Below, piece after piece: positions 1 to 64,000 of a stretch of DNA of 64,000 bases. Location: contig JAHREC010000021.1 in NCBI GenBank assembly GCA_020081605.1, forward strand, positions 124,001 through 188,000. Reading direction: 5' to 3'. Under the pieces are notes generated by a model, which was not told where the DNA came from, searched no databases, and was given only the letters and a program-made list of their open reading frames with translations. Positions within the stretch are counted from its first letter, which is position 1. Every line of letters begins with the position of its first letter. Both the position numbers and the translations under genes were made by a program. Origin of the DNA: Albifimbria verrucaria (Eukaryota > Ascomycota > Sordariomycetes > Hypocreales > Stachybotryaceae).

Positions 1-850
1 AGCCAGGCTATGAGGCTGACCATTATTATTATCGTTAGGCATCTTAACTTGAATATAATCGGTCAAAGCATCCAACGTGCCCTGTATCAGCATCGCAGGT
101 CAAAGCTGATATTAAAATGCTTTTGAATAAAACCCTATATATTGCCGAACTATGTATAAGGTTAGTGCAGGGAGTGTAAACTTTAAAGGTATAGGCTCCA
201 GCATCGAGCCTATACTGGCGTAAACTTTAGAACAAGGAAAGTATATTAAGCCTTCCAATACCATTCGCGACGGCCAGTCAAATGTTAATAATAAAAACCG
301 CACGTTAAATTCCTGCTTAAAGTGCTCTCTACCGATAAGGAGGCTACAAGAGTATTTTTATTTTATACATACTACCTGATTATTATTCTACGAGCCGGTT
401 CGTCTAAAGTGTTATATTCTATTCTTTTAGCTTGAGCTAATGTTTTAGTGGTCCAACGTAATAGCTAACCCCTGACGCTACATCCTACCATGAAACATCG
501 GAACTTGGAGACTTCCAGCCCGTGTTGGGCAGGTAATATATGCCTCCATTGTGAAGCACAGACAAACGGAGCTATATATTGCTCTTACGCATGCCGATTA
601 AACGAAGAAAATCAAGTGGGAGTGCAGATGAACTCCTCATTACCATTCATGCGCCAGGGGGCGGCTTACCAATCGAGGTTATATTGGAATTGAAGATTTA
701 TAATGAATTATTGGCTCGATCAAAATCCCTGGGTCAAGGATAATAGGGACTCTTTTAGTGGGAATTCAATTGATTCTACGATTCTTAAAAGCTCAATAGA
801 CAGCCAATGACCAAAAGCATCTTCTTCTTCTGGTGCTATCTCATAGAATG
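1..850. other. gene-free AT-rich stretch
   Basis: No open frame here has recognisable protein character. The longest plus frame (490-693, 67 codons) has no family resemblance and no convincing start context. I see nothing else beyond AT-rich sequence at the edge of the repeat-rich block that follows. Confidence 0.5.
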
Positions 851-854
851 TGCG

Positions 855-1085
855 AAGGCTCCAACACCGTACCAGTCTCCACAACGTATTAGTCAACACC
901 TTGGTACATAAAGTAACTTAGTATTGCTCTATCGATGCTAGATATATTAAGTAGATCTTCGTAGAATCACTAAATGCTGGGACTTCTATCACCAGCTAAC
1001 TTACTAGCTAGCTAAAGTCACTGATTTTTACCCGGTTGCAATTGGATCAGATCCATGTCCGGTACCTAATTGGAGCCTTCGCACA
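855..1085. repeat. diverged dispersed repeat, copy 1
   Basis: This segment aligns by eye with 18665-18895. Shared blocks, in the same order, include a tract around ggtacataaagtaac / agtacataaagtagc, a block gacttctatcaccagctaa / atacttctatcactaagca, and an end block with ggtacctaattggagccttc / cgatacttaatcgcagcctt. Many differences are transitions, as expected of an old, possibly RIP-mutated repeat. No coding frame and no clear terminal repeats are visible, so the class is unknown. Confidence 0.5.
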
Positions 1086-1189
1086 TTCAATGAGATAACG
1101 GTCTCATAGCCTGTGTAAACTGTAGATAAAAACAACACTAAGGCATTGTCTTTCCAAGCTATCTGGTTGACCTTCAAGACGGTCAGTCA

Positions 1190-1750
1190 GTCAGTCAGTC
1201 AGCTATTCATAGCTATCTCCTTAAGCGCCTTAAGGAGCCAAAAATGTCACGGACAGGGAAAATGACCAATTAAATTCGGGTAACATTGAAGGCCCAGTAA
1301 ATTAGCCGAAGATGTATGTATCAGCATTTAGCGTCGTTACCTAACACTACATTGCCATAGTCTTAGTGCTCGTAGTCTGTCTGGCTAATTGAGGATCGTT
1401 TAGATGTTACTTGTCGTATTGATACGATGACTAAGGTGTGGTGAGGCTGCTACATTTCCGGCTCCTTAGGGCGCTCAAGGAGATATATCCCCTTGAGGCC
1501 GGTAAGGCTCAGACTAAGTAGCAAACCAGTAAATTGACCAATTGGAACCGGATAAATACTAGATACATAGAAGGTCGAGTAAATTGGCGAGTGATAGATG
1601 TACCAGCATCGCCCCGCGCTACATATAGATACATCATGATGATGGCCATCAACGTGCAGTTTTGAAGTTGTTTCATGTACTAATGTATGACTAAGACCTT
1701 GTGAGGCTTCTACATAGCCTGAGCCTTACCGGCCTCAAGGGATAGATTTC
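1190..1750. repeat. diverged tandem duplication, period about 260 bp
   Basis: Two adjacent units share ordered blocks. One block is near 1262 and 1534 (gaccaatt...), one is at 1290-1345 and 1565-1620 (gtaaattagc / gtaaattggc, then gtatcagcat / taccagcatc), and one is at 1425-1486 and 1685-1748 (atgactaagg.gtggtgaggctgctacat / atgactaagaccttgtgaggcttctacat). A small palindrome of ccttaagcgccttaagg type recurs at about 1219, 1466 and 1724. At 1184-1201 there is a tcag tetranucleotide run. No coding potential is seen. Confidence 0.5.
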
Positions 1751-1791
1751 CGAGAAAACGTACAGAAAGGCCGTACCGATGGCGAAACCGG

Positions 1792-1838
1792 TGAAACAAT
1801 AGGACTAAAACTATCTACGCACCCTATATCGGCAATCT
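1792..1838 (+). repeat. 47-bp exact direct repeat, left copy
   Basis: It begins tgaaacaatagg and ends tatcggcaatct, and is identical over 47 bases to 7292-7338. The two copies bracket the LINE. The simplest reading is an unusually long target-site duplication, or a duplication made during insertion. The bases outside the 47-bp block differ at both ends. Confidence 0.7.
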
Positions 1839-2217
1839 GGTTCCAATTGCGGGAAGTCTCCTGTGTCGATTCGGTATGTTTCGCTACGGCACACTCTACA
1901 CACACACACACAGAGTCTATTACGCCCGGTGACTTGCGTCAGAAGGGCCACTATCAGCTATCTACATGTTCCCTTCTATCATCGTGTCCTAATCTCGCCA
2001 TAGCCCATGTGCTATCCACTTGTCCATTTCCTGCCGTCCCCTCTTCTGTCATCCCGTCCTACGAGTCCTCCAAATCTATCTTGCAACAGCGAGGCTGCTC
2101 AAAGTCTATTCTTTAAGTGTTCAGTATCCTATCTACAGCAACTGAAGCGACGCCTGCTGTTGGCGAGGTGAACGGTATTTAATAAGCTGGTTAGTTAGTG
2201 GAGTTGCCCCCAAGGTT

Positions 2218-5200
2218 CTAATTGACGTTTAGTCGCCCCGTCGTGATCGCAAATTTGATCGCTGCCCTTACTGCACGCAGATCCGGTGTCCAATCGTCCC
2301 CGTCAGTTGCGGCTTTTCCTCCAAGAAAGTAGGACAAATTCCCCATATATGTGCTGGTAGCTTGCCGCAATATCATGCGTTGTGCTGTCCATCTTATGCA
2401 GGTGAATAGGAAGTGTTCAATCGTTTCTGGTGCGCATCCGCAGGCACATTGCACGGACGCCGCCGCTCGGATTCGATGAAGGTATGTGTTCAGTCTGGCC
2501 ATGCCTGTCCTCATCTGAGCAAGTACGCTTGCCTCCCTTCGGGTAAGCGAGTCATATAGCTTCTTCGTGTGCTTTCCGGGTAGAGCCTTGTCAATTCTCT
2601 TAGAGAACTTGCCGACCTTTTCCGGTAGGGTGTTGTTGGCCGGTAAGCTTGATTTTGCCAAGTTCAGAGTCGTTGACCGTGTCGCCGGGAACTGTGCCTG
2701 TGGCACGGAACCTTCTTTGGTCATCCTTCGTGCTTCTTCTTTTGCCCTGTGCAGCAATTCATTCTCATCATCGGATGGGAGCCATCGAATGGATATCTTG
2801 TTTCCCGCTCTTTCAATGTTTCTATTGCATCATATGTGCACCGAATGTACTCCTGCCCCGCCGGTTGTCGAGGTTGTAGGATCGTAAGCATCGCGCCCTT
2901 GTTGCGTGTATAGAGGATGATGTGGTGGTTACAAATTTCTGGTAACATCCTTCGTGTCACGTATGCTATTGCCGCCAACTCTCCGGTATGTGGATTCTGC
3001 TCCGTCCCCATGCCAAGGGTGAAGGCGAACGCTTCATCTCTCGAAACATCCCTCAGATGGCGTGGGAACTGCACCACCCTCCGACGCCTACTACACCGTT
3101 CCTACAGGAGCTGCTGACTGCCACGCCTACAACTCGACGTGGGTCTGTAAGCGGAGTTCTCCCTCTCTCTAGCTCCTCAGGCACCGCTGGTACTCTTTCT
3201 TCCCAGGGTGCTAAGGTGAACGGTTGGATGGTCTCCATCTTCTCCAAAGACGTCGCATTGTAGGCAATCGCCACCCTTTGGAACGGCGATTGGTGTCCAT
3301 TTTTCCATACTCGCACAATCTTAGACGCCTCTCTCCGTAGTGGGTTGCTTTCTGGTAAGGTATGCAGCTCAACCCACAATTTCAAAGCTTTCCTCCAGTG
3401 TCGTTCCCGGACGCTGCTGATGTGGGCTTCGGCCTCGGCCACACTAGCCGCCACCGTCACGAAGGCTCCTGTGATGGCTTGTGCTCCGATCTTTTGCACT
3501 CGGTCTAGCATTTTCGCTCTCTTGTCGATGCACGCATGCCTCCAGACGTTGGATGCATAATCGACCACCGGAGCGACCGTGGCCGTGAAGAGCTGACGTG
3601 CTGTCGCGGGAGACAAGCCCTTAAGCCTCTTCAGTGTCATCGCCGCCTCGAGTCCTCTCGACGCTGCCCTCGCGATATGCTCCTTGTAGTTTAGTCGTGA
3701 ATCCATGATGAGCCCCAATACCTTGATTTGAGGTTGGGGTCGTACTTTCTGTCCTTTGATGGAAAACGATTCCGTATCGTTCTTGTGCTGGCTCTTTGTG
3801 AAGTGAATGATGGCGGTTTTATCTGCTTCAAAGGTGGCGCCGCTACGTTTCTCCCAGTCGAGTGCTTGCTCGATTATTCTCTCGATTCCTGCTCGGTTGT
3901 CTCGCGCTGTTGGCCCACACACCCAAGCCGTAAAGTCATCGACAAATGCAATCGAGCCTCCATCCCAGGCGATTCGCCGCTGTACCAAGTCGGCATTGAA
4001 GAATAAGAACAGGATGGGTGATAGAGGAGAGCCTTGCGGAAGTCCAGCCTGTGGCAGGAGCTGTGTCACTGATGCTTGTCCGTTTACCAGGATGTTGGCC
4101 GTGCGTTGAGAGCAGAAGGCATCTACCCAGCGGACAATCCCTTCGGGTATACCTCTCGCCCTCATCCTTTGCAGCAACCTATCTTTGAAGACGCCGTTGT
4201 ATGCTCCTTGACATCAAAGCTGATTAGACTGAGTACTCGTTTTGCCCGCCAGGCGTAGCATATCTGTTCTTGAAGTAACATGAGCGCTTGCTCCGCTGAT
4301 CGCTGTTTACGAGCTCCGAAATGGTTTGCTGGCAGCAGACCATATGTCTCTGCCGCATAGGATATCCTCTCCGCCACCGCTGATTCGAGGACTTTGCCTA
4401 GAGTGGACAATAGCGAGATCGGCCGCCACGCTTTTGCGATGGTGTAGTCTGCTTTGCCCGGCTTCCTTAGTGGTATTATCTTGGCATGCCGCCACTGTGA
4501 CGGTAGCTCTCCTCTCTCCAACGACAGTTGAAAGATCGCCATGACCCAGTGCTTGACCACCGGCCACACTTGTTTCCACACCACCGCAGGCAATCCATCT
4601 TCTCCCGGGGCCTTCCATGATTTTGTCTTGAAGAGCTGCCGTTCGACTTCCTCCAACGTGATGGCAGGCATCGGCACTGCCGACCCTCGCTGTGGTCTCG
4701 AGCCCTCATCCTCGATATTGGCTGGAAGAGGAGGAAAGAATATGGTTAGCAGTTCTTGAGCTTGCTCTGCTACGTTGCTTGTCTGCGATCCGTCTGCTCT
4801 CTTCAGTTGTGGCACCCTGCCAAAAGCCGAACTGTCGCCCGACTTCATGTACTTGGCTGCTTTCCAGATGTTGTCATTGTCGGCGAGAAACCCTTCCCAA
4901 TGAGCTTTCTTTTGTTGTCGGATGGCATCATGGTATTGCTTCGCTGCACCCTTGGCTTTCTCTTCCATCTCGCTGTCTCGAGATCCTGACCGTCTGCAGG
5001 CCCTTGCCTGGTTCCTCCAGTACGTATGTATTTTCCGCAGCTGAGTGAGGTCGGACGTCCACCATCGCTTAGCGTACGGTGATGGTTTTGAGACCGGCGT
5101 CAGTGCGTGCACCGCCTCCGACACCACAGACGTCAGCGTATCCGTGTCTTTCTGTACATTTCCGACTATGCGGACGGTGCTTAGTGCGCCTTTGATCCTC

Positions 5201-6033
5201 TCGTTAACTTCGTGCCAGGGCGTGTTCTTCAGTAGAATTCTTGGTTGATGTTGTGGGGTTGGGACAGCAATGTCAAAGATGGTGTCAATCGTACGGTGAT
5301 CCGATCCATGGTCCGTTTCGTGAATGCCGCACCTGATCACGTTTTCAGCCAACTCCTCCGATGCTAGGACGAGGTCGATCGTCGTCTCGTAGTTTTTATC
5401 TTGACACGTCTTGGTACAGCGAGGCAGGAGACTCCTGAGGCCGAACTCGCTCATAAGGTCGATGATACGGTCCGCTTCGCCCTGCCGATCCAGGGAAACA
5501 TCATCACCACCCCACAATTGGTCGTGGCGATTAAAATCTCCGGCAATTACTACCTCGACTGGTCGATCTGCTTGGAGTCTTGTGTCAAGGATGAGTTTGC
5601 GTAGGGTACTACACATCTCCTGTAGTGCTTCCTCATCTTGCCCCGCCACGTAGACCGAGGCGACCAGGACGATCCTTTGGTCCAGTCGAATGACGGCTGC
5701 TATCAGATCGGGGAAGTCGGTATGTATTTGATCTGCTTCGAGATCCCTGTTGGCCCATAGCATGCTTCGGACCGCCCATTTCCTTTCGCTCCACGTCTGC
5801 GGTGCCATTTTCGTCCATCTATGATGCGTCATGGGTGTCGTTATGAGACGTCCACCTATTTTTCTTGCTTGCGGTTCTTGAATCGTGATTATCGCAGCAT
5901 TTTGCAGGTCCTCGTCATTCATTAAACTGTCGTATATCGTTCCCTGCTTTTTGACGTTGAGTTGTACAATCCTGAGTGAGTTAATCATGGCGGGTGGGGA
6001 AGAGCTTCCGGCAATTCCTGCTGAACGATTCAT
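2218..6033 (-). pseudogene. LINE ORF2: endonuclease, reverse transcriptase, RNase H (frameshifted)
   Basis: The N-terminus is an exonuclease/endonuclease/phosphatase domain (QLNV start, [13 protein letters not shown] and GSDHR motifs; about 6010-5260). Next comes a reverse transcriptase with a QGSPLSP block and the catalytic FVDD (about 4700-3600), then an RNase H segment with HTGELAAI (about 3030-2900). The Tad-type C-terminus has a Cys/His cluster around CACGCAPETIEHFLFTC. The frame is broken three times: near 4206, 3077 and 2773. Each break is restored by one extra base in a short G/C run (on the minus strand GGG for GG, GGGG for GGG, CCC for CC). The function would be target-primed reverse transcription in the nucleus. 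As written the protein is non-functional, but the damage is slight and the motifs are intact. Confidence 0.85.
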
Positions 6034-7243
6034 GCGGGCCTCCGCAGGGCACGAACTTCACGATCTGTTCGTCGCATGTGTTGTGGTGGTGCCCTTCTTT
6101 CGCACATCTTCCGCACATCTGGGGCTTGCGACATTGGAATGCTTTGTGTCCGATCTCCTGGTAGTTATAGCATTGCTCGGGTCGGGCTCCGCGATCAAAT
6201 GGCCCCGTATATACTGATTCGCCTTCTGCGTAGAAGAAACCCTCCTGTAGGGCCTTCCTTGCATCTGACGCTTTCTTCAGGTAGACAACCATCGATCCAT
6301 ATGCTTTGGACGTGTCGCGTTTGCTCAACCATGCCACCTTTGCTACCTGCATATCGTTTTCCCGACTGAATGTCTCAGCCGCCTCGGGTCGGATGCCATC
6401 AAACTCATCGATGACTGCCATTCGGTTGACGTTATCTACCTTGATGGGGTACAGCTCATCCCGGAGAACTCGAGCTCCACGAGGAACCTTAGTCTCTGCC
6501 ACTCGCTTGACCAGCGAGTGCTCATCTTCGTTGCGGCAGGCGATCCTGATACGGTGTTCATTCTTTTGATCCTTGGTCACAGCTCGGCATCGCCAGTTAG
6601 ACTGGCCCAGCTCGGTCCTGACTTCTGTTTCAATGAGGGTCCGGATTGCGCTCGGAGCAGCGCTGTCGCTCTCAGCATTTTCCGCTCGGGAGACATCAAT
6701 CGTACAGTAAAGGGTATCGCTCCAGTTGGATGGTCCTGTCCTGAGTGACGACAGAGGCCGCACGTTACTCGCGTTGCTGTCCGGCGGTGTGCAGGCCACT
6801 TCGGCGTACGAGGCCCTCGGGCTTGACTGGGATAGAGCTATGGTCGTGGTGAGTGCTTCCAGCTGTTCGCGTACAGTTTTGAGTTCATCTTTAGTGTCTC
6901 GAAGCTCTTGTTGCGAACTGCCCAATTGTCCATGAAGTTGGCTGATGAGTTCCCCTTGCTTCTTCGACGCGTCTTTCAGGTCCTTCAGCTCCTCGAGCAC
7001 TCTCAGCAGAAGTGCTTTTCCGGTTTCGCCATCGGTACGGCCTTTCTGTATGTTTTTGGCATGCTCAATATCAGTATCAGCTGGCGGAACTCGTATCGCA
7101 CGTGTCGTTCGCTTCTTCCCCTTCTGGGTCGGCGACGTTTCATCGCCCCAGCCTGCCTCCTTCGCCTTCACGCTCGGCTTCACCAAACGCGTCGGTCGCG
7201 TTGGCGTCGTGGGGCCGCACGTCCCACCACGATCTCCCCGCAT
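5981..7243 (-). CDS. LINE ORF1, Gag-like zinc-knuckle protein
   Basis: About 420 residues, upstream of ORF2 and overlapping it by about 50 bp in another frame, as in many LINEs. The N-terminal third is basic, followed by a coiled-coil-like stretch rich in Leu/Glu/Gln (about residues 70-150). The C-terminus carries zinc knuckles. The middle one is canonical ([14 protein letters not shown]). The first reads [14 protein letters not shown], with the second Cys replaced by Tyr, a change one G-to-A step would give. The third ([15 protein letters not shown]) lacks its first Cys. The family role is RNA binding and particle formation for retrotransposition. The start could be an upstream ATG near 7271. 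Loss of knuckle cysteines suggests it is no longer fully active. Confidence 0.8.
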
Positions 7244-7291
7244 CCGAATCGGTCATCAGATCCGCCATCTGAAACCAACCCCACAAACCAC

Positions 7292-7338
7292 TGAAACAAT
7301 AGGACTAAAACTATCTACGCACCCTATATCGGCAATCT
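7292..7338 (+). repeat. 47-bp exact direct repeat, right copy
   Basis: Identical to 1792-1838 over 47 bases and located immediately beyond the inferred 5' end of the LINE. It is consistent with a long target-site duplication. Confidence 0.7.
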
Positions 7339-7394
7339 CTGAACCCTCCGTTTGAGTCTGTAGCGTCTATATTTATACAGTTTTGGTGCATAAC

Positions 7395-8695
7395 TAGCCA
7401 AGTGGGTGACATAAGACATTGCGCACCAAAATCATACTAAAATCCCTCACGCCCACACACATACCTCCTGTCCAATTGAACAGCTAATTTACTAGCAAAT
7501 TCAGACAACTATTTCGCGCTCTACCAAGCAGTTATTCTGCCTCTCATATCAATTATATCTTGCAGCCGCTTCGGCATAGATTCTATCCACCTATTTATTG
7601 TCTCTTGCTTTAAACTATCCCAGCCTTCCTCCGTAAGATCACGAAGGGTATCTCTATCCCAATGGGCGTATTTCCGGGTATATTCCTTCGGGTATAAGCC
7701 AGCAGTTCTCAATTGAGAGAGATCCGGGCTTGAAGGGCAATTGAAGTAGTTCTTGAGGCTATGATCTTCCTTCCACGTTCGTACGGGGTTGGCTTTGCTG
7801 GGCCCGTGGCTGCTATCGCTGTTTTCTTCCAGTACGAAGCAATAGCTTTGTTCAATCCACTTGCTAACGTAGGGCTCTAATATCTCTCTTTCGTATACAG
7901 CCTGGGTTATCTTGCTGTTACTGTTGCCGGAGTTATACCAGACGAGAGGGCTCTTGAAGTTCCAGCCAATAGCCCCCAGCCGTGTAATTGCTTGAGCTGC
8001 TTATCCGTAGGCTGCTTCCGCTCTTGAAGGTTTTACGGGATTCATTCGAGTGCCTCTCTTCCTTGCAATAAGGGCTCTGCCCTGGTCTCCGTAGCCGAAG
8101 TGGTACTCGTCCGAGAATAATACATTATGCCAATCCTCCGGCTGAGGCCTTAGGGTAAGAGCCCTCTGTGCGTACGCAAGCCGGCGGTTAGCTTCAGCTT
8201 CGCTCTTGTAACTAGCTTGGGCAGCTATCCGTTTGTAAATATTATGAGAGGCCAGCCTCCGGCTAATCGTACGGCTACAGACCTCGGCGTTAACGCCGGC
8301 TTCTGTGGCTGCAGCTGTGAAAGGCAGCTCCTCTGCCTTAAAGCCTTCCTTCTCGTAAAGGTCATCTATCTTATCCAGGTCGGCTTCCTTAAGCTTCCTC
8401 TTCTGACCGCGGCTATCAGGAATGTTAAGCTTAGTGTGATACGTACGGTTGGATTCCTTATTGAGGATATAGTATCCGGAGCGGCGAGAGACCCCGAAAT
8501 AAGTAAATAGGTCAGTTTTATGAAAGGAAAGCCCTTTTGCCGTTATAAATTCAAAAGCGCTGCAAATTCGAGCCTTTTAGGCGTGCTGTGTTGTATGCCG
8601 ACCATCGCGAATGTGGTGTTGAAAGGGGTTGAAATTAGCTGTGTGTGTGGGCATGGGGATTTTGGTGTGCAATGTCTTATGTCACCCGGTTGCTA
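7395..8695 (-). mobile_element. Tc1/mariner-superfamily DNA transposon, decayed
   Basis: Terminal inverted repeats are visible. The left end reads tagccaagtgggtgacataa, continuing through gacattgcgcaccaaaatc. The right end read in reverse gives tagcaaccgggtgacataag, then acattgcacaccaaaatc. The arms run about 45-55 bp with a small internal length difference. Each arm abuts a TA (7395-7396 and 8694-8695), the target dinucleotide duplicated by this superfamily. The total of 1.3 kb is the usual Tc1/mariner length. A short extra inverted pair, ttttggtgc at 7381 with gcaccaaaa at 7423, lies around the left end. Confidence 0.85.
7521..8590 (-). pseudogene. Tc1/mariner DDE transposase, frameshifted
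   Basis: Read on the minus strand, the frames together show a fungal Tc1/mariner transposase. There is a helix-turn-helix region (about 8540-8230), the first catalytic block FSDEYHFGYG (about 8130), a GWGAIGWN-like block, and a late block with LEENSDSSHG and YFNCPSSPDLS (about 7830-7730). The tail ends QETINRWIESMPKRLQD. The block that should carry the last catalytic Glu (family pattern SPIENxW) reads SQLRTAG, because one base is missing near 7712. Another frame change follows an in-frame stop near 8010. It is not functional as written, so the copy could move only with enzyme supplied from elsewhere. Confidence 0.8.
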
Positions 8696-9130
8696 GCTTC
8701 CTCTTTATATTAAACATATGCTGAATGTAAACTGACCCCCACACAGTGTTATTTATCAGATAATGCACTGGGTACATGAACTACTTGAATTGTGACCTGG
8801 CCGAGAAACAGGCACTCTAATGTCACGGCCAATATACGCTTCACATCATCAGGAAATAGCACCACGGTGTATAACTCTCATCGTACACTTCATGATATTG
8901 TCATACATAGTACATAATGCTCGAGTTAAGCTTATCCTGCTATTGTGTGTCGCCCACCGGATTCCTCTGGCTGGCCACATAGCCTTGTAACGTGGCACAA
9001 ACCACAACCAATGAGAACAAGATGACGTGCATGGCTGCATGCCTCACAGCCTCATTACCCCTCATCCATTTCATCCACAGGAGAACGCATATCCTTATGG
9101 GCACAAACACGAGCATCTCACGCAGCTGCA

Positions 9131-9819
9131 ATGGAGATACTCGGCGTTGCCGCGAATGTGATCGCAGTTGTGGATCTTTCTGCCAAGATCTCGTCCCTTT
9201 GTGTCCAATATGGTAGGGAGGTAAAAAATGCCGCTGCCGACATCGAGGGACTGCGCAAAGAGGTTGCCAGTTTGCAGGGAGTAACCAAGGCGGTCCAGGA
9301 TTTGTCAACCAGATCAGATGGAAAGAAACTCGGCAAATCGCAGCTAGAAACGAATTTTAGCGAATGTGTGATGCTGCTGAAAACCCTCGAGCTCAAGCTC
9401 ACGCCTTGCACGGCGCGAAAGGTAATAAGCAAAATAGGCTTCACTACGCTGAAATGGCCATCTCAAAGTAAAGAAGTGGATGATCTGGTTCGCCGATTCA
9501 GCAAATATGTTCAGGCAATCGCGCACACTCTTCAAGTAGAGCAGACGTAAGACCCCGATCACCGTTGTGTATGGCGGTTTAACCCTAACAAAGACTCGTT
9601 ATAGAAGCACCCTCCTCCTTGTGGAGCGGAATACTCAGTACGGACCGACGGACAGTATTGAGGAGTTTGCCCGTGGCAGAAAGTGCATCCTGTGACTCTA
9701 GAGCCGATCAGAATTACTCTACTTGCCTGCCAAACACTTGGACAATAGAATTTGGTTCAGCCATTGATGGCCGCATTAGAACCCATAAATATTGCGCCAA
9801 AATGAATTCCCAGAAATAA
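9131..9819 (+). CDS. short SesA/NACHT_N-like domain protein (NLR N-domain without NACHT)
   Basis: Two exons, 9131-9546 and 9627-9819, joined across an 80-bp intron (donor gtaaga, acceptor gtggag), encode about 202 residues. The N-terminus MEILGVAANVIAVVDLSAKI, followed by a helical region rich in Leu/Lys and LKWPSQSKEVDDLVRRF (about residues 110-125), is the pattern of the fungal NACHT_N/SesA family. Exon 2 continues with the linker that normally leads into a NACHT domain (LPVAESASCDSRAD, then STCLPNT), then stops without a P-loop. The correct splice phase and the linker argue for a real exon. In STAND proteins this domain is the cell-death or signalling effector part. It is either a truncated NLR or a free-standing effector. 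It converges on the NLR that ends 93 bp downstream. Confidence 0.7.
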
Positions 9820-9912
9820 AGTGCTGCACTGATCTATCAACCAATTTTCCTTTTCAACCTGAGACATCTAAGAGAGTATTGGCTGGTTGAGGGATCCAAG
9901 CCTTCCAGGTGC

Positions 9913-12900
9913 TCACCGATGCACTAGATCGTGAGATTCGCCATAACATCGAATACCTCGGGTGACGCACTCGTCGCACAAGCACAAGCATCCACTGCCA
10001 CATAAACTGCAAGTGTAGCCGCAACCTTTCCGGACACTCAGCGTACAGGCATCGCACCAAGCGGCTTCCTGATCAAAGGGAGTAGGTACAGTATCATTGG
10101 GAGTAGGGTCATCAGGGATACGACTGCCAGCCTTTTCAGCACGTTGCACCAGAAGCCGAAGGACCCCATAATTGTCACTGCGCCGCGCCCACCATATCAG
10201 ACTCCGGCCGACGCCGCCTTGCTCCTCCACGGTCGCGACTCTAGCGATGAGAAGCTTTACCACATCTAGGTGACCATTCGCTACCGCAGCAAACAATGGT
10301 GTTGAACCCCTCCAATCCCTGGTGTCCGGGTCGACGCAACCTTCTGAGAGCAAAACTTGCACCACTTGTTGTAGCCCATACCTAGAAGCCCAGAAGAGGG
10401 CTGTGCGGCCAAGGTCGTCCTGTTTGTTGGCATCAACACACGGTATTCCTAACAATATCTTAACCACCTCGATATGTCCGTTCGAGGATGCTGCAATTAA
10501 TGGCGTCCATCCGTCGTTGGTTGCAATTGCAATGTTAGCCCCCTTGTTAAGAAGTAGCTTGACTACCTCGATATGTCCCTTCGAGGATGCTTCAATTAAT
10601 GGCGTCCATCCGTCGTTGGTTGCAATTTCAATGTTGGCCCCTTTGTTAAGAAGTAGCTTGACTACCTCGATATGTCCCATCCTGGATGCTGCATAGACTA
10701 GCGTCCATCCGTTGTTGTCTATAATATTTATGTCGGCCGCCTTGTCGAGAAGTAGCCCAGCAAGCTCGATGTGCCCCTTTCCTAACGCCGCTTCCACCAC
10801 ACCCATGGTGATCGTGATCTGGCCCCCATCTGTCGAGAAGAAGTGCCATGACTGCCTCGCCGTTCTTCTCGTTGCTTGTCGTGGCCCTCACCACATCCTT
10901 GGTGATGGTGATCTGCCTACCCCTGCGGCGGAGCATAAGCGCCATGATCTCGGCGCCATTCTCCTCGTTACCTACTGCAGCCCTCACCACATCCTCTGTG
11001 ATGGTGATCTGATCGCCCCGTCGGTCGAGAAGAAGCGCCATGACTGCCTCGCCATTCCTCTCGTTACCTGCTGCGGCCTCCACCACATCTTCAGTAATCG
11101 TGATATGGTCACCCCATTGGTCGAGAAGAAGCGCCATGACTGCCTCGCCATTCCTCTCGTTACCTGCTGCAGCCTCCAACACACCCTCGGTGACAGTGAC
11201 CTGGTCGCCCCATCGGTAGAGAAGAAGGGCCATCATCCGTTCGTCAAACCGCTGTGCTATCGTCTTCATCGCCTCCGTGGTAATCGTGATCTGCCTACCC
11301 CTGCGGCGGAGCATAAGCGCCATGATCTCGGCGCCATTCTCCTCGTTACCTGCTGCAGCCCTCACCACATCCTCTGTGATGGTGATCTGATCGCCCCGTC
11401 GGTCGAGAAGAAGTGCCATGACTGCCTCGCCGTTCTTCTCGTTACCTGCTGCAGCCTCCAACACACCCTCGGTGACAGTGACCTGGTCGCCCCGTCGGTC
11501 GAGAAGAAGCGCCATTATTCGTTGGTCAAACAGGTGTGCTATCATCTTCGCCGTCTTCTCGGTGATGGTGATCTGATCGCCTGGCCGGTCGAGAAGAAGC
11601 GCTATGACTGCCTCGCCGTTCTTCTCGTTACCTGCTGCGGCCTCCAACACACCCTCGGTGATCGTGATCTGGTCGCCCCGTCGGTCGAGAAGAAGCGCCA
11701 TGACTGCCTCGCCATTCCTCTCGTTACCTGCTGCGGCCTCCAACACACCCTCGGTGATCGTGATCTGGTCGCCCCATCGGTCGAGAAGAAGCGTTATTAT
11801 TTGTTCGTCGAACCGTTGTGCTATCCTCTTTACCACACCCTCGGTGATCGTGACCTGGTTACTCAGTCTGTTGAGAAGAAGCGCAATCACATCCCTGCCA
11901 CTCCTCGAATTATTGTCTGCTGCCCCAACCACATCCTCTGTGATCGTGATCCCGTCACTCCGTCTGTCCAGAAGAAGCGCCATAATTTCCTTGCCATTCA
12001 TTGAATTGGTCGCTGCGGCCTTTACTACGTCCTTGGTGATCGTGATCTGGCTGCCCCGTTGATTGAGAAGCAGTGTCATTATTTGTTGGTCGAACCGTTG
12101 TGCCAGCGTCTTCACGGCCTCTTCAGTAATCGTGATATGGTCGCCCCATCGGTAGAGAAGAAGGGCCATCATCCGTTCGTCAAACCGCTGAGCTATCGTC
12201 TTCACGGCCTCCGTGGTAATCGTGATCTGCCTACCCCTGCGGCGGAGCATAAGCGCCATCACTGCCTCGCCGTTCTTCTCATTGCTTGCCGTAGCCTTCA
12301 CCACACCCTCGGTGATGGTGATCTGGTCACCCCGTCGGTCGAGAAGAAGCGCCATGACTGCCTCGCCATTCCTCTCGTTACCTGCTGCAGCCTCCAACAC
12401 ACCCTCGGTGATGGTGATCTGGTCACCCCGTCGGTCGAGAAGAAGCGCCATGACTGCCTCGCCATTCCTCTCGTTACCTGCTGCAGCCTCCAACACACCC
12501 TCGGTGATCGTGATCTGGTCACCCCGTCGGTCGAGAAGAAGCGCCATGACTGCCTCGCCATTCCTCTCGTTACCTGCTGCAGCCTCCAACACACCCTCGG
12601 TGACAGTGACCTGGTCGCCCCGTCGGTCGAGAAGAAGCGCCATGACTGCCTCGCCGTTCTTCTCGTTACCTGCTGCAGCCTTCATCACACCCTCGGTGAT
12701 GGTGATCTGGTCACCCCGTCGGTCGAGAAGAAGCGCTATCATTCGTTCGTCAAACCGCTGAGCTATCGTCTTCATCGCCTCCGTGGTAATCGTGATCTGC
12801 CTACCCCGTCGGTCGAGAAGAAGCGCCATGACTGCCTCGCCATTCCTCTCGTTACCTGCTGCAGCCTCCAACACACCCTCGGTGATGGTGATCTGATCGC

Positions 12901-15383
12901 CCTGTCGGTCGAGAAGAAGCGCCATTATTCGTTGGTCAAACAGGTGTGCTATCATCTTCGCCGTCTTCTCGGTGATGGTGATCTGATCGCCTGGCCGGTC
13001 GAGAAGAAGCGCCATGATATCCGCGCCATTCTCCTCGTTACCTGCTGCAGCCCTCACCACATCCTCTGTGATGATAATCTGGTTGCCTCGTCGGCCGAGT
13101 AGCAATGCCACAACTTCCTTGCCATTTTGCTCATTTCCTGACGCGGCCTTGATCACCTCTGCGGTAATAGTAATCCCGTCCCCCAACGATTCAGCAGGCG
13201 TGCCATCACCCGTTCATCAAAAGAATCCGCTATTGCCATCACAAGCCCCTCAGTGATCCTGACTTGGACCTTTCTCCAGTCGAGAAGAAGTGCCATGAGT
13301 TCCGTGCCATTCATCCAATTCTGCGCTGCAGCTTTCGCTACCTCTTCGGTGACAATGATCTGGTCTCCCCCTTTCGAGAAGAAGCCTTATCACTTCCTCG
13401 CCATTCGTCCAATTCTGCATTGCAGCCTTGACTACTTCTTCGGTAATACTAATCCCGTCCCCACGCTGGTCGAAAAGTACCTCCATGACTTCCTTGCCAT
13501 TCTTCTCGTTTCTTGCTGCGGCGATTTGTATCTGCGCACGTACCATTGAACCACTCTTTTCTCGACTCAGAAGACATGTTATGACGTCTTTGTGCCCTGA
13601 CCTTGCTGCCTCCTCCAAGGGTGACACCCCGTCACTATCGATATAATCAGTGTCGACATACTCGGGCGTTGATGCCCGGTAGTTTCGTGAGTCGAGAGCA
13701 AATCCCACAAGACTGGGAATTCCCCAGTGGCCGGCAACGTGGAATATGGAAAACAGTGACGGAATGGACTCATCGAAACCACATCTGTAGATGGCCAACC
13801 AATATTCTCGACAGTCGGAATGTATCCTAAAGAATGTGGCTTCCGACTTCTTAATTATGAACTTTGAAAGGGCCATGTGTGCATGGTCAGCCCAGAACCG
13901 GGCTGAGTAAGATAGAAAGCTGTCGTTTGATGCCATGTTGGGCTCCTGATTAAAGCACCAGATGAGCTGATCGACGCAGCGGTGCGCAAAGCCGGCATGC
14001 GCCTCAAGTCTGTTGATGAAGCAATAGGCATCAGGCCCAACCAGGAAGTCCTTGACGGATTGATGTAGGAGGAGCACCTTATCGTCCTGGATTATCACCA
14101 TTAGACGACAAGATGCGACCTCGTCGCGAGTGGATTGGATCCGGGTTTCCTCATCCTTTTCCTCGTGCAGCTGACAAGCTACAGAGAGCTCTGACAGGCT
14201 GAGTGGTCGCAGGGACGCCACGACGAAGCTCAAAATGCATTTTACTGTATCCATTTCACCTCTCTCCGGCTCAATGGCTGTGTCGAGAAGCCTCTTATAG
14301 AGGAGTGAAGTCCTTTGGGTAACGCCTGTAGGTAGTTGGCAGCATCTTTTGAAGCTACCCTATCCAACTCTTCGCAGGCCAAACCGACCCACAGGAAGGT
14401 TCCTTCTGCTTTGTCCTTGAGAGCGTTTGTAACCTGATTTGTGACATGTTTTGAGTAGTGTTTTCTTTTTGTAAGGACAGCTACCTTTTCATTGATAAAT
14501 CGCTGAATGTCTCTCTTTGATTCTCGGAATGAAGCTAAATTTTTGTTTAGGAATTCGCTAAGATATTCACCTATCTCAGGATAGGGTCGACTAGTAATCA
14601 ATATCCGAATATTTGAGGGAGAGTTGCAAGGGCTGAAGCTCTGCCGTAACTCCTCAATAAAATATCTCGGGATTCTTGATCGCATTCGTCCAGGGCGTCA
14701 ATAATGCAATACTTCCGACCGGTTGTCCTATCTGCGGTAATATCGATGAACATCGCCCAGAGAGCATCGAACGATTTGAAAAGTTCCGGGCCGCGGTCTG
14801 CATACTTCGGCAGCACATACTTGAGAAGTGACGAGTGTTGTTGGACGAGCTGCCAGAGAAGCCCTCTGATGACGGACGTAGCTGTCTTCCGCTTGTCAAA
14901 ACTCGAGTCACAGAAAAAGTAGCTGAGAGTCTTTCCGTCCGTGGCTGAGAAACTATTTGAGAGCTCCTCGGCAAGGAAGATTGACATGATCGATTTTCCC
15001 GTGCCTGGATTCCCATACAGCCATAGGATGTCGGTGGCTGGTGTCAATCCTTGGCCTGTACCTAGCCAGGCAACGAGTTCTTCAGTCTCGAGAATCCATT
15101 CACATGTGCCGGCAGCGCGATTGCCCTTTTGCGCTTTAGGTCGTTCTTATCCTCGGCCGGGTCAGTCAGAAAGAGGTCGCGGCGACAATCTTCGGGTCCA
15201 AGACTATCGCTCGGCAGATGCATATGGAAGCTCCTGTAGACATGGAGTAGCAAAGTCGTCAAACTTCTGGACTTCATTGATCAGGGTTATGGCCACTTAC
15301 GAATTCGTCACTGTGCCCTGAGCAATGACAGTAGTCCGGTCGTTCGCGAATTGGTTAGCTATCGGCGTTTTAGACGATGCCAT
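9913..15383 (-). CDS. NLR (STAND): motif exon - NACHT - ITIT repeats - ankyrin - ZZ-like finger; frameshifts
   Basis: Exon 1 (15383-15301) encodes only 27 residues with a motif NQFANDRTTVIAQGTVT. A 67-bp intron (gtaagt..ctacag) is followed by the linker DLFLTDPAEDKNDLK and a NACHT domain with P-loop GNPGTGKS (about 15000) and Walker B CIIDALDECD (about 14700). A winged-helix-like region with LLLHQSVKDFLVG follows (about 14060). Then come about 30 repeats of 30-32 residues, six or seven ankyrin repeats (about 10780-10180), and a C-terminal finger with CDAC, CSLC, CDEC and a final His (about 10050-9930). Frame breaks lie near 15127, 14657, 14303, 13367, 13180 and 10823, each repaired by one or two added bases. 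NLRs of this type sense a ligand through the repeats and oligomerise through NACHT. The first-exon motif suggests it triggers the divergent HeLo protein. Confidence 0.85.
10830..13560 (-). repeat. coding array of about 30 ITIT-type repeats (96- and 90-bp units)
   Basis: This lies within the NLR. The long unit (32 residues) follows QITITEGVLEAAAGNERNGE then AVMALLLDRRGD. The short unit (30 residues) has TIAQRFDERM in place of the GNE-NG segment. I count 26 units in the main frame plus about four more degenerate ones at the N-terminal end. Several consecutive long units (about 12300-12650) are almost identical in nucleotide sequence, which indicates recent expansion or gene conversion. The arrays of fungal NLRs are the ligand-recognition part, and high identity between units is typical of hypervariable arrays under selection. 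I do not assign a named Pfam family. Confidence 0.85.
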
Positions 15384-15530
15384 TGTCGGGTGCTTTATCA
15401 ATCCCTGATTTTATGCTGATTTTGAGGTTCAGCCTTGCTTGAGGTGTTACATGCAAGACGGTAGTGTTCAATCTCAGTGCAGATGAAGGTTAAGAATTGG
15501 AATGCAGTCTTGGTCAAAGGCGGTGGGACG

Positions 15531-16003
15531 ATGTTACAGTATTCTGCCAGTCTCGTGAGAGTGCCTTGACAAAGAGTGGCTGGTCAAGGTTCATTACTGT
15601 CTCATGGACATATTTTAATTACCATGCGATGAGAACACACACACACACACAGTGTCTATTATGCTCGGTGACTTGCGTTAGAAGGGCCACTATCCGTTAT
15701 GTACATGTTCCCTTCCATCATCATTATGTCCTAATCTCGCCATAACCCATGTGCTATCCACTTGTCCATTTCCTGCCTTCCCTCTTCTGTCATCTCGTCT
15801 TACGAGACCTCCAGGTCTATCTTGCAACAGCGAGGCTGCTTAAAGTCTATTCTTCAAGTGTTCAGGCGATGAGAACAGTGCGACACAGTATTGGCTTCCG
15901 AGTGGTTAGATGGGATGCAGGTGAACGACCATACAGTGCCAATGTCACAGCATTCCGCAAGTCTCGTGAGAGCGCCTCAACAAAGAGTGGCTGGTCAAGG
16001 TTC
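15531..16003 (+). repeat. 62-bp imperfect direct repeat pair
   Basis: 15531-15592 and 15942-16003 are the same 62 bp with seven differences, six of them transitions (for example gtgccttgac against gcgcctcaac). The truncated LINE copy sits between them. Without that insertion the two units would be about 171 bp apart. Confidence 0.65.
15626..15877 (-). mobile_element. 5'-truncated LINE copy with 12-bp target-site duplication
   Basis: 15638-15865 matches the 3' tail of the LINE (1898-2124), starting with the same (CA)n run and ending at ttcag. It is bounded on both sides by gcgatgagaaca (15626-15637 and 15866-15877). This is the signature of target-primed insertion with early 5' truncation, in the same orientation as the longer copy. 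About 228 bp, non-coding. Confidence 0.85.
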
Positions 16004-16914
16004 GCTTGTGAGAATCTGGCTCTGATGCTATTGGCCAACTATGGGCATAGCGTAATTCCATCACTTTCTGCTGGTAGGGAAACAACGATAAGCTAATGGT
16101 GGGATGGGCTTATGCTAGCTGTCAGGTGACGTTGGCGTAGGTTAATAGCAGAGGCGCAGATAATCGTACCTCGAACAGGGCGTAAGTAGGGCTTTTTCTT
16201 TTCCTTTCTTTTAAATAAATGAATGAATAAAAGTAAATACAATATAATTAAATTAAAACTCTTGTGTTCATTTTCAAGAGATAAACCCCAAAAACAAGAT
16301 GAGCCACGTTTGGGACACAAATTGTGGTTTGTTGGCTGACAGCAGTGGATGCTGAGAGGGCATAGTAGTTCGCAAAGAATTAGAGTGTGCCCAACGCCAT
16401 GGTTGAAAGTGGCTGAAAGATGTGATCATATCATCCGATATTATTGTAGACATGTGGCAAGAGCATTGTCACAAGGTCTCATTGGGGACAGTTGCCTAAG
16501 AAGCGGGTGCATTGTACAGATTCGTTGGCGATTAGTTAGCAAGCTGCGCCATGCTGAGATCCCAGACCTCATACCAAAGGCGGCTTTCGTCGAAAGCTTG
16601 CCGCCACATCCTGCGTTCGACGGTCACATGCTGAGTTATTTTTTATTGTGATCCAATAGCCATGTCAATGCGCTGTTTCGAATCCATTTGAAGAAGTATT
16701 TCTTCAATCCATTGCGCCCAATACCTAACGCGACTCCCAGATCCCCACAAATTTTCCACTCTCTGACCATAGTGTCGTGGGACAACGCCTGCATTTAGTC
16801 TCACTGAGCGATACTCAGCTTATATGACGCGCTGGTCTTCGACATTCGAAACACGATTAATACTTGGCACTTCCTTGGGAGTTACCCCTGTCATTTTCCT
16901 AAGACGATCCCAAT

Positions 16915-17745
16915 ATGGAGGTTGGTGGTCTTGTCGTGGGCGTTGCCGGCCTGGCTAGTGTCTTTAACAATGTTCTTGATTGTTTCAACTACGTCTATAT
17001 GGGTAAATCCTTTGGTTCTAGGTTTCAGACAAGTCTGCTGAAACTTGATAATGCAAGGTTGAGGCTATCGCGATGGGGAGATGCAGTGGGCCTCAGCGGT
17101 AGCGTTGACGACGCGACGTCTTTGCCATCAACCATTGCGTCGGAAGCTGATAGACGCCAAGCTGAGAAGATGCTCGGCCAAATTCTAAAGCTCTTTGACG
17201 ATGCCAAAAAAATCTCAGACGAGTTCAAAGGTGGAAGGGATCCTGATGAACAGGGCCTCTTGGTACACAATGAGCAAACCGGCTTGGATCCGATGACAGC
17301 GTCCCTTCATCAGAAAATGGTACAGCTGTCAAGCAAGCGGCAAAACCGGACGCCCCTGACTAAAAAGGCGAAGTTTGTCTTGTACGAGGAGAAGCACCTG
17401 AAGGAATTGATCGACAACATCACAAGCCTTACAAAAGACATTGTGGAACTCTTTCCAGCAACTGAAAAGCAGCAGCAGCTTTGCGACAATGAGGTGTCGG
17501 AGTTCAGCGAAAGCTTCCGTGTCCTGGTCAACACAGCTACTGGCATAGATGAGCTTTTGGCGGCAGGATTGTCGGAGGTTCTGAATAAAGTCGTGAGTCG
17601 TCCACGTTTGCCACATTATCTTTCCGTATCACTTACATCGAGCTAGAACAATTTAAATACCTTTCACAACGAGAGGAGTGTTATACAGCAACAGGGAACC
17701 AGCACAGGAGGCAGGTTTGATATGAAAGTTGAAATGCCACGTTAG
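16915..17745 (+). CDS. HeLo-domain cell-death effector with C-terminal amyloid-like motif exon
   Basis: Exon 1 (16915-17592) encodes a 226-residue HeLo domain: the hydrophobic start MEVGGLVVGVAGLASVFNNV, the block FQTSLLKLDNARLRLSRWGD, and the late block HLKELIDNITSLTKDIVELF are all family signatures. A 54-bp intron (gtgagt..gctag) leads in phase 0 to a short exon (17647-17745) of 32 residues with core NTFHNERSVIQQQGTST. HET-S has the same plan: an N-terminal HeLo domain that inserts its first helix into the plasma membrane when a C-terminal amyloid motif is templated. Here the tail is short, with one motif. It resembles, ungapped, the first exon of the NLR transcribed divergently 1.5 kb away, which suggests a sensor/executor pair. 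No frame damage is seen. Alternative splicing past exon 1 would give an unrelated 17-residue tail. Confidence 0.8.
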
Positions 17746-18664
17746 GCAACTTACCCATGACTTTCGAGCCCGGTTCTTTCATTAGCTGGTGCAAACACCT
17801 GGTCCCGTCGTAGCTTGGCCCTATCTCTTCCATAACGATACCAAGTTTCTTTCCAGAAATGAATGGCTCGATGGGATGGCTTGCGTACATTTTGAGTTGT
17901 CCATCTTGATAGGTGTAATAATGCTCAATGCCCTATTGTGTATTATAGTTATAGTGAGATGTATTCTAATGCCATTTGTCTACTGTTGCGATGATTCAGT
18001 GTATTGTTGCCGTGGCTATTCCACTATAACCATATACATATACTCATCCGGAAGATACTTACCGACAATACCAAGCATCCTCCTAGCCAGTCCCTGCAAG
18101 AACCCAAAAGTTCGGCTCCAAAGCTTTCAACAAAACCAAGAAATATAGTAGAAAAACGAAGGCGAACGGTTGTAGAGTCTCGATATCAGCAACAATCGTT
18201 TCCGGCGGGAATGTGAATGATCTGGCACCGAAACGCGTTAAGCTGAATGTTGACATTTGGAACCTAATTTTAGGTAGGCTGCTGACACCCGCAATCCGGT
18301 CCATGCTCAAAAGCTTAAGTTGCCGAGCTTACCGAACTACTTCATTGTCGGTCTGTCCAGATCAGCCCAGGTCAGTCCAGACCACCACTGTCCTGAGCTT
18401 GATGCCATGGAATACCCATTGTTGAAGTTCTGCTGCGGGGGCTATCGTCCTGGAATGCACTGCCGGCCCGGGATGCGAAAAACCGTTGGCACGGCTCATC
18501 CTTCCTGTGGCTTCTTCTTAAAATTGTCGGCTCGTCTCCATTCATTGCTCCCACAATGTTCCTTTGCCTAATTGCGTCGGAACCCTTTGTTGTCCTGGTC
18601 TCTGGCTACATATGGGCATGACATGCGTTGTCCCTAACCGCGTCTGAATGAAGGCTACATCCAG

Positions 18665-18895
18665 CTATGGCTCCACAACATCATAGCAAGCATCTAGTAC
18701 ATAAAGTAGCTTGAGAAAAGCTATCATCGCTGATTAGGTAGGTTCATATTTGTAGTCATTCAAATAGCTCATAGCATATGTACTCATGCCGATACTTCTA
18801 TCACTAAGCAGTTTTCTAGCCAAGCAATGACATTGGTTATTGTCCGGCTCTGATCGGACCCGGTCCATACTCGATACTTAATCGCAGCCTTCTTC
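18665..18895. repeat. diverged dispersed repeat, copy 2
   Basis: The partner of 855-1085, in the same orientation and with the same order of shared blocks. The copy ends shortly before the long T run at 18926. Non-coding. Confidence 0.5.
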
Positions 18896-19048
18896 CACAC
18901 AGGAGATAGTTGCAGGGGATTTCTTTTTTTTTTTTTTTTTTGGGCACATGCCAATGAACTTGAGTCTAATGCGCTAACATGGAAGTACCTTTTCAGATAT
19001 TTCCCTCGAAGGCCTTGAATCCATTTCGGACGACAATACTAGAGTAGG

Positions 19049-19170
19049 CTCTATACTATATCAGACCTGTCCCCAGGCGAGGGTCGTATTTATGTCGCGT
19101 GGGACTTGGTGAAATTCAGATTGAATGTTGGTCGGCCTAACCGCCAGCACAACAGCCCCTTACGTCCGGG
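19049..19170 (+). repeat. dispersed repeat, copy A
   Basis: Aligned with 33397-33510. The best-conserved core is gattgaatgttggtcggcct, preceded by gtcgcgtggga. It is followed by aacagcccc and acgtccgg in both copies. Most differences are C/T or G/A transitions. Confidence 0.65.
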
Positions 19171-20099
19171 AATGCATGCAACCAGTATCATAAGCAAATG
19201 AACATCGTTATTTATATGTGTGGATTATTTGTCGCATTTTTCCAGCGGCCTGGCGTTTTTTACCGGAGTTGCAAGCCTGAAAATCCTGTCCAGCACAGGA
19301 TGAGTGCACTTCAAGCATGCTTATGAAAGCACGGATCACCAATGGACGGCATTCTTGTCATAGATACTATCCCTGTCACACAGTCATAAAGGTGGCTGTC
19401 GCTAGTGGATGCTATCTGTGTCAACTTGTATTTCTTGTGCATCAACATGCCTACCCTACAGCACGGGCTTGGCTACTACCGTTTTTCACGAAATGTGACT
19501 CAATGGATTGGCTAAGCAGTTGCCGTCAGATCTATAACTATGTGTTAATCATATATACATCTCTCTCGACAGACGGGATGTTACTGCGTGTAGAACCTTA
19601 CATATAACCCGATGCACGTTGGGCACCGGACGGGGCGGATAGGCAAGAATGAATCGAGTGTTCGCAAGTACTCTAGAGCTTATTGGGACTCAGAGCCATA
19701 TGGAGTCTTCCCAATGTTGACCTACCCAATTCGCACGAGCTAGTCTTGAGGGAACAATTTCACGGGAGGCACTGCCAAGATATCCAACATAGCATACAAC
19801 CCAGAAACGCCGGCTGCGTCAATATTTACGGATGCTGGTTCCTATTCTCCTCGCTGGGAAGTAAAAGATGGGCAGTAAAAGACATAGAGCCGCCGGGATA
19901 AGGACATATTCTCGCCTTGTGAGACAAATCATACCCAAGTCAATCAAACCGATGATGAGGCCGGGATAGAGAATGTGAAATGAGATTCAAAAATACTATT
20001 ATTTGGCGGTTCATAGTCCTTGTGAATAATCCCATAGCTGTGGACATGATTATAATTGTTATCACTATCATGGGACCATTGGGCGCCTTCCTCTTGCTA

Positions 20100-20836
20100 G
20101 ATCAATACAAAAGTCTGATCACTGTTGCCCGAAAAGAGTGCCTACCAATGTTTGTCATTGTCCCGGAACCAAAGTGGTTGTACTGTCGATTGTAATTTCC
20201 TTGCTGGGTCGCCGCAAGACTGTAAGGTGCAGAGACGAGTGGACAATCTCGATCGCTGCTACGGCAGTTCCTCTCACAGAGCGAGAAGACGTCTGACAGC
20301 CGCGTGTATAGGCCTGAGCTCGGAATCGTCATCGGCAACCCTGTCTTCTCGATTCAGTGTGTATTTCAACGATATCAGTTCCCTTAGATACTGCTCCTTA
20401 TCACTGGAATTTCTCAAGTGAGTCGTTAATCCTAGTCGACGAAGCCACGAGTTGGGTGCAGCCAAGTCACCCATCTCTTCGATAGCCCCTCTCTTTCTTT
20501 CGAGCCTCTTTACATTTTGACTGAAATACTTGCGTGGCCTGTTCGACGGCAGTAATCATGTTTGCCCGGACACGCTCAAGACTCGCCAGGTAATGGCCTC
20601 TTCCGACTTCAAAATACTCCCTGCGTAGGGCCTTGGCAAAAGCTGCTGATAGAACACCCCACTTCTCCAATTGGTGGACTCCACGTTTGAACAGACTCGG
20701 TGCTCCGTGGACCAGGCTTTTGGCCCAGTTCAACGTGATGCACTTTCCAAAGATGCTCGTTCCTTCGTCTGGTGTTCGCGCTTACAGTCCGGCAGTCTGC
20801 GGTAAAGGTACATTGAAACCCTCCACTCTTGGGCAT
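20100..20836 (-). pseudogene. decayed C2H2-like / WLRRxGL-type accessory protein
   Basis: The first frame opens with ATG and a C2H2-like finger (FQCTFTADC then HLWKVHH). Coding character then moves to a second frame (WAKSLVHG, YFEVGRGHYLASLERVRANM, about 20730-20470) and a third with WLRRLGLTTHLRNSSDKEQY (about 20440). The combination of an N-terminal finger, a segment ending in FEVxR and a WLxRxGxxxHL block recalls the OrsD/DUF3505-like proteins common in ascomycete accessory regions, but I cannot be sure. At least two frame changes and the missing C-terminal part mark it as a relic. A shift near 20480 falls in a GGGG run. Confidence 0.4.
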
Positions 20837-21897
20837 GCCGAGTGATTCTATTGGAGACTATTATCCGGGATGTGTTGTATGGTCAATATCTTATGGTTGC
20901 TATTGACAAGATCGAGTGTTCAGCCCATAACTTGACTTTATCGATCTCATTCTTCGCAAGGCTGTGTGGTATAGCGTGCAAATGTGCCTGGATTCTATGG
21001 GTACTTGCATGACTTACAACAAGAAGGCGTAGGTCATTTACGTAGATAAAAGTACTACATCGTGTATTCTCATATTTAGGCTTGAGTAAATGCACAACCC
21101 GAAGAAATCGGAAACTCTTCTCTTCTCATGCTCGACTTCTCAGCCCAATGCTAGTTGTTTGAATAAGTGCGACCGCCATGCCTTTACATGGCAGTCAGAG
21201 AAAGTCCCTGATTGGACGTTCCTTGCAGGCCACCCCTGTTGGCAAAAGAGCGTAAAAGACAGAGGGTATGGGTGGTGGTGGTGGTCATTTTATAGTCATT
21301 GCAATGATTCCAGGATAGAAATAATATCCTTACCGTGACCCTGGTATTATAATCTACGAACTTACTATATTTTTTCGCTTATTACATTGTCTATTGCGGA
21401 TTAAACTGTAGTTCATCGGTTACCCCAGAATTAGATCGTCGGTTGCCCCATGTCTTGCTAGCGCCCCTCTCATTTACCACGAAAATGAATTCGTCGGTTG
21501 CCAACCGACGCGGGGCATTATTTACTACTAGGGATGAAGTCGTGGTGTAGGTGAACGTCTAGCCGGGTCTCAATAGACTTACATGGTGTTCCCTCATTTT
21601 GGAGATTTCAGAGGTTTCTAGTTTCTGAAGGGTTTTCCAGTCCAGGTCCGGTTTTACATAGATGAAAATTCATTGATTTGATGCTAGAGATGCCATGGCT
21701 CTTCAGCTTGAGTAACAAAAATATGTACACACATCTATAAAGAACCCTTGACTGCCTAAGTTATTCCGGATCTCATTGAAAAGGAAAAGAGCTTCCAGGG
21801 CTCAATCCCGCGAAACCACTCGGAGTCTCGCCTGTGTGCTCGTCGAGGTCCATGCTGAAGTCGCTTGGAGGGGGCCTATGCAAAATACGACTGGTTA

Positions 21898-23044
21898 TTA
21901 CCAGTCTATGAGGAGGGAGTAACATTGTCTGGATAGGCTTACTGTCATGGAAAATAATATTAATTCCAAGAAGCCGGGAAATGAGCAAACTGTCATCAGA
22001 ACGTCGGGTCTCTGGCAGCGGATCAGCCTGTACGAGTCCAGGCTCCCAAAAAGCTCCTGGATGCGTGCTGTTATTGCATTTACCAAATAGCTTCGCACTT
22101 CTGCCTGCTCCCTGTTAGTGTCGGCCAAGTCTATGATCATTTGTCGAACTCCACTAAGCCGAAGACAACACTCTTTAAAGTTGTTCTCGCTGGCCAAAAG
22201 GAAGTTCTTGATCTGCTCGAACTCGTCATTGGAGCCAGTCTCGATCACACCTTTTAGCGTTCTCCCTCCATCCATCAGGTGCTGATCCTCGTCGACGAGG
22301 AAGACTTCAACAGACCCCACGGCCTTAGCCAACTCTTCCCAGCGGGTACCTCTTTGGATTATCTTCTCTAAGGCCACAGAGATTTGGTTTTTGTCAATCT
22401 CTCGCTTCTCTTTGTTCCACTTTTCTTCCACAAATGCTTCAAAGGCTAGTCGGCGGGCTTGATGTGGTTCGTGAGACGGAAGATATGCCTGAAGTAAACT
22501 ATCAAAATCCTGCTTGGCGGAAATGCAGCGATCTCGCTGCCAGAGCCGGTACAAAACGAAGTTGCTGGGGCAGAACCCGCTATGCGACCGTAGATGATCG
22601 CTTGGAATGACAATGACAAATTCCATTCCTCTGGAAGGTCGAGGTTGGGACTTCCGAGATCATCCCACGAGATGTCTGCTAGGATCTGGATACACCTCAA
22701 AACGGAACTAGGGCCTTCCAGCAAGGAGTTCAATGCTGCCAGGCTATAAATATATAGCTAGGAAAGGCTAAGCTAAGGACGCACCTGGTTGGCCTCCGAC
22801 GGCGCGAAGCGGAGGACCCACGTTTGGCCCGCAGTCTTTGTTGGTGCGTCTGCACCAATCACACTTAACTCCAGGCCAGTTTCTAACCGTTGGGGAACAC
22901 TGCATCTATGATTAGACTACAACTCTGAGCAGTTTAAGGAGGACTTTCTCGTTTCCTGTCTCGACGACACTGTGCGCACTTAAGGGTAGCTCCTGCAGAG
23001 CGATGAAACGAGGCGCTCGAGAATTCACCGACTGGGGCGGACAT
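21898..23044 (-). CDS. hypothetical protein with zinc-cluster-like N-terminus; frame interrupted
   Basis: From an ATG at 23044 the first segment contains LKCAQCRRDRKRE. A second coding segment (about 22900-22785) reads NWPGVKCDWCRRTNKDCGPN. Together they form a C..C / WPG.KC..C / CGPN pattern, seen in uncharacterised fungal proteins and resembling Zn2Cys6-type fingers. A 49-bp intron (22784-22736, gtgcgt..ggcag) leads in phase to LLEGPSSVLRCIQILADISWDDLG. A long helical region follows in the neighbouring frame (22626-21898; YRLWQRDRCISAKQDFDSLL, then charged helices). Joining segments one and two, and three and four, needs either unusual introns or a one-base change, so the model is provisional. 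Role unknown; DNA or RNA binding would be a guess. Confidence 0.4.
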
Positions 23045-23446
23045 GCTGAGGTGACTTCTCAGATGAGACTAGTTACCGTTCTTTGGGAACTCTGAGGCTT
23101 TTATGCTTCTGAGCCTCACCATTATATGCATCTCCCTTCCCGTGACCAGCGGGTTGGATGCTGTGGCTGAGCGCTCGTGGCCAATGACGGTGGAATCGTG
23201 CCTGCCAGCTTTGCAGAACCGTTCCTCGCTACCTGATTACTCGTGGGCCAATGATGGTGGAATCGCGCTTTCGCAAGTGGGGCATTGTCTGTATTCCGGT
23301 ACCTCATGGTTATAAGATTCCTCAAGCCCTTCACCCGCATACTCGCTCAGACGCTTCCACAGCCACGCCCAGTGCAATAAAAGATCCTTAGTCTAGCTTG
23401 TTGAGATTCAAATCCATCGTTTACTATTCTTCTTTTACCCTTCACA

Positions 23447-23826
23447 ATGGCCCTGTCCTCAGAGGCCATCATTGCCCTCATCACAATCTCTGTTACCCTG
23501 CCGTCATTCGCCCTTACTTTATACCAAATAATCAAAATTGTCTATCCATCTATCAACTATAGGCGACGCACCGTTACATACGATCACTCAACCCTCCACA
23601 ATGCGCTGGTCTCTGTATGTCCATCTTCACCCTCTTGGGTAGGCTGTGTCTTACCTAAAAACCATTTCCCCAGGGAGCATCAGGCTTACACGCCGTCCAC
23701 CTTTTCCATCCTCCAGATGCTGATGCTCATGCTCACGGAGGCTACTACGCACCGAGCTATAACCCAAGCCGCCGCTCATTGTTGAACGTTTCAGTCTCCA
23801 TATATAAATATGACAGCGTCTGTTAA
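23447..23826 (+). CDS. small single-pass membrane protein, hypothetical
   Basis: Two exons, 23447-23614 and 23674-23826, with a 59-bp intron (gtatgt..ccccag, phase 0), give about 106 residues. Residues 5-30 (SEAIIALITISVTLPSFALT, then LYQIIKI) are a clear transmembrane helix with basic residues just inside. The second exon is rich in His/Ala/Gly/Pro with a HPPDADAHAHGGYYAPSYN segment. Such short proteins, with an N-terminal helix and a polar tail, are common and uncharacterised in ascomycetes. Splice sites and frame are clean, so it may be a working gene. Confidence 0.55.
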
Positions 23827-24379
23827 AAAGTCTCCCTCAAAGAAGAAGCGAAGCTTAACATCGAATATACTCAATGTTGGCCTTTTTCCTTATTTTTATT
23901 TCACTCCCTGCCTCTGAATTTGAGGGAACATAGCAATCTGTGGAGTGAATATTCTGTATAGCTGGGGATTGCCTTGCTTGCCTGAGCTTTTATAAAATAC
24001 AAAGCTACAAACCTCGAACTATTTATCAAGATATACTATAAAACACTAATTTGCATTTATTACCTCTGTTACAGCTGCCAAGATGCACCCAAGGAGCATT
24101 TATTTATAATCGCATGGCCCGGTATAGCCCAGCTAAGGTTCATCCAAGAGGCTTTGAACATTGATCTCGTAAGTTTGCCGATAGCCGCTATTTTGGTATA
24201 TTGGCACGATCTAACGTGGTATCGACGCTCCCGAGATCTGGCGTGCCAGGCCTTTATACTTCATGCCGGGGATTGTGAAGAACTACAGCTTGGAAGCCAT
24301 ACACGTCGAATAGTTTCAGCATTGAAGTATGCACGGTACATGGGCAAACCGTAAGAAGTAATACCAGCTCTTTCGACTC

Positions 24380-25282
24380 TTGGCACACGTCAGTCTCACG
24401 TGCGACCCTCGGGCGACGGCAGACATGGTGTCTGACGGAGCGTGGGCTTATTTGGCGCCGGACGCTGAGATCCTTGAGCTTGAAGAGGAACGCGCCCGCC
24501 TAAAGCAGGGTCACTACCGCATCGAAGGTCACCCGGATGAGGAAAAGATCCGGCAGCTTACCAATGAGATTTGGACTAAACGTGCCCAGCGCGACAGGCA
24601 AGTAGTCAAGGAACACCGTGAGCATTACTTCTCCAACCGCCCTACCTGGGATATCGATAGACAGGCGCGGGGTGAAGAAGAAAAAGAGTATGTTGAGCCC
24701 ACTATCTATGTATCGATTCCGGAGCGAGCAAAGTTGGCAGAAATTCTTTGCTACCAGCCTGACAACCTGACTGAAGATGACCTGGTGCAACGGAGGATTG
24801 AGGTGATCGACTTGATGGTCTCACTTTGTGATAAGAGAGAGACAGTCAAACGCGATCGGATCCAGCACAGAGTCAAAGCTTACCCGCCTGTTAAAAATGA
24901 GCCACCGTAGTCAAACAATGAGCCTAGCCCTGATCCTTTCCCTTTTCTCATGCATGGTGTCCAATGCTCAGTCTGCATTGGCGACGAGCGGCTATCACTG
25001 GCGAAGCCTTCCTTCACGTATTGTCGACCAACCGTGATGAATGATCATTTCGATCGGGAGCATTTGATCAGACGCGAGCAGGCTGGGCATTGTGGAGAAA
25101 AGATCCGATGCGAACATCCCAAGTATAGGAATCTCAAATTCGAACATTTAGCTGCATTCCGTTGCCACGTCCTCAAAGTTCACGGTGTCAACTTGCGATC
25201 GTTTGAACAAATTAAGCAGAGGAGGCAACGGAGACCAAGGCAACGGAGACCAAGGCAACGGCAAATGGTCAGAGGCAAGTAA
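24380..25282 (+). pseudogene. C-terminal part of FluG-type/DUF3435-like protein with C2H2 finger; in-frame stop
   Basis: The first 176 codons carry the family block TCDPRATADMV, a charged helix (KIRQLTNEIWTKRAQRDRQV), HYFSNRPTWDIDRQARGEEE and IPERAKLAEILCYQPDNLTE. After a TAG (24908-24910), the same frame continues into a zinc-finger region (VQCSVCIGDERLSL, DREHLIRREQAGHCGEKIRC, then FRCHVLKVHGVN). It ends in a basic tail from 15-bp tandem repeats (aggcaacggagacca, 25225-25265). In full relatives these two parts follow a recombinase-like region, which I do not find upstream, so this is 5'-truncated. The stop could come from CAG by one C-to-T change. Such proteins are frequent in mobile fungal regions. 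Confidence 0.6.
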
Positions 25283-25465
25283 TAGCATGATGTGCTAATA
25301 ATAAACAATATTGCCCATCCGTTCTCAGCTCCATTCGCCCAGCATTCGCTTCATGCTGGCTATAAAGTCATGGCGATCCGACCCTGGTGTTGTGATGCTT
25401 CGCCACATGTGGTTCGGAAATTCAGTTACCCCACTGAAGTATAAAGAAAGAGCTTCTTACCCTCC

Positions 25466-26347
25466 ATGAAAGTTCCGGCACCCTCGACACCAACTCTCAC
25501 CTGCATCCATCACCTCCAACACCCGATGCCTCCACGAATTGTTCCGCGTATTAAGAGGCGACCTGATCGACGCAGCCTAACGAGACTTACGAGTGCGAAA
25601 CGAAAGGCTTATCAAAGCACGACATCACCCTTACCTATCGAGATTATGACGGTTATTTAGAGTCGCTTCCGGGCCTGCACAGCCTCGGATCGGCCCTGTA
25701 TGCCCACCCTAGATGGTACAGAATATATGCTGCTGGTCACGGCCGGATAGCATGTTCGATCTTCACAAAGATCTGCATGCATGTGCAACATCATCGATTG
25801 GGGAGATGTTTTGGAACTTGGTCGCCACTATTCACGAGCCGTACATACATCGACTTTACGTCAAGCATATGTTCGTAGAAGCATGACCGATATCTTGGGG
25901 CCGACAACTAGACGAGCTTCTCTCCCCAGTCGGGATGGCTTTGGCCAAAACATGCGACGAAGAGGTCGAAATAGCCTTGCTGCGGATGGCCTGGGATGGC
26001 CGAGCTACGCTCCTTCGCCACCGCTACCTCGATATATTCCTGAAAATCCAACTCGTTGGCAACCACCTCTTCTCATGATCGGCGAACGGCTTCTTGAACT
26101 GACGATAGAGGAAAAAGAGCGGAAGTCAATCATAGCTCGTGTTAGGGCCTTGGCCTCGATTGATCGTTCTTTAAGAGCAATAGTAATGACAGTTGTTGTT
26201 AAGAAGGAGTCTATTATTTTACCAATCGAGAATAGCAGCTTTAGGGAATGGCCTTGTTTCTTCTTATTCAACGCTCCTCGACTACCATTCGAGACTATTG
26301 ATTCTTTTCGAGCTACACTATCGTCGACGTTCATGAATCAAGATTGA
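25466..26347 (+). pseudogene. decayed F-box-like hypothetical protein
   Basis: A segment ending in LPIEIM (about 25640) is followed, in an adjoining frame, by LESLPGLHSLGSALYAHPRW. A third frame then gives WNLVATIHEPYIHRLYVKHM and VEIALLRMAWDGRATLLRHR (about 25815-26040). This LPxEI..L.SLP..HSL..AL..HP pattern is that of many fungal F-box-like proteins with a long helical C-terminus. At least two frame changes and an internal TAG show decay. The 188-codon frame at 25781-26347 has no family resemblance and is probably a shadow. Confidence 0.4.
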
Positions 26348-27009
26348 AAGAACTTTTGCGATTTGTAAAAGCCTGAAGGCAAAGGCACGGATGCTGTTGT
26401 GGAAGAGATATTTACTTAGCGATAGTGACCAACGACGGTCGTTAGCCCAAGTTCCAAGAGGGTACGGAATTACGTACAGTTGTGACTCCAGTTCAGCCCA
26501 GGCTTCATGTAGTTAAGCTTCATTATGAAGATGTCTATTGCTCAAAGTCGCACCCAAGGCCCTCCGTAAGCACTGTTTTTTAATTCATAGCCAAGGTACG
26601 CAAAGCTTCGACTCGCTCAGTTCTCTAATACATCTGTATGATGTGATATGCCGAGTTATGATTTAATGTTTTCGCAACATCTACCACTCAGTCACGAGCC
26701 CGCCCTGATATTGGAAATCCATATGTTGAGTGGGGCAATCAGAGGTCAGTACAGACAACAGGCTGGACGAGAGACCGAATCCTACGGGCCGGCTACCAAA
26801 GCTTTCGGAACGAGACTTTCGATACGTATCAAAATATCTGAATTTTCTGTTACATTAGGCGAGAAAAGCCAATTTAGTTCATCATCAAATTACAGCAACA
26901 ACAGCATTTGGTCAACCTCTTGATACTTAACACCCCTCATATATCGATAAATTAACATGCACCCAGTAAATAAAGGGTATCCATGCCATGGCCACTAGTA
27001 CAATTAGGA
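26348..27009. other. no gene seen
   Basis: AT-rich sequence; the frame at 26648-26923 has no recognisable features. Confidence 0.4.
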
Positions 27010-28173
27010 GGAAAGGAAATAGCTAGGGAGAGGATCCGGCATCAGCCGGAAGTTTGATAACCGCAAAGCCTGGACCGTAGCGACTGCTGAACACTAATTC
27101 GGAGCTGGCGGACAAGGCATCATCGCCTGGTATTGATGTCGAGTCCTTGGAATCGTTTTCTGTGTGGCCGCTTTGATGCTGCGTATTATTTCTGGAGTCT
27201 CGTATTGCTCATTGCAGATATTGGTCGTCAATGTGACCCCAGCCTGCAGCTGTCTTTGTGCAATGCCATGTCGCCTCACATTGATCAGCCGGTCATCTTT
27301 ATCCAGCGGAAGATTCTCGATGCTACTGATTTTCGGCTCCATGGATGTCATCTCGTGTTCGATTCGCTCGTCGCGGCCGGACTCGTCCTCGGCGAATGCA
27401 GCTAGAAAGGCTTGACGCCCCCAAGGAAATCTTTTCTGATAGAGTCCTCTCTGCCCCTTTTTCAATCACTTGGCGGCTGTCAATCTTCTCCTGATTCTGG
27501 ATGTACTCAGCGCGTTGGGTTTCTGAAACGTGCTTGTAAAGATCTTTAGTCGGCCGCTGCTGCTAATTCAGTGGGCTGTGAATCTGCGATGCGAGATTGT
27601 AGAGCGAGTCGAGCCTGGCAGTGACAGCAGAGAATCTGAAATCGGCCTCTTGGAAAGACCCCATGCTGCCCGGCGACGTTCCTAGCGAAGTCTCGTCGGA
27701 AGAGCTGTTATCGTTCCACTTTTCGACTGCCTGGCGTGCTTTCGCGTCTCGTTCCGTGGGCAGTCTCGTGCCGACAGCAATTTCAAACACTATTCACATT
27801 AGACACCCCAAAGATCCCTATAATGCATCTACTGACGATTTTGGAGGTGATCCTGCAGCTCCGCAAGCAATTCGACCAGCGAGGCCTTGACGAAAGCCGC
27901 ATCGCGAACCCTATAATCGAGCGACGCATGTCCTGTTTGGAACAGGTCGAGGGTGCGCGCCCAGAGTTGGAACCTTTCTTCCTCGGCTGCAATGCGTTTT
28001 CTCGACGGAATGTTCGCATATTGATCCTCCACGCATAGCGTCTCAACCAGTCTTTTGAATGTGTCGGCCACGGTCCGTCCGAGTGCCTGAAGCTCTTGCT
28101 TCGGTGAATCCATTGGTGCGGAAAAGGTCGGCCACGTCAAACCTGGATCGATTGTGTCATCGTTCGAGGCCAT
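27010..28173 (-). CDS. hypothetical fungal protein with helical SLDYRxRDA N-terminal domain; disrupted
   Basis: Exon 1 (28173-27837) contains FQLWARTLDLFQTGHASLDY followed by RVRDAAF, a signature of an uncharacterised helical N-terminal domain found in many ascomycete proteins that also carry C2H2 fingers. A 47-bp intron (gtcagt..gaatag, with a ctaatg branch-like site) leads in phase to exon 2 (27789-27563), containing RFSAVTARLDSLYNLASQIH. A TAG at 27563-27565 ends the frame, yet the same frame reads on with coding character (YKHVSETQRAEYIQNQEKID). After a shift in an AAAAAGGGG tract it continues (SIENLPLDKDDRL) to about 27010. Either the gene is decayed or the sequence has errors. Function unknown. 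Confidence 0.5.
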
Positions 28174-28189
28174 GGCAGTGTGGCTCGAT

Positions 28190-28789
28190 AGTCGTTGGGC
28201 TGCAGCGTCGACGATGCGAGCAGGCAGCAGTAAGGAAGCTGTATGAATTACCCCGCTCAGACGTATCAGGAAGACCTAATGAGAATGGACAACATCATGT
28301 CAGGCTTTCTTGAGTTGCAACTGAAAATGCCCCTCTTCACGCGAGCAATTTCCCACGGTTACCGGATTTTCGAGTTCTAACCTTTGCCAGCTTTCCCTTT
28401 TCTCTTTTTTTTTTTTTTCTTCTTTGTTAAAAATGCCGGGCTTCAAGTCGGTAGAGAGCAAAAAGTGCGCAATTGGATGACAGGGCCTAGGCTGGCTTTT
28501 GCTGAAATGTCTTGTGGTCGCTGAATGGTGGTCGCTGTGGAGCCACGGCGACAACGAGCTGCATACAACCTTGTCGCCTTTTGGGACGTGGCATGCTTGT
28601 CGCTGGGTGGTTTGCCTTGAATGTCTAGACAGCCTGTGCTGGGAGGTTTCCCAAATGAGGAATTACCATTGACAGAAGTCTCTTTTGGAGGTTTGTTTCC
28701 CAGGGAAAATCGCTCCTAGGAACAAATGCGAGGTTCAAGCCGAGATTCCGTGGAGGCCCAGCTTTATAACTACAGCCGTTGCCCTATTC
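28190..28789. other. gene-free stretch
   Basis: Contains a T-rich tract at 28400-28425 and no supported gene. Confidence 0.4.
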
Positions 28790-29190
28790 TGTACGTCTTA
28801 ACGGATATTGGAGAACCTGCTAGTCTCATCAGCCAGCAAATTCACGGACAAGAGTCTACCCGGATCGTCATCTGGAAGTAGTTCTCTCTCTGTTGCGATG
28901 ACATGATGCAGCAGGGTAATTGCACTCTCAACTTTTCCCCAGCAAGATATGCCGAAGCGAGTGCATGATCTGATGCCAGTCGATCATGTCCCTTCTCATT
29001 CCGTGTTTCCTCCGAACTGCCACCACATGCTCGAGTATCTCGATGCCATCTTTGATGCGTCGATCATTGAGGTATGCCGAAGCAAGTTATGGATATGTAA
29101 CGCTTGATCGAGGGTCACCATGTGGCGAGTTGCCATGACATACTGCGACAGCAATATCGGTTGGGAAGAACAAAGCTTACTCTCATACGT
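28790..29190 (-). pseudogene. relic of a TPR-repeat (NB-TPR type) protein
   Basis: Three minus-strand frames give tetratricopeptide-like units in the correct order. They are LASAYLNDRRIKDGIEILEH then VVAVRRKHG (about 29090-29000), DRLASDHALASAYLAGE (about 28985-28935), and KVESAITLLHHVIATERELL then PDDDP (about 28945-28855). This matches the kinesin-light-chain-like TPRs at the C-terminus of fungal NB-ARC/NACHT-TPR proteins. No nucleotide-binding domain is seen nearby. Frame changes and a TAA show that this is a fossil. Confidence 0.55.
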
Positions 29191-29375
29191 TCTCTAAGCT
29201 ATCAATGCATATGTTAGGACTAAGTTTGGATGAAACGAGCGGTTGTGGGCTTGAATACCTAGGTCGCATTCGCCTACTAGGGATTCGCTTCTATGCGCGA
29301 TTTTCTCCAGCATCTTATAATATACAGTTTCTAGTAGACTGCTAGTTATACACTGCTTCAGCGTCTGCTTGCATA

Positions 29376-29783
29376 ATGGAAGGAACTGTTAATATGCCTG
29401 CCAAGGAATGCTCACCGCCGGCAGCAGTTGCTCCGCAGCAGCAACCACTACTCAATTGCTACGCCCCGCTGGGCCATGACCAGATCCGGGTTATCAAGCT
29501 TCACAGCGCAGGCACAGCGCCTAGGTCCGAGCCGATTCGTTGCTCTCTCGAGCATGTGTCGCTCGCGGACTACACGGAGGAATACCGGCGCTGGGAGGAG
29601 TTGACGGGCGAAAGCCTGAAGCTGCGCCCCCACAAGGCGCGTCACACCTGGCTTGCGCACACCAAGACGCCGGCGTGGTCCGGATCGCGCCGCTATCGCT
29701 GGGGAGATCTCGTCGCGGCCATTCGATGGTCATGGCTGAAGCAAAGATTGTTGCAAATAATGCCAACGCGATATATTGGATAA
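29376..29783 (+). CDS. N-terminal fragment of a HET-domain protein
   Basis: 135 codons from an ATG in good context. The segment YAPLGHDQIRVIKLHSAG, then PIRCSLEHVSLADY, is the start of a heterokaryon-incompatibility (HET) domain, in which the family has Y.PL....IRL..L.........C.L..VSL. A possible echo of the next block (YRWGD) appears near the end, but the remaining HET blocks are absent. The frame ends at a stop 400 bp in. The segment is more GC-rich than its surroundings, which are otherwise AT-rich. HET proteins drive cell death after non-self fusion; this one is most likely truncated. Confidence 0.45.
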   Translation: MEGTVNMPAKECSPPAAVAPQQQPLLNCYAPLGHDQIRVIKLHSAGTAPRSEPIRCSLEHVSLADYTEEYRRWEELTGESLKLRPHKARHTWLAHTKTPAWSGSRRYRWGDLVAAIRWSWLKQRLLQIMPTRYIG

Positions 29784-29971
29784 TAGCACGTAAAAAGTGG
29801 AAGTTGTAAGATTCTGTTGAGCGATTCAACATCGTCTCCGGCCACATGGTTGATGCGCCATGGTTACCAGGAGCTGCAGGTCATCCCATGTTCCCAGTTG
29901 TGATTACACATTTTTATTTCCAAGAGAGTCTCATGATCTAAGAATGATGTAGGATTACCATAGTTAGCCCC

Positions 29972-31461
29972 TCAGGCCGCAGAGGATTCAGGTGAATGGT
30001 TTGATAAGCGGACAGGCAACTGCTGGTAAAACCACCCTGAATTTGAGCTTGCTGTGGTAGGCAACGAGACGCCTGCCGAAGAATCGAGGGATTTGGGTCT
30101 AAGCATGCCTAACCTTGTTTCAAGGTCACGGGCAGTTGTTTGCTCTAGGGATCGCGTAAACTCCCAGAGCAGCACCTTGTGTCGTTTGCGTACTCCGGAG
30201 GATAGCGAAGGCGCGGGCATCCATGACGGGTAGAGCTTTTGATGGCATGCGGAAACCCCCATTTTGAGGGGTGACGGTTTAGAAACTCATGGCATAGGAA
30301 GCATGTCTTTTTACTAGTGCCCATAAAATGCAGTCGAGGCGTGAGTTCCGGGTGGTGATCATAGAAGCTGAGGAGCTGCATCTCCGCATGAACGGTCAGC
30401 GTCAGGTGACATCTCTTGCGAAAGGCCTTCTCTGGGTCGTCTGTCAGCCAAATCTGGCCGAGCTTTGCTAATAACTTCTCCTGGTCAGTTTTCTCGAGCT
30501 TTTGTAGTACACGCATCAGAGGCGTCTTGGTACTTCCGCAGGAAAACACTTCTTGTGGTGGTGCCTCGACAGCTTCTACATGGATATTTGAGGCGAATAA
30601 TTCAGGTTGCTTCTTTGCCAGTTGTAGCATGCATTTTGTTGCGGCATAGTATCGGCCTAGTTTGTAGATGTTGTTGATCCATGGAGGCAGGTCTTGGCCA
30701 TCACGGCAGAACAAAGCCTCGATCTGCGCAGAATAGACCCATTTGGCCTTCGACGCCCATTTAATATAAGGCATAAGCAGAATGGGTTCGGCATTGGGTT
30801 CTAGCCTTGACAAGCGGGGAAGATTGCTGATCCATTGCTGAAATGCAGCCCCTTCCAGCTCTTCATCAAACGAGTCGTCCTTTTCCAAGTACTTGATCCC
30901 CTTTAGCATGGCAATCTGCACCTCCGGTTCACGTAGGGGCTTAAGGAGGCTATGAATCTTTTTTGCTGTCAGGTTTATGATCTTCTGCAGAATCATATTC
31001 TCTTTAGCCTCAGGCTTTGCGAACGAGCCTGCAAACGAACTTTTAGCCCAGGACCGCGTCCGCATCCATGCAGAGCGAGTACACATACCATCTAGAGCCA
31101 CGTCGTTCAAATCATCTAGTATATAATGCAGGCGTTTAATCAGGTCTAGGGATACCCCACAATTCCGAGCAAGACGAAGTACCGTTCCCGAAGGCTGGCC
31201 TTGCTCCAAGCAGACGGCAGAGGCCGTCTCTCCTCCTCTTTCTGACGTCGAACAAATAAGTGCAAAAGAATCCAAAAACTTTTTGAGAGCATGTTCTTGT
31301 TTTTGGTTATCGTCGTGGGGATGTCTGTCAAGACTGTGCGCTGTTGGTTCGCCCCGGACCGGGTCAATCATTGACAGCAAAACCGCCACAAAAGTGAAGC
31401 GGCTGTGGGATTCGCCTTTAAGCGCTTTTCCTTGCGTTAACGGTGATACAGGCTCACTCAT
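29972..31461 (-). CDS. OTT_1508-like deaminase-fold protein; one frameshift
   Basis: From ATG 31461 about 440 codons are open. The N-terminal part is helical (CGVSLDLIKRLHYILDDLND). A middle region contains LPPWINNIYKLGRYYAATKC. The C-terminal domain has the zinc-deaminase pair HAE (TVHAEMQLLSFY, about 30395-30360) and CFLC (TCFLCHEFLNRHP, about 30305-30270). This is the pattern of the fungal OTT_1508-like deaminase family, whose substrates are unknown. Near 30256-30260 the frame shifts: one more G in a GGGGG run would join it to the continuing coding sequence (KLYPSWMPAPSL, KVLLWEFTRSLEQTTARDLE), which ends at 29972. The catalytic residues are intact. The frame open to 31524 begins with GTG, so the internal ATG is preferred. 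Confidence 0.65.
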
Positions 31462-31524
31462 ATTTCTAAGTCGTGGGTAGCCGTAAAATATCACAAACAA
31501 AACCGATAGCGAGTGGATAGGCAC

Positions 31525-32280
31525 AAAACAAGGAAACGGCTTGGCGTGCCAATTGCTGCGTAGAAAAGGAAGAGCTATAACCCTAAATAAGGTTCTATTG
31601 TAGAGTCAACTCTCCCCGATTTCGCATTCGCCATCTGAATGTTCCATCAAACTGCCTGCCGACAAGCCAACGGAATAGCATGCAGGAGGCCAAGGACCGG
31701 GACGAATGTAAGGCTATATAGGAGCGCATGGCAATGTGCAGATCCACTCCATGCGGGAGGCAATACATGTGTCATTGGCTCGCTGCCTGCATCCATGTCA
31801 TTTTCATCATAACCTTGGATTTGCTTGCTCCCCACCACCGCTACTTACCCCTCCTCTTAGCTGGCATAGCCACAAAGATTCAACTAAGGATGACCTACAG
31901 GTGCCACGTCTTTTCTGCATGGTTTAATGGGTGGAGTTGCCATGTATGGATGCTCAGGGTTGCCAGCTCCAGGGTGGGTAGGGAATTCTCATGGAGCTAT
32001 GGTATATATTCGGTTGAACTTCCTCCTATCGAACCTGCTCATTGTTCTTTTTGTAAAGGGCACTAACACGACAATCTTTATGTCCTTATGCGAAGTAAAC
32101 ACGAATCTCTATCAATCCTTGTTACGTTGTGCTGCGAACGGGGCAACAATGAACCCACGAGAATTGGACATCGTGATTGAGGTGCAAACTTGATATTATC
32201 AAAAATCACGTCGAGTATGACGGGCTGCTTCTTCATGAAAACCGATCATTGCTAACAATTAGAGGTTTGTCGACATTTTG
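31525..32280. other. no supported gene
   Basis: Several short overlapping frames on both strands (31647-31838, 31728-32066) have no recognisable domain. The sequence could hold the promoters of the diverging deaminase and C2H2 genes. Confidence 0.4.
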
Positions 32281-32282
32281 TC

Positions 32283-33252
32283 ATGTCTGCACAAACTTGG
32301 CGTCATAGCTTCCGCTATGGTGCAGCAAACCCTACTCTTTCAGCGGATGATGAGGTCACGTCAAATGCTGATTGCCCTATTCTCAATTCACATGCAAGTC
32401 ATGCTATGAACCGTTACCTCTGTGTACAGCTTCAAGACATCAACACAAATGATCAGATGACAATCGATCCGTGTTTGTTACGCTTACCTGCTATATCCAG
32501 TACCTCCATCGCTTCCTCTTCTCATACGACGTCTCGAATGTCACTTCCAATCCCACTAGTTTGAGCTGGCGGTGATCTGCAACCCTATCATCAAACCCCT
32601 ATGGCTTTTGATGCTCTTGGTGCGCATATGGAATCTAAAAATACTACGAATATCATTCATGAGACTCCAACCCGAGATCGAGCCAATCCTCCTATGGTTC
32701 CGAATTTTCAACTTAATAAATCTAAGCGGACAAGTTTGGCTCTGAATCCACACGAAATCCTTGTTTACCCTGGTGTAAGACGGGCTCGGGTGCGTAATCG
32801 GTGCAATTGGAAGGATTGCAGCTTCGTTTCGTCTCATTCTGGAAAGCTTAGGTGAGTTAAATCATCATCGATTCCATCACCAGCTTTGTATGCCAGCCTG
32901 AGATGCATGTTGAGTGGCTTATGGTAGAGGATATACTAATATATTCATAAACTTCCAGGGAACACATACGGACGCATCGGAAATGTCCAGCGCCAAGATG
33001 CCCGTGGCAGGAAGCCACGGGCGGGAAAGACAAGCAACGGCATGTATGGGTTTCTCATGCTGCATGGGCTCATCGAACTGGCTACCCCCGATCTCAGGTA
33101 CTTGCGAATTGTGCGGTAGGGTATTTGCTAGGCAAGACTACGTGCGTCGCCATATCAAAGAGTTTCATGAAGGAAAAAAAGGGGCTCAAAACCAATCAAT
33201 GACAGCTGGTTTTATGTTGTGGTTTCTCAAGATCTTCCTACAGTTTGATTAA
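32283..33252 (+). CDS. C2H2 zinc-finger protein, hypothetical; one frameshift, possible in-frame stop
   Basis: The well-supported part is 32601-32851 joined to 32959-33252 across a 107-bp intron (gtgagt..ttccag). The splice joins CNWKDCSFVSSHSGKLR to EHIRTHRKCPAP and completes a C2H2 finger. A second Cys/His segment (CPWQEATGGKDKQRH) and a third finger (CELCGRVFARQDYVRRHIKE then FH) follow. Between them the frame breaks in a run of five C (33085-33089); a sixth C would restore it. Upstream, 32283-32564 is open in the same frame as exon 1 and ends in TGA (32562-32564), so the protein may start at 32283 with one nonsense change, or at 32601. A nuclear DNA-binding role is likely for such a protein; the target is unknown. 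Confidence 0.6.
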
Positions 33253-33396
33253 ACTCAGGTCTCCAACTACGCTGACCTTGCACTGTACGAATAATTCTCC
33301 CTCGTATTCGTACATGATCACAGCATTTGTTTTTCTGTGCCATGATTGCGGATCTTCGAGGTTCACCCCTGCTCAGAGGTTGTGTTTTAGAGTTAT

Positions 33397-33510
33397 CAGA
33401 CGTGGCCTTACATGAGGGTCATGCTTGTGTCGCGTGGGATTTAGTGAAATTTTGATTGAATGTTGGTCGGCCTAATCACCAACCACAACAGCCCCGAACG
33501 TCCGGCAATC
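33397..33510 (+). repeat. dispersed repeat, copy B
   Basis: The partner of 19049-19170 in the same orientation, about 14 kb away. Core gattgaatgttggtcggcct. Non-coding. Confidence 0.65.
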
Positions 33511-33802
33511 CATCCCACCTTGTAATATTTCGACCCGTTGGCGTACTAGGATGATGGAGCCGACACCAAGGCAGATGGATCGCTAGCGAACCAAGACGAC
33601 TATAGTAGCAAGGACTAAACTGGGCTTGGAAAGGAAGTGGACTGAGATCCATTTGTCCAGGCCTGCAGCCAGATATATTATACTTGGGAATTGATATTTC
33701 CTCGGCTTGGCGTTTTGCTATGACAAGGGCAACGGCCTTTCGCATAGTGAATGTATGACTGATGATCAATCGTTTAGAAGCAAAAGGATGCACTTCATGG
33801 TT

Positions 33803-34838
33803 TCAGTCATTCTTAAATCCTTTTGTGATCATAAGCCTGTCCTTGGCATCCCACTCTACTGAGAGGTCAAAATCCAGCCCTTCGTAACGATGCATCATCT
33901 CTAGGAATTGAATTTTGAGCTCTTTGGTTCGCAGGATCCGGCATTTTTCTAGGAAATCGATAATAATTTGGCGTGATGCCTGTCTCGATTTCACAAGCGA
34001 AAGTTTGCTGACCTGGTCGTAGATGCTTTGTATAAACCTGCCACCATCGGTGCCAGCATCCTTCATGGCACTGCGCTGCAAGTCCATCGCGGTCTCGCCT
34101 AACTGCGCACTAAGTATTTCCACCAATACTTTGCTAACACTGCTTTGTGGATCCCCAACTCTGAGTGTATTGCAAAGCTGTACTCGTTGGAGTTGACTAT
34201 GGCGGTGTAGGAATCGTTCGAAAGCATGAATATCCATAGCGAAGAATGTCAACCTGATATATACGAGAGAAGGCCACGTGCAGTTTTCGGGAATTGTAAT
34301 AGATTCTGCACGTATGGTGAGTTTCTCGAAACCATGAAAAGTTTGCATTGTTGAGTAGGGTAATCCAGTCGTGATAATTTGGATGTCCTGCAAAGCTGGG
34401 AGATGCGGTGAACCATTACAGCCCGACAAGAAGGCGAAAAATTTGTCTTCAATTTGGCTGATATCAGCTGTGTCAGCTGAAACGCGTCCTAGCCGTGAAT
34501 CAACCAAAGATTGGGTAATATCGTGGTCTGTTTGGTCGCTTTGTTGTTCTATTGTTATGGCCTTCACGAGGCGACCCATGTTACCCCCACTCCCCAAGAA
34601 TTCTTCCAACCGATGAAGCGCCTCTTTTCTGGGGAGCACTATATGCTGGAAAAGCAGTGGCCTGGAAATTTCATTAAACTGGCGAGAGACAAGTCGACAC
34701 GTCTTAATTGAACTATCATTCGGGCTATGGGCTACCTTGACGAGTATTGCCTGAAGTATTTCCTAGTTTTGTTATTCCTACCCACTAGCTCGCAGAGACA
34801 TCAAAGGACATACTGTTGGTAAAACATCAAAGGCGCAT
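33803..34838 (-). CDS. F-box protein
   Basis: The F-box is assembled across a 51-bp intron (34813-34763; gtatgt..actag). The first exon ends FDVLPT and the second begins EILQAILVKVAHSPNDSSIK, then TCRLVSRQFNEISRPLLFQH. That is the usual fungal LPxEIL...L......CRLVSRQFN.I..PLLF pattern. The second exon then runs open for 320 codons to 33803, with a helical C-terminus and segments such as TWPSLVYIRLTFFAMDIHAF that look leucine-rich-repeat-like. F-box proteins recruit substrates to SCF ubiquitin ligases through Skp1. The upstream start is unclear: no ATG lies in the short first-exon frame, so another exon may precede 34838. No frame damage is seen in the main exon. Confidence 0.6.
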
Positions 34839-36024
34839 CTCCCCTCAGCTGAGCGTGTCGATACTTATAGTTATCCATGGCAGAAACAGGAAATAAGGAT
34901 GTTCTAAATTTCTGACCTCTGATGGCGTAGTCTTGAGACTATGTCAACCTCATACCCCGCACAAGACCTCCACTTCCGACTGACCCACACTAACGCCACT
35001 TTACACCAGGCGAGGCTGAAATAAACTCGTGTTAAGTATACGGATTGTATGTACTATTTTCTCGCATACACACCGCGGTAAATGGGACGAAATTCACGGG
35101 ACGAAAAATATTTCAATCGATCAATCAATCAATCGCGAAATCTCCCATAGAGAATCGGCGCAGCTGGCGCCGTCAGAAGAGTTGATTTAAGATCCAGTCG
35201 AACAATAGCAATGTGTAAGTTAATCACTGGACCAGAAGTTGATCCGGTCATAGACCAGTTGTCACATATGTTGATCAAACGTTTAGCATTGAAAAGCGTC
35301 GACGTGCGGGGGCGTGGCTTGTTAATGCCTCCTTCTAGAACAGAAAAGTTAAAGTATATCGTTCACAGCAGTGCGAAATAGTGTTTGAACAAGACGGATA
35401 CAGTACTCAGAAAACTGAGATCTATCGGACGAGTGGTCGATCTCTACCAAATCCTATTCCCACTTTACTCTCGTAGCATTCACATTAGTGTACTCCAATC
35501 CTTGCTAAGAAACTCAGTATTCATTTCTAAACCAGCGGCAAAGAGTGCGTCGGAGCAAGGCTTGCTAACTGGACCTTTCAAATTTAGGCTTCTAGACAGC
35601 GGCAAAGACTCAGACTTGATCGTTTCATCCGCGGATAAGCTGTGCAATTTGTATCACAACCTTTTCTATCTGCGGTAGTCTGTCATTAGGAGCTTTTGTC
35701 GGTTGAATTCTACGAGCAAAAAACATGCTCTTACATAAGCCAGAAACAGACCTAGTTACTCGATATTGAGAAAAGGGTTAAGCAAATATCTCAAGGGCAT
35801 TCCAGAAGATGTCGACGAGGTCACTTAACAGAGCTGTGGTTGAATTAACAAAAGCTTCGTTCAGATAAAGGTCCATCCCAAAATGAGATCAGCTAGCATC
35901 GCTCCAGCTAACCTCATGCATAGTGAAAGGAGCGTGCTCGTACACGTAAAGAAAATCAATTACTGCACCATCTAAATACGGAAAAGATATCCGGTCAATT
36001 TAGGCTTTGATTGTCTCACTCACT
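34839..36024. other. no supported gene
   Basis: AT-rich, with a short (tcaa)n-like run near 35115-35135. The 97-codon frame at 35385-35678 has no recognisable features. Confidence 0.4.
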
Positions 36025-36356
36025 GGATTACGTTTATCTAGAGAAGTCAATTGGTTGTGACGTTGCGGGAAATACTCAGAAACTGGTCCATCATCAGAAT
36101 CCGAAATGGACCAAGCTCGATGAAAAAATTATGTCCGTCGGAAAGCGAGTGGATGGTACCAGCTTCGGCTGTTTGAATAGGTTCTGTAACACCAACGGCG
36201 AATCCGTTGAAGTGAAGGTGATTGGTTTGAACTTAGTTGGGCGCTGTAAAATTGGTCTCCCGACTGACAATGGCATTCTACAAGAGCTGGAGCGGCGTTA
36301 GCAAGTCCAAAACCTAGAATTAGTACCAGGCGCAGCAAACGTTGGGCAACCATCAT
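36025..36356 (-). pseudogene. decayed small secreted protein
   Basis: The frame begins with a good signal peptide (MMVAQRLLRLVLILGFGLAN then AAPA). After about 28 residues the coding character moves to another frame (AIVSRETNFTAPN, TAA, VQTNHLHFNGFAVGVTEPIQ, then HSLSDGHNFFIELGPF). The signal peptide plus a short mature domain suggests a small secreted protein, but I cannot name a family. One shift and one in-frame stop make it a probable pseudogene. Confidence 0.4.
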
Positions 36357-37998
36357 TCTTACTATGAGCTGGGTCTTCTTATCGAAGAGGATGAAATATA
36401 CGCACCTTAGTAGATAGATATATATACTGTATATATGTCAATAAGTAAGAATAAGGCTTAAGTAACTCGGAAGTTTTGAAGGACGATGTGCGAGAGCTGG
36501 GGAGTGGTAAGGGAAGAGAAAAAGGTAGGCATATGCTGTCATTCTCATGGCGAGAACTCAATGTGGTTTAGCACGAAGACACCATACCTTCCTTAGAGGA
36601 TAATAATCGTATGACATACGCTTAGTACAATAAAGTATTTTGTGCTGACACGGAGATCACGCCAATCACGCCAATCGCGGGATAATACGCGGATGAGGTT
36701 CAAAGCCGGTTCGGTTGAAGACTGAAGTGGCAGGGAAGCCTTAGTTTTCCAAGATATTAGGGATCGGGTCGAAAAACCTACCACCTCCATCAAGGAGTGT
36801 ATGTTGTAAAGATCATTACTCTACGTGCGGGATGTGTCTTTTAAAAAGGCAAGTAAATGGCTGGAGCGCAATAGGGCGGAGGATTTGGTAGTTATTTGGC
36901 CTGTTTATTATGGGTTCAAGCCCAAGACTACGACAAGGCAGAACTGGCGCCGAGCACTTATGTACAGTGCTCGAAGAAAAAATCTTTTGGGCAATGCTAG
37001 TAGGACAAGGGGAATCGTGGATATTACCAGTGGTTCCTTTATGACATAGAAGCTGCCTCAACGTAGCGATGAAGAACGACAGTATGCCGGTCAGATTTAT
37101 CCCACATAGCTCCTCCACCGCCACCTACAATGGCAGGATCAACCCAAAAACATTAGCTTATTTTGATGGAGGTACGCACTTTACCCTACATAGACAGTTC
37201 CGACTAGCAAACCGTTATAGCATTTCCCGACAGAACAAGACCTGCGGCAGTTATTGAGGGCACAGACCTGTGGGTCATGGGGATCGCAGGTCCCGTCTAA
37301 CGCCTGCTCGTGGCATTCTCTGATGTAAACACTCCCTTTACGGGATCTGTTACCAAACATGAAAGCCGGTAGCTAGTTCGTTTGAGGTCCCTAAGGGTTA
37401 GAAGAGCCCAATTAAATGATGAGTTGCTCGTTTTGAGCGGCTTCTCCTTACCACCGGATGTGAGGAAGTGTTCTGGGATGCTTAAAGACCCATGACAGAG
37501 TATCAGGTGTCCCGTCGTTATTAAAGGGCTGTGAGTCTTCCATTGGACTCAAACCAAAGTCAGAACGGCTCCCACTGAGGTCTGAATTTGCCATGGAACT
37601 ATCAATGTCTGGTTGTCGTGCATCGTAAGAAATTGAGAGCCACGGCCGAACACAATTGTAAGGACCGTCAAAGGGCGAATCATGGTTGGCTGATATACCG
37701 CTTGGGCTGTCACAACATTATCTACAGCACCAACACCACATGTCACCTACGCGCTAAACGTGGTAGCGTGGCACAAAAAAATGCAATATTATACAGGCTT
37801 TTAAGGTATGGGTTCTCATGCGATCCCTGTATGTATGTATGTCAGCCTCAGGCACCATGTTCCGCCAATCAACATTGGTCCCCAGAGGCCTAAGCAAAAC
37901 GATGGAGGATTGCGGGGAAGTTCTTGTCCGCTCATTTGGGATACATTAATTCTCCTCATTCAGCTACTTTGTTGATTACTTGTTCCATCTTATCCACA
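36357..37998. other. no supported gene
   Basis: Contains AT-rich tracts (about 36415-36440, alternating ta). Short frames at 36825-37049 and 37069-37257 have no recognisable features. Confidence 0.4.
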
Positions 37999-38340
37999 AT
38001 GACTGAAGTATCTATACAGCATAAGTGTACAAGCGAAGCCGAACCAAATGCTCAGGAACTGATGGCGCAACTGGCAGCGGCTGCGGCTCAGTTGCGCCAG
38101 ATGCCGCCATATCTCAACGCTTCTCTCATCCGACAAATCGACGTCACATCGGCTAGGCTCGCTACCATGATTCAAGAATCAAGTTCATCACCTGAAGAAA
38201 GAAAGTCTGCCAAGCAGACTATGGATTTTGCGATGCAGTGTATGACAGAACATCTTGGCAGAGTCAACAGCACCATTGAAGATCTGTTGAAGGAAGAATG
38301 GGCGTATGCAAAAAGGTACGGTGTGAAGACTCCGCCCTAA
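37999..38340 (+). CDS. small helical protein, hypothetical (paralog of 45417-45761)
   Basis: About 113 residues from ATG 37999, preferred over the upstream ATG at 37924 because the related gene starts here (MTEVSIQ against MTQISID). It is almost entirely helical and polar: an Ala/Gln/Leu helix (ELMAQLAAAAAQLRQMPP), a middle helix (LIRQIDVTSARLATMIQESS) and a late helix (AMQCMTEHLGRVNSTIEDLL). No transmembrane segment or known domain is seen. The open frame, the length match to its relative and the shared helix spacing support a real gene. Function unknown. Confidence 0.5.
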   Translation: MTEVSIQHKCTSEAEPNAQELMAQLAAAAAQLRQMPPYLNASLIRQIDVTSARLATMIQESSSSPEERKSAKQTMDFAMQCMTEHLGRVNSTIEDLLKEEWAYAKRYGVKTPP

Positions 38341-39207
38341 ATTGGGAAATGAACTTTACTTGCAAGAAGGCCAGAAGCTCGCTGATCAAGAGAAGGGGAG
38401 AGAGGAAATTGGGAAGTTGGACTAGGAAGAGGGGAAATGGCAATGATCGCGGTCTGAAGGTGATACAGAGATGTCGCTAAATTTGCGCGTTGATACTGCA
38501 CCATCGGAGCTCATCAGTCCGTGTCTAGCTTGACCACTGACCTGAGCGACAGGCTGGTACAAATAGTAAAGTGGACGGTTGGTCAGGGCCGAAGCACCTT
38601 CGTCGTAGGAAATACATAAATCGTCTGATATAGACAAGATATTCGTAAATCAATAATGTAACGGCTTCGGAATAGAACCCCAACTTGGAACCTGTTATCC
38701 GTCGTTAAGCGTGCCTTGTTGTGCCGCGTAACCTCGACAGAGTATTGCAATGAATCAGGGACGGTTATACGGATAAGTAGCAGGGGTGACTCATGTCGCG
38801 TACTAACGAAGGCAGGGTTCTTCTCGTATTGGGCGAGGTTTTCAGTCAAAAAGAGACAGCTGCGGGAAGAGGAAATGGAAAGCAAAAAATGGTGGCAAGG
38901 AGTGCTGGACTAATTTCACGGTCAAGACAATGTGTTAGGCTTGGTGTCGCTATCATAACTAGTTGAGACCGATTAGAGGTTAAAATCAAGGGATTTTGAG
39001 AAATGTTGCAAACCCACTGAGCATGCTGGTACTTGACGTGGAACAAATGGTCTACGAAATTAGCATGTCGAGGTAAGTAATTTGAGATTGATTCATGATA
39101 TAAGCTACCTCTTGCAAATGACTCAAATCTCCTCGCCAAATCATGAGTCATCCTCAACGGGTGATCTCAAGTCCATCCAACAACAGATGTATGTGCTCTG
39201 TCCCCTA
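38341..39207. other. no supported gene
   Basis: Frames on both strands (38583-38885, 38846-39157) lack any recognisable domain. Confidence 0.4.
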
Positions 39208-39594
39208 TTACTCAGCCAACCTATGCCGACATGTAAATTTGTTAAGCAGCGAATACTTAGGCAATGCTTTGGCCTTGTTACATGCAACATAAAGCTTTCC
39301 CTGTGGGTGATGTAAGAGGTCGTCAAAATCAGATAGCTCCTTCTCCGCAATGAAATATGCTAAGGCACGAGCCGCCTGTGAAATCATCGTTCCATTATCT
39401 AGTGGCATGTTGCAATAGCCTTGGCAGCCAGCAAGGCGTCCTGGGTCATATTGCTGGACAAAGTTGATATTGTAGCCACCATAATGATGGATATCCTCAC
39501 AAATAGATGTTTCTCTGGTCGCTCGTGCAATCGACAAACCAAAATTGTTGCAATACCTCAGGACTAGTGGAGATGCTTGCAATGGTTCAAACAC
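39208..39594 (-). CDS. hypothetical protein fragment with Cys pairs
   Basis: 128 codons open on the minus strand. They contain CEDIHHYGGYNINFVQQYDP and LAGCQGYCNMPLDNGT, then a helix (AARALAYFIAEKELSDFDDL). The spacing of Cys residues and the polar composition would fit a small extracellular domain, but no signal peptide or ATG start is found directly upstream (the frame opens with GTG). An upstream exon may therefore be missing. I do not recognise the family. Confidence 0.3.
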   Translation of the reverse strand: MFEPLQASPLVLRYCNNFGLSIARATRETSICEDIHHYGGYNINFVQQYDPGRLAGCQGYCNMPLDNGTMISQAARALAYFIAEKELSDFDDLLHHPQGKLYVACNKAKALPKYSLLNKFTCRHRLAE

Positions 39595-39599
39595 AGCTA

Positions 39600-40197
39600 A
39601 CGATCAGCTAGGCCTTAACAATTATAGTGGTGGTCTTCCCCACCTTTGGGAGTGCTTTTGTTTCGCCTCACGTGAATCGACTATTTGATTGACTTCCGCG
39701 TTATGACATCAAGTCTTACCAGGTGTAATGTAGTGGAGGCCCACGGTACTCGTTTCGTTTTCCTCGGAAGTACCGTGGAAGATCTGCATTGATTGTAGCC
39801 CTAGAACAATGCAGGATTCCATACCAATACAATAATTAGACATAAATTGTGACAGCTGAACATAACTACATCCACCTTTCTACAACACCATAGCTCTTAA
39901 TTTCGATTCAAGGTTCTAGCGGAGACAAGTTAGGGATAGCTTAGTGTTAAGTTCAAAAGAAGAGCCTAGAATATTTAGCCGGATTGACTTCGTCGGTTGG
40001 CCGAAAGTCTCCCATGGAACGGGACGACATACATGCGCGATATGACGTCTTAATATTTATAAAGCATCATCGCAGCTTTGAGGATGGCAAGGCGCTTTGC
40101 GATCTGATATATAACCTGTCCATGACAGCAATACGTTTCTCATTCAATGGCCCAATTACTCTGTCAGAAACCAGATCGCACCTCCCAAATCAGCCAT
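39600..40197. other. no gene seen
   Basis: AT-rich stretch upstream of the RNase III-like gene. A small imperfect inverted pair around ggtactcgtttcg..cggaagtaccgtgg lies at 39746-39777. Confidence 0.35.
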
Positions 40198-40663
40198 ATG
40201 GATGCTAGGCACAAGGTACAACACATCTTGCGGTATAAATTTCAAGACACAGCGCTCCTAGATGAAGCCCTTACAGCTCCCGGGCAAGACTGCTCAAAGG
40301 CAGGCAGGAACACGCGAGGACACGGCAATAAAGCTTTGGCTTTGATAGGAGATGCTTTGTTGCGGCTGATTGTTGTCGACGATGCGGTCAGAGGCGGAGC
40401 GAGCACATGTAAACCTACTCTTACCGTGTCGTTACAATCAATGTTAACTTTCTCTCAGCAGAGTGCCAACAATTTCGTTCTGCAGAGCTGTCGAATGATA
40501 ATCTGTTCAGGGTCCAGCTCAGACAAAGACTCTCGCCTTTTATAAAGACGTCTCCTGCCAAAAAGGACAAGTCTCTCGGATCACAGGAGCTTCTACGGTT
40601 GAAGCACTTATAGGGGCTGTATGGATTGACTCTAAAAAGATTTGGTTCAAGTTCACCGTCTAA
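40198..40663 (+). CDS. single-domain RNase III-like protein; frame interrupted
   Basis: From ATG 40198 the frame gives HKVQHILRYKFQDTALLDEA (the usual RNase III opening, Y.F.....L.EAL) and GNKALALIGDALLRLIVVDD, the signature helix. Further on, other frames give AELSNDNLFR and then STVEALIGAVWIDS, the second signature, with a stop at 40661. Joining them needs an intron near 40409-40458 (gtaaac..ctctcag) and one or two base shifts. Relative to true RNase III, the signature NERLEFLGD reads NKALALIGD, so one catalytic Glu position is Ala. The D..EALIGA motif reads TVEALIGA, so the Asp is lost too. It is probably a non-catalytic or divergent double-stranded-RNA-associated family. Such short proteins occur in many ascomycetes. 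Confidence 0.55.
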
Positions 40664-41492
40664 TACATAATATAAATATCAGCTGCAAATTGGCAAAGAA
40701 ATGTAGCCATTGCTACTGAGAATCAGTTTGGTCATAATTTGGAAAACTTTTCGACCCATTATTGGCTCTCCAGTACCGGCTACATCCGCTGATATGTGTC
40801 TTACGGGTGTGTCTTATGAACGCAAAGGTGGAGACGATAGGAAACTAATGAATGTTACGAGATTACCGCGCCGCGGCAACTTGACGCTGTGAGTGTCGGA
40901 AATATCTGCCCCGTTCGCGAACATCTAAAGGGAAAGCAGCGGGAGCCTTGATATTGTTTGTTCTTGTGACCAAGGCCTAATAAAAAGAATATGGTGGCAT
41001 GTATTTCCGGGCGTTGGGGACTGTTGCGCCCACAACATAAACCGACCAATATTCAATCGAAAGCCCCACACAATACAAACCCTCGCTTGGGGATACGTCT
41101 GATTTCTCGAATGACACTCCTTCCAACTGCCCATAGGGTAAAGCAGGATCAAATACGCGCTCTTCAATCCGGTAATGTTACCCTTACATCGACATGCATA
41201 ATGCATGCAGTTTACCCTTAAACCGATATTTGTGACGAAGGGGCAACTCGATTATAAAGATTTTCACTTCCTAGGTAACATTGCTTTTGAACGGGGCCTT
41301 CATTGCGCAGGCAGTGGCAGTAATGGTGCACCCAATTGTGTTTGGCGACTTGATTACATTTGGCAGCATCGCTGCTTCATTTCCTGAAAAAAAAAAAAAA
41401 TACATCCTCCTGTTCATGCGTAAATTGCTAATTAAGCCAAGAGTCCCTCCTGGAACCTTTCTCAAAAGTACATGATAATCTGCTAGCCAAGA
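40664..41492. other. no supported gene
   Basis: Contains an A run at 41388-41400; short frames here have no recognisable domain. Confidence 0.4.
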
Positions 41493-42033
41493 TTAAGTAG
41501 TTGCTCCATCTTCTCTTTGACCTCGTCCCGTAATCATTCGCAATCCTTCTTCTCCATTCTCATTCTCGATGATCCATGTGTCCTTAGTGACCCACGTGGA
41601 GCTCTGGTGCTCATTTGGATTCAGCTTGATTTGATCTCCATTCGCTATCCGTACCAAAAAGGATATACGTGCATATGCTTTCCCACCTTCAGTGAAAAAG
41701 ACGTCTCCTATAGTGGGGTTTTTCGAGACGGCACTTTCAAAGTACGGATTCTTCAGACCGGTCTCCTCAAATAGCTCCCTGGCAGCACCATATAGGATAC
41801 TCTCTTCGTTCTTAATGCTGCCCCTGGAGGTTCCCATTTCCCTGGCCACGAGTCACGCTTGCTTCGCTGCAGTAAAAGAAAACGCTTCTCTCCAGTGGGT
41901 TCGATATAATAGATGAAAGTACTTGTGGCGAAACCTTGCACCTCCTTGGGAATTTCTTTTCCCTCTTCCATTCTTCAAGGTCTACGTCGCAGCTTGAAAC
42001 ATCTTTTGAGACGTTATAATTGAATTCCTTCAT
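41493..42033 (-). CDS. Nudix hydrolase; two frameshifts
   Basis: ATG 42033 opens MKEFNYNVSKDVSSCDVDLE. After a one-base change near 41975 the frame continues FIYYIEPTGEKRFLLLQRSK, then WPGKWEPPG. After another near 41821-41824 (CCCC on the plus strand, where one more base is expected) it gives the complete Nudix box GSIKNEESILYGAARELFEE then TGL. This matches GX5EX7REUXEEXGU exactly. The C-terminal strand and helix (STWVTKDTWIIENENGEEGL) follow to the stop at 41493. Nudix enzymes hydrolyse nucleoside diphosphates linked to another group; the substrate cannot be told here. All catalytic residues are present. The breaks may be sequencing errors. Confidence 0.65.
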
Positions 42034-42318
42034 GACTTTGGGCTTTGTCGGTGAATACTGCCGCTCTATGGGATGTACTTCATATGCTAGATCGCTTTAC
42101 AAGCGTAGAAGAAGCTTAAGGGGTATTTATATGCAGGGTTCCTAGGGAAATATAAAGCATATGCAAGAAACCCTAGGAAGGCTAAGATAACTCTCCCTAT
42201 TAGGGCAAGAAGGGGGCAGTCGTAAGGGTGGCAGAAAGCCATCCGCTTCACGGACTCCATTTGAGCATGTGACATGGTGACTACTGGACAGATACTAGGA
42301 TGCTACTTTCATAACAAC

Positions 42319-42414
42319 AAAGGGTGTCGCGGGTTTCGTTTGTAAGTTTTGTTAAGCGCTGTGACACGGTGCCTAAATTATTAAAGTTATTGAGGCAAAC
42401 CCGCGACACTCTTT
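42319..42414. repeat. 18-bp inverted repeat / hairpin element
   Basis: The left arm aaagggtgtcgcgggttt (42319-42336) pairs with the right arm aaacccgcgacactcttt (42397-42414) with one mismatch. The spacer is 60 bp of AT-rich sequence. It could be a very small MITE or a structured non-coding element. No target duplication is obvious. Confidence 0.6.
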
Positions 42415-42724
42415 GGTGCTTTCACGGTAGCAAACTACGTAACGGTTTGTGTTGTCAGCCCCCATTCCTCTCCACCTATCGCCACGGCTAATTATGATGG
42501 GAAATGAATCTACTCCACACAAATGAATTATAATTTTCTTTTACGCTAATCGAGTGAATTACTCCATCGCTAAAATAATACACCACGGATAAGCAAGTAG
42601 CTATATATCCATCCGGATATAGAGGAATCTATAAATAAGACGGAGAGCTACTCCCAAGGCGAAAAGCCAACTAAACTACAGGAGATCCGCAAAATCGATA
42701 ACCGAGAACGTTTCTGATATTTTC

Positions 42725-43720
42725 GTGTGCTAGACCAGCTTGATGGCTTTAACGTTAACAAAGATCTCCCACTGCTACAGGTAGCCCATCATCACCAATT
42801 GACCTACATAGACTAACAGATTATCCTAGATGGTCATGATTGGGTACCAATCCAAACGAAAATCGTCTGTGCTGAAGCTTCTTACCGGGACTCGCCATTC
42901 CTGTTGCGTCGGGACTTTGTACTCGATTTGCCATTGCCTCATAGAGTGATACTAATGAGTGCAGGTCCTACAAATTGCTAGAGCCACGTCGAATGCTTGC
43001 AACATCGCTGCTTCGTCGTGCAGAACCGATCGAAGAAGGAGGTATCTGAAGGTGCAACGATTGCCGAACGACATTAAAACGAACAGCAATTTTAGCAGAA
43101 CCTCCCTTGGATTGAGATCCCGAGAGCCTTGACATCATTCCTTGGTAAACTATCGTACGAGCATATTCGTCGTGAATATGCTACGTTTGTCAAGGCGACT
43201 GAAGATCTCTATGCCGAAACCAATGAAGACTTGAGGCTCTCAGGGCATCTCGCCATACGGCAGCGTAGCAACGACAGTACTTCACATGCATAGCCAATCG
43301 ACACCAGAGCAGTGTCGAGCACGCGCTGAAAGGGAATTACGCAGCGGAGCTTAACGTGGGTAGCAAACTGAAGCTCCAAATGCACCTGCGCAATCTAGCG
43401 TGTTAATCGACATAGAATACATCAACAATGACATGGAGATGGACTCCTTGCAGGAACGGCTCACCGGAAAGTGTGCGAATACCATGCAATGGATCAGAGA
43501 CAGTTATAGGGATTCTCGCGGCGCAGAGCTGCTCGCAATGGTCAATCCGAGTCTCGTCACCATTCTGTTCCGACAGCAAACTGTTGCATGGGAGAGACTA
43601 TTCCAAGGTTATCTTAAGCAGGCAATTGAGTTGATCAGGGAATACTTTCGACTGAAGTTTGTCCGCACTGAGGAAATTGAGACCATCCGCGCGTCTCTGG
43701 AACGTTTTGTCCTGCCCTAG
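42725..43720 (+). pseudogene. decayed dynamin-like GTPase
   Basis: Scattered frames follow the order of a fungal dynamin-like protein. The sequence begins VLDQLDGFNVNKDLPLLQ. The P-loop region VMIGYQSKRKSSVLKLLTG (about 42830-42890) stands where the family has GDQSSGKSSVLEALTG. A switch-like block AIPVASGLCTRFAI (about 42895-42945) and a stalk helix FLGKLSYEHIRREYATFVKA (about 43140-43200) follow. The middle/C-terminal block is WIRDSYRDSRGAELLAMVNP, then RQQTVAWERLF (43490-43610). The P-loop Gly and a Ser are replaced, the rest of the GTPase core is missing, and stops and shifts abound. Only the last 106 codons (43400-43720) remain open. These proteins remodel membranes in cells; this copy cannot. 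Confidence 0.6.
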
Positions 43721-45416
43721 CTTGTGTCAACAGGTCGATCATTTTTCTGAGCCGAGATAAGCGACCCGCTAATCTGTGGTAATGGTTAGTATCGTCTAGC
43801 ATCGAATTCATGTGGGGGCACAAATGTGGTCGGGTTTTGGGCTGATTTAGAAATACAAATTGAGAGTAAGCTATGCATCGGGAGCGGACCCGATGCCCAC
43901 TTGCTACTCCAGGTTGGAGCGTGCGTTCAGTCTGTCCAGGGCCTCACTGCGAAGGGCAAGCCCACAGCACATAACGGTTGTGGAGGATGAGCCTATCTAA
44001 TGGACAGACTGGATGGGCGAGGCGGCTGTTGCCATTCCAGGCATGTTGCCAGAGGAACTTAGTCCGATCCGTTCGGATACTGATCAAGTAGTCAGGAAGG
44101 CCAAGCTGGAGCCTAGTCCCGCAGTGACAGTCATTGGTTGATTGGTGGGCCTGAGGTTCAATTGCGGCCATTCGCTGATTGTGGAAGAAGGAGCATTGGT
44201 TGGGCTTGCACTCTTTTCGACCCACGTTCGGGTTCTTGGGGGCTTGGTCTGTTATGCAATCGCGCTTTACCGGCTCCGCACGCCAACAGCCTCTTAGCGA
44301 TAGCATGTCGCAGTTCTATGTTGTGGCACCGGATCGGCGTTGTCTCACCACCCGTGCTCAGGAGACGGCCGAGCGCAGCTAGGAATGCTATCAGGCATCT
44401 CCGGACTGTCTTGCTCCAATGGCACGGGAATGGGTTTCCCGTGTTCGTTCATGGAGGAGTGGATTCGTAGTCCGAGTTCTCGGACTTTGCAACGGCCAAG
44501 TGGTGAATTTTTGTCGCTTTTGGTGGCGTCTGCTCGCTGTAACGATGACGACCTGGACCCTCAGTTGTCACGCAAGGAGGACGCGCTCTCTAACAGTTTA
44601 GCTTAGTGGTAGCATGATCACAACCTAGTGGGATTGTCTGCTTCGTGCTGGTTTGCAGCACATCCAAATCTCATCAAGCTCTTATTTCCATTAAGAATGG
44701 GTGATTGTAACGGAGCCTTGATAACTCTCAAAGACTTTCATCTGTAAGGGAGCTAATTAGCTGGCTTGAGCTAGATTTGGCTGCAGTAATTTCCGGCGAC
44801 AAAATGGCCTGATACTGTAAACATTATTGTACCATTTGATGGCTGTGATTATAGTTGCAACCCCGATCTTGAACGTTTTGGCTAGTAAGAATGGGTCCGA
44901 GTTGGTCGTCGTGATGATTTACCATAGCCTTCTCAAAGGCCGAGGCACTTTCTGTTTGCCTAAGAAAGCTCGTGCAACTTTGCAGATTTCTAAGTTGTCG
45001 CTCGTCGCTGCTCTCTCATCTGCTAGAGGTCTTTTATCTTCATGAGTTCGATGAAACTTTGGGGTTTCTGTTGCATCTTGAGTCATCCTGCTGTATTCAT
45101 CTACAATTTTCTGAGAGACTTTGGGCTTCGCTTAATGTTATAAATTCGGGGCAACCACAATTCATGCCAATGGTCGGCTTCCCGCTTCTAGCGGTTCCGT
45201 AACATATGTGGAACTCTTTGGCTATGATTGGTCAATGTTTCACTTTATGGTTGATTCTGCCGAAGATTGAGCCTAAGGCATACTCGTATGATGAAGTCAA
45301 TTACCTACATCAAGCGATGCTAGCCTGCTAATGCGGGGTTCACAGAAAGAAACATTCCTGCAACAAATTCACATACCGTATATTCATACCCATCCTCATC
45401 TCGAAGCTCATTCAAA
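43721..45416. other. no supported gene
   Basis: GC is somewhat higher at 43930-44600, with several overlapping short frames and no recognisable domain. A minus-strand frame at about 45100-44920 has helical, charged character but no start or family. Confidence 0.4.
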
Positions 45417-45761
45417 ATGACCCAAATATCCATTGACGAGGAGCCCTTTGATCTTCATCAACTGATGTCGCTGTTGGAAACAACGAAAGCTGAGCTTGAA
45501 CAGCAGGGACCACGGCAAGATGTTTCTAAGTTAATCGACCGCATCAATGAGTTGACGGGTCAGCTTATGGAGAAGATGAAGCTCACATCTATCACGAGCG
45601 ACGAAAATTCCAAGATTCAGACGCTTACTGAATCGACGATGAATGCCTTAGCCATACACTATGCGAAAGTGAACGTCCTGGAAAACTTACTAATCCGGAA
45701 AGCAAGCATCCAAGAGGCATTGCAGGCGGTCCAGCAGACGAAACTAGAGGCAGATCAGTGA
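45417..45761 (+). CDS. small helical protein, hypothetical (paralog of 37999-38340)
   Basis: 114 residues from an ATG in good context (tcaaaATGACC). Highly helical: FDLHQLMSLLETTKAELEQQ, VSKLIDRINELTGQLMEKMK, then a long helix (AKVNVLENLLIRKASIQEAL). N-terminus, length and helix order parallel the gene at 37999, suggesting an old duplication with low residue identity. No membrane segment, signal or catalytic motif. The frame is clean. Role unknown; a coiled-coil interaction protein is a guess. Confidence 0.5.
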   Translation: MTQISIDEEPFDLHQLMSLLETTKAELEQQGPRQDVSKLIDRINELTGQLMEKMKLTSITSDENSKIQTLTESTMNALAIHYAKVNVLENLLIRKASIQEALQAVQQTKLEADQ

Positions 45762-47168
45762 GGCCCAGCTGCGTAAAGAAAATAGTTGAGATTGATTAGA
45801 AGGGCTGAAGGACAGAGCGCTATACTGATTTACTGTACGAAAGCATCATGCTGGGATGGTACTGAAGCTTCTGGTCATCAATACAGAGAAGAGAATCAAC
45901 AAGACATGCATGATACAGAATCAATAGCTCAAAATGATCTTGCGTCTTGCACAAAGGTCATGAAAGCAGTCTAGTTAATCAAACAAGTAAATCCGCTCGA
46001 TCATCGTGGACTCGTCGACACTAGTAAATTTGGCGTCTGCGGTTCTTGGACTGCCGCTTAGAAGTTGTAGAAGTTTGCCTCCAATCTTATAAATAGGCCT
46101 TGAAGCTTTGGTCTGTCTTTACTGTCCAGGTTTATCTCTATGTAGGAATCGACGCGTATGCAAATACTTCAGATTAACACACTCGATAGGATGCATCTGT
46201 GTCTGGAAGTACTCTTGACAAGATGGACCAAGCAGAGCTAACAGCGACAGAACGCACAGCTGGCCAAATCCTCCACTTGAGTCTGCGAGTAGCTCTATCT
46301 GGGTGCTTGGAACAATGAACGGCTCTGTAGTCCTATATTTGTCACCCCTAGCTTACGTGTGTAAGTTCAACGAACATGACGTCTGCAGTAGGACGTCTGC
46401 GCTTCCTGGTAAAACGAGCTTTGAATTTATTCTAAGCTTCTGGACAGGGTTGGGAGTTGCCGGCTTACGCTAGAAACACGCGAACAAACACCAGAGTATC
46501 ATAGTGAATGCGACGATAATGGGAACTGATCATACAACTTGCCCAGCTACCGCCAGTCTCCTTTGGACTAGCTTCAAAGGAATCGAAGTCCATACCGCGG
46601 ATGGAGCGATGATTATGATGTGAAGATAGAAGAATGATGCTAGGGCGAAATAAGCAGTACTGCCATATAGTTGCTGAAATTACCTTTAGAGATGCCCACG
46701 GACAAGGGATATATTTGTCCTTACTGTTTGGCAACCTCGCTGCTTGGCGGTCTTGCTGAAGACATACCCCAGTTGGAGCCAGGCAGACATTGTAAGCTGC
46801 CAATCCTCGCTTTAGGCAAGGCAGGATTTATAAAGTAAAGACACCAGTCACCAGACTGAGACTATGAACTGGTACGTAATTTTTCACTTGATAACAAAAA
46901 TGTTAAACCTTCAGAGTTGTAACCTCAAATAGGTTACTTCATTATTTCTTGAAATTGCAACGACGATGGAAACTCGCAAATTGCTTTGAAGAGTGATTAT
47001 ATTTAGATATTTATCATAATTAGCTAATTCTATGTTTAATATAAGCTGCACTAGATGCATGAAGCTATTAATAGCCGCAGACTACGCTAATTTACTCAGG
47101 AGACCAACTTGACATACACTTATATAGTCGGATGCCCTTGAATACACGATGCAAAATAAATTTTCATA
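45762..47168. other. no supported gene
   Basis: AT-rich towards 46900-47160. The frame at 46465-46803 (minus) has no recognisable domain. Confidence 0.4.
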
Positions 47169-47583
47169 ATGGAAGGAGACAAGAGATCGCTTGTTGACTT
47201 TCTCATAGAGAATCAGGTTCAAATTAAGGCCTTGCAGCAGACTTTGCAGGCACTTGATGAAAGGAACCAGAAGGCATTCCTAAGAGCATCTGCTGGGCCA
47301 ACTCCACAGGCACGAGAATATAAGAGGCTTATCATTTTTATCTTAGTTCTTGGCGAAATTAGGAACCACAGCATCGGGGGTCGAATGCAGTGACGAAAAG
47401 CATAAGCTTACCAACACTAGAGAAAATTAAAGAATGGGGAGTCAAGTTGCAAAGGGCAAAATCACGGGAAAAATCCTGCAAGAGCTTAAAATCAATGACT
47501 GCGCATTGTTCGACGATGAAACCGTGGACTTGTATGCACTCATCCTCGAGCACCTTCGTCAAGAATCACAGGATGGCTTAAGC
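47169..47583 (+). CDS. small helical protein, hypothetical; frame changes
   Basis: The ATG at 47169 gives a helix-rich N-terminus (RSLVDFLIENQVQIKALQQT then LQALDERNQKAFLRAS). The continuation with coding character lies in another frame (GKITGKILQELKINDCALFD, then DLYALILEHLRQESQDGLS, stop near 47583). Either an intron I cannot define or a frameshift joins them. The plan of two or three polar helices is like the other small helical genes here, but I see no direct sequence match. Confidence 0.35.
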
Positions 47584-48639
47584 TGATACTGACGCACCAG
47601 GTTGAAGTACCGCGTGAAGGCACAGCGGCATGAAGTGTTTTAACACGTTGATAAGAGAACAAAGAGATGGAGAGCATTCTGAAAATTCGCTCTGTATCTG
47701 TGGGAATGTGATTTATTGGCGATGTACTCAACATTCAAAGGTGGCTGCCTATTTATTGTCACGAACGACTAAGCTAAGTTAATCTCGTGGAGACACCATC
47801 GATAAACTCCTCTATCATGTACTGAGATTCGTCTGTAGCACCATTAACTATGGTCTAATGAAAACCTTATTGTTGTAGTGCCGTCTACCTAAAAATTGCC
47901 ATCTATATCGGCTTGAACATCTTAAAATGATGCGTAATCCTGTGAATAATTATGGTTACTAACAGGATACCTTGGATGAATCTTAGGAACAGTCAGTATT
48001 CAGACTTGAAATCAATACTGTAGAACATTGAGAAAGATCGATTAGTTGCAGTTATAACGAAGTATGCCGTTGGGGTATCAGACAACAGATTGACAAGATC
48101 TTTGAGTTGAAGCACTTGCGTCACAACTTTATGCGGGCCACCTAGGTGATGAATCTCATCCATTTTCTTCGTGGTGGGGATAGGCCTGGATTAAGATCAT
48201 CGTCAGAATCAGGGCCCGGCCTGCTGTTGGTTTCATTGCCTTTCATCTTCCATTGGTATATCGCCAAAAGTCTCTGCCTAGCGATTTGGGCGGTGAAGGG
48301 TTCAGAAATTACTTTACGTATAGCTTCATCTAAGTGCTTGTTGTGGATAAAATCGGACAAGTGCCCTGAAGAGAAGAATTGGTGTGATCTAAAGCATAGG
48401 AAATGTAAGCCTTCCTTGCAACTAGATGGACTACTTCCTGTCGCAGCTCAGCCACTTTTGTGCTTTAAGTTGGCATCCACTGGCAAGGCGACGGCTATAT
48501 CTGCTGAACTTTGCATGACACAAAACGCTATCCAGAATGAAAGTATAAACCAAGCCCACACGAAACGCGAGGATTGAAGATGTAGGTTCAGTCATCGGCT
48601 GACTTTTTACATCGTGGCTAAATCATTGATGGTCATATC
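47584..48639. other. no supported gene
   Basis: The minus frame 48142-48360 (HLDEAIRKVISEPFTAQIAR) may be a fragment of the decayed gene that follows, but no family is evident. Confidence 0.35.
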
Positions 48640-49200
48640 TTCCCGAGTGTGGTCAGGATCAGCATTAGGCTTCGCGGACCGAAGGACTCGCAGCTGTGAT
48701 ATCTACCGCATCTGCAGAGCTAGCGTCTTGCTTTCGTGTTCCGGCACCGGTTCGCTTGCGGATTCGTTCTTGTGGTTGATAGAGTTGGCGTTTTTGGCCA
48801 TTCACTGCTGCCAATCCAACACTATCGCCATTTTATTGTAGTATCTTTGGCAAGGGACGGATTTTTTGGGGAGAAGAATGGCACTGCTCCAAGTGATCCT
48901 CAAGCGCTTGATCAGTGGTAAATGGTGGATAGTGGCAGTTAGAGAAGCCACACCGCGGACGGTTTGGATGTGCCCACTCATGCTCGCAGAGCAACTGTTC
49001 ACTGTTGAAACCGTCTGTGGCCCTGGGGCAGGAACGAAGATGGCAGGTAAACACCGAGTTCCGGAACTTGGCCTTGAAAGCCTCCAGGTCTTTGGCCAGC
49101 ACATTGTGGTAGGCCCTCCGATGGAGCAGCCACCGCACCATTTCTTGTTAGGCCTCCAAAATCCTCAAAACAGCACCAGCTCTCTTATTCGGGAACTTAA
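48640..49200 (-). pseudogene. C2H2-like tail of a fungal accessory protein
   Basis: Starting around ATG 49141, the frame gives a helix (LAKDLEAFKAKFRNSVFTCH) and then two Cys/His segments. These are CHLRSCPRATDGFNSEQLLC then EHEWAH, and CGFSNCHYPPFTTDQALEDH then LEQCH. This finger pair is typical of an uncharacterised ascomycete family. TAA codons interrupt the same frame both upstream (about 49147) and downstream (about 48836), with coding-like sequence beyond each (LYQPQERIRKRT). It is thus a decayed piece of a longer protein. Confidence 0.45.
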
Positions 49201-49626
49201 GTGATCAGCGGTTCCTATGTAAATTGTTATTTGGGCCTCCGCAGAGTCACGAATGATGTATACCGTTGCTCCTGCATATGCTTGCTTCTTGCCCTTGCTG
49301 AGATCTGCTGCTCGGGGCATGCCGGACATGCTGGCGGATTGCAGGAGCATTGAAAGCATATCGAGCCCACTGTTGCAAACAGATAGTATGTTGTCGTCCT
49401 CCCTAATTGCTATACTCCACTCGGTCTTGAGATTCGCTGTTGAACAAGGAAGAGAGCTTCGTGATGTTTGACAACGTCAACAGACAGACTCGTCATCGTT
49501 AGGATATACTCAACCCAGTACTGCGAAGAGTACATCACTAAGCCGTAGAGATCTTGGATAACGCGAAGTCGTGTCTCGTGGGGGATGTATGAGGTAGTAA
49601 GTGCTTTGATGCTGAGATATGGCAGC

Positions 49627-50095
49627 TTAGAGTTGCCGCTGCTTGTTCCGTAGCTGCTTCGTGTTCTGTGATCGTGAAGCCAGAGCCTGGAGGGGTAAGA
49701 AACTTGTATATTTGTTAGAAGTGGTGTCAGCGGTGTCTATCAGCATACTTTTTGACTGATCTGTGTATGAAGGAGGTGGTCCGATCGTGTCGGGTCTTCG
49801 CCGATTGGCACACTCCTCGAGGAAGTCATCTCGCACCAGAGCGCAAATGTCCGCTCTACCCAAGGTAAAGCTGATAGCAGAGAGAAGTTCGCTCCCCGTA
49901 GCGGACGCTTGCAGAAGGCGTTCCAGCGAAATATGCTTTTGACCCGCTCGCGGGAATCCCCAAAGCGTCCCTGGCAGCAGAGACAATTTCTGCCTTGGCT
50001 CTTATTTGTCCTTTAACAGCTGTGAGCCAAGGTAGTCGAGGATCAACCGGGCGTACAGAAATATGCCTAAGTTCGTCAGACATGCTTGCCTTCAA
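49627..50095 (-). CDS. hypothetical protein fragment
   Basis: ATG near 50080 gives MSDELRHISVRPVDPRLPWL then VKGQIRAKAEIVSAARDALG. A second frame continues with HISLERLLQASATGSELLSA, ALVRDDFLEECANRRRPDTI and a Pro-rich tail. The two halves join only with a frame change near 49965. It directly follows the truncated NACHT region of the upstream NLR relic but does not look like its normal continuation. Family not recognised. Confidence 0.3.
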
Positions 50096-50105
50096 GGGAA
50101 TTACT

Positions 50106-51882
50106 TACCATCTGCTTTATCAGTAATGTCGATAGCCATGTCCTGTAAGACTTTTGATCCAATGTTTAGCTTACACAATCGATTAAGGCTCCTCGACGAT
50201 TGCAGCCTGCACACAACGCAAGCTCGTCTGGTTGCGCGAATTTTTTACCCTAATTTCATCTGCACTGAGCGAGATGATCCGCATTTTGCCAAAACCTCTT
50301 TCAAATTGCGGATGGAAGCGGCTAGTGAAGAGCATCTTGCATGGGATAGGCCTAGACGCTATAGGAACCCTGTTGCATATCCTTTTCCGCTCCAACAAGA
50401 CGTCCAACAGTCAGGGTAACTATTCAACATCACATTCGTCAACACCATCCCCGATAATTCAGATGACGTTGGCATTGGAAGAAGTTTCGGAAACTATGGC
50501 GAAGAGGTCGGCTATGAGCCGCTCGATGTCCAAGATGGACGGCGTTTTCCTCTCCTGAGCATATGCAGTTGCCTCTTCGCTGATTTGTAGCAGCTGCCGG
50601 ACCATAGACCGTAGGACCTGATTGTGCTCTTTGGTAAAGGATATGCAGTCCACTCGATTGAAGGAAGTTAATAAAATGCGCAGATAGCATAGACTTGCCA
50701 GTACCAGCAGCACCTTGGAGCCAAGCCAAGGAGACATGGCCCTTTGCATCCAGCCATGAGCTGAGTTCGTCCTGATGCAGTCCCCTGCTACAAGTCTCTT
50801 CATATTGAAGAGATTCTGCCAGTGTATCGAAGATAGCCACTTGGTCTCGCTCGTTGATCTGGAGGCGGGATAAGACGTCGGCGTACTGCCTCGTCGATTC
50901 CTGTTTCTCGTCAGCTTCGATCTGTGTCAGCGACTATTTTTGCCGGGCAAGAAGCTGCTTCAGGTTATCTTGAATCTCTGGATTGGCGATCACGTTGCCC
51001 TCTTCGTCAGTGAGTTCTACATGACGTTCGATGTTTTCGATGATGTTGCCGAACCGTCTCTCAAACCGACCGCATGTCGTCAGGAGAAGACCTCCCAGCC
51101 TATGAGATTAGCAAAGGTTTCTAGGATTAGGCGTATCTTATATAATGGTTCCTGCTGTAGGAGACTACACTAAAACGGAATACAGATGAACTCCGTGGAA
51201 TGCGGGGCGACCTACTGCTTCGCAGGCAAAATGTGTGCGCCAACCCATGAAAGTGCAGAATATCCGAATAGAAGGCAGCAAGGAGCTCCTGGAATCTATG
51301 ATCTTCGAGAAACGTGGTTTGTAACACCTGAAACCGGGCAAGAGCGTCCACCATTTTAGTGTAATACGTCATGACTGTCTCGAAGGCCTTCATGCTGTCG
51401 GATACCATCTAATATTATCAATCCACTGTAATCGTGTGCTGTGGCAGTTCTACCTGGAGGATGACGCTGAGGGACGACCAACTTCAGAAGAGGTACTCGG
51501 CTCCGTTGCAGAACACCCCTATAGCTCCGTGGTAGTGTTCAAAGACGGCAAGAACACGACCAAGGCGTCTCATGTTGCGTAAGAGACCCTTAGCCGCTAG
51601 GATATTTTCAATGTCGAGGCAGGCTCTCCGTACAACCTGACAAGCGGCACGTCGTGGGGCCCTGAGGTCGAAATCGTATTTTGAACGTCGTGTAAGGCCG
51701 TTTCCATGGCCTCCCGTGCTACGACTGAGGGCAGACGACCAAGTTTGAAACTGCGCCGTATTTTTGGCATGTTGGCAGAAGCTCGGCTGACATAGTTTAT
51801 TTTGAGGGAAGTGGGAGTTTACAGTTTGCTGGAAACTGGTCCTCCCTGGATGCACGGTCAAAGGAGGGGGTGGCATAGCCAC
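50106..51882 (-). pseudogene. second NLR relic: helical N-domain - NACHT
   Basis: The N-terminal part has DIENILAAKGLLRNMRRLGR, then VLAVFEHYHGAIGVFCNGAE, and, after a break, MKAFETVMTYYTKMVDALAR then FQELLAAFYSDILHFHGLA. That is the pattern of the helical domain preceding NACHT in one class of fungal NLRs (DUF7708-like). The P-loop GAAGTGKSML (about 50710) is intact. Further on, in another frame, come EHNQVLRSMVRQLLQISEEA and a Walker B region IIGDGVDECDVE (about 50450) preceded by TGA where the family has Trp. Then come MLFTSRFHPQFERGFGKMRI and GSKVLQDMAIDITDKADG (about 50170-50110). After this the domain stops, and no repeats follow. Several breaks and a nonsense codon show decay. Confidence 0.6.
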
Positions 51883-52069
51883 GGCTAAGCCACTGCCTAC
51901 CTGTAATGATGGCTTAGGCTTTAATATTCAGGATCCATAGCCCAGGCTAGAAATCCGAACGATCCCTTTATTCGTTGTCTCTCTGCGATTTTTCATCCTC
52001 ATTCTTCTATACCATCCTGATGGTCCATGCCTGTAACCCTGTATGTTCTCTTGCCGAACATCATTCTCT

Positions 52070-52190
52070 GGTGCACATTCAAAGGGTTGAAGCCCGCCTG
52101 AACAAAACCTTAGGCCAGGACGAGATCTTTGGTGCAAACATGCCTAAAAATGGGTGCACTGTCTCCTACCGTGATGGAGATTTGATTGTG
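52070..52190 (-). pseudogene. fragment of a second PNP_UDP copy
   Basis: The minus strand reads TVGDSAPIFRHVCTKDLVLA, stop, GFVQAGFNPLN. It aligns with TVGGSATDDKGVRIGDVVLA, NGVVELNFNPLG of the PNP_UDP gene just upstream on the same strand. At the DNA level aaagggttgaag and ctcctaccgtga are shared. A diverged, decayed partial duplicate. Confidence 0.55.
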
Positions 52191-52489
52191 CAACCCACGC
52201 CCGTTGCTGTTTAAGTTACATCCGCAACACCGCTCAGTCATATGATATCAAGGGTTCCGGTGGCACTGTGGAAGTGACGTTAATAATGAGAGGTCACCAT
52301 AGGCAAGGTCATGCTTGTATCTTGTGTCGCATTAGACTTCGAGGAACTCAAAGCATCTTAGGCAGAATCTATCGGATAGCTAGTCGTCTTCTCAATTACA
52401 GATTGAAGAACCATTGTATCTATCTCTGTGATGATTGTCTCAACATGGTTTTATGCTTTATGTGCGAGCTCCAGCTTGAGCCTGAGCGC

Positions 52490-53320
52490 TCACACTGTCA
52501 GTTCCATTACAACTCGCCGGGCGCCCGCGGCTACCGCCATTGCAGCGTTCTCGCGCCATAACCTCTCGTCGGATGCTCTATTTTCGTCACAATAGTGTGC
52601 AATCCCCATCATTGACAGCACCACGAGGCCCTTACGTCTAATCCCTGACAATCCTGAACTGTGGTCGTCGAAAAACAGCAAACCCGGCTCCAGCAGTTGC
52701 AACGCTTTTTGCATCTCGCGGTTAATCTGTATATTTTTGCCGATCGAGGCAACAAGGCCGCAGTGCATGGTGATGGCTTTGCATTCGTCACGGCACAGAG
52801 ATTTGGATACCGTTCGACACAAATTGCTTGACCTAGGACGAACATAGCGGGAGGACCATTGTTTAGTTTTCTCTGAAAGCTCATCCACGTCGTCATTGAT
52901 TGTCTTTTTATTGAGTGCCTTTAGCTCTGCGCAGCTACTTTCTTCGAAATTCGTTTTATTGCCGATGCCTAAAGGGTTGAAGTTCAGCTCGACAACACCG
53001 TTGGCTAGAACGACATCTCCAATGCGAACGCCTTTGTCATCGGTTGCGCTGCCTCCTACCGTGACGAGTATGGCTACTTCGATGTCTTTAAAATTTTCCA
53101 ACATGGCTGTCATTGTATGTACCATATCCGCCGTGCCGCTCCGAGATGGGCAAGTCAATAAGACGTTGCGTGTACCCATGCAGCCGAAGGTATATATATT
53201 CGAGTCGCCAGGTAGTTGCCTATAGTTTGTGAATTCGTGCTCCTCATCAAGGGCTTCCGCCATGTAGGCTAGGATTTTTGCATCTGTGCAGATCAAACCG
53301 ACGGTATAAGGGTTGTCCAT
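52490..53320 (-). CDS. PNP_UDP (nucleoside phosphorylase-fold) protein
   Basis: About 276 residues from ATG 53320. YTVGLICTDAKILAYMAEAL and NIYTFGCMGTRNVLLTCPS open the fold. VTVGGSATDDKGVRIGDVVL is the glycine-rich phosphate-binding region. GLVVLSMMGIAHYCDENRAS and the final helix NAAMAVAAGARRVVMEL match the C-terminal block of fungal PNP_UDP domains. In fungi this domain often forms the N-terminus of NACHT/ankyrin or NACHT/TPR proteins, where it acts as the effector; free-standing versions also occur. The frame is uninterrupted. The same frame is open upstream to 53506, but that part lacks family similarity. Whether it cleaves nucleosides is unclear: the conserved late Asp (family GISDYAD) is replaced here by GIAHYCD. 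Confidence 0.7.
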   Translation of the reverse strand: MDNPYTVGLICTDAKILAYMAEALDEEHEFTNYRQLPGDSNIYTFGCMGTRNVLLTCPSRSGTADMVHTMTAMLENFKDIEVAILVTVGGSATDDKGVRIGDVVLANGVVELNFNPLGIGNKTNFEESSCAELKALNKKTINDDVDELSEKTKQWSSRYVRPRSSNLCRTVSKSLCRDECKAITMHCGLVASIGKNIQINREMQKALQLLEPGLLFFDDHSSGLSGIRRKGLVVLSMMGIAHYCDENRASDERLWRENAAMAVAAGARRVVMELTV

Positions 53321-54306
53321 GGCATTTATGTATAGATGCAATCTTCCCGGCGATGGTCTTGTGATATGGTTGTTCCGGAAAGAATGTGAGTCGTGAGCAT
53401 AGGTCAAGTGAGCGGTATTTATGTTATTCCCACTGCTGACGGTACCCGGTCTCGGGTCCACAACCACCCTTATGCCACAGTTCTGCCTTGTCTGCCAAAT
53501 TTGCACCGGTACCCGTGGGCTTATCGCTTGCCATTCCTACCCTGCTGGTCTTGTTTGAAGGAGCTAGTCTATCTGTCTGACAGAATGGGCGATAGGTCTG
53601 CGTTGACGATGGTGTTCCTCAATCCCACTCGCAGACATCCACATCGGTAACGCTATCGACTTATGATCTTCTTCTACGGCGGAACCTAACACCTAGTACG
53701 GTACAATCCTCCACCTGAAAAGGAGCCGAGCTTGTCTAGAGGTTATGGATACCAGCCAAGGCACCTTCTTGTTGTGGAGCCACCAGCTACTACTAAGCCT
53801 CGCTGGATACGAGACGATGTGCTGCTCCCTGTTGCTAGGGTTAACTATCGTCACTTCCCCCTGAAGATCTCTTGATCTAGCTGTAGAAAGAGGTCCAGAT
53901 GCTACGCCTGAGTCAGATTATGTTGGTGAGATGCTGTGAGGGATAGTCTTTCATAGGTATGTCTGGTTAAATCTGTAAAGTTGAAGTATATGCCACGGGC
54001 TTATTGATTGTCAAGGCTGTGGAACTTGATCTTTACTATCCCGAATTGCAAGGAGGAAGCCCATGGACCTGAATCGAGTATATAACATGCATACTAAAAC
54101 TCAGGGTTTATCCACTCTGAAGCTTCGCCACACTAACGGACATGAGGACGATTAATTTGCACCCCCTTAGACTGTGACTAATCGCCATTGCAACTTTAAT
54201 ACCAAAGAGTTCTACGCATAGTAGAACAAGCTCTGACAATATTTACGACCCGACCACCACCCCATGAACATCGTTCGTATCCAATCTGCCCACCCGAACC
54301 CTCAAA
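53321..54306. other. no supported gene
   Basis: Short frames only; no recognisable domain. Confidence 0.4.
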
Positions 54307-54669
54307 ATGACAGCAGCCACTCCAGATGATCATTGGGTCTTGCCCGATAGTGTCCATCTAGACAAATTGAAGGAATTTGCAACCAAGGCAGTGGAGTATC
54401 TACACCAGGAATGGCCTGAGAAGAGAATCGAACCAACATTCGAGTGGAACGATGCCAACAAGGCAGTGCACTGTGAAGCAATTGGCCCGGATCGAGAGGA
54501 AAAACTTTTGAAACGGAACCCAGCATGGAACGAAGCGATGCGTCCCAACTTATGGTTCCTCGCTAGATATCTTCTGCATCGTTCAGAAATTGCAGTGATG
54601 ATGGAATCCCATTTGGGATACCGCAGACATCTGTCGCGCATGGAATTATCCTCTATTGTGGATAGCTAG
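54307..54669 (+). CDS. hypothetical protein, probably cut short by TAG
   Basis: From ATG 54307 (cctcaaaATGACAG) 120 residues are open. They are acidic, Trp-rich and helical: LDKLKEFATKAVEYLHQEWP, FEWNDANKAVHCEAIGPDRE, LWFLARYLLHRSEIAVMMES. After the TAG (54667-54669) the same frame keeps coding character (EEQTITVDDASQIFKDLKYT) for about 35 codons. The protein may therefore originally have been about 155 residues. I do not recognise the family. The stop could be a nonsense change (CAG to TAG) or the true end. Confidence 0.4.
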   Translation: MTAATPDDHWVLPDSVHLDKLKEFATKAVEYLHQEWPEKRIEPTFEWNDANKAVHCEAIGPDREEKLLKRNPAWNEAMRPNLWFLARYLLHRSEIAVMMESHLGYRRHLSRMELSSIVDS

Positions 54670-54779
54670 GAAGAGCAAACCATTACAGTCGATGACGCTT
54701 CTCAAATATTCAAGGACCTGAAATATACGGATGGATGTAGCGAGGATATTCCAATCGAAACCTGAACCCTAGCATTGAT

Positions 54780-55323
54780 CCTATGGTTGGAAGTACATTG
54801 GCGGCAGCACGACTTGTTCCAATCGAGACATGTGGCTTGCTATCATCAAATTTACAATACCAAGTTCAATAACGCAAATGGTTTGAGCAGGGTCCTCTGT
54901 GAATTCGACGCAATGCAGAGAAGACTTTGAGAATTTCAAAGAGGGATTTAGTGGATTAGAAGAGCGGATTTAGGAGGATTTACGTGGGACAAGGCAAAAG
55001 AATCCAAAGAGTATTGTGTTGACATACGGCATGAATTTTCTATCTGTAGATGCAGCTTCTCCCAAACGCTATATCAAAATGTACAAGTCTCCTCTATGAA
55101 GAACATAACAGGCCCTCCGAATGATTCAATGAGCTATCGACCTAGCAAGCGATAATGGCTTGCAAACCACGCTAGAACCCGGCACCTCGACATGGACTGG
55201 AATGCGCAAAAATGGTGGCTATGAGGCTGCACATGGAGAATTCATATAAGAAACTTATTACTGCGACTCTTTTCTTCCCATAGGCACCACCCACCCTTCA
55301 TTGGCCCAAGCTATGATGGGGAT
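54780..55323. other. no supported gene
   Basis: Sequence downstream of the cyclin gene; no open frame of interest. Confidence 0.4.
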
Positions 55324-56494
55324 TCATGCATCCCGGATGCTGGATTTTAGAATGTCCGTCTGTGGGACAGTGAATTTGATGTGGTGCAGGGCCAACAGTG
55401 AATTGAAGTGGGAAAGATGACTGGCCATTAGCTGCATGGCTCCTGGGAGAGGCGCCATCAGGAGTAATCGGGGAGTTGGATAGCTATGAAAGCTCTCTGC
55501 TCCTTGGGGTTGAGTGGAGTAGTGAGGCGCTGTGTTGGGTGGGAGTGGATTAGCCGCCATGAAATCAGCCAGCTTCTGAGAGGATTCGGACAGTTGAGGC
55601 GTTGAATATTTCTGACGCAAAATCGGTGACGGCTGACTGAGATATTGAAACAGCGTCAGTAGAATGGTATTCTCAGCATGATCCCACACCCTATCGTTGA
55701 TCTCGATTCGACCAAGGATGATTCTGGTCAGGGCCAGAGTGGACCTCGCTAGCATGGAAGGCTTGCTCGAAACGAAGTCTCGGTGGTAGAGTGAAATCTC
55801 GCAAAGATACGCAGACATGTGTTCCACCTCTTGGTCATCACCATCTTCTATGATCATAAGCTGCGAGAAGAAGTCGACGGTTGGGTGACCGATGGTCCAT
55901 TCAAGGACGTTGAGGGCATGCATCTCCATCTGAGTGAACATGCCAGGCTCGTAGAATCCGTCGCATATGTAATTGAGCTCATGGACCCGGGGCACCTGAT
56001 CTTTATTGTCTCCGTATTTAGCGGCTATGAGGAGCGTCGCACATCCTAAAAGCTGGTAATTCTTCTTATACACGATCCGCCTGGAGCAGTATCGGTCCAG
56101 GAGGTTGACTGTAAGAAACAACGTCTCTGGTAAGAGAACGAAGGCAGCATGTGCTTCGATGAGAAAGTCGATAAGGTAAGGCCTCATAAGCCACTGGATC
56201 TCCGGTTGCATGTCGATAAGGTTGGCATCAGGTAAAGTTTCATCCTGTGTTTTTGTCAGTACATGGCAAACTATATGCTCAAATAAATGGGTCACCCTAG
56301 CGGACCTCCATGTAGCGCATGTGTTGCATGATGTCCTCGAGGTATTGCTCGTTAGTCAGCCGCGAGAGCTCATTCGCAATGATCTCCTGTCGACTACTCG
56401 CGATCATCTTGGCGGCATCGCGAGTATTGACTGCCGGATGGTGCGGTCCATCTGCTTCGATAAGGAAGCTGTCACCAGCACGCGAGTAAGGCAT
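55324..56494 (-). CDS. G1/S- or B-type-like cyclin
   Basis: Exon 1 (56494-56306) ends with LSRLTNEQYLEDIMQHMRYM then E. A 61-bp intron (56305-56245) leads in phase 0 to exon 2 (56244-55324). About 369 residues in all. The cyclin N-fold is complete: IDMQPEIQWLMRPYLIDFLI then EAHAAF, LPETLFLTVNLLDRYCSRRI, and LLGCATLLIAAKYGD. The second fold follows (FTQMEMHALNVLEWTIGHPT, SMLARSTLALTRIILG), with a Pro/Ser-rich tail. Cyclins bind and activate a cyclin-dependent kinase in cell-cycle control. The donor site (gtccgc) is non-consensus, but the splice joins conserved sequence exactly. It is undamaged in an otherwise decayed neighbourhood. The sequence most resembles the fungal CLN-like/Puc1 class. 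Confidence 0.8.
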
Positions 56495-57729
56495 AGTAAT
56501 CAGCTTGGCTGGAAATTTCGGTGGGCGAGGAAGGGGAACCCTCGGTGATGCTTAGATGATGGTCCTGATCCAATCTGAAGACATTGAGACATCGAACAAA
56601 AGACGGGTAGCCGAGCAAGAATAACTTGCTGGTAGGTATTTGTGTTTCCAAGACAATTGAGGAGAGTGATGGTAGGAACAGAACAAATCGAGGTGGCTTT
56701 TGCAATCGAAACAGGGGATGCATGGCGAAGGGAGACGAGGTCTCCTATTGGTGGGGAAGCGACTTCGCCATGTACTCCAATAAAGGTGGCTGAGGACTTC
56801 ATTTATCAGCATACCTGTTCCGGACCCACACATGGGGTCGTGGGATATGGATTCATTGAACTATCATGGCATAATATAGTATGTACACAGTAGGATAGAA
56901 TGCTTATAAAACTTGATTTGTTTAGATATCTTAAGGAAAGTCGCGTCGTAACACTATGCAGGCGTTGTTTATTATACTCCGCCGAGCGCAGACCTCGGCA
57001 GGACTTTGACTCTCGGAACTGTGGTTGCAGTTGACCGTATTTGTTTGATGCGAATAGGGTCGAGAACTCAAGATGCAGTCTGTTATTTATCATCATACGT
57101 TACAAAACTGAAGCTTGATGGGTTGGCCGTACCGAGAGAGATTAGCTGAGTATCGAAACCGAGATTCGGCCCCTTAAGGCCGGTGCGATGGTTGGCTATG
57201 GAAAGTGGAGAAAGCCTGGCCGACGTCTCAGGCATCAGACTTGGTATCCTATTGGGTTTTCACCTACAATAGAACAGTTCATCCCTTATTTTGCAAGCTC
57301 TATCTTAAGACGTACATCAACCTGTCTTGTGGTTAGTTAGATAACAGTATGGACTATAGCTTACTACTTTATCAAGATCACGTCGTGGGAAACAACGTTG
57401 CCTACCCAGCGCAGGATTCAGCTCAACTTACTGCTGAAGAGGCGGAGCTCCCGTGTGTGTCCCAGGGTCCCCAGGTGAGGACGAAGACACGGCCGAGCCC
57501 CTGAGATAAGCACATGGATCATGAAATGTGAAGGCCCGCTAAGGTAGGGTTAAGCTGTAATGGAGCAAGAACGTGATCAGCACATGATCTCGTTTCTCAC
57601 GCTATAAATTCTCGCTAAACCTGGAAGATTCAGCTTCAATTCCTTTTCTTCAAGAAATCAAACTCGCCCATTATTGGTTTCTGAAGAACAGTTCTTTTAC
57701 TTGCTATCTTTCTACTTCTTTGGCCCACT
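56495..57729. other. no supported gene
   Basis: 5' region of the cyclin gene, then sequence without a recognisable gene. Confidence 0.4.
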
Positions 57730-58271
57730 ATGTCTTCTACTGATTCATCCACAGGATTCACCACCTCCCTTGTTTTACAGCTGGTCATTACTCCTGAAGA
57801 CGGTTCAACGAAAAAGGCAGGTTCCATGAGCACTATGATTGTCTTGTGCTCGCTTGCTGACCCCTTCGCCATTCATAGGTCCTAATACCCGTCGAGTTCA
57901 AGCGCAATACCGTCATAAAATACTGCCAGACTATTGAAATGCCGGTTGGCTCTGGTAGCTCACCAACTTCAAGCTGTAGAAGAGGCGAAGAAGTGGATGA
58001 ATTACAAACCAGGCCATACATTCTACAAGACTCTATCACCATCACAGTCACAGGACAAGTCCTCCGCCGCAAGATTAAGCTGGCCACCGCGAAGCTGATC
58101 ACCTCTATGGGCGTCGTGAATGTTAACCAGGCTTTTATGGTTATCCTCCTTATGACGCTCCGAGAGATCCTCCATGCGGAAATAGGTCGAAGAGACAAAG
58201 GCGATAAGCCACAATTTCTACCAATGGGTCACGAGTTACAGTTAAACCTGAGCGTTGTCTGCATAGTTTGA
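57730..58271 (+). CDS. hypothetical protein, probably two exons
   Basis: ATG 57730 opens MSSTDSSTGFTTSLVLQLVI then TPEDGS. A second open segment (about 57880-58271) gives VLIPVEFKRNTVIKYCQTIE, then SITITVTGQVLRRKIKLATA and MVILLMTLREILHAEIGRRD. An intron between them is likely (acceptor attcatag at about 57878), but no donor gives a clean phase with normal length, so a one-base error is possible. The strand-rich middle and final helices have no family I recognise. Confidence 0.4.
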
Positions 58272-58483
58272 AGGAATTACTGTTGTAGAAGTTCAAGTCT
58301 TTAGGCTAGCGTTGGGAATGAATTTATTCACCTTACCTCATTTCCCTATGAATAGATTCGACTTGAATTACAAGCCGCCGCCGTCGTACGTGGTGTTCGT
58401 GCACCACCATTATATTCTTGACCATCTCTTGAGCACCGAAAAACTAAAAACTGAAAAATGGAAATACCGGTACACCCACACTT

Positions 58484-58717
58484 TTGGGTATCACCGCGAC
58501 ATATGTTAATAGCCACGAGCGAACTAGGTTGCTATTGGCAGCAGAGAAAGGTCATAATTCAGTGATCGGGCTTCTGGTAACTGCCGGCCGTAAATTGGCG
58601 GACTGGGCAGGCAAGACACCGTTGGCAAGGCATGGCTATGAGGACATTAGGAGAAGACCACTTAGCACGGGAAAGTTGAATGTACATGCGGCAGACATGC
58701 TACTTATATCATCATGA
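58484..58717 (+). pseudogene. ankyrin-repeat fragment
   Basis: The frame contains RLLLAAEKGHNSVIGLLVTA, GKTPLARHGYEDI and STGKLNVHAAD, which are remnants of two ankyrin repeats. It resembles the repeats of the gene at 61749 only at family level. Flanks show no further repeats. Confidence 0.45.
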
Positions 58718-59137
58718 GTGCATGTGGTGATAGGTGGCCATGATAACATGTTTCAACTTGTCGTTCACCAAGTAATTCCGTTTTATTCTTAGGTGAAGAA
58801 TGAAGGTCTTAATCTCTGCTATCAGCCAGAATTCCTAGACAAATATATAGACTGCTATGATGCTTGATTTTTAACCATTTTCATACATTGAGCCTACCGC
58901 GAAATGGGTTTATGTCCCTCCTCATCAAACCACCTTCGGCATATAGAATGATTTCGCATGCTGTATGCTCACAACCATGATTATCTTGCCCGTGTCCCTC
59001 TTTTCTGGTCCAAAAACAATCCCTTCACTACCAACCGAGCCTTTAACTTCAACTTGTTTGCAAGCTCCAGGCTCTAATTTGAATGTCGAGATTCTCTCAT
59101 CAATAGTGTAAATCCTGCATATTCGTCAGCACTCGCT
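58718..59137. other. no gene seen
   Basis: Downstream region of the minus-strand hypothetical gene; nothing recognisable. Confidence 0.35.
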
Positions 59138-60990
59138 TCATTTGGAGCAAGTTGAAACACACCGGAATGCATCAATTGAGGCTCGGTTGTATTGTACAGC
59201 CAGCTTCTCAACAATTCTCTCAATCATACTTAACCATTCACGGGGCTTCGAAAAAAGCTTCGAGGCCTCCTTTGGTATGACGGGAAGTTCCATGCATATG
59301 ACTGATAAAATCTCTAGAAACTCCTCTATCGGGTCTGTACCAAGTTCCTTGCGGACTGATTCAAGGTTTCCAGGAATATGTTGAAAGTTCTCCTTATGAA
59401 GTCGGATAGTAAGCGGCGATTTCTCCGAGGTTATTGCGTGTCTTCTGTCGATGATGGTCCTATCGATCACCTTCCGAAAAACCATGGCATCCTGCGACCT
59501 TTCCAACCCTTCGTCATCGTCGGGTATTCCATTTGAGAAGATCATTCGGCTATAGGTTTGAATAAAGTCTTCCAAGAACCAAACCGGATCCCCTCCTGAA
59601 AATCTATATTGAATATAGCCGTGAAAGAATGTCGACAAGGTTGGTAGTTTGAATAACTCTAAAGAAATGAGGTGCAATGCACTGATGACTTCGCTTACTT
59701 TGAAACAAAGTGACCAGCAATCCAGTACCATGTTCGTTTCTTTATCCAGTTGACGAACTAGCCAGGTTAAAATCTCCAACCCTGATTTGAGAGACCTCAA
59801 TTCCTTGAAGTTTATCGCACCATAACCTTCAATGTGGCGGTGTAGGCTCAAAGCTTTTTGGAGGTTTTTCAATCTAGCAGACGAAATCACGAAGATTTGT
59901 AAAGATAAGTTAGTTAATGCTTTTTGTTTAGCGTATTTAAGTTCGGGTGGTGAAGCTGCCTGGTTTTGGCAGTTGATTATAAGGACAAGAATCGTGGCAA
60001 CACTAAACAGATCAGAATGTCGCTTTTTCTTTCTGAAGGCTTCGAGCTTTGAATCGAACTCCTGTGTAACGAAGAAAGCAGGGGTTAATCGAAAGCTGCT
60101 GTGCGTCAGTATTTATATACAACTGCCCTATCTTAAGCTGTAGCTAACCTTTTAACAATCTCCGAGATTTCTTTATCTTCTTCTCTGCTTGCCCAGCCCT
60201 GGACAGCACGAAGTCTTTGAAGAAAGGGGTTGTTAGAGCATTGATCCGATGCAAGAATCGGGTTCTCTCCTGTCATCCAACTTTCTTCTAGTACGATAGC
60301 CTGCTGTATAAGAGTCTTCATATACTTGTAAATACAGGTCGCATCTACAGTCGTTAGCTTTATCCTTCAACTCATTGGAAGCCACATACTCACATGTGCC
60401 AAAGTTGCAGATATTTCTCTCGCCATTCCACATTTCAGCCACAGCTTCGTCAAAGCTCTGTAAGAGATCGCCGAGATCTTTGAGAAAAAGTACCAAGGAT
60501 ATCTCATCTGTTGTATGATCAGGCTTGCTGTCTCTTTTATCTTTCGTGATGACATCGCACGTGCCCTCGGTTACTGTTTTGAGGGCTGAGAAAGGAATTT
60601 CTGTAGTTGGGGGTGTCGAATGGACGATAGAGGCGCTGGAGGAACATGTTTTCACCCCTGTCGAGGCTGTAGTTCCGTACGCGAGAGCCAGCTCTTCATC
60701 AAGCTTCTCAAATTGACGTTCTTCATTCGCGTTACGCGAGCTTTTGAAGAATAGAGTCATCCACGAGAAGACTCGGAGCGCAAAACGGTGGCGTCTGGAG
60801 CTGTCAGTGTCCTGACTATAAAATTTAGCCGCCTTGCGCCTCCCATCTACTATAACTGCAAGTGCTTTCAATATGCCGCCACTTGGTTTCGAGTGCTCAG
60901 GTGTTTCTTTGGCAAACACCCAATAGTCTTTAGTGATGAGCGACTATTGGCAGGAAATAACCATGAGTCAACTTCCGCTTGTGCATTTTT
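59138..60990 (-). CDS. DUF6604-like hypothetical protein, multi-exon or frameshifted
   Basis: The N-terminal part (about 60920-60360) has ILKALAVIVDGRRKAAKFYS, FEKLDEELALAYGTT and SLVLFLKDLGDLLQSFDEAV then AEMWNGE. After a shift near 60358 it continues CIYKYMKTLIQQAIVLEESW. This succession resembles DUF6604 N-terminal domains of large ascomycete proteins, though no Trp-rich start is found and the first codon of the frame is GTG. An intron beginning near 60150 (gttagc) and ending cacag at about 60062 leads to a long open exon (to 59138) with FDSKLEAFRKKKRHSDLFSV, LRSLKSGLEILTWLVRQLDK and RVIEKLAVQ-like helices. Phases do not match perfectly, so at least one base error or decay is present. Function unknown. 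Confidence 0.45.
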
Positions 60991-60994
60991 ATAA

Positions 60995-61748
60995 GCAATA
61001 TAAGCTGATTGAAGAGTCATCGGGCTGGAAGATGTGAAAGACGTGATTATGGGCTATGAAGAGCGACATTCTGTTTCTATCTGACCTCCTGGGCTTTCGT
61101 TTGATTATATATCTCATTTCTTCAAACCATACCTCTGCGTGATTCAATCTGATTACAACCATCTCGCGCTGAGGGGCAAGGGGCGGAGAGAAGGCAACAT
61201 GGTCCACAGCGTGACCCTCACTTACACGCCAACAGCGCACTAATACAAGAAAGGAATTAACAAAACGGTGGGATCCCCACAAAGAGCCCCAGAGCTTCGG
61301 GACTTTTCTTCCGTTTTATTAAAACCTTGCGATAGCGGTGAGCTAACACGAATAGGGAATTAACAAACCTCTGGATCGGAGGGGAGGGAGCCAGGAATTT
61401 TCAATCACATATCGCTATATGAGACTTCTACCCCACGTTCCAGCCAACATCTCCTACCCTATACTTCGAGCATTGGTTCCCTACGTAAATTGTCTGTTGC
61501 TGCAAGTTTTCTAACCTACGGTACTGTATCATTTGGGTTCGGATGCCTCTTTATTTAAATTTCTCTGGATGTGGAGGGGCAGATTTTTTTTTTATTTATT
61601 TTTGTCTTGGTCTTATTTTACTGTAATATTCTTTTTCATTCAGGTACTCAATCTTGCAAAGCCGCTACAGATACCGCGTCACGAGGAAATTTGCTGGGAC
61701 AGTCTAACGACTGACTAAGGAATAACAACAACCTGAACCATCGGCACA
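60995..61748. other. intergenic region, likely promoter of the ankyrin gene
   Basis: No gene. A T-rich tract (61584-61602) and pyrimidine-rich sequence lie within 250 bp upstream of the ankyrin gene start. The start context is ggcacaATGTCC. Confidence 0.4.
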
Positions 61749-63116
61749 ATGTCCCAGTTACTGAATCTTCCGTTAGAGCTGAGGCTCATGATTCTGGAAC
61801 TTCTAGACGTTCCCGAACTGGCTCTTATGCTATATTGTGGAGTAACGATACGTAATTCCATCGGCAAGCTCATGAAAGGGTCAATGAAAGTCAACGCAGT
61901 CGATAGGTACGGCCGAACGCTACTTTGGTACGCGGCTCAAAGAGGCCACTCAGTTGCCGTTGGCTTTCTTACCAGCATCGATGGTCGGGATTTAAATCTG
62001 GCATGCCGAAGGATGTGGACCCCATTGATATTGGCTGCAGCGATTGGCCACGGACTGATCGTGAAGAAGCTCCTGGACACAGGAGATGTGGATGTGAATG
62101 CGGTCGACCTTTTCTATGAGACGGCCTTATCATATGCAGTGAAGATGGATCATTATGGTGTCGTCGACCTTCTCCTAGGCTCGGGGTTAGTGGTCTGGGC
62201 TAGAGGAAAGTACCCGACTCCATATCATATTGCTATGGTTCATAATCGGGCAGATTTTGCCGACAGATTTCGAGATTTGGAAGCCATGGAAAAGCTGGAT
62301 GTAAATCTGGCAGACTTTCTACAGCAGACGGCCCTATCAGTCGCAGCCCAAAAGGGCTACAAGACCATCTTGAAAAGACTTTTAGATACAGGAGGGGTGG
62401 ATGTGAGTGTGGCCGACGCGAATGGGGAGACGGCACTATCATATGCGGTGAAGATGCATCACGATGATATCGTCGACCTCCTCCTAGGCTCGGGAAATAT
62501 AGCCTGGGGACAAGGGAAATTCCCGACACCATTCCATATCGCAGCAACTCATGGTTGTACCAAGTTCGCCGAACGATTTGCGCATATGAGAAATATGAAC
62601 CCAAATGTTGTGGATGGTTACGGACGAACGGCCTTGTCAATTGCAGCCGAGATGGGCCATGATGCGATGGTCAGGCTCCTAGTCAAAATGGAAAAGCTAG
62701 ATTTCGACTTGGCAGACCAGTTGGGCAAGACGCCATTATCTTACGCCGCGATATGTGGTCATGAGGCCATTGTGAGGATACTGCTGGATACAGGGAAGGT
62801 AGATGTGAACGCACAGTGTGATTTCGGACATACAGCATTGTCATGGGCAGCTTTGGCTGGAAAGAATACCGTGGTCGAGCTGCTCATTAAAACAGGAGGG
62901 GTGGACTTGAATTTGGTAGATTATTGGCGTCGAACGCCTCTACTGTGGGCCGCTATGAATGGCCGAGAAACAGTTGTGAAGAGACTCCTAGACACAAGGC
63001 GGGTGAATTTGAGTACTACAGATGAGCATGGCATATCGCCGCTGGGGTATGCGTTGATGGGTGGTCATGATAGCATCATTGAGCTTCTTAAGAGAGCAAG
63101 CCAAGTCTTGGATTGA
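61749..63116 (+). CDS. F-box-like / ankyrin-repeat protein
   Basis: 455 residues, single exon, no damage. Residues 4-30 (LLNLPLELRLMILELLDVPE) form an F-box-like start. Twelve ankyrin repeats follow, for example YGRTLLWYAAQRGHS, MWTPLILAAAIGHG, GRTALSIAAEMGHD, GKTPLSYAAICGHE and RRTPLLWAAMNGRE. The pair TALSYAVKMDHYGVVDLLLG / PTPYHIA recurs as TALSYAVKMHHDDIVDLLLG / PTPFHIA about 100 residues later, an internal duplication of two to three repeats. Such proteins probably link ankyrin-bound partners to SCF ubiquitination; the partner is unknown. The frame ends at TGA 63114-63116. Confidence 0.75.
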   Translation: MSQLLNLPLELRLMILELLDVPELALMLYCGVTIRNSIGKLMKGSMKVNAVDRYGRTLLWYAAQRGHSVAVGFLTSIDGRDLNLACRRMWTPLILAAAIGHGLIVKKLLDTGDVDVNAVDLFYETALSYAVKMDHYGVVDLLLGSGLVVWARGKYPTPYHIAMVHNRADFADRFRDLEAMEKLDVNLADFLQQTALSVAAQKGYKTILKRLLDTGGVDVSVADANGETALSYAVKMHHDDIVDLLLGSGNIAWGQGKFPTPFHIAATHGCTKFAERFAHMRNMNPNVVDGYGRTALSIAAEMGHDAMVRLLVKMEKLDFDLADQLGKTPLSYAAICGHEAIVRILLDTGKVDVNAQCDFGHTALSWAALAGKNTVVELLIKTGGVDLNLVDYWRRTPLLWAAMNGRETVVKRLLDTRRVNLSTTDEHGISPLGYALMGGHDSIIELLKRASQVLD

Positions 63117-64000
63117 AATTGCATTAGCGACAGCATCAAGCAACCTCCTTTCCTTCAGCTGCATAGGAAGCCGCCCGGCTGGCTCTTCTGTACAGGAAAA
63201 AAAGAAAAAAAAAAAAAACCAAATTAATGAATAAACAAAATAAAATGAAATGAAAAAAGAAGTAAAATATAAAATGTATGATGCTCTCTGTATGTAGAGA
63301 GTGAGTGTCCAAGTATCTTCATTCTAACTACGCTCACTAGATGATGCAGACTGGAAAGCCTCACAGCCATGGCGCATCCAAAATGAGCAGGGAACATGTT
63401 CACATTTATATATTTGATGAACTCCATTACATCCATGATTCACAATCCTTCGCTGCCTCTAGATGATGAGGGCACGTGCACTGCCAAATATCTGTAGACA
63501 TCATGTGCTCTTGGAGAATCTTTCGTCTTCTGAACTTGCGTAACCAATTCAAGGGCCAGGCAATGTATTCCATCATCATAAGCATCTATAATATATCGTG
63601 TCAGTTGAAAAATACTAGAGTAGTTTCTAGGCTTATGCGATACTTAATGTTGCTGGGAATCCTTTTGCTATTGAGATTAGCTGTTGTGACCTAGGATGTG
63701 CGGTCGGGAGGTTGGGCATAAAAGTAATTCATTCTCCATAAGCTTGCTATTTGGGCTCAAGGTAAAGGGACTCTTGGTTCTATAATGAGGCCTGCGACTT
63801 ATTATAGAATGTCAAGGCGGAAATCAATAGCCTTATCATCTGAAACCCAACCTATTTCTAACCAGTTCAGGAAGCAGTTCCGGACTCTAGCCCGCAATTA
63901 TGGCTGAGCATGTCTGGGAGTGTTAGCCGCATCGTTATTAAACACCACTGAATTATTTTCAACTCATGCTAAATATATCTCATCACATCGCCAATGAAAT
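63117..64000. other. no supported gene
   Basis: An A-rich tract lies at 63198-63275; short frames (63476-63694) have no recognisable features. Confidence 0.45.

Follow-up and report, generated by a model that had tools for sequence, protein, structure and literature searches.

The HET-S/NWD2 system is the closest described counterpart of the locus considered here. In it, oligomerisation of an NLR upon ligand binding has been proposed to let the N-terminal motif of the NLR template the effector (PMC4344463; PMC3321046). The motif class of this system, HRAM, is defined by a glycine at position 19, hydrophobic residues at positions 5, 8, 10, 16 and 18 and a preference for R or K at position 15, with two repeats in the effector (PMC4518210). 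Few families of fungal amyloid signalling motifs have been classified, with four being counted and five sets being used in one treatment (PMC12261475), and it has been suggested that separate motif classes have lost cross-seeding and hence form separate channels (PMC4518210). Here we present a locus from the fungus Albifimbria verrucaria, lying in an analysed stretch of 64,000 nucleotides (henceforth the window), in which a HeLo effector gene and an NLR gene are divergently oriented with their starts 1.5 kb apart. As in the HET-S/NWD2 plan, one short motif is found at both the N-terminus of the NLR and the C-terminus of the effector.

The HeLo effector

The effector gene occupies 16915-17745 of the plus strand, contains one intron and codes for a protein of 258 amino acids. 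Its features are:

16915..17592, plus strand: exon 1, with the ATG at 16915 and the HeLo domain (PF14479) matched by Pfam
17593..17646, plus strand: 54-nt intron (GTGAGT...TAG) ahead of the tail exon; once spliced, the protein has the length and the tail of P0001
17647..17745, plus strand: exon 2, encoding a C-terminal tail of 32 amino acids, from predicted splicing and the tails of relatives
17656..17724, plus strand: effector copy of the shared motif, NTFHNERSVIQQQGTSTGGRFDM, from alignment with the receptor copy

The HeLo domain is recovered on exon 1 with an E-value of 2.5e-47. The closest database protein among the matches listed, P0001 from Fusarium oxysporum f. sp. vasinfectum, is identical in length and differs at 13 positions, all within residues 11-207, with the last 32 residues being the same. 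Together, the Pfam match and this relative with the same length and tail bear out the gene model of a preliminary description of the locus, which had placed a 32-residue exon at the end of the gene. P0001 matches the N-terminal domain of HET-s/HET-S in sequence (7.2e-38), and its AlphaFold model (mean pLDDT 78) also approximates the fold of that domain (2wvq, 2wvo and 2wvn; target-normalised TM 0.88-0.91). In this model residues 232-258 have a pLDDT below 50, which fits the disordered motif tail that is expected. A read-through pattern at the end of exon 1, wherein an unspliced GT(G/A)AGT donor reads V-S, occurs in 16 of the 120 HeLo matches listed, the pattern having been devised only after the sequences had been inspected; judging from these matches, a tail exon of its own seems to be a wider feature of this HeLo group.

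The NLR receptor

Across the divergent intergenic region lies the receptor gene, whose splice sites are predicted from splice signals and from conservation with a paralogue at C11, elsewhere in the same genome:

15384..16914, no strand: divergent intergenic region of 1.5 kb between the two start codons
15301..15383, minus strand: NLR exon 1 (83 nt), with the ATG at 15383 and most of the receptor motif copy; the C11 paralogue keeps the ATG, donor and motif
15234..15300, minus strand: NLR intron 1 (67 nt, against 68 nt in C11)
15221..15233, minus strand: end of the receptor motif copy (most of SSFHM), on NLR exon 2; the NLR P0122 continues alike
14601..15146, minus strand: NPHP3_N-type (NACHT-like) NTPase piece (PF24883, 2.5e-35)
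13253..14359, minus strand: winged-helix region and one ankyrin repeat, these two below the Pfam cut-off, and the first DUF7104 repeats
10649..13213, minus strand: DUF7104 repeat array (Pfam PF23397)
9916..10887, minus strand: ankyrin repeats and Cys-rich C-terminus (Pfam)

The receptor half had been described as an ITIT-ankyrin-ZZ arrangement distinct from the classical WD40 type. The ankyrin repeats are confirmed and the ITIT repeats correspond to DUF7104, while the ZZ finger falls away, as Pfam calls none in the Cys-rich C-terminus at E-values up to 1. The distinction from WD40 is also right, yet DUF7104 is a common partner, being present in 107 of the 120 NLR relatives listed. At least 22 matches to this domain lie at the NLR locus, with 61 being listed genome-wide; a literature search under the name 'DUF7104' found nothing.

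A motif shared by receptor and effector

The receptor sequence NQFANDRTTVIAQGTVTNSSFHM (henceforth r0) aligns with the effector sequence NTFHNERSVIQQQGTSTGGRFDM over 23 ungapped residues with 10 identities and a BLOSUM62 local score of 50. When the NLR peptide was shuffled 20,000 times this score was never reached, the top shuffle scoring 42, and the earlier count of 10 identities over 25 ungapped residues proved correct on rechecking. Each copy had also been assigned an exon of its own: the effector copy indeed lies within exon 2, but the final five residues of the receptor copy are on or across the intron junction, running into NLR exon 2. As the match continues across this junction, it additionally supports the splice model of the NLR.

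The motif is rare among the listed relatives of both proteins. When the effector tail was compared with the first 60 residues of the 120 NLR relatives listed, only P0122 scored above 26 (score 38). In the reciprocal comparison of the window r0 with the C-termini of the 120 HeLo matches listed, the scores were 51 for P0002, 50 for P0001, 35 for P0005 and 34 for each of P0003, P0004 and P0006, with the unrelated tail of P0053 at 30. A profile of r0 run against the same 120 tails placed P0001 (2.2e-4), P0002 (3.2e-4) and P0007 (0.084) ahead of the next at 0.53. A six-tail profile made without P0001 ranked the C11 paralogue (0.021), the window NLR (0.024) and P0122 (0.056) first among 122 N-termini, with the next at 0.89, all of these values being above HMMER's usual threshold of 0.01. 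An earlier five-tail profile had given 0.012 for the window, 0.13 for C11, 1.4 for P0122 and 1.5 for an unrelated NLR.

Being short polar stretches with much N, Q, S and T, the two termini are the kind of sequences in which a likeness might arise by chance or compositional bias. Against this stand the 20,000 shuffles, none as good, the recurrence of the motif in relatives and its absence from nearly all of the 120 NLR N-termini and most of the 120 HeLo tails examined. We accordingly regard such an origin as exceedingly improbable and set it aside on the strength of the shuffles and profile rankings. The proposal that a short motif links this NLR and HeLo pair is well supported: beyond exceeding shuffles, the motif recurs in relatives, in a paralogous NLR and in one NLR of another species.

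Distribution of the motif

Tails of this type are found in 8 of the 120 HeLo matches listed (239 in total), namely P0001-P0007 and P0009. They come from F. oxysporum f. sp. vasinfectum, F. sarcochroum, Purpureocillium lilacinum (two), Diplogelasinospora grovesii, Byssothecium circinans, Alternaria atra and one JGI contig, the tail-bearing species belonging to the Sordariomycetes and Dothideomycetes (taxonomy looked up for five species). The tails take two forms, a Q form in P0001, P0002 and P0007, and an M form in P0003-P0006 and P0009. The effector tail is also faintly similar to that of P0033, which is of the other tail class (68/2000 shuffles; 117/2000 for the M form).

The window r0 matches P0001 and P0002 better than any shuffle (0/5000 each). 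It also matches the M-form tails of P0003 (12/5000), P0005 (4/5000) and P0006 (11/5000), and is weakly similar to P0007 and P0009 (233/5000 and 382/5000, respectively). The r0 profile ranked none of the M-form tails at E<=5, and at E<=3 a profile of four of them (P0003, P0005, P0006 and P0009) missed all three r0s. Judged by sequence, little ties the M-form tails to receptors, which tells against a simple picture of the pairing.

Among the 120 NLR matches listed (610 in total), the single case with an N-terminus of this kind is P0122 of Byssothecium circinans, where the motif, SNTRSIIAAQGTVQDSTFNI, leads without a break into the protein's own NTPase domain. It matches the Q-form tails of P0001 (score 38, 2/5000 shuffles), P0002 (39, 1/5000) and P0007 (37, 1/5000), and shows no match beyond shuffles to the tail of P0006, the HeLo protein of the same species (score 17, 1863/5000). 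As the contigs of P0122 and P0006 are both given as 745,651 bases, these two proteins probably share a contig. Co-occurrence of the motif in NLR/HeLo neighbours of other genomes, on which the preliminary description had staked its reading, is borne out only in part, by one other species in which both genes are likely on a single contig.

A composite motif query recovered no r0 at E<=10 from 60 database NLR candidates of 651-2072 residues; this query has little power for distant r0s, although an annotated near-identical copy should have surfaced. Database proteins in the searched length range include no near-identical NLR, the best match being 78%. Against PDB sequences the motif profile gave one match (E 3.5), which we take as chance, and an NCBIfam scan gave no relevant match. 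Because the short receptor exon failed to surface in the protein search, pairs of this kind may be overlooked in annotation.

A second receptor in the genome

The C11 paralogue has the start codon, splice sites and motif of the window NLR, with three changes in the 23 motif residues. Nowhere else in the genome was r0 detected at E<=10, and the effector tail was found in the window alone at the same cut-off. Compared in blocks of 150 columns, the two loci are 96-99% identical between 15877 and 14679, 92% identical in the stretch that follows and 78-90% identical from there down to 12786: the part comprising the promoter, r0 and the NTPase has stayed similar or was copied recently, and the sensor halves differ. 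For the two NLRs the pooled dN/dS amounts to 0.34 (three in-frame segments with 383 synonymous sites, a fourth having been excluded as it contained gaps), which points to purifying selection. By eye, LINE reverse transcriptase-like reading frames are seen upstream of the C11 copy.

The C11 NLR could use the effector of the window in trans, and if both NLRs feed one effector, the receptors would form a network around a common executioner. The same genome also has a HET-s-type pair on C33, likewise in divergent layout, and PF11558 was matched at three other places in the genome at E<=10, none of them at this locus.

Frame changes in the receptor gene

The reading frame of the window NLR shifts at about 15145, 14653, 14302, 13370, 13190 and 10830. 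The C11 paralogue shares the changes at 15145 and 13190, alongside one or more additional ones; its frame is open at 14653, 14302 and 13370, with 664 open codons spanning these three window breaks. For the shared change at about 15145 we considered an intron, and by eye none could be fitted. As a control we examined eight HSP70-like places in the same assembly (one of them a weak match), scoring consecutive profile stretches that lie on overlapping or abutting DNA in different frames. At least four of the eight (C8, C36, C15 at 4.87 Mb and C10 at 5.39 Mb; three seen again on repeat) shift frame between consecutive residues with no room for an intron. Because HSP70-like genes are frame-broken too, single-base errors appear to be common in this assembly.

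These observations bear on whether the pair is decaying, with the NLR a pseudogene and the HeLo protein left alone or driven by the C11 NLR. About six frame changes, two of them common to both paralogues, would suit such a state, as would the best NLR match of 78% in the searched length range. However, the frame-broken HSP70-like genes, the openness of C11 across three of the window's breaks and the dN/dS value between the paralogues all argue against it, and we consider decay unlikely. Assembly error is the likelier source of the NLR frame breaks than pseudogenisation.

Classification of the motif

Pfam finds no motif family in the two window peptides at E<=10, a search in which PF17046 was detected in the PP-tailed control P0029. 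The described patterns were also compared directly. For PP, the core NxGxQxGxN is absent and PF17046 is unmatched at this cut-off. The sigma boxes GSGxQF and GGTQN are absent, with no sigma family among the Pfam matches. Likewise absent are the PUASM pattern FxGxGxQxxGxGxF, the effector here being HeLo rather than PNP_UDP, and the GDQN pattern NxxxGxQYxxxGxGDQNxVSxxxxQxN.

This leaves HRAM, with which we compared 11 sequences (8 effector tails and 3 receptor copies), anchored on the glycine at position 19, with one gap used for P0007 and with P0003 and P0004 being the same in sequence. Several features would suit a divergent, single-copy HRAM as opposed to a family of its own. Position 8 is hydrophobic in 11/11, position 5 is L in 8/8 tails, N occupies position 3 and T position 10 in 5/8 tails each, and Q or M is found at position 16 in 7/8 and at position 18 in 8/8 tails. 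Published HRAMs can likewise have Q at 16-18 and can fall below 10-15% identity to HET-s (PMC4518210). Furthermore, most tails have TGG and F or Y after the motif, comparable to the stretch of G and aromatic residues that often follows HRAMs (PMC4518210).

On the other side, position 15 is R or K in 0/11, with I or V there, position 10 is N or T in 11/11, and the receptor copies have neither N3 nor a clear hydrophobic residue at position 5 (A, A and K). By eye, each of the 8 tails has one copy of the motif rather than two. PF11558 is unmatched in the motif peptides at E<=10, a model that was detected in only 38 of 155 HRAM proteins (PMC4518210). Moreover, four of the motif sequences show no likeness beyond shuffles to r0 and r1-r2 of the genome's own HET-s-type pair on C33 (best 414/5000). 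We consider a divergent HRAM less likely than not.

The preliminary remark that the motif fits neither HET-s-related nor PP motifs exactly holds in these comparisons: no Pfam motif family matches, the PP pattern is absent and the HRAM pattern is partly present. In our reading it is a fungal amyloid signalling motif that is either new or very divergent. Any kinship with HRAM would be very distant, and of the two possibilities a new family seems somewhat the likelier. The motif is not described in the running text consulted from the literature on amyloid signalling and PP/HELLP. The fuller proposition, which we advance tentatively and at a little under even confidence, is that it represents a further family of fungal amyloid signalling motifs, single-copy and so far HeLo-only, in Sordariomycetes and Dothideomycetes, and that in this genome it may couple one executioner to two NLRs whose sensor halves have diverged.

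A candidate receptor/executioner system

The domains, the head-to-head layout, the shared motif, the recurrence of the tail and the second NLR with r0 are features observed in these sequences. By analogy, the pair very probably forms a cell-death system of two components, receptor and executioner, on the HET-S/NWD2 plan, with the sensing, oligomerisation, templating and killing being modelled on that precedent (PMC4344463; PMC3321046). Here, the DUF7104-ankyrin half of the NLR would sense a ligand, upon which the NLR would oligomerise via its NTPase domain. The N-terminal r0 motifs, thus clustered, may then fold into a small cross-beta template that would convert the HeLo protein's homologous tail, which is otherwise disordered. 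The HeLo domain would in turn attack or permeabilise the fungus's own membrane.

Amyloid formation in this scheme is itself drawn from analogy, and the two proteins might instead interact through the motif by other means, such as ordinary strand pairing. We view this as quite improbable, since, in the sources consulted, the worked-out systems of the same plan use amyloid templating (PMC5485727; PMC9815663). Under amyloid templating, the motif would probably serve as a private line for triggering cell suicide. A further motif on HeLo effectors would, if true, widen the code of separate signalling channels.

Comparison with known systems

The locus is most readily compared with HET-S/NWD2 of Podospora anserina, which uses HRAM. 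Both have a HeLo effector with a C-terminal motif and a neighbouring NLR that bears this motif N-terminally, and the HeLo domains are alike in sequence and fold (as seen via P0001). However, HET-S/NWD2 has two motif copies, R or K at position 15 and a WD40 NLR, as opposed to the single copy, the lack of R/K15 and the DUF7104 and ankyrin repeats seen here. The HELLP/SBP/PNT1 system, based on the PP motif (PF17046), similarly has one motif copy on a HeLo-type effector, and many listed relatives of the window HeLo protein carry PF17046; its NxGxQxGxN core and PF17046 are, however, not present in the window pair. The GDQN pair of F. oxysporum Fo5176 offers a parallel in that it too is a new motif from one NLR/effector pair, in that case of a Fusarium, but it has another pattern and a SesA-type effector (PMC12261475). 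Finally, the NLR34 class comprises N-termini of ascomycete NLRs, 28 residues in length, that are hard to place in known families (PMC9815663, Table 1). Although no effector partner was reported for it, this class, compared by description alone, could be the same motif as that of the window pair.

A second copy of the NLR and the surroundings of the window pair

The N-terminal motif of the window NLR (r0) recurs in a paralogous NLR on C11, a contig of the same assembly. Identity between the C11 NLR and the window copy is 96-99% down to about 14.6 kb of the window and, for the most part, 78-90% at lower coordinates, a drop that suggests conversion or recombination. No copy of the effector tail was found near the C11 paralogue. 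Upstream of it, LINE-like reverse transcriptase reading frames were recognized by eye. The paralogue and further features of the window are listed here.

C11:60000-69999, about 2400-6369 within that stretch: paralogous NLR with the r0 motif
9026-9547, plus: a HeLo-like domain, PigL_N (7.8e-07), in a reading frame directly downstream of the window NLR
3056-8576, minus: frames of the LINE endonuclease/reverse transcriptase type, along with a match to a Tc-type transposase, adjoining the window NLR
61737-63113, plus: long uninterrupted ankyrin-repeat reading frame of 459 codons, close to the window end

Other possible signalling termini among relatives

Another class of C-terminal tails, with the pattern roughly TFNN-x-NSKI-x2-Q-x5-IHGGQT, is found among the listed relatives of the HeLo protein (P0033, P0034, P0042, P0079, P0082, P0094, P0115 and P0120). 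It is not of the PP type, the two tails tested (P0033 and P0120) lack a Pfam motif match, and that of P0033 bears a faint likeness to the window effector tail (68 of 2000 shuffles); possibly, the class is another undescribed signalling motif. On the receptor side, the Clonostachys rhizophaga NLR P0121 is 78% identical to the NLR query, and its short N-terminus, KYYKNIALYENSRAQIGDVIKI, is quite unlike the query's, as if the signalling motif had been exchanged.

A HET-s-type pair in the same genome

The assembly seems to contain many single-base indels, and caution is therefore due for any broken gene of this genome; frame changes without room for an intron occur in HSP70-like genes (C8:3.626 Mb, C36:0.776 Mb, C15:4.866 Mb, C10:5.394 Mb). 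In a second head-to-head pair, on contig C33, the NLR too seems to have a frame break, at its P-loop.

C33:2655000-2664000: NLR and HET-s-type HeLo gene (PF11558, 7.9e-21) in head-to-head arrangement

By eye, this NLR combines a HET-s-like N-terminus with WD-like repeats, and the HET-s-type pair shares its genome with the window pair.
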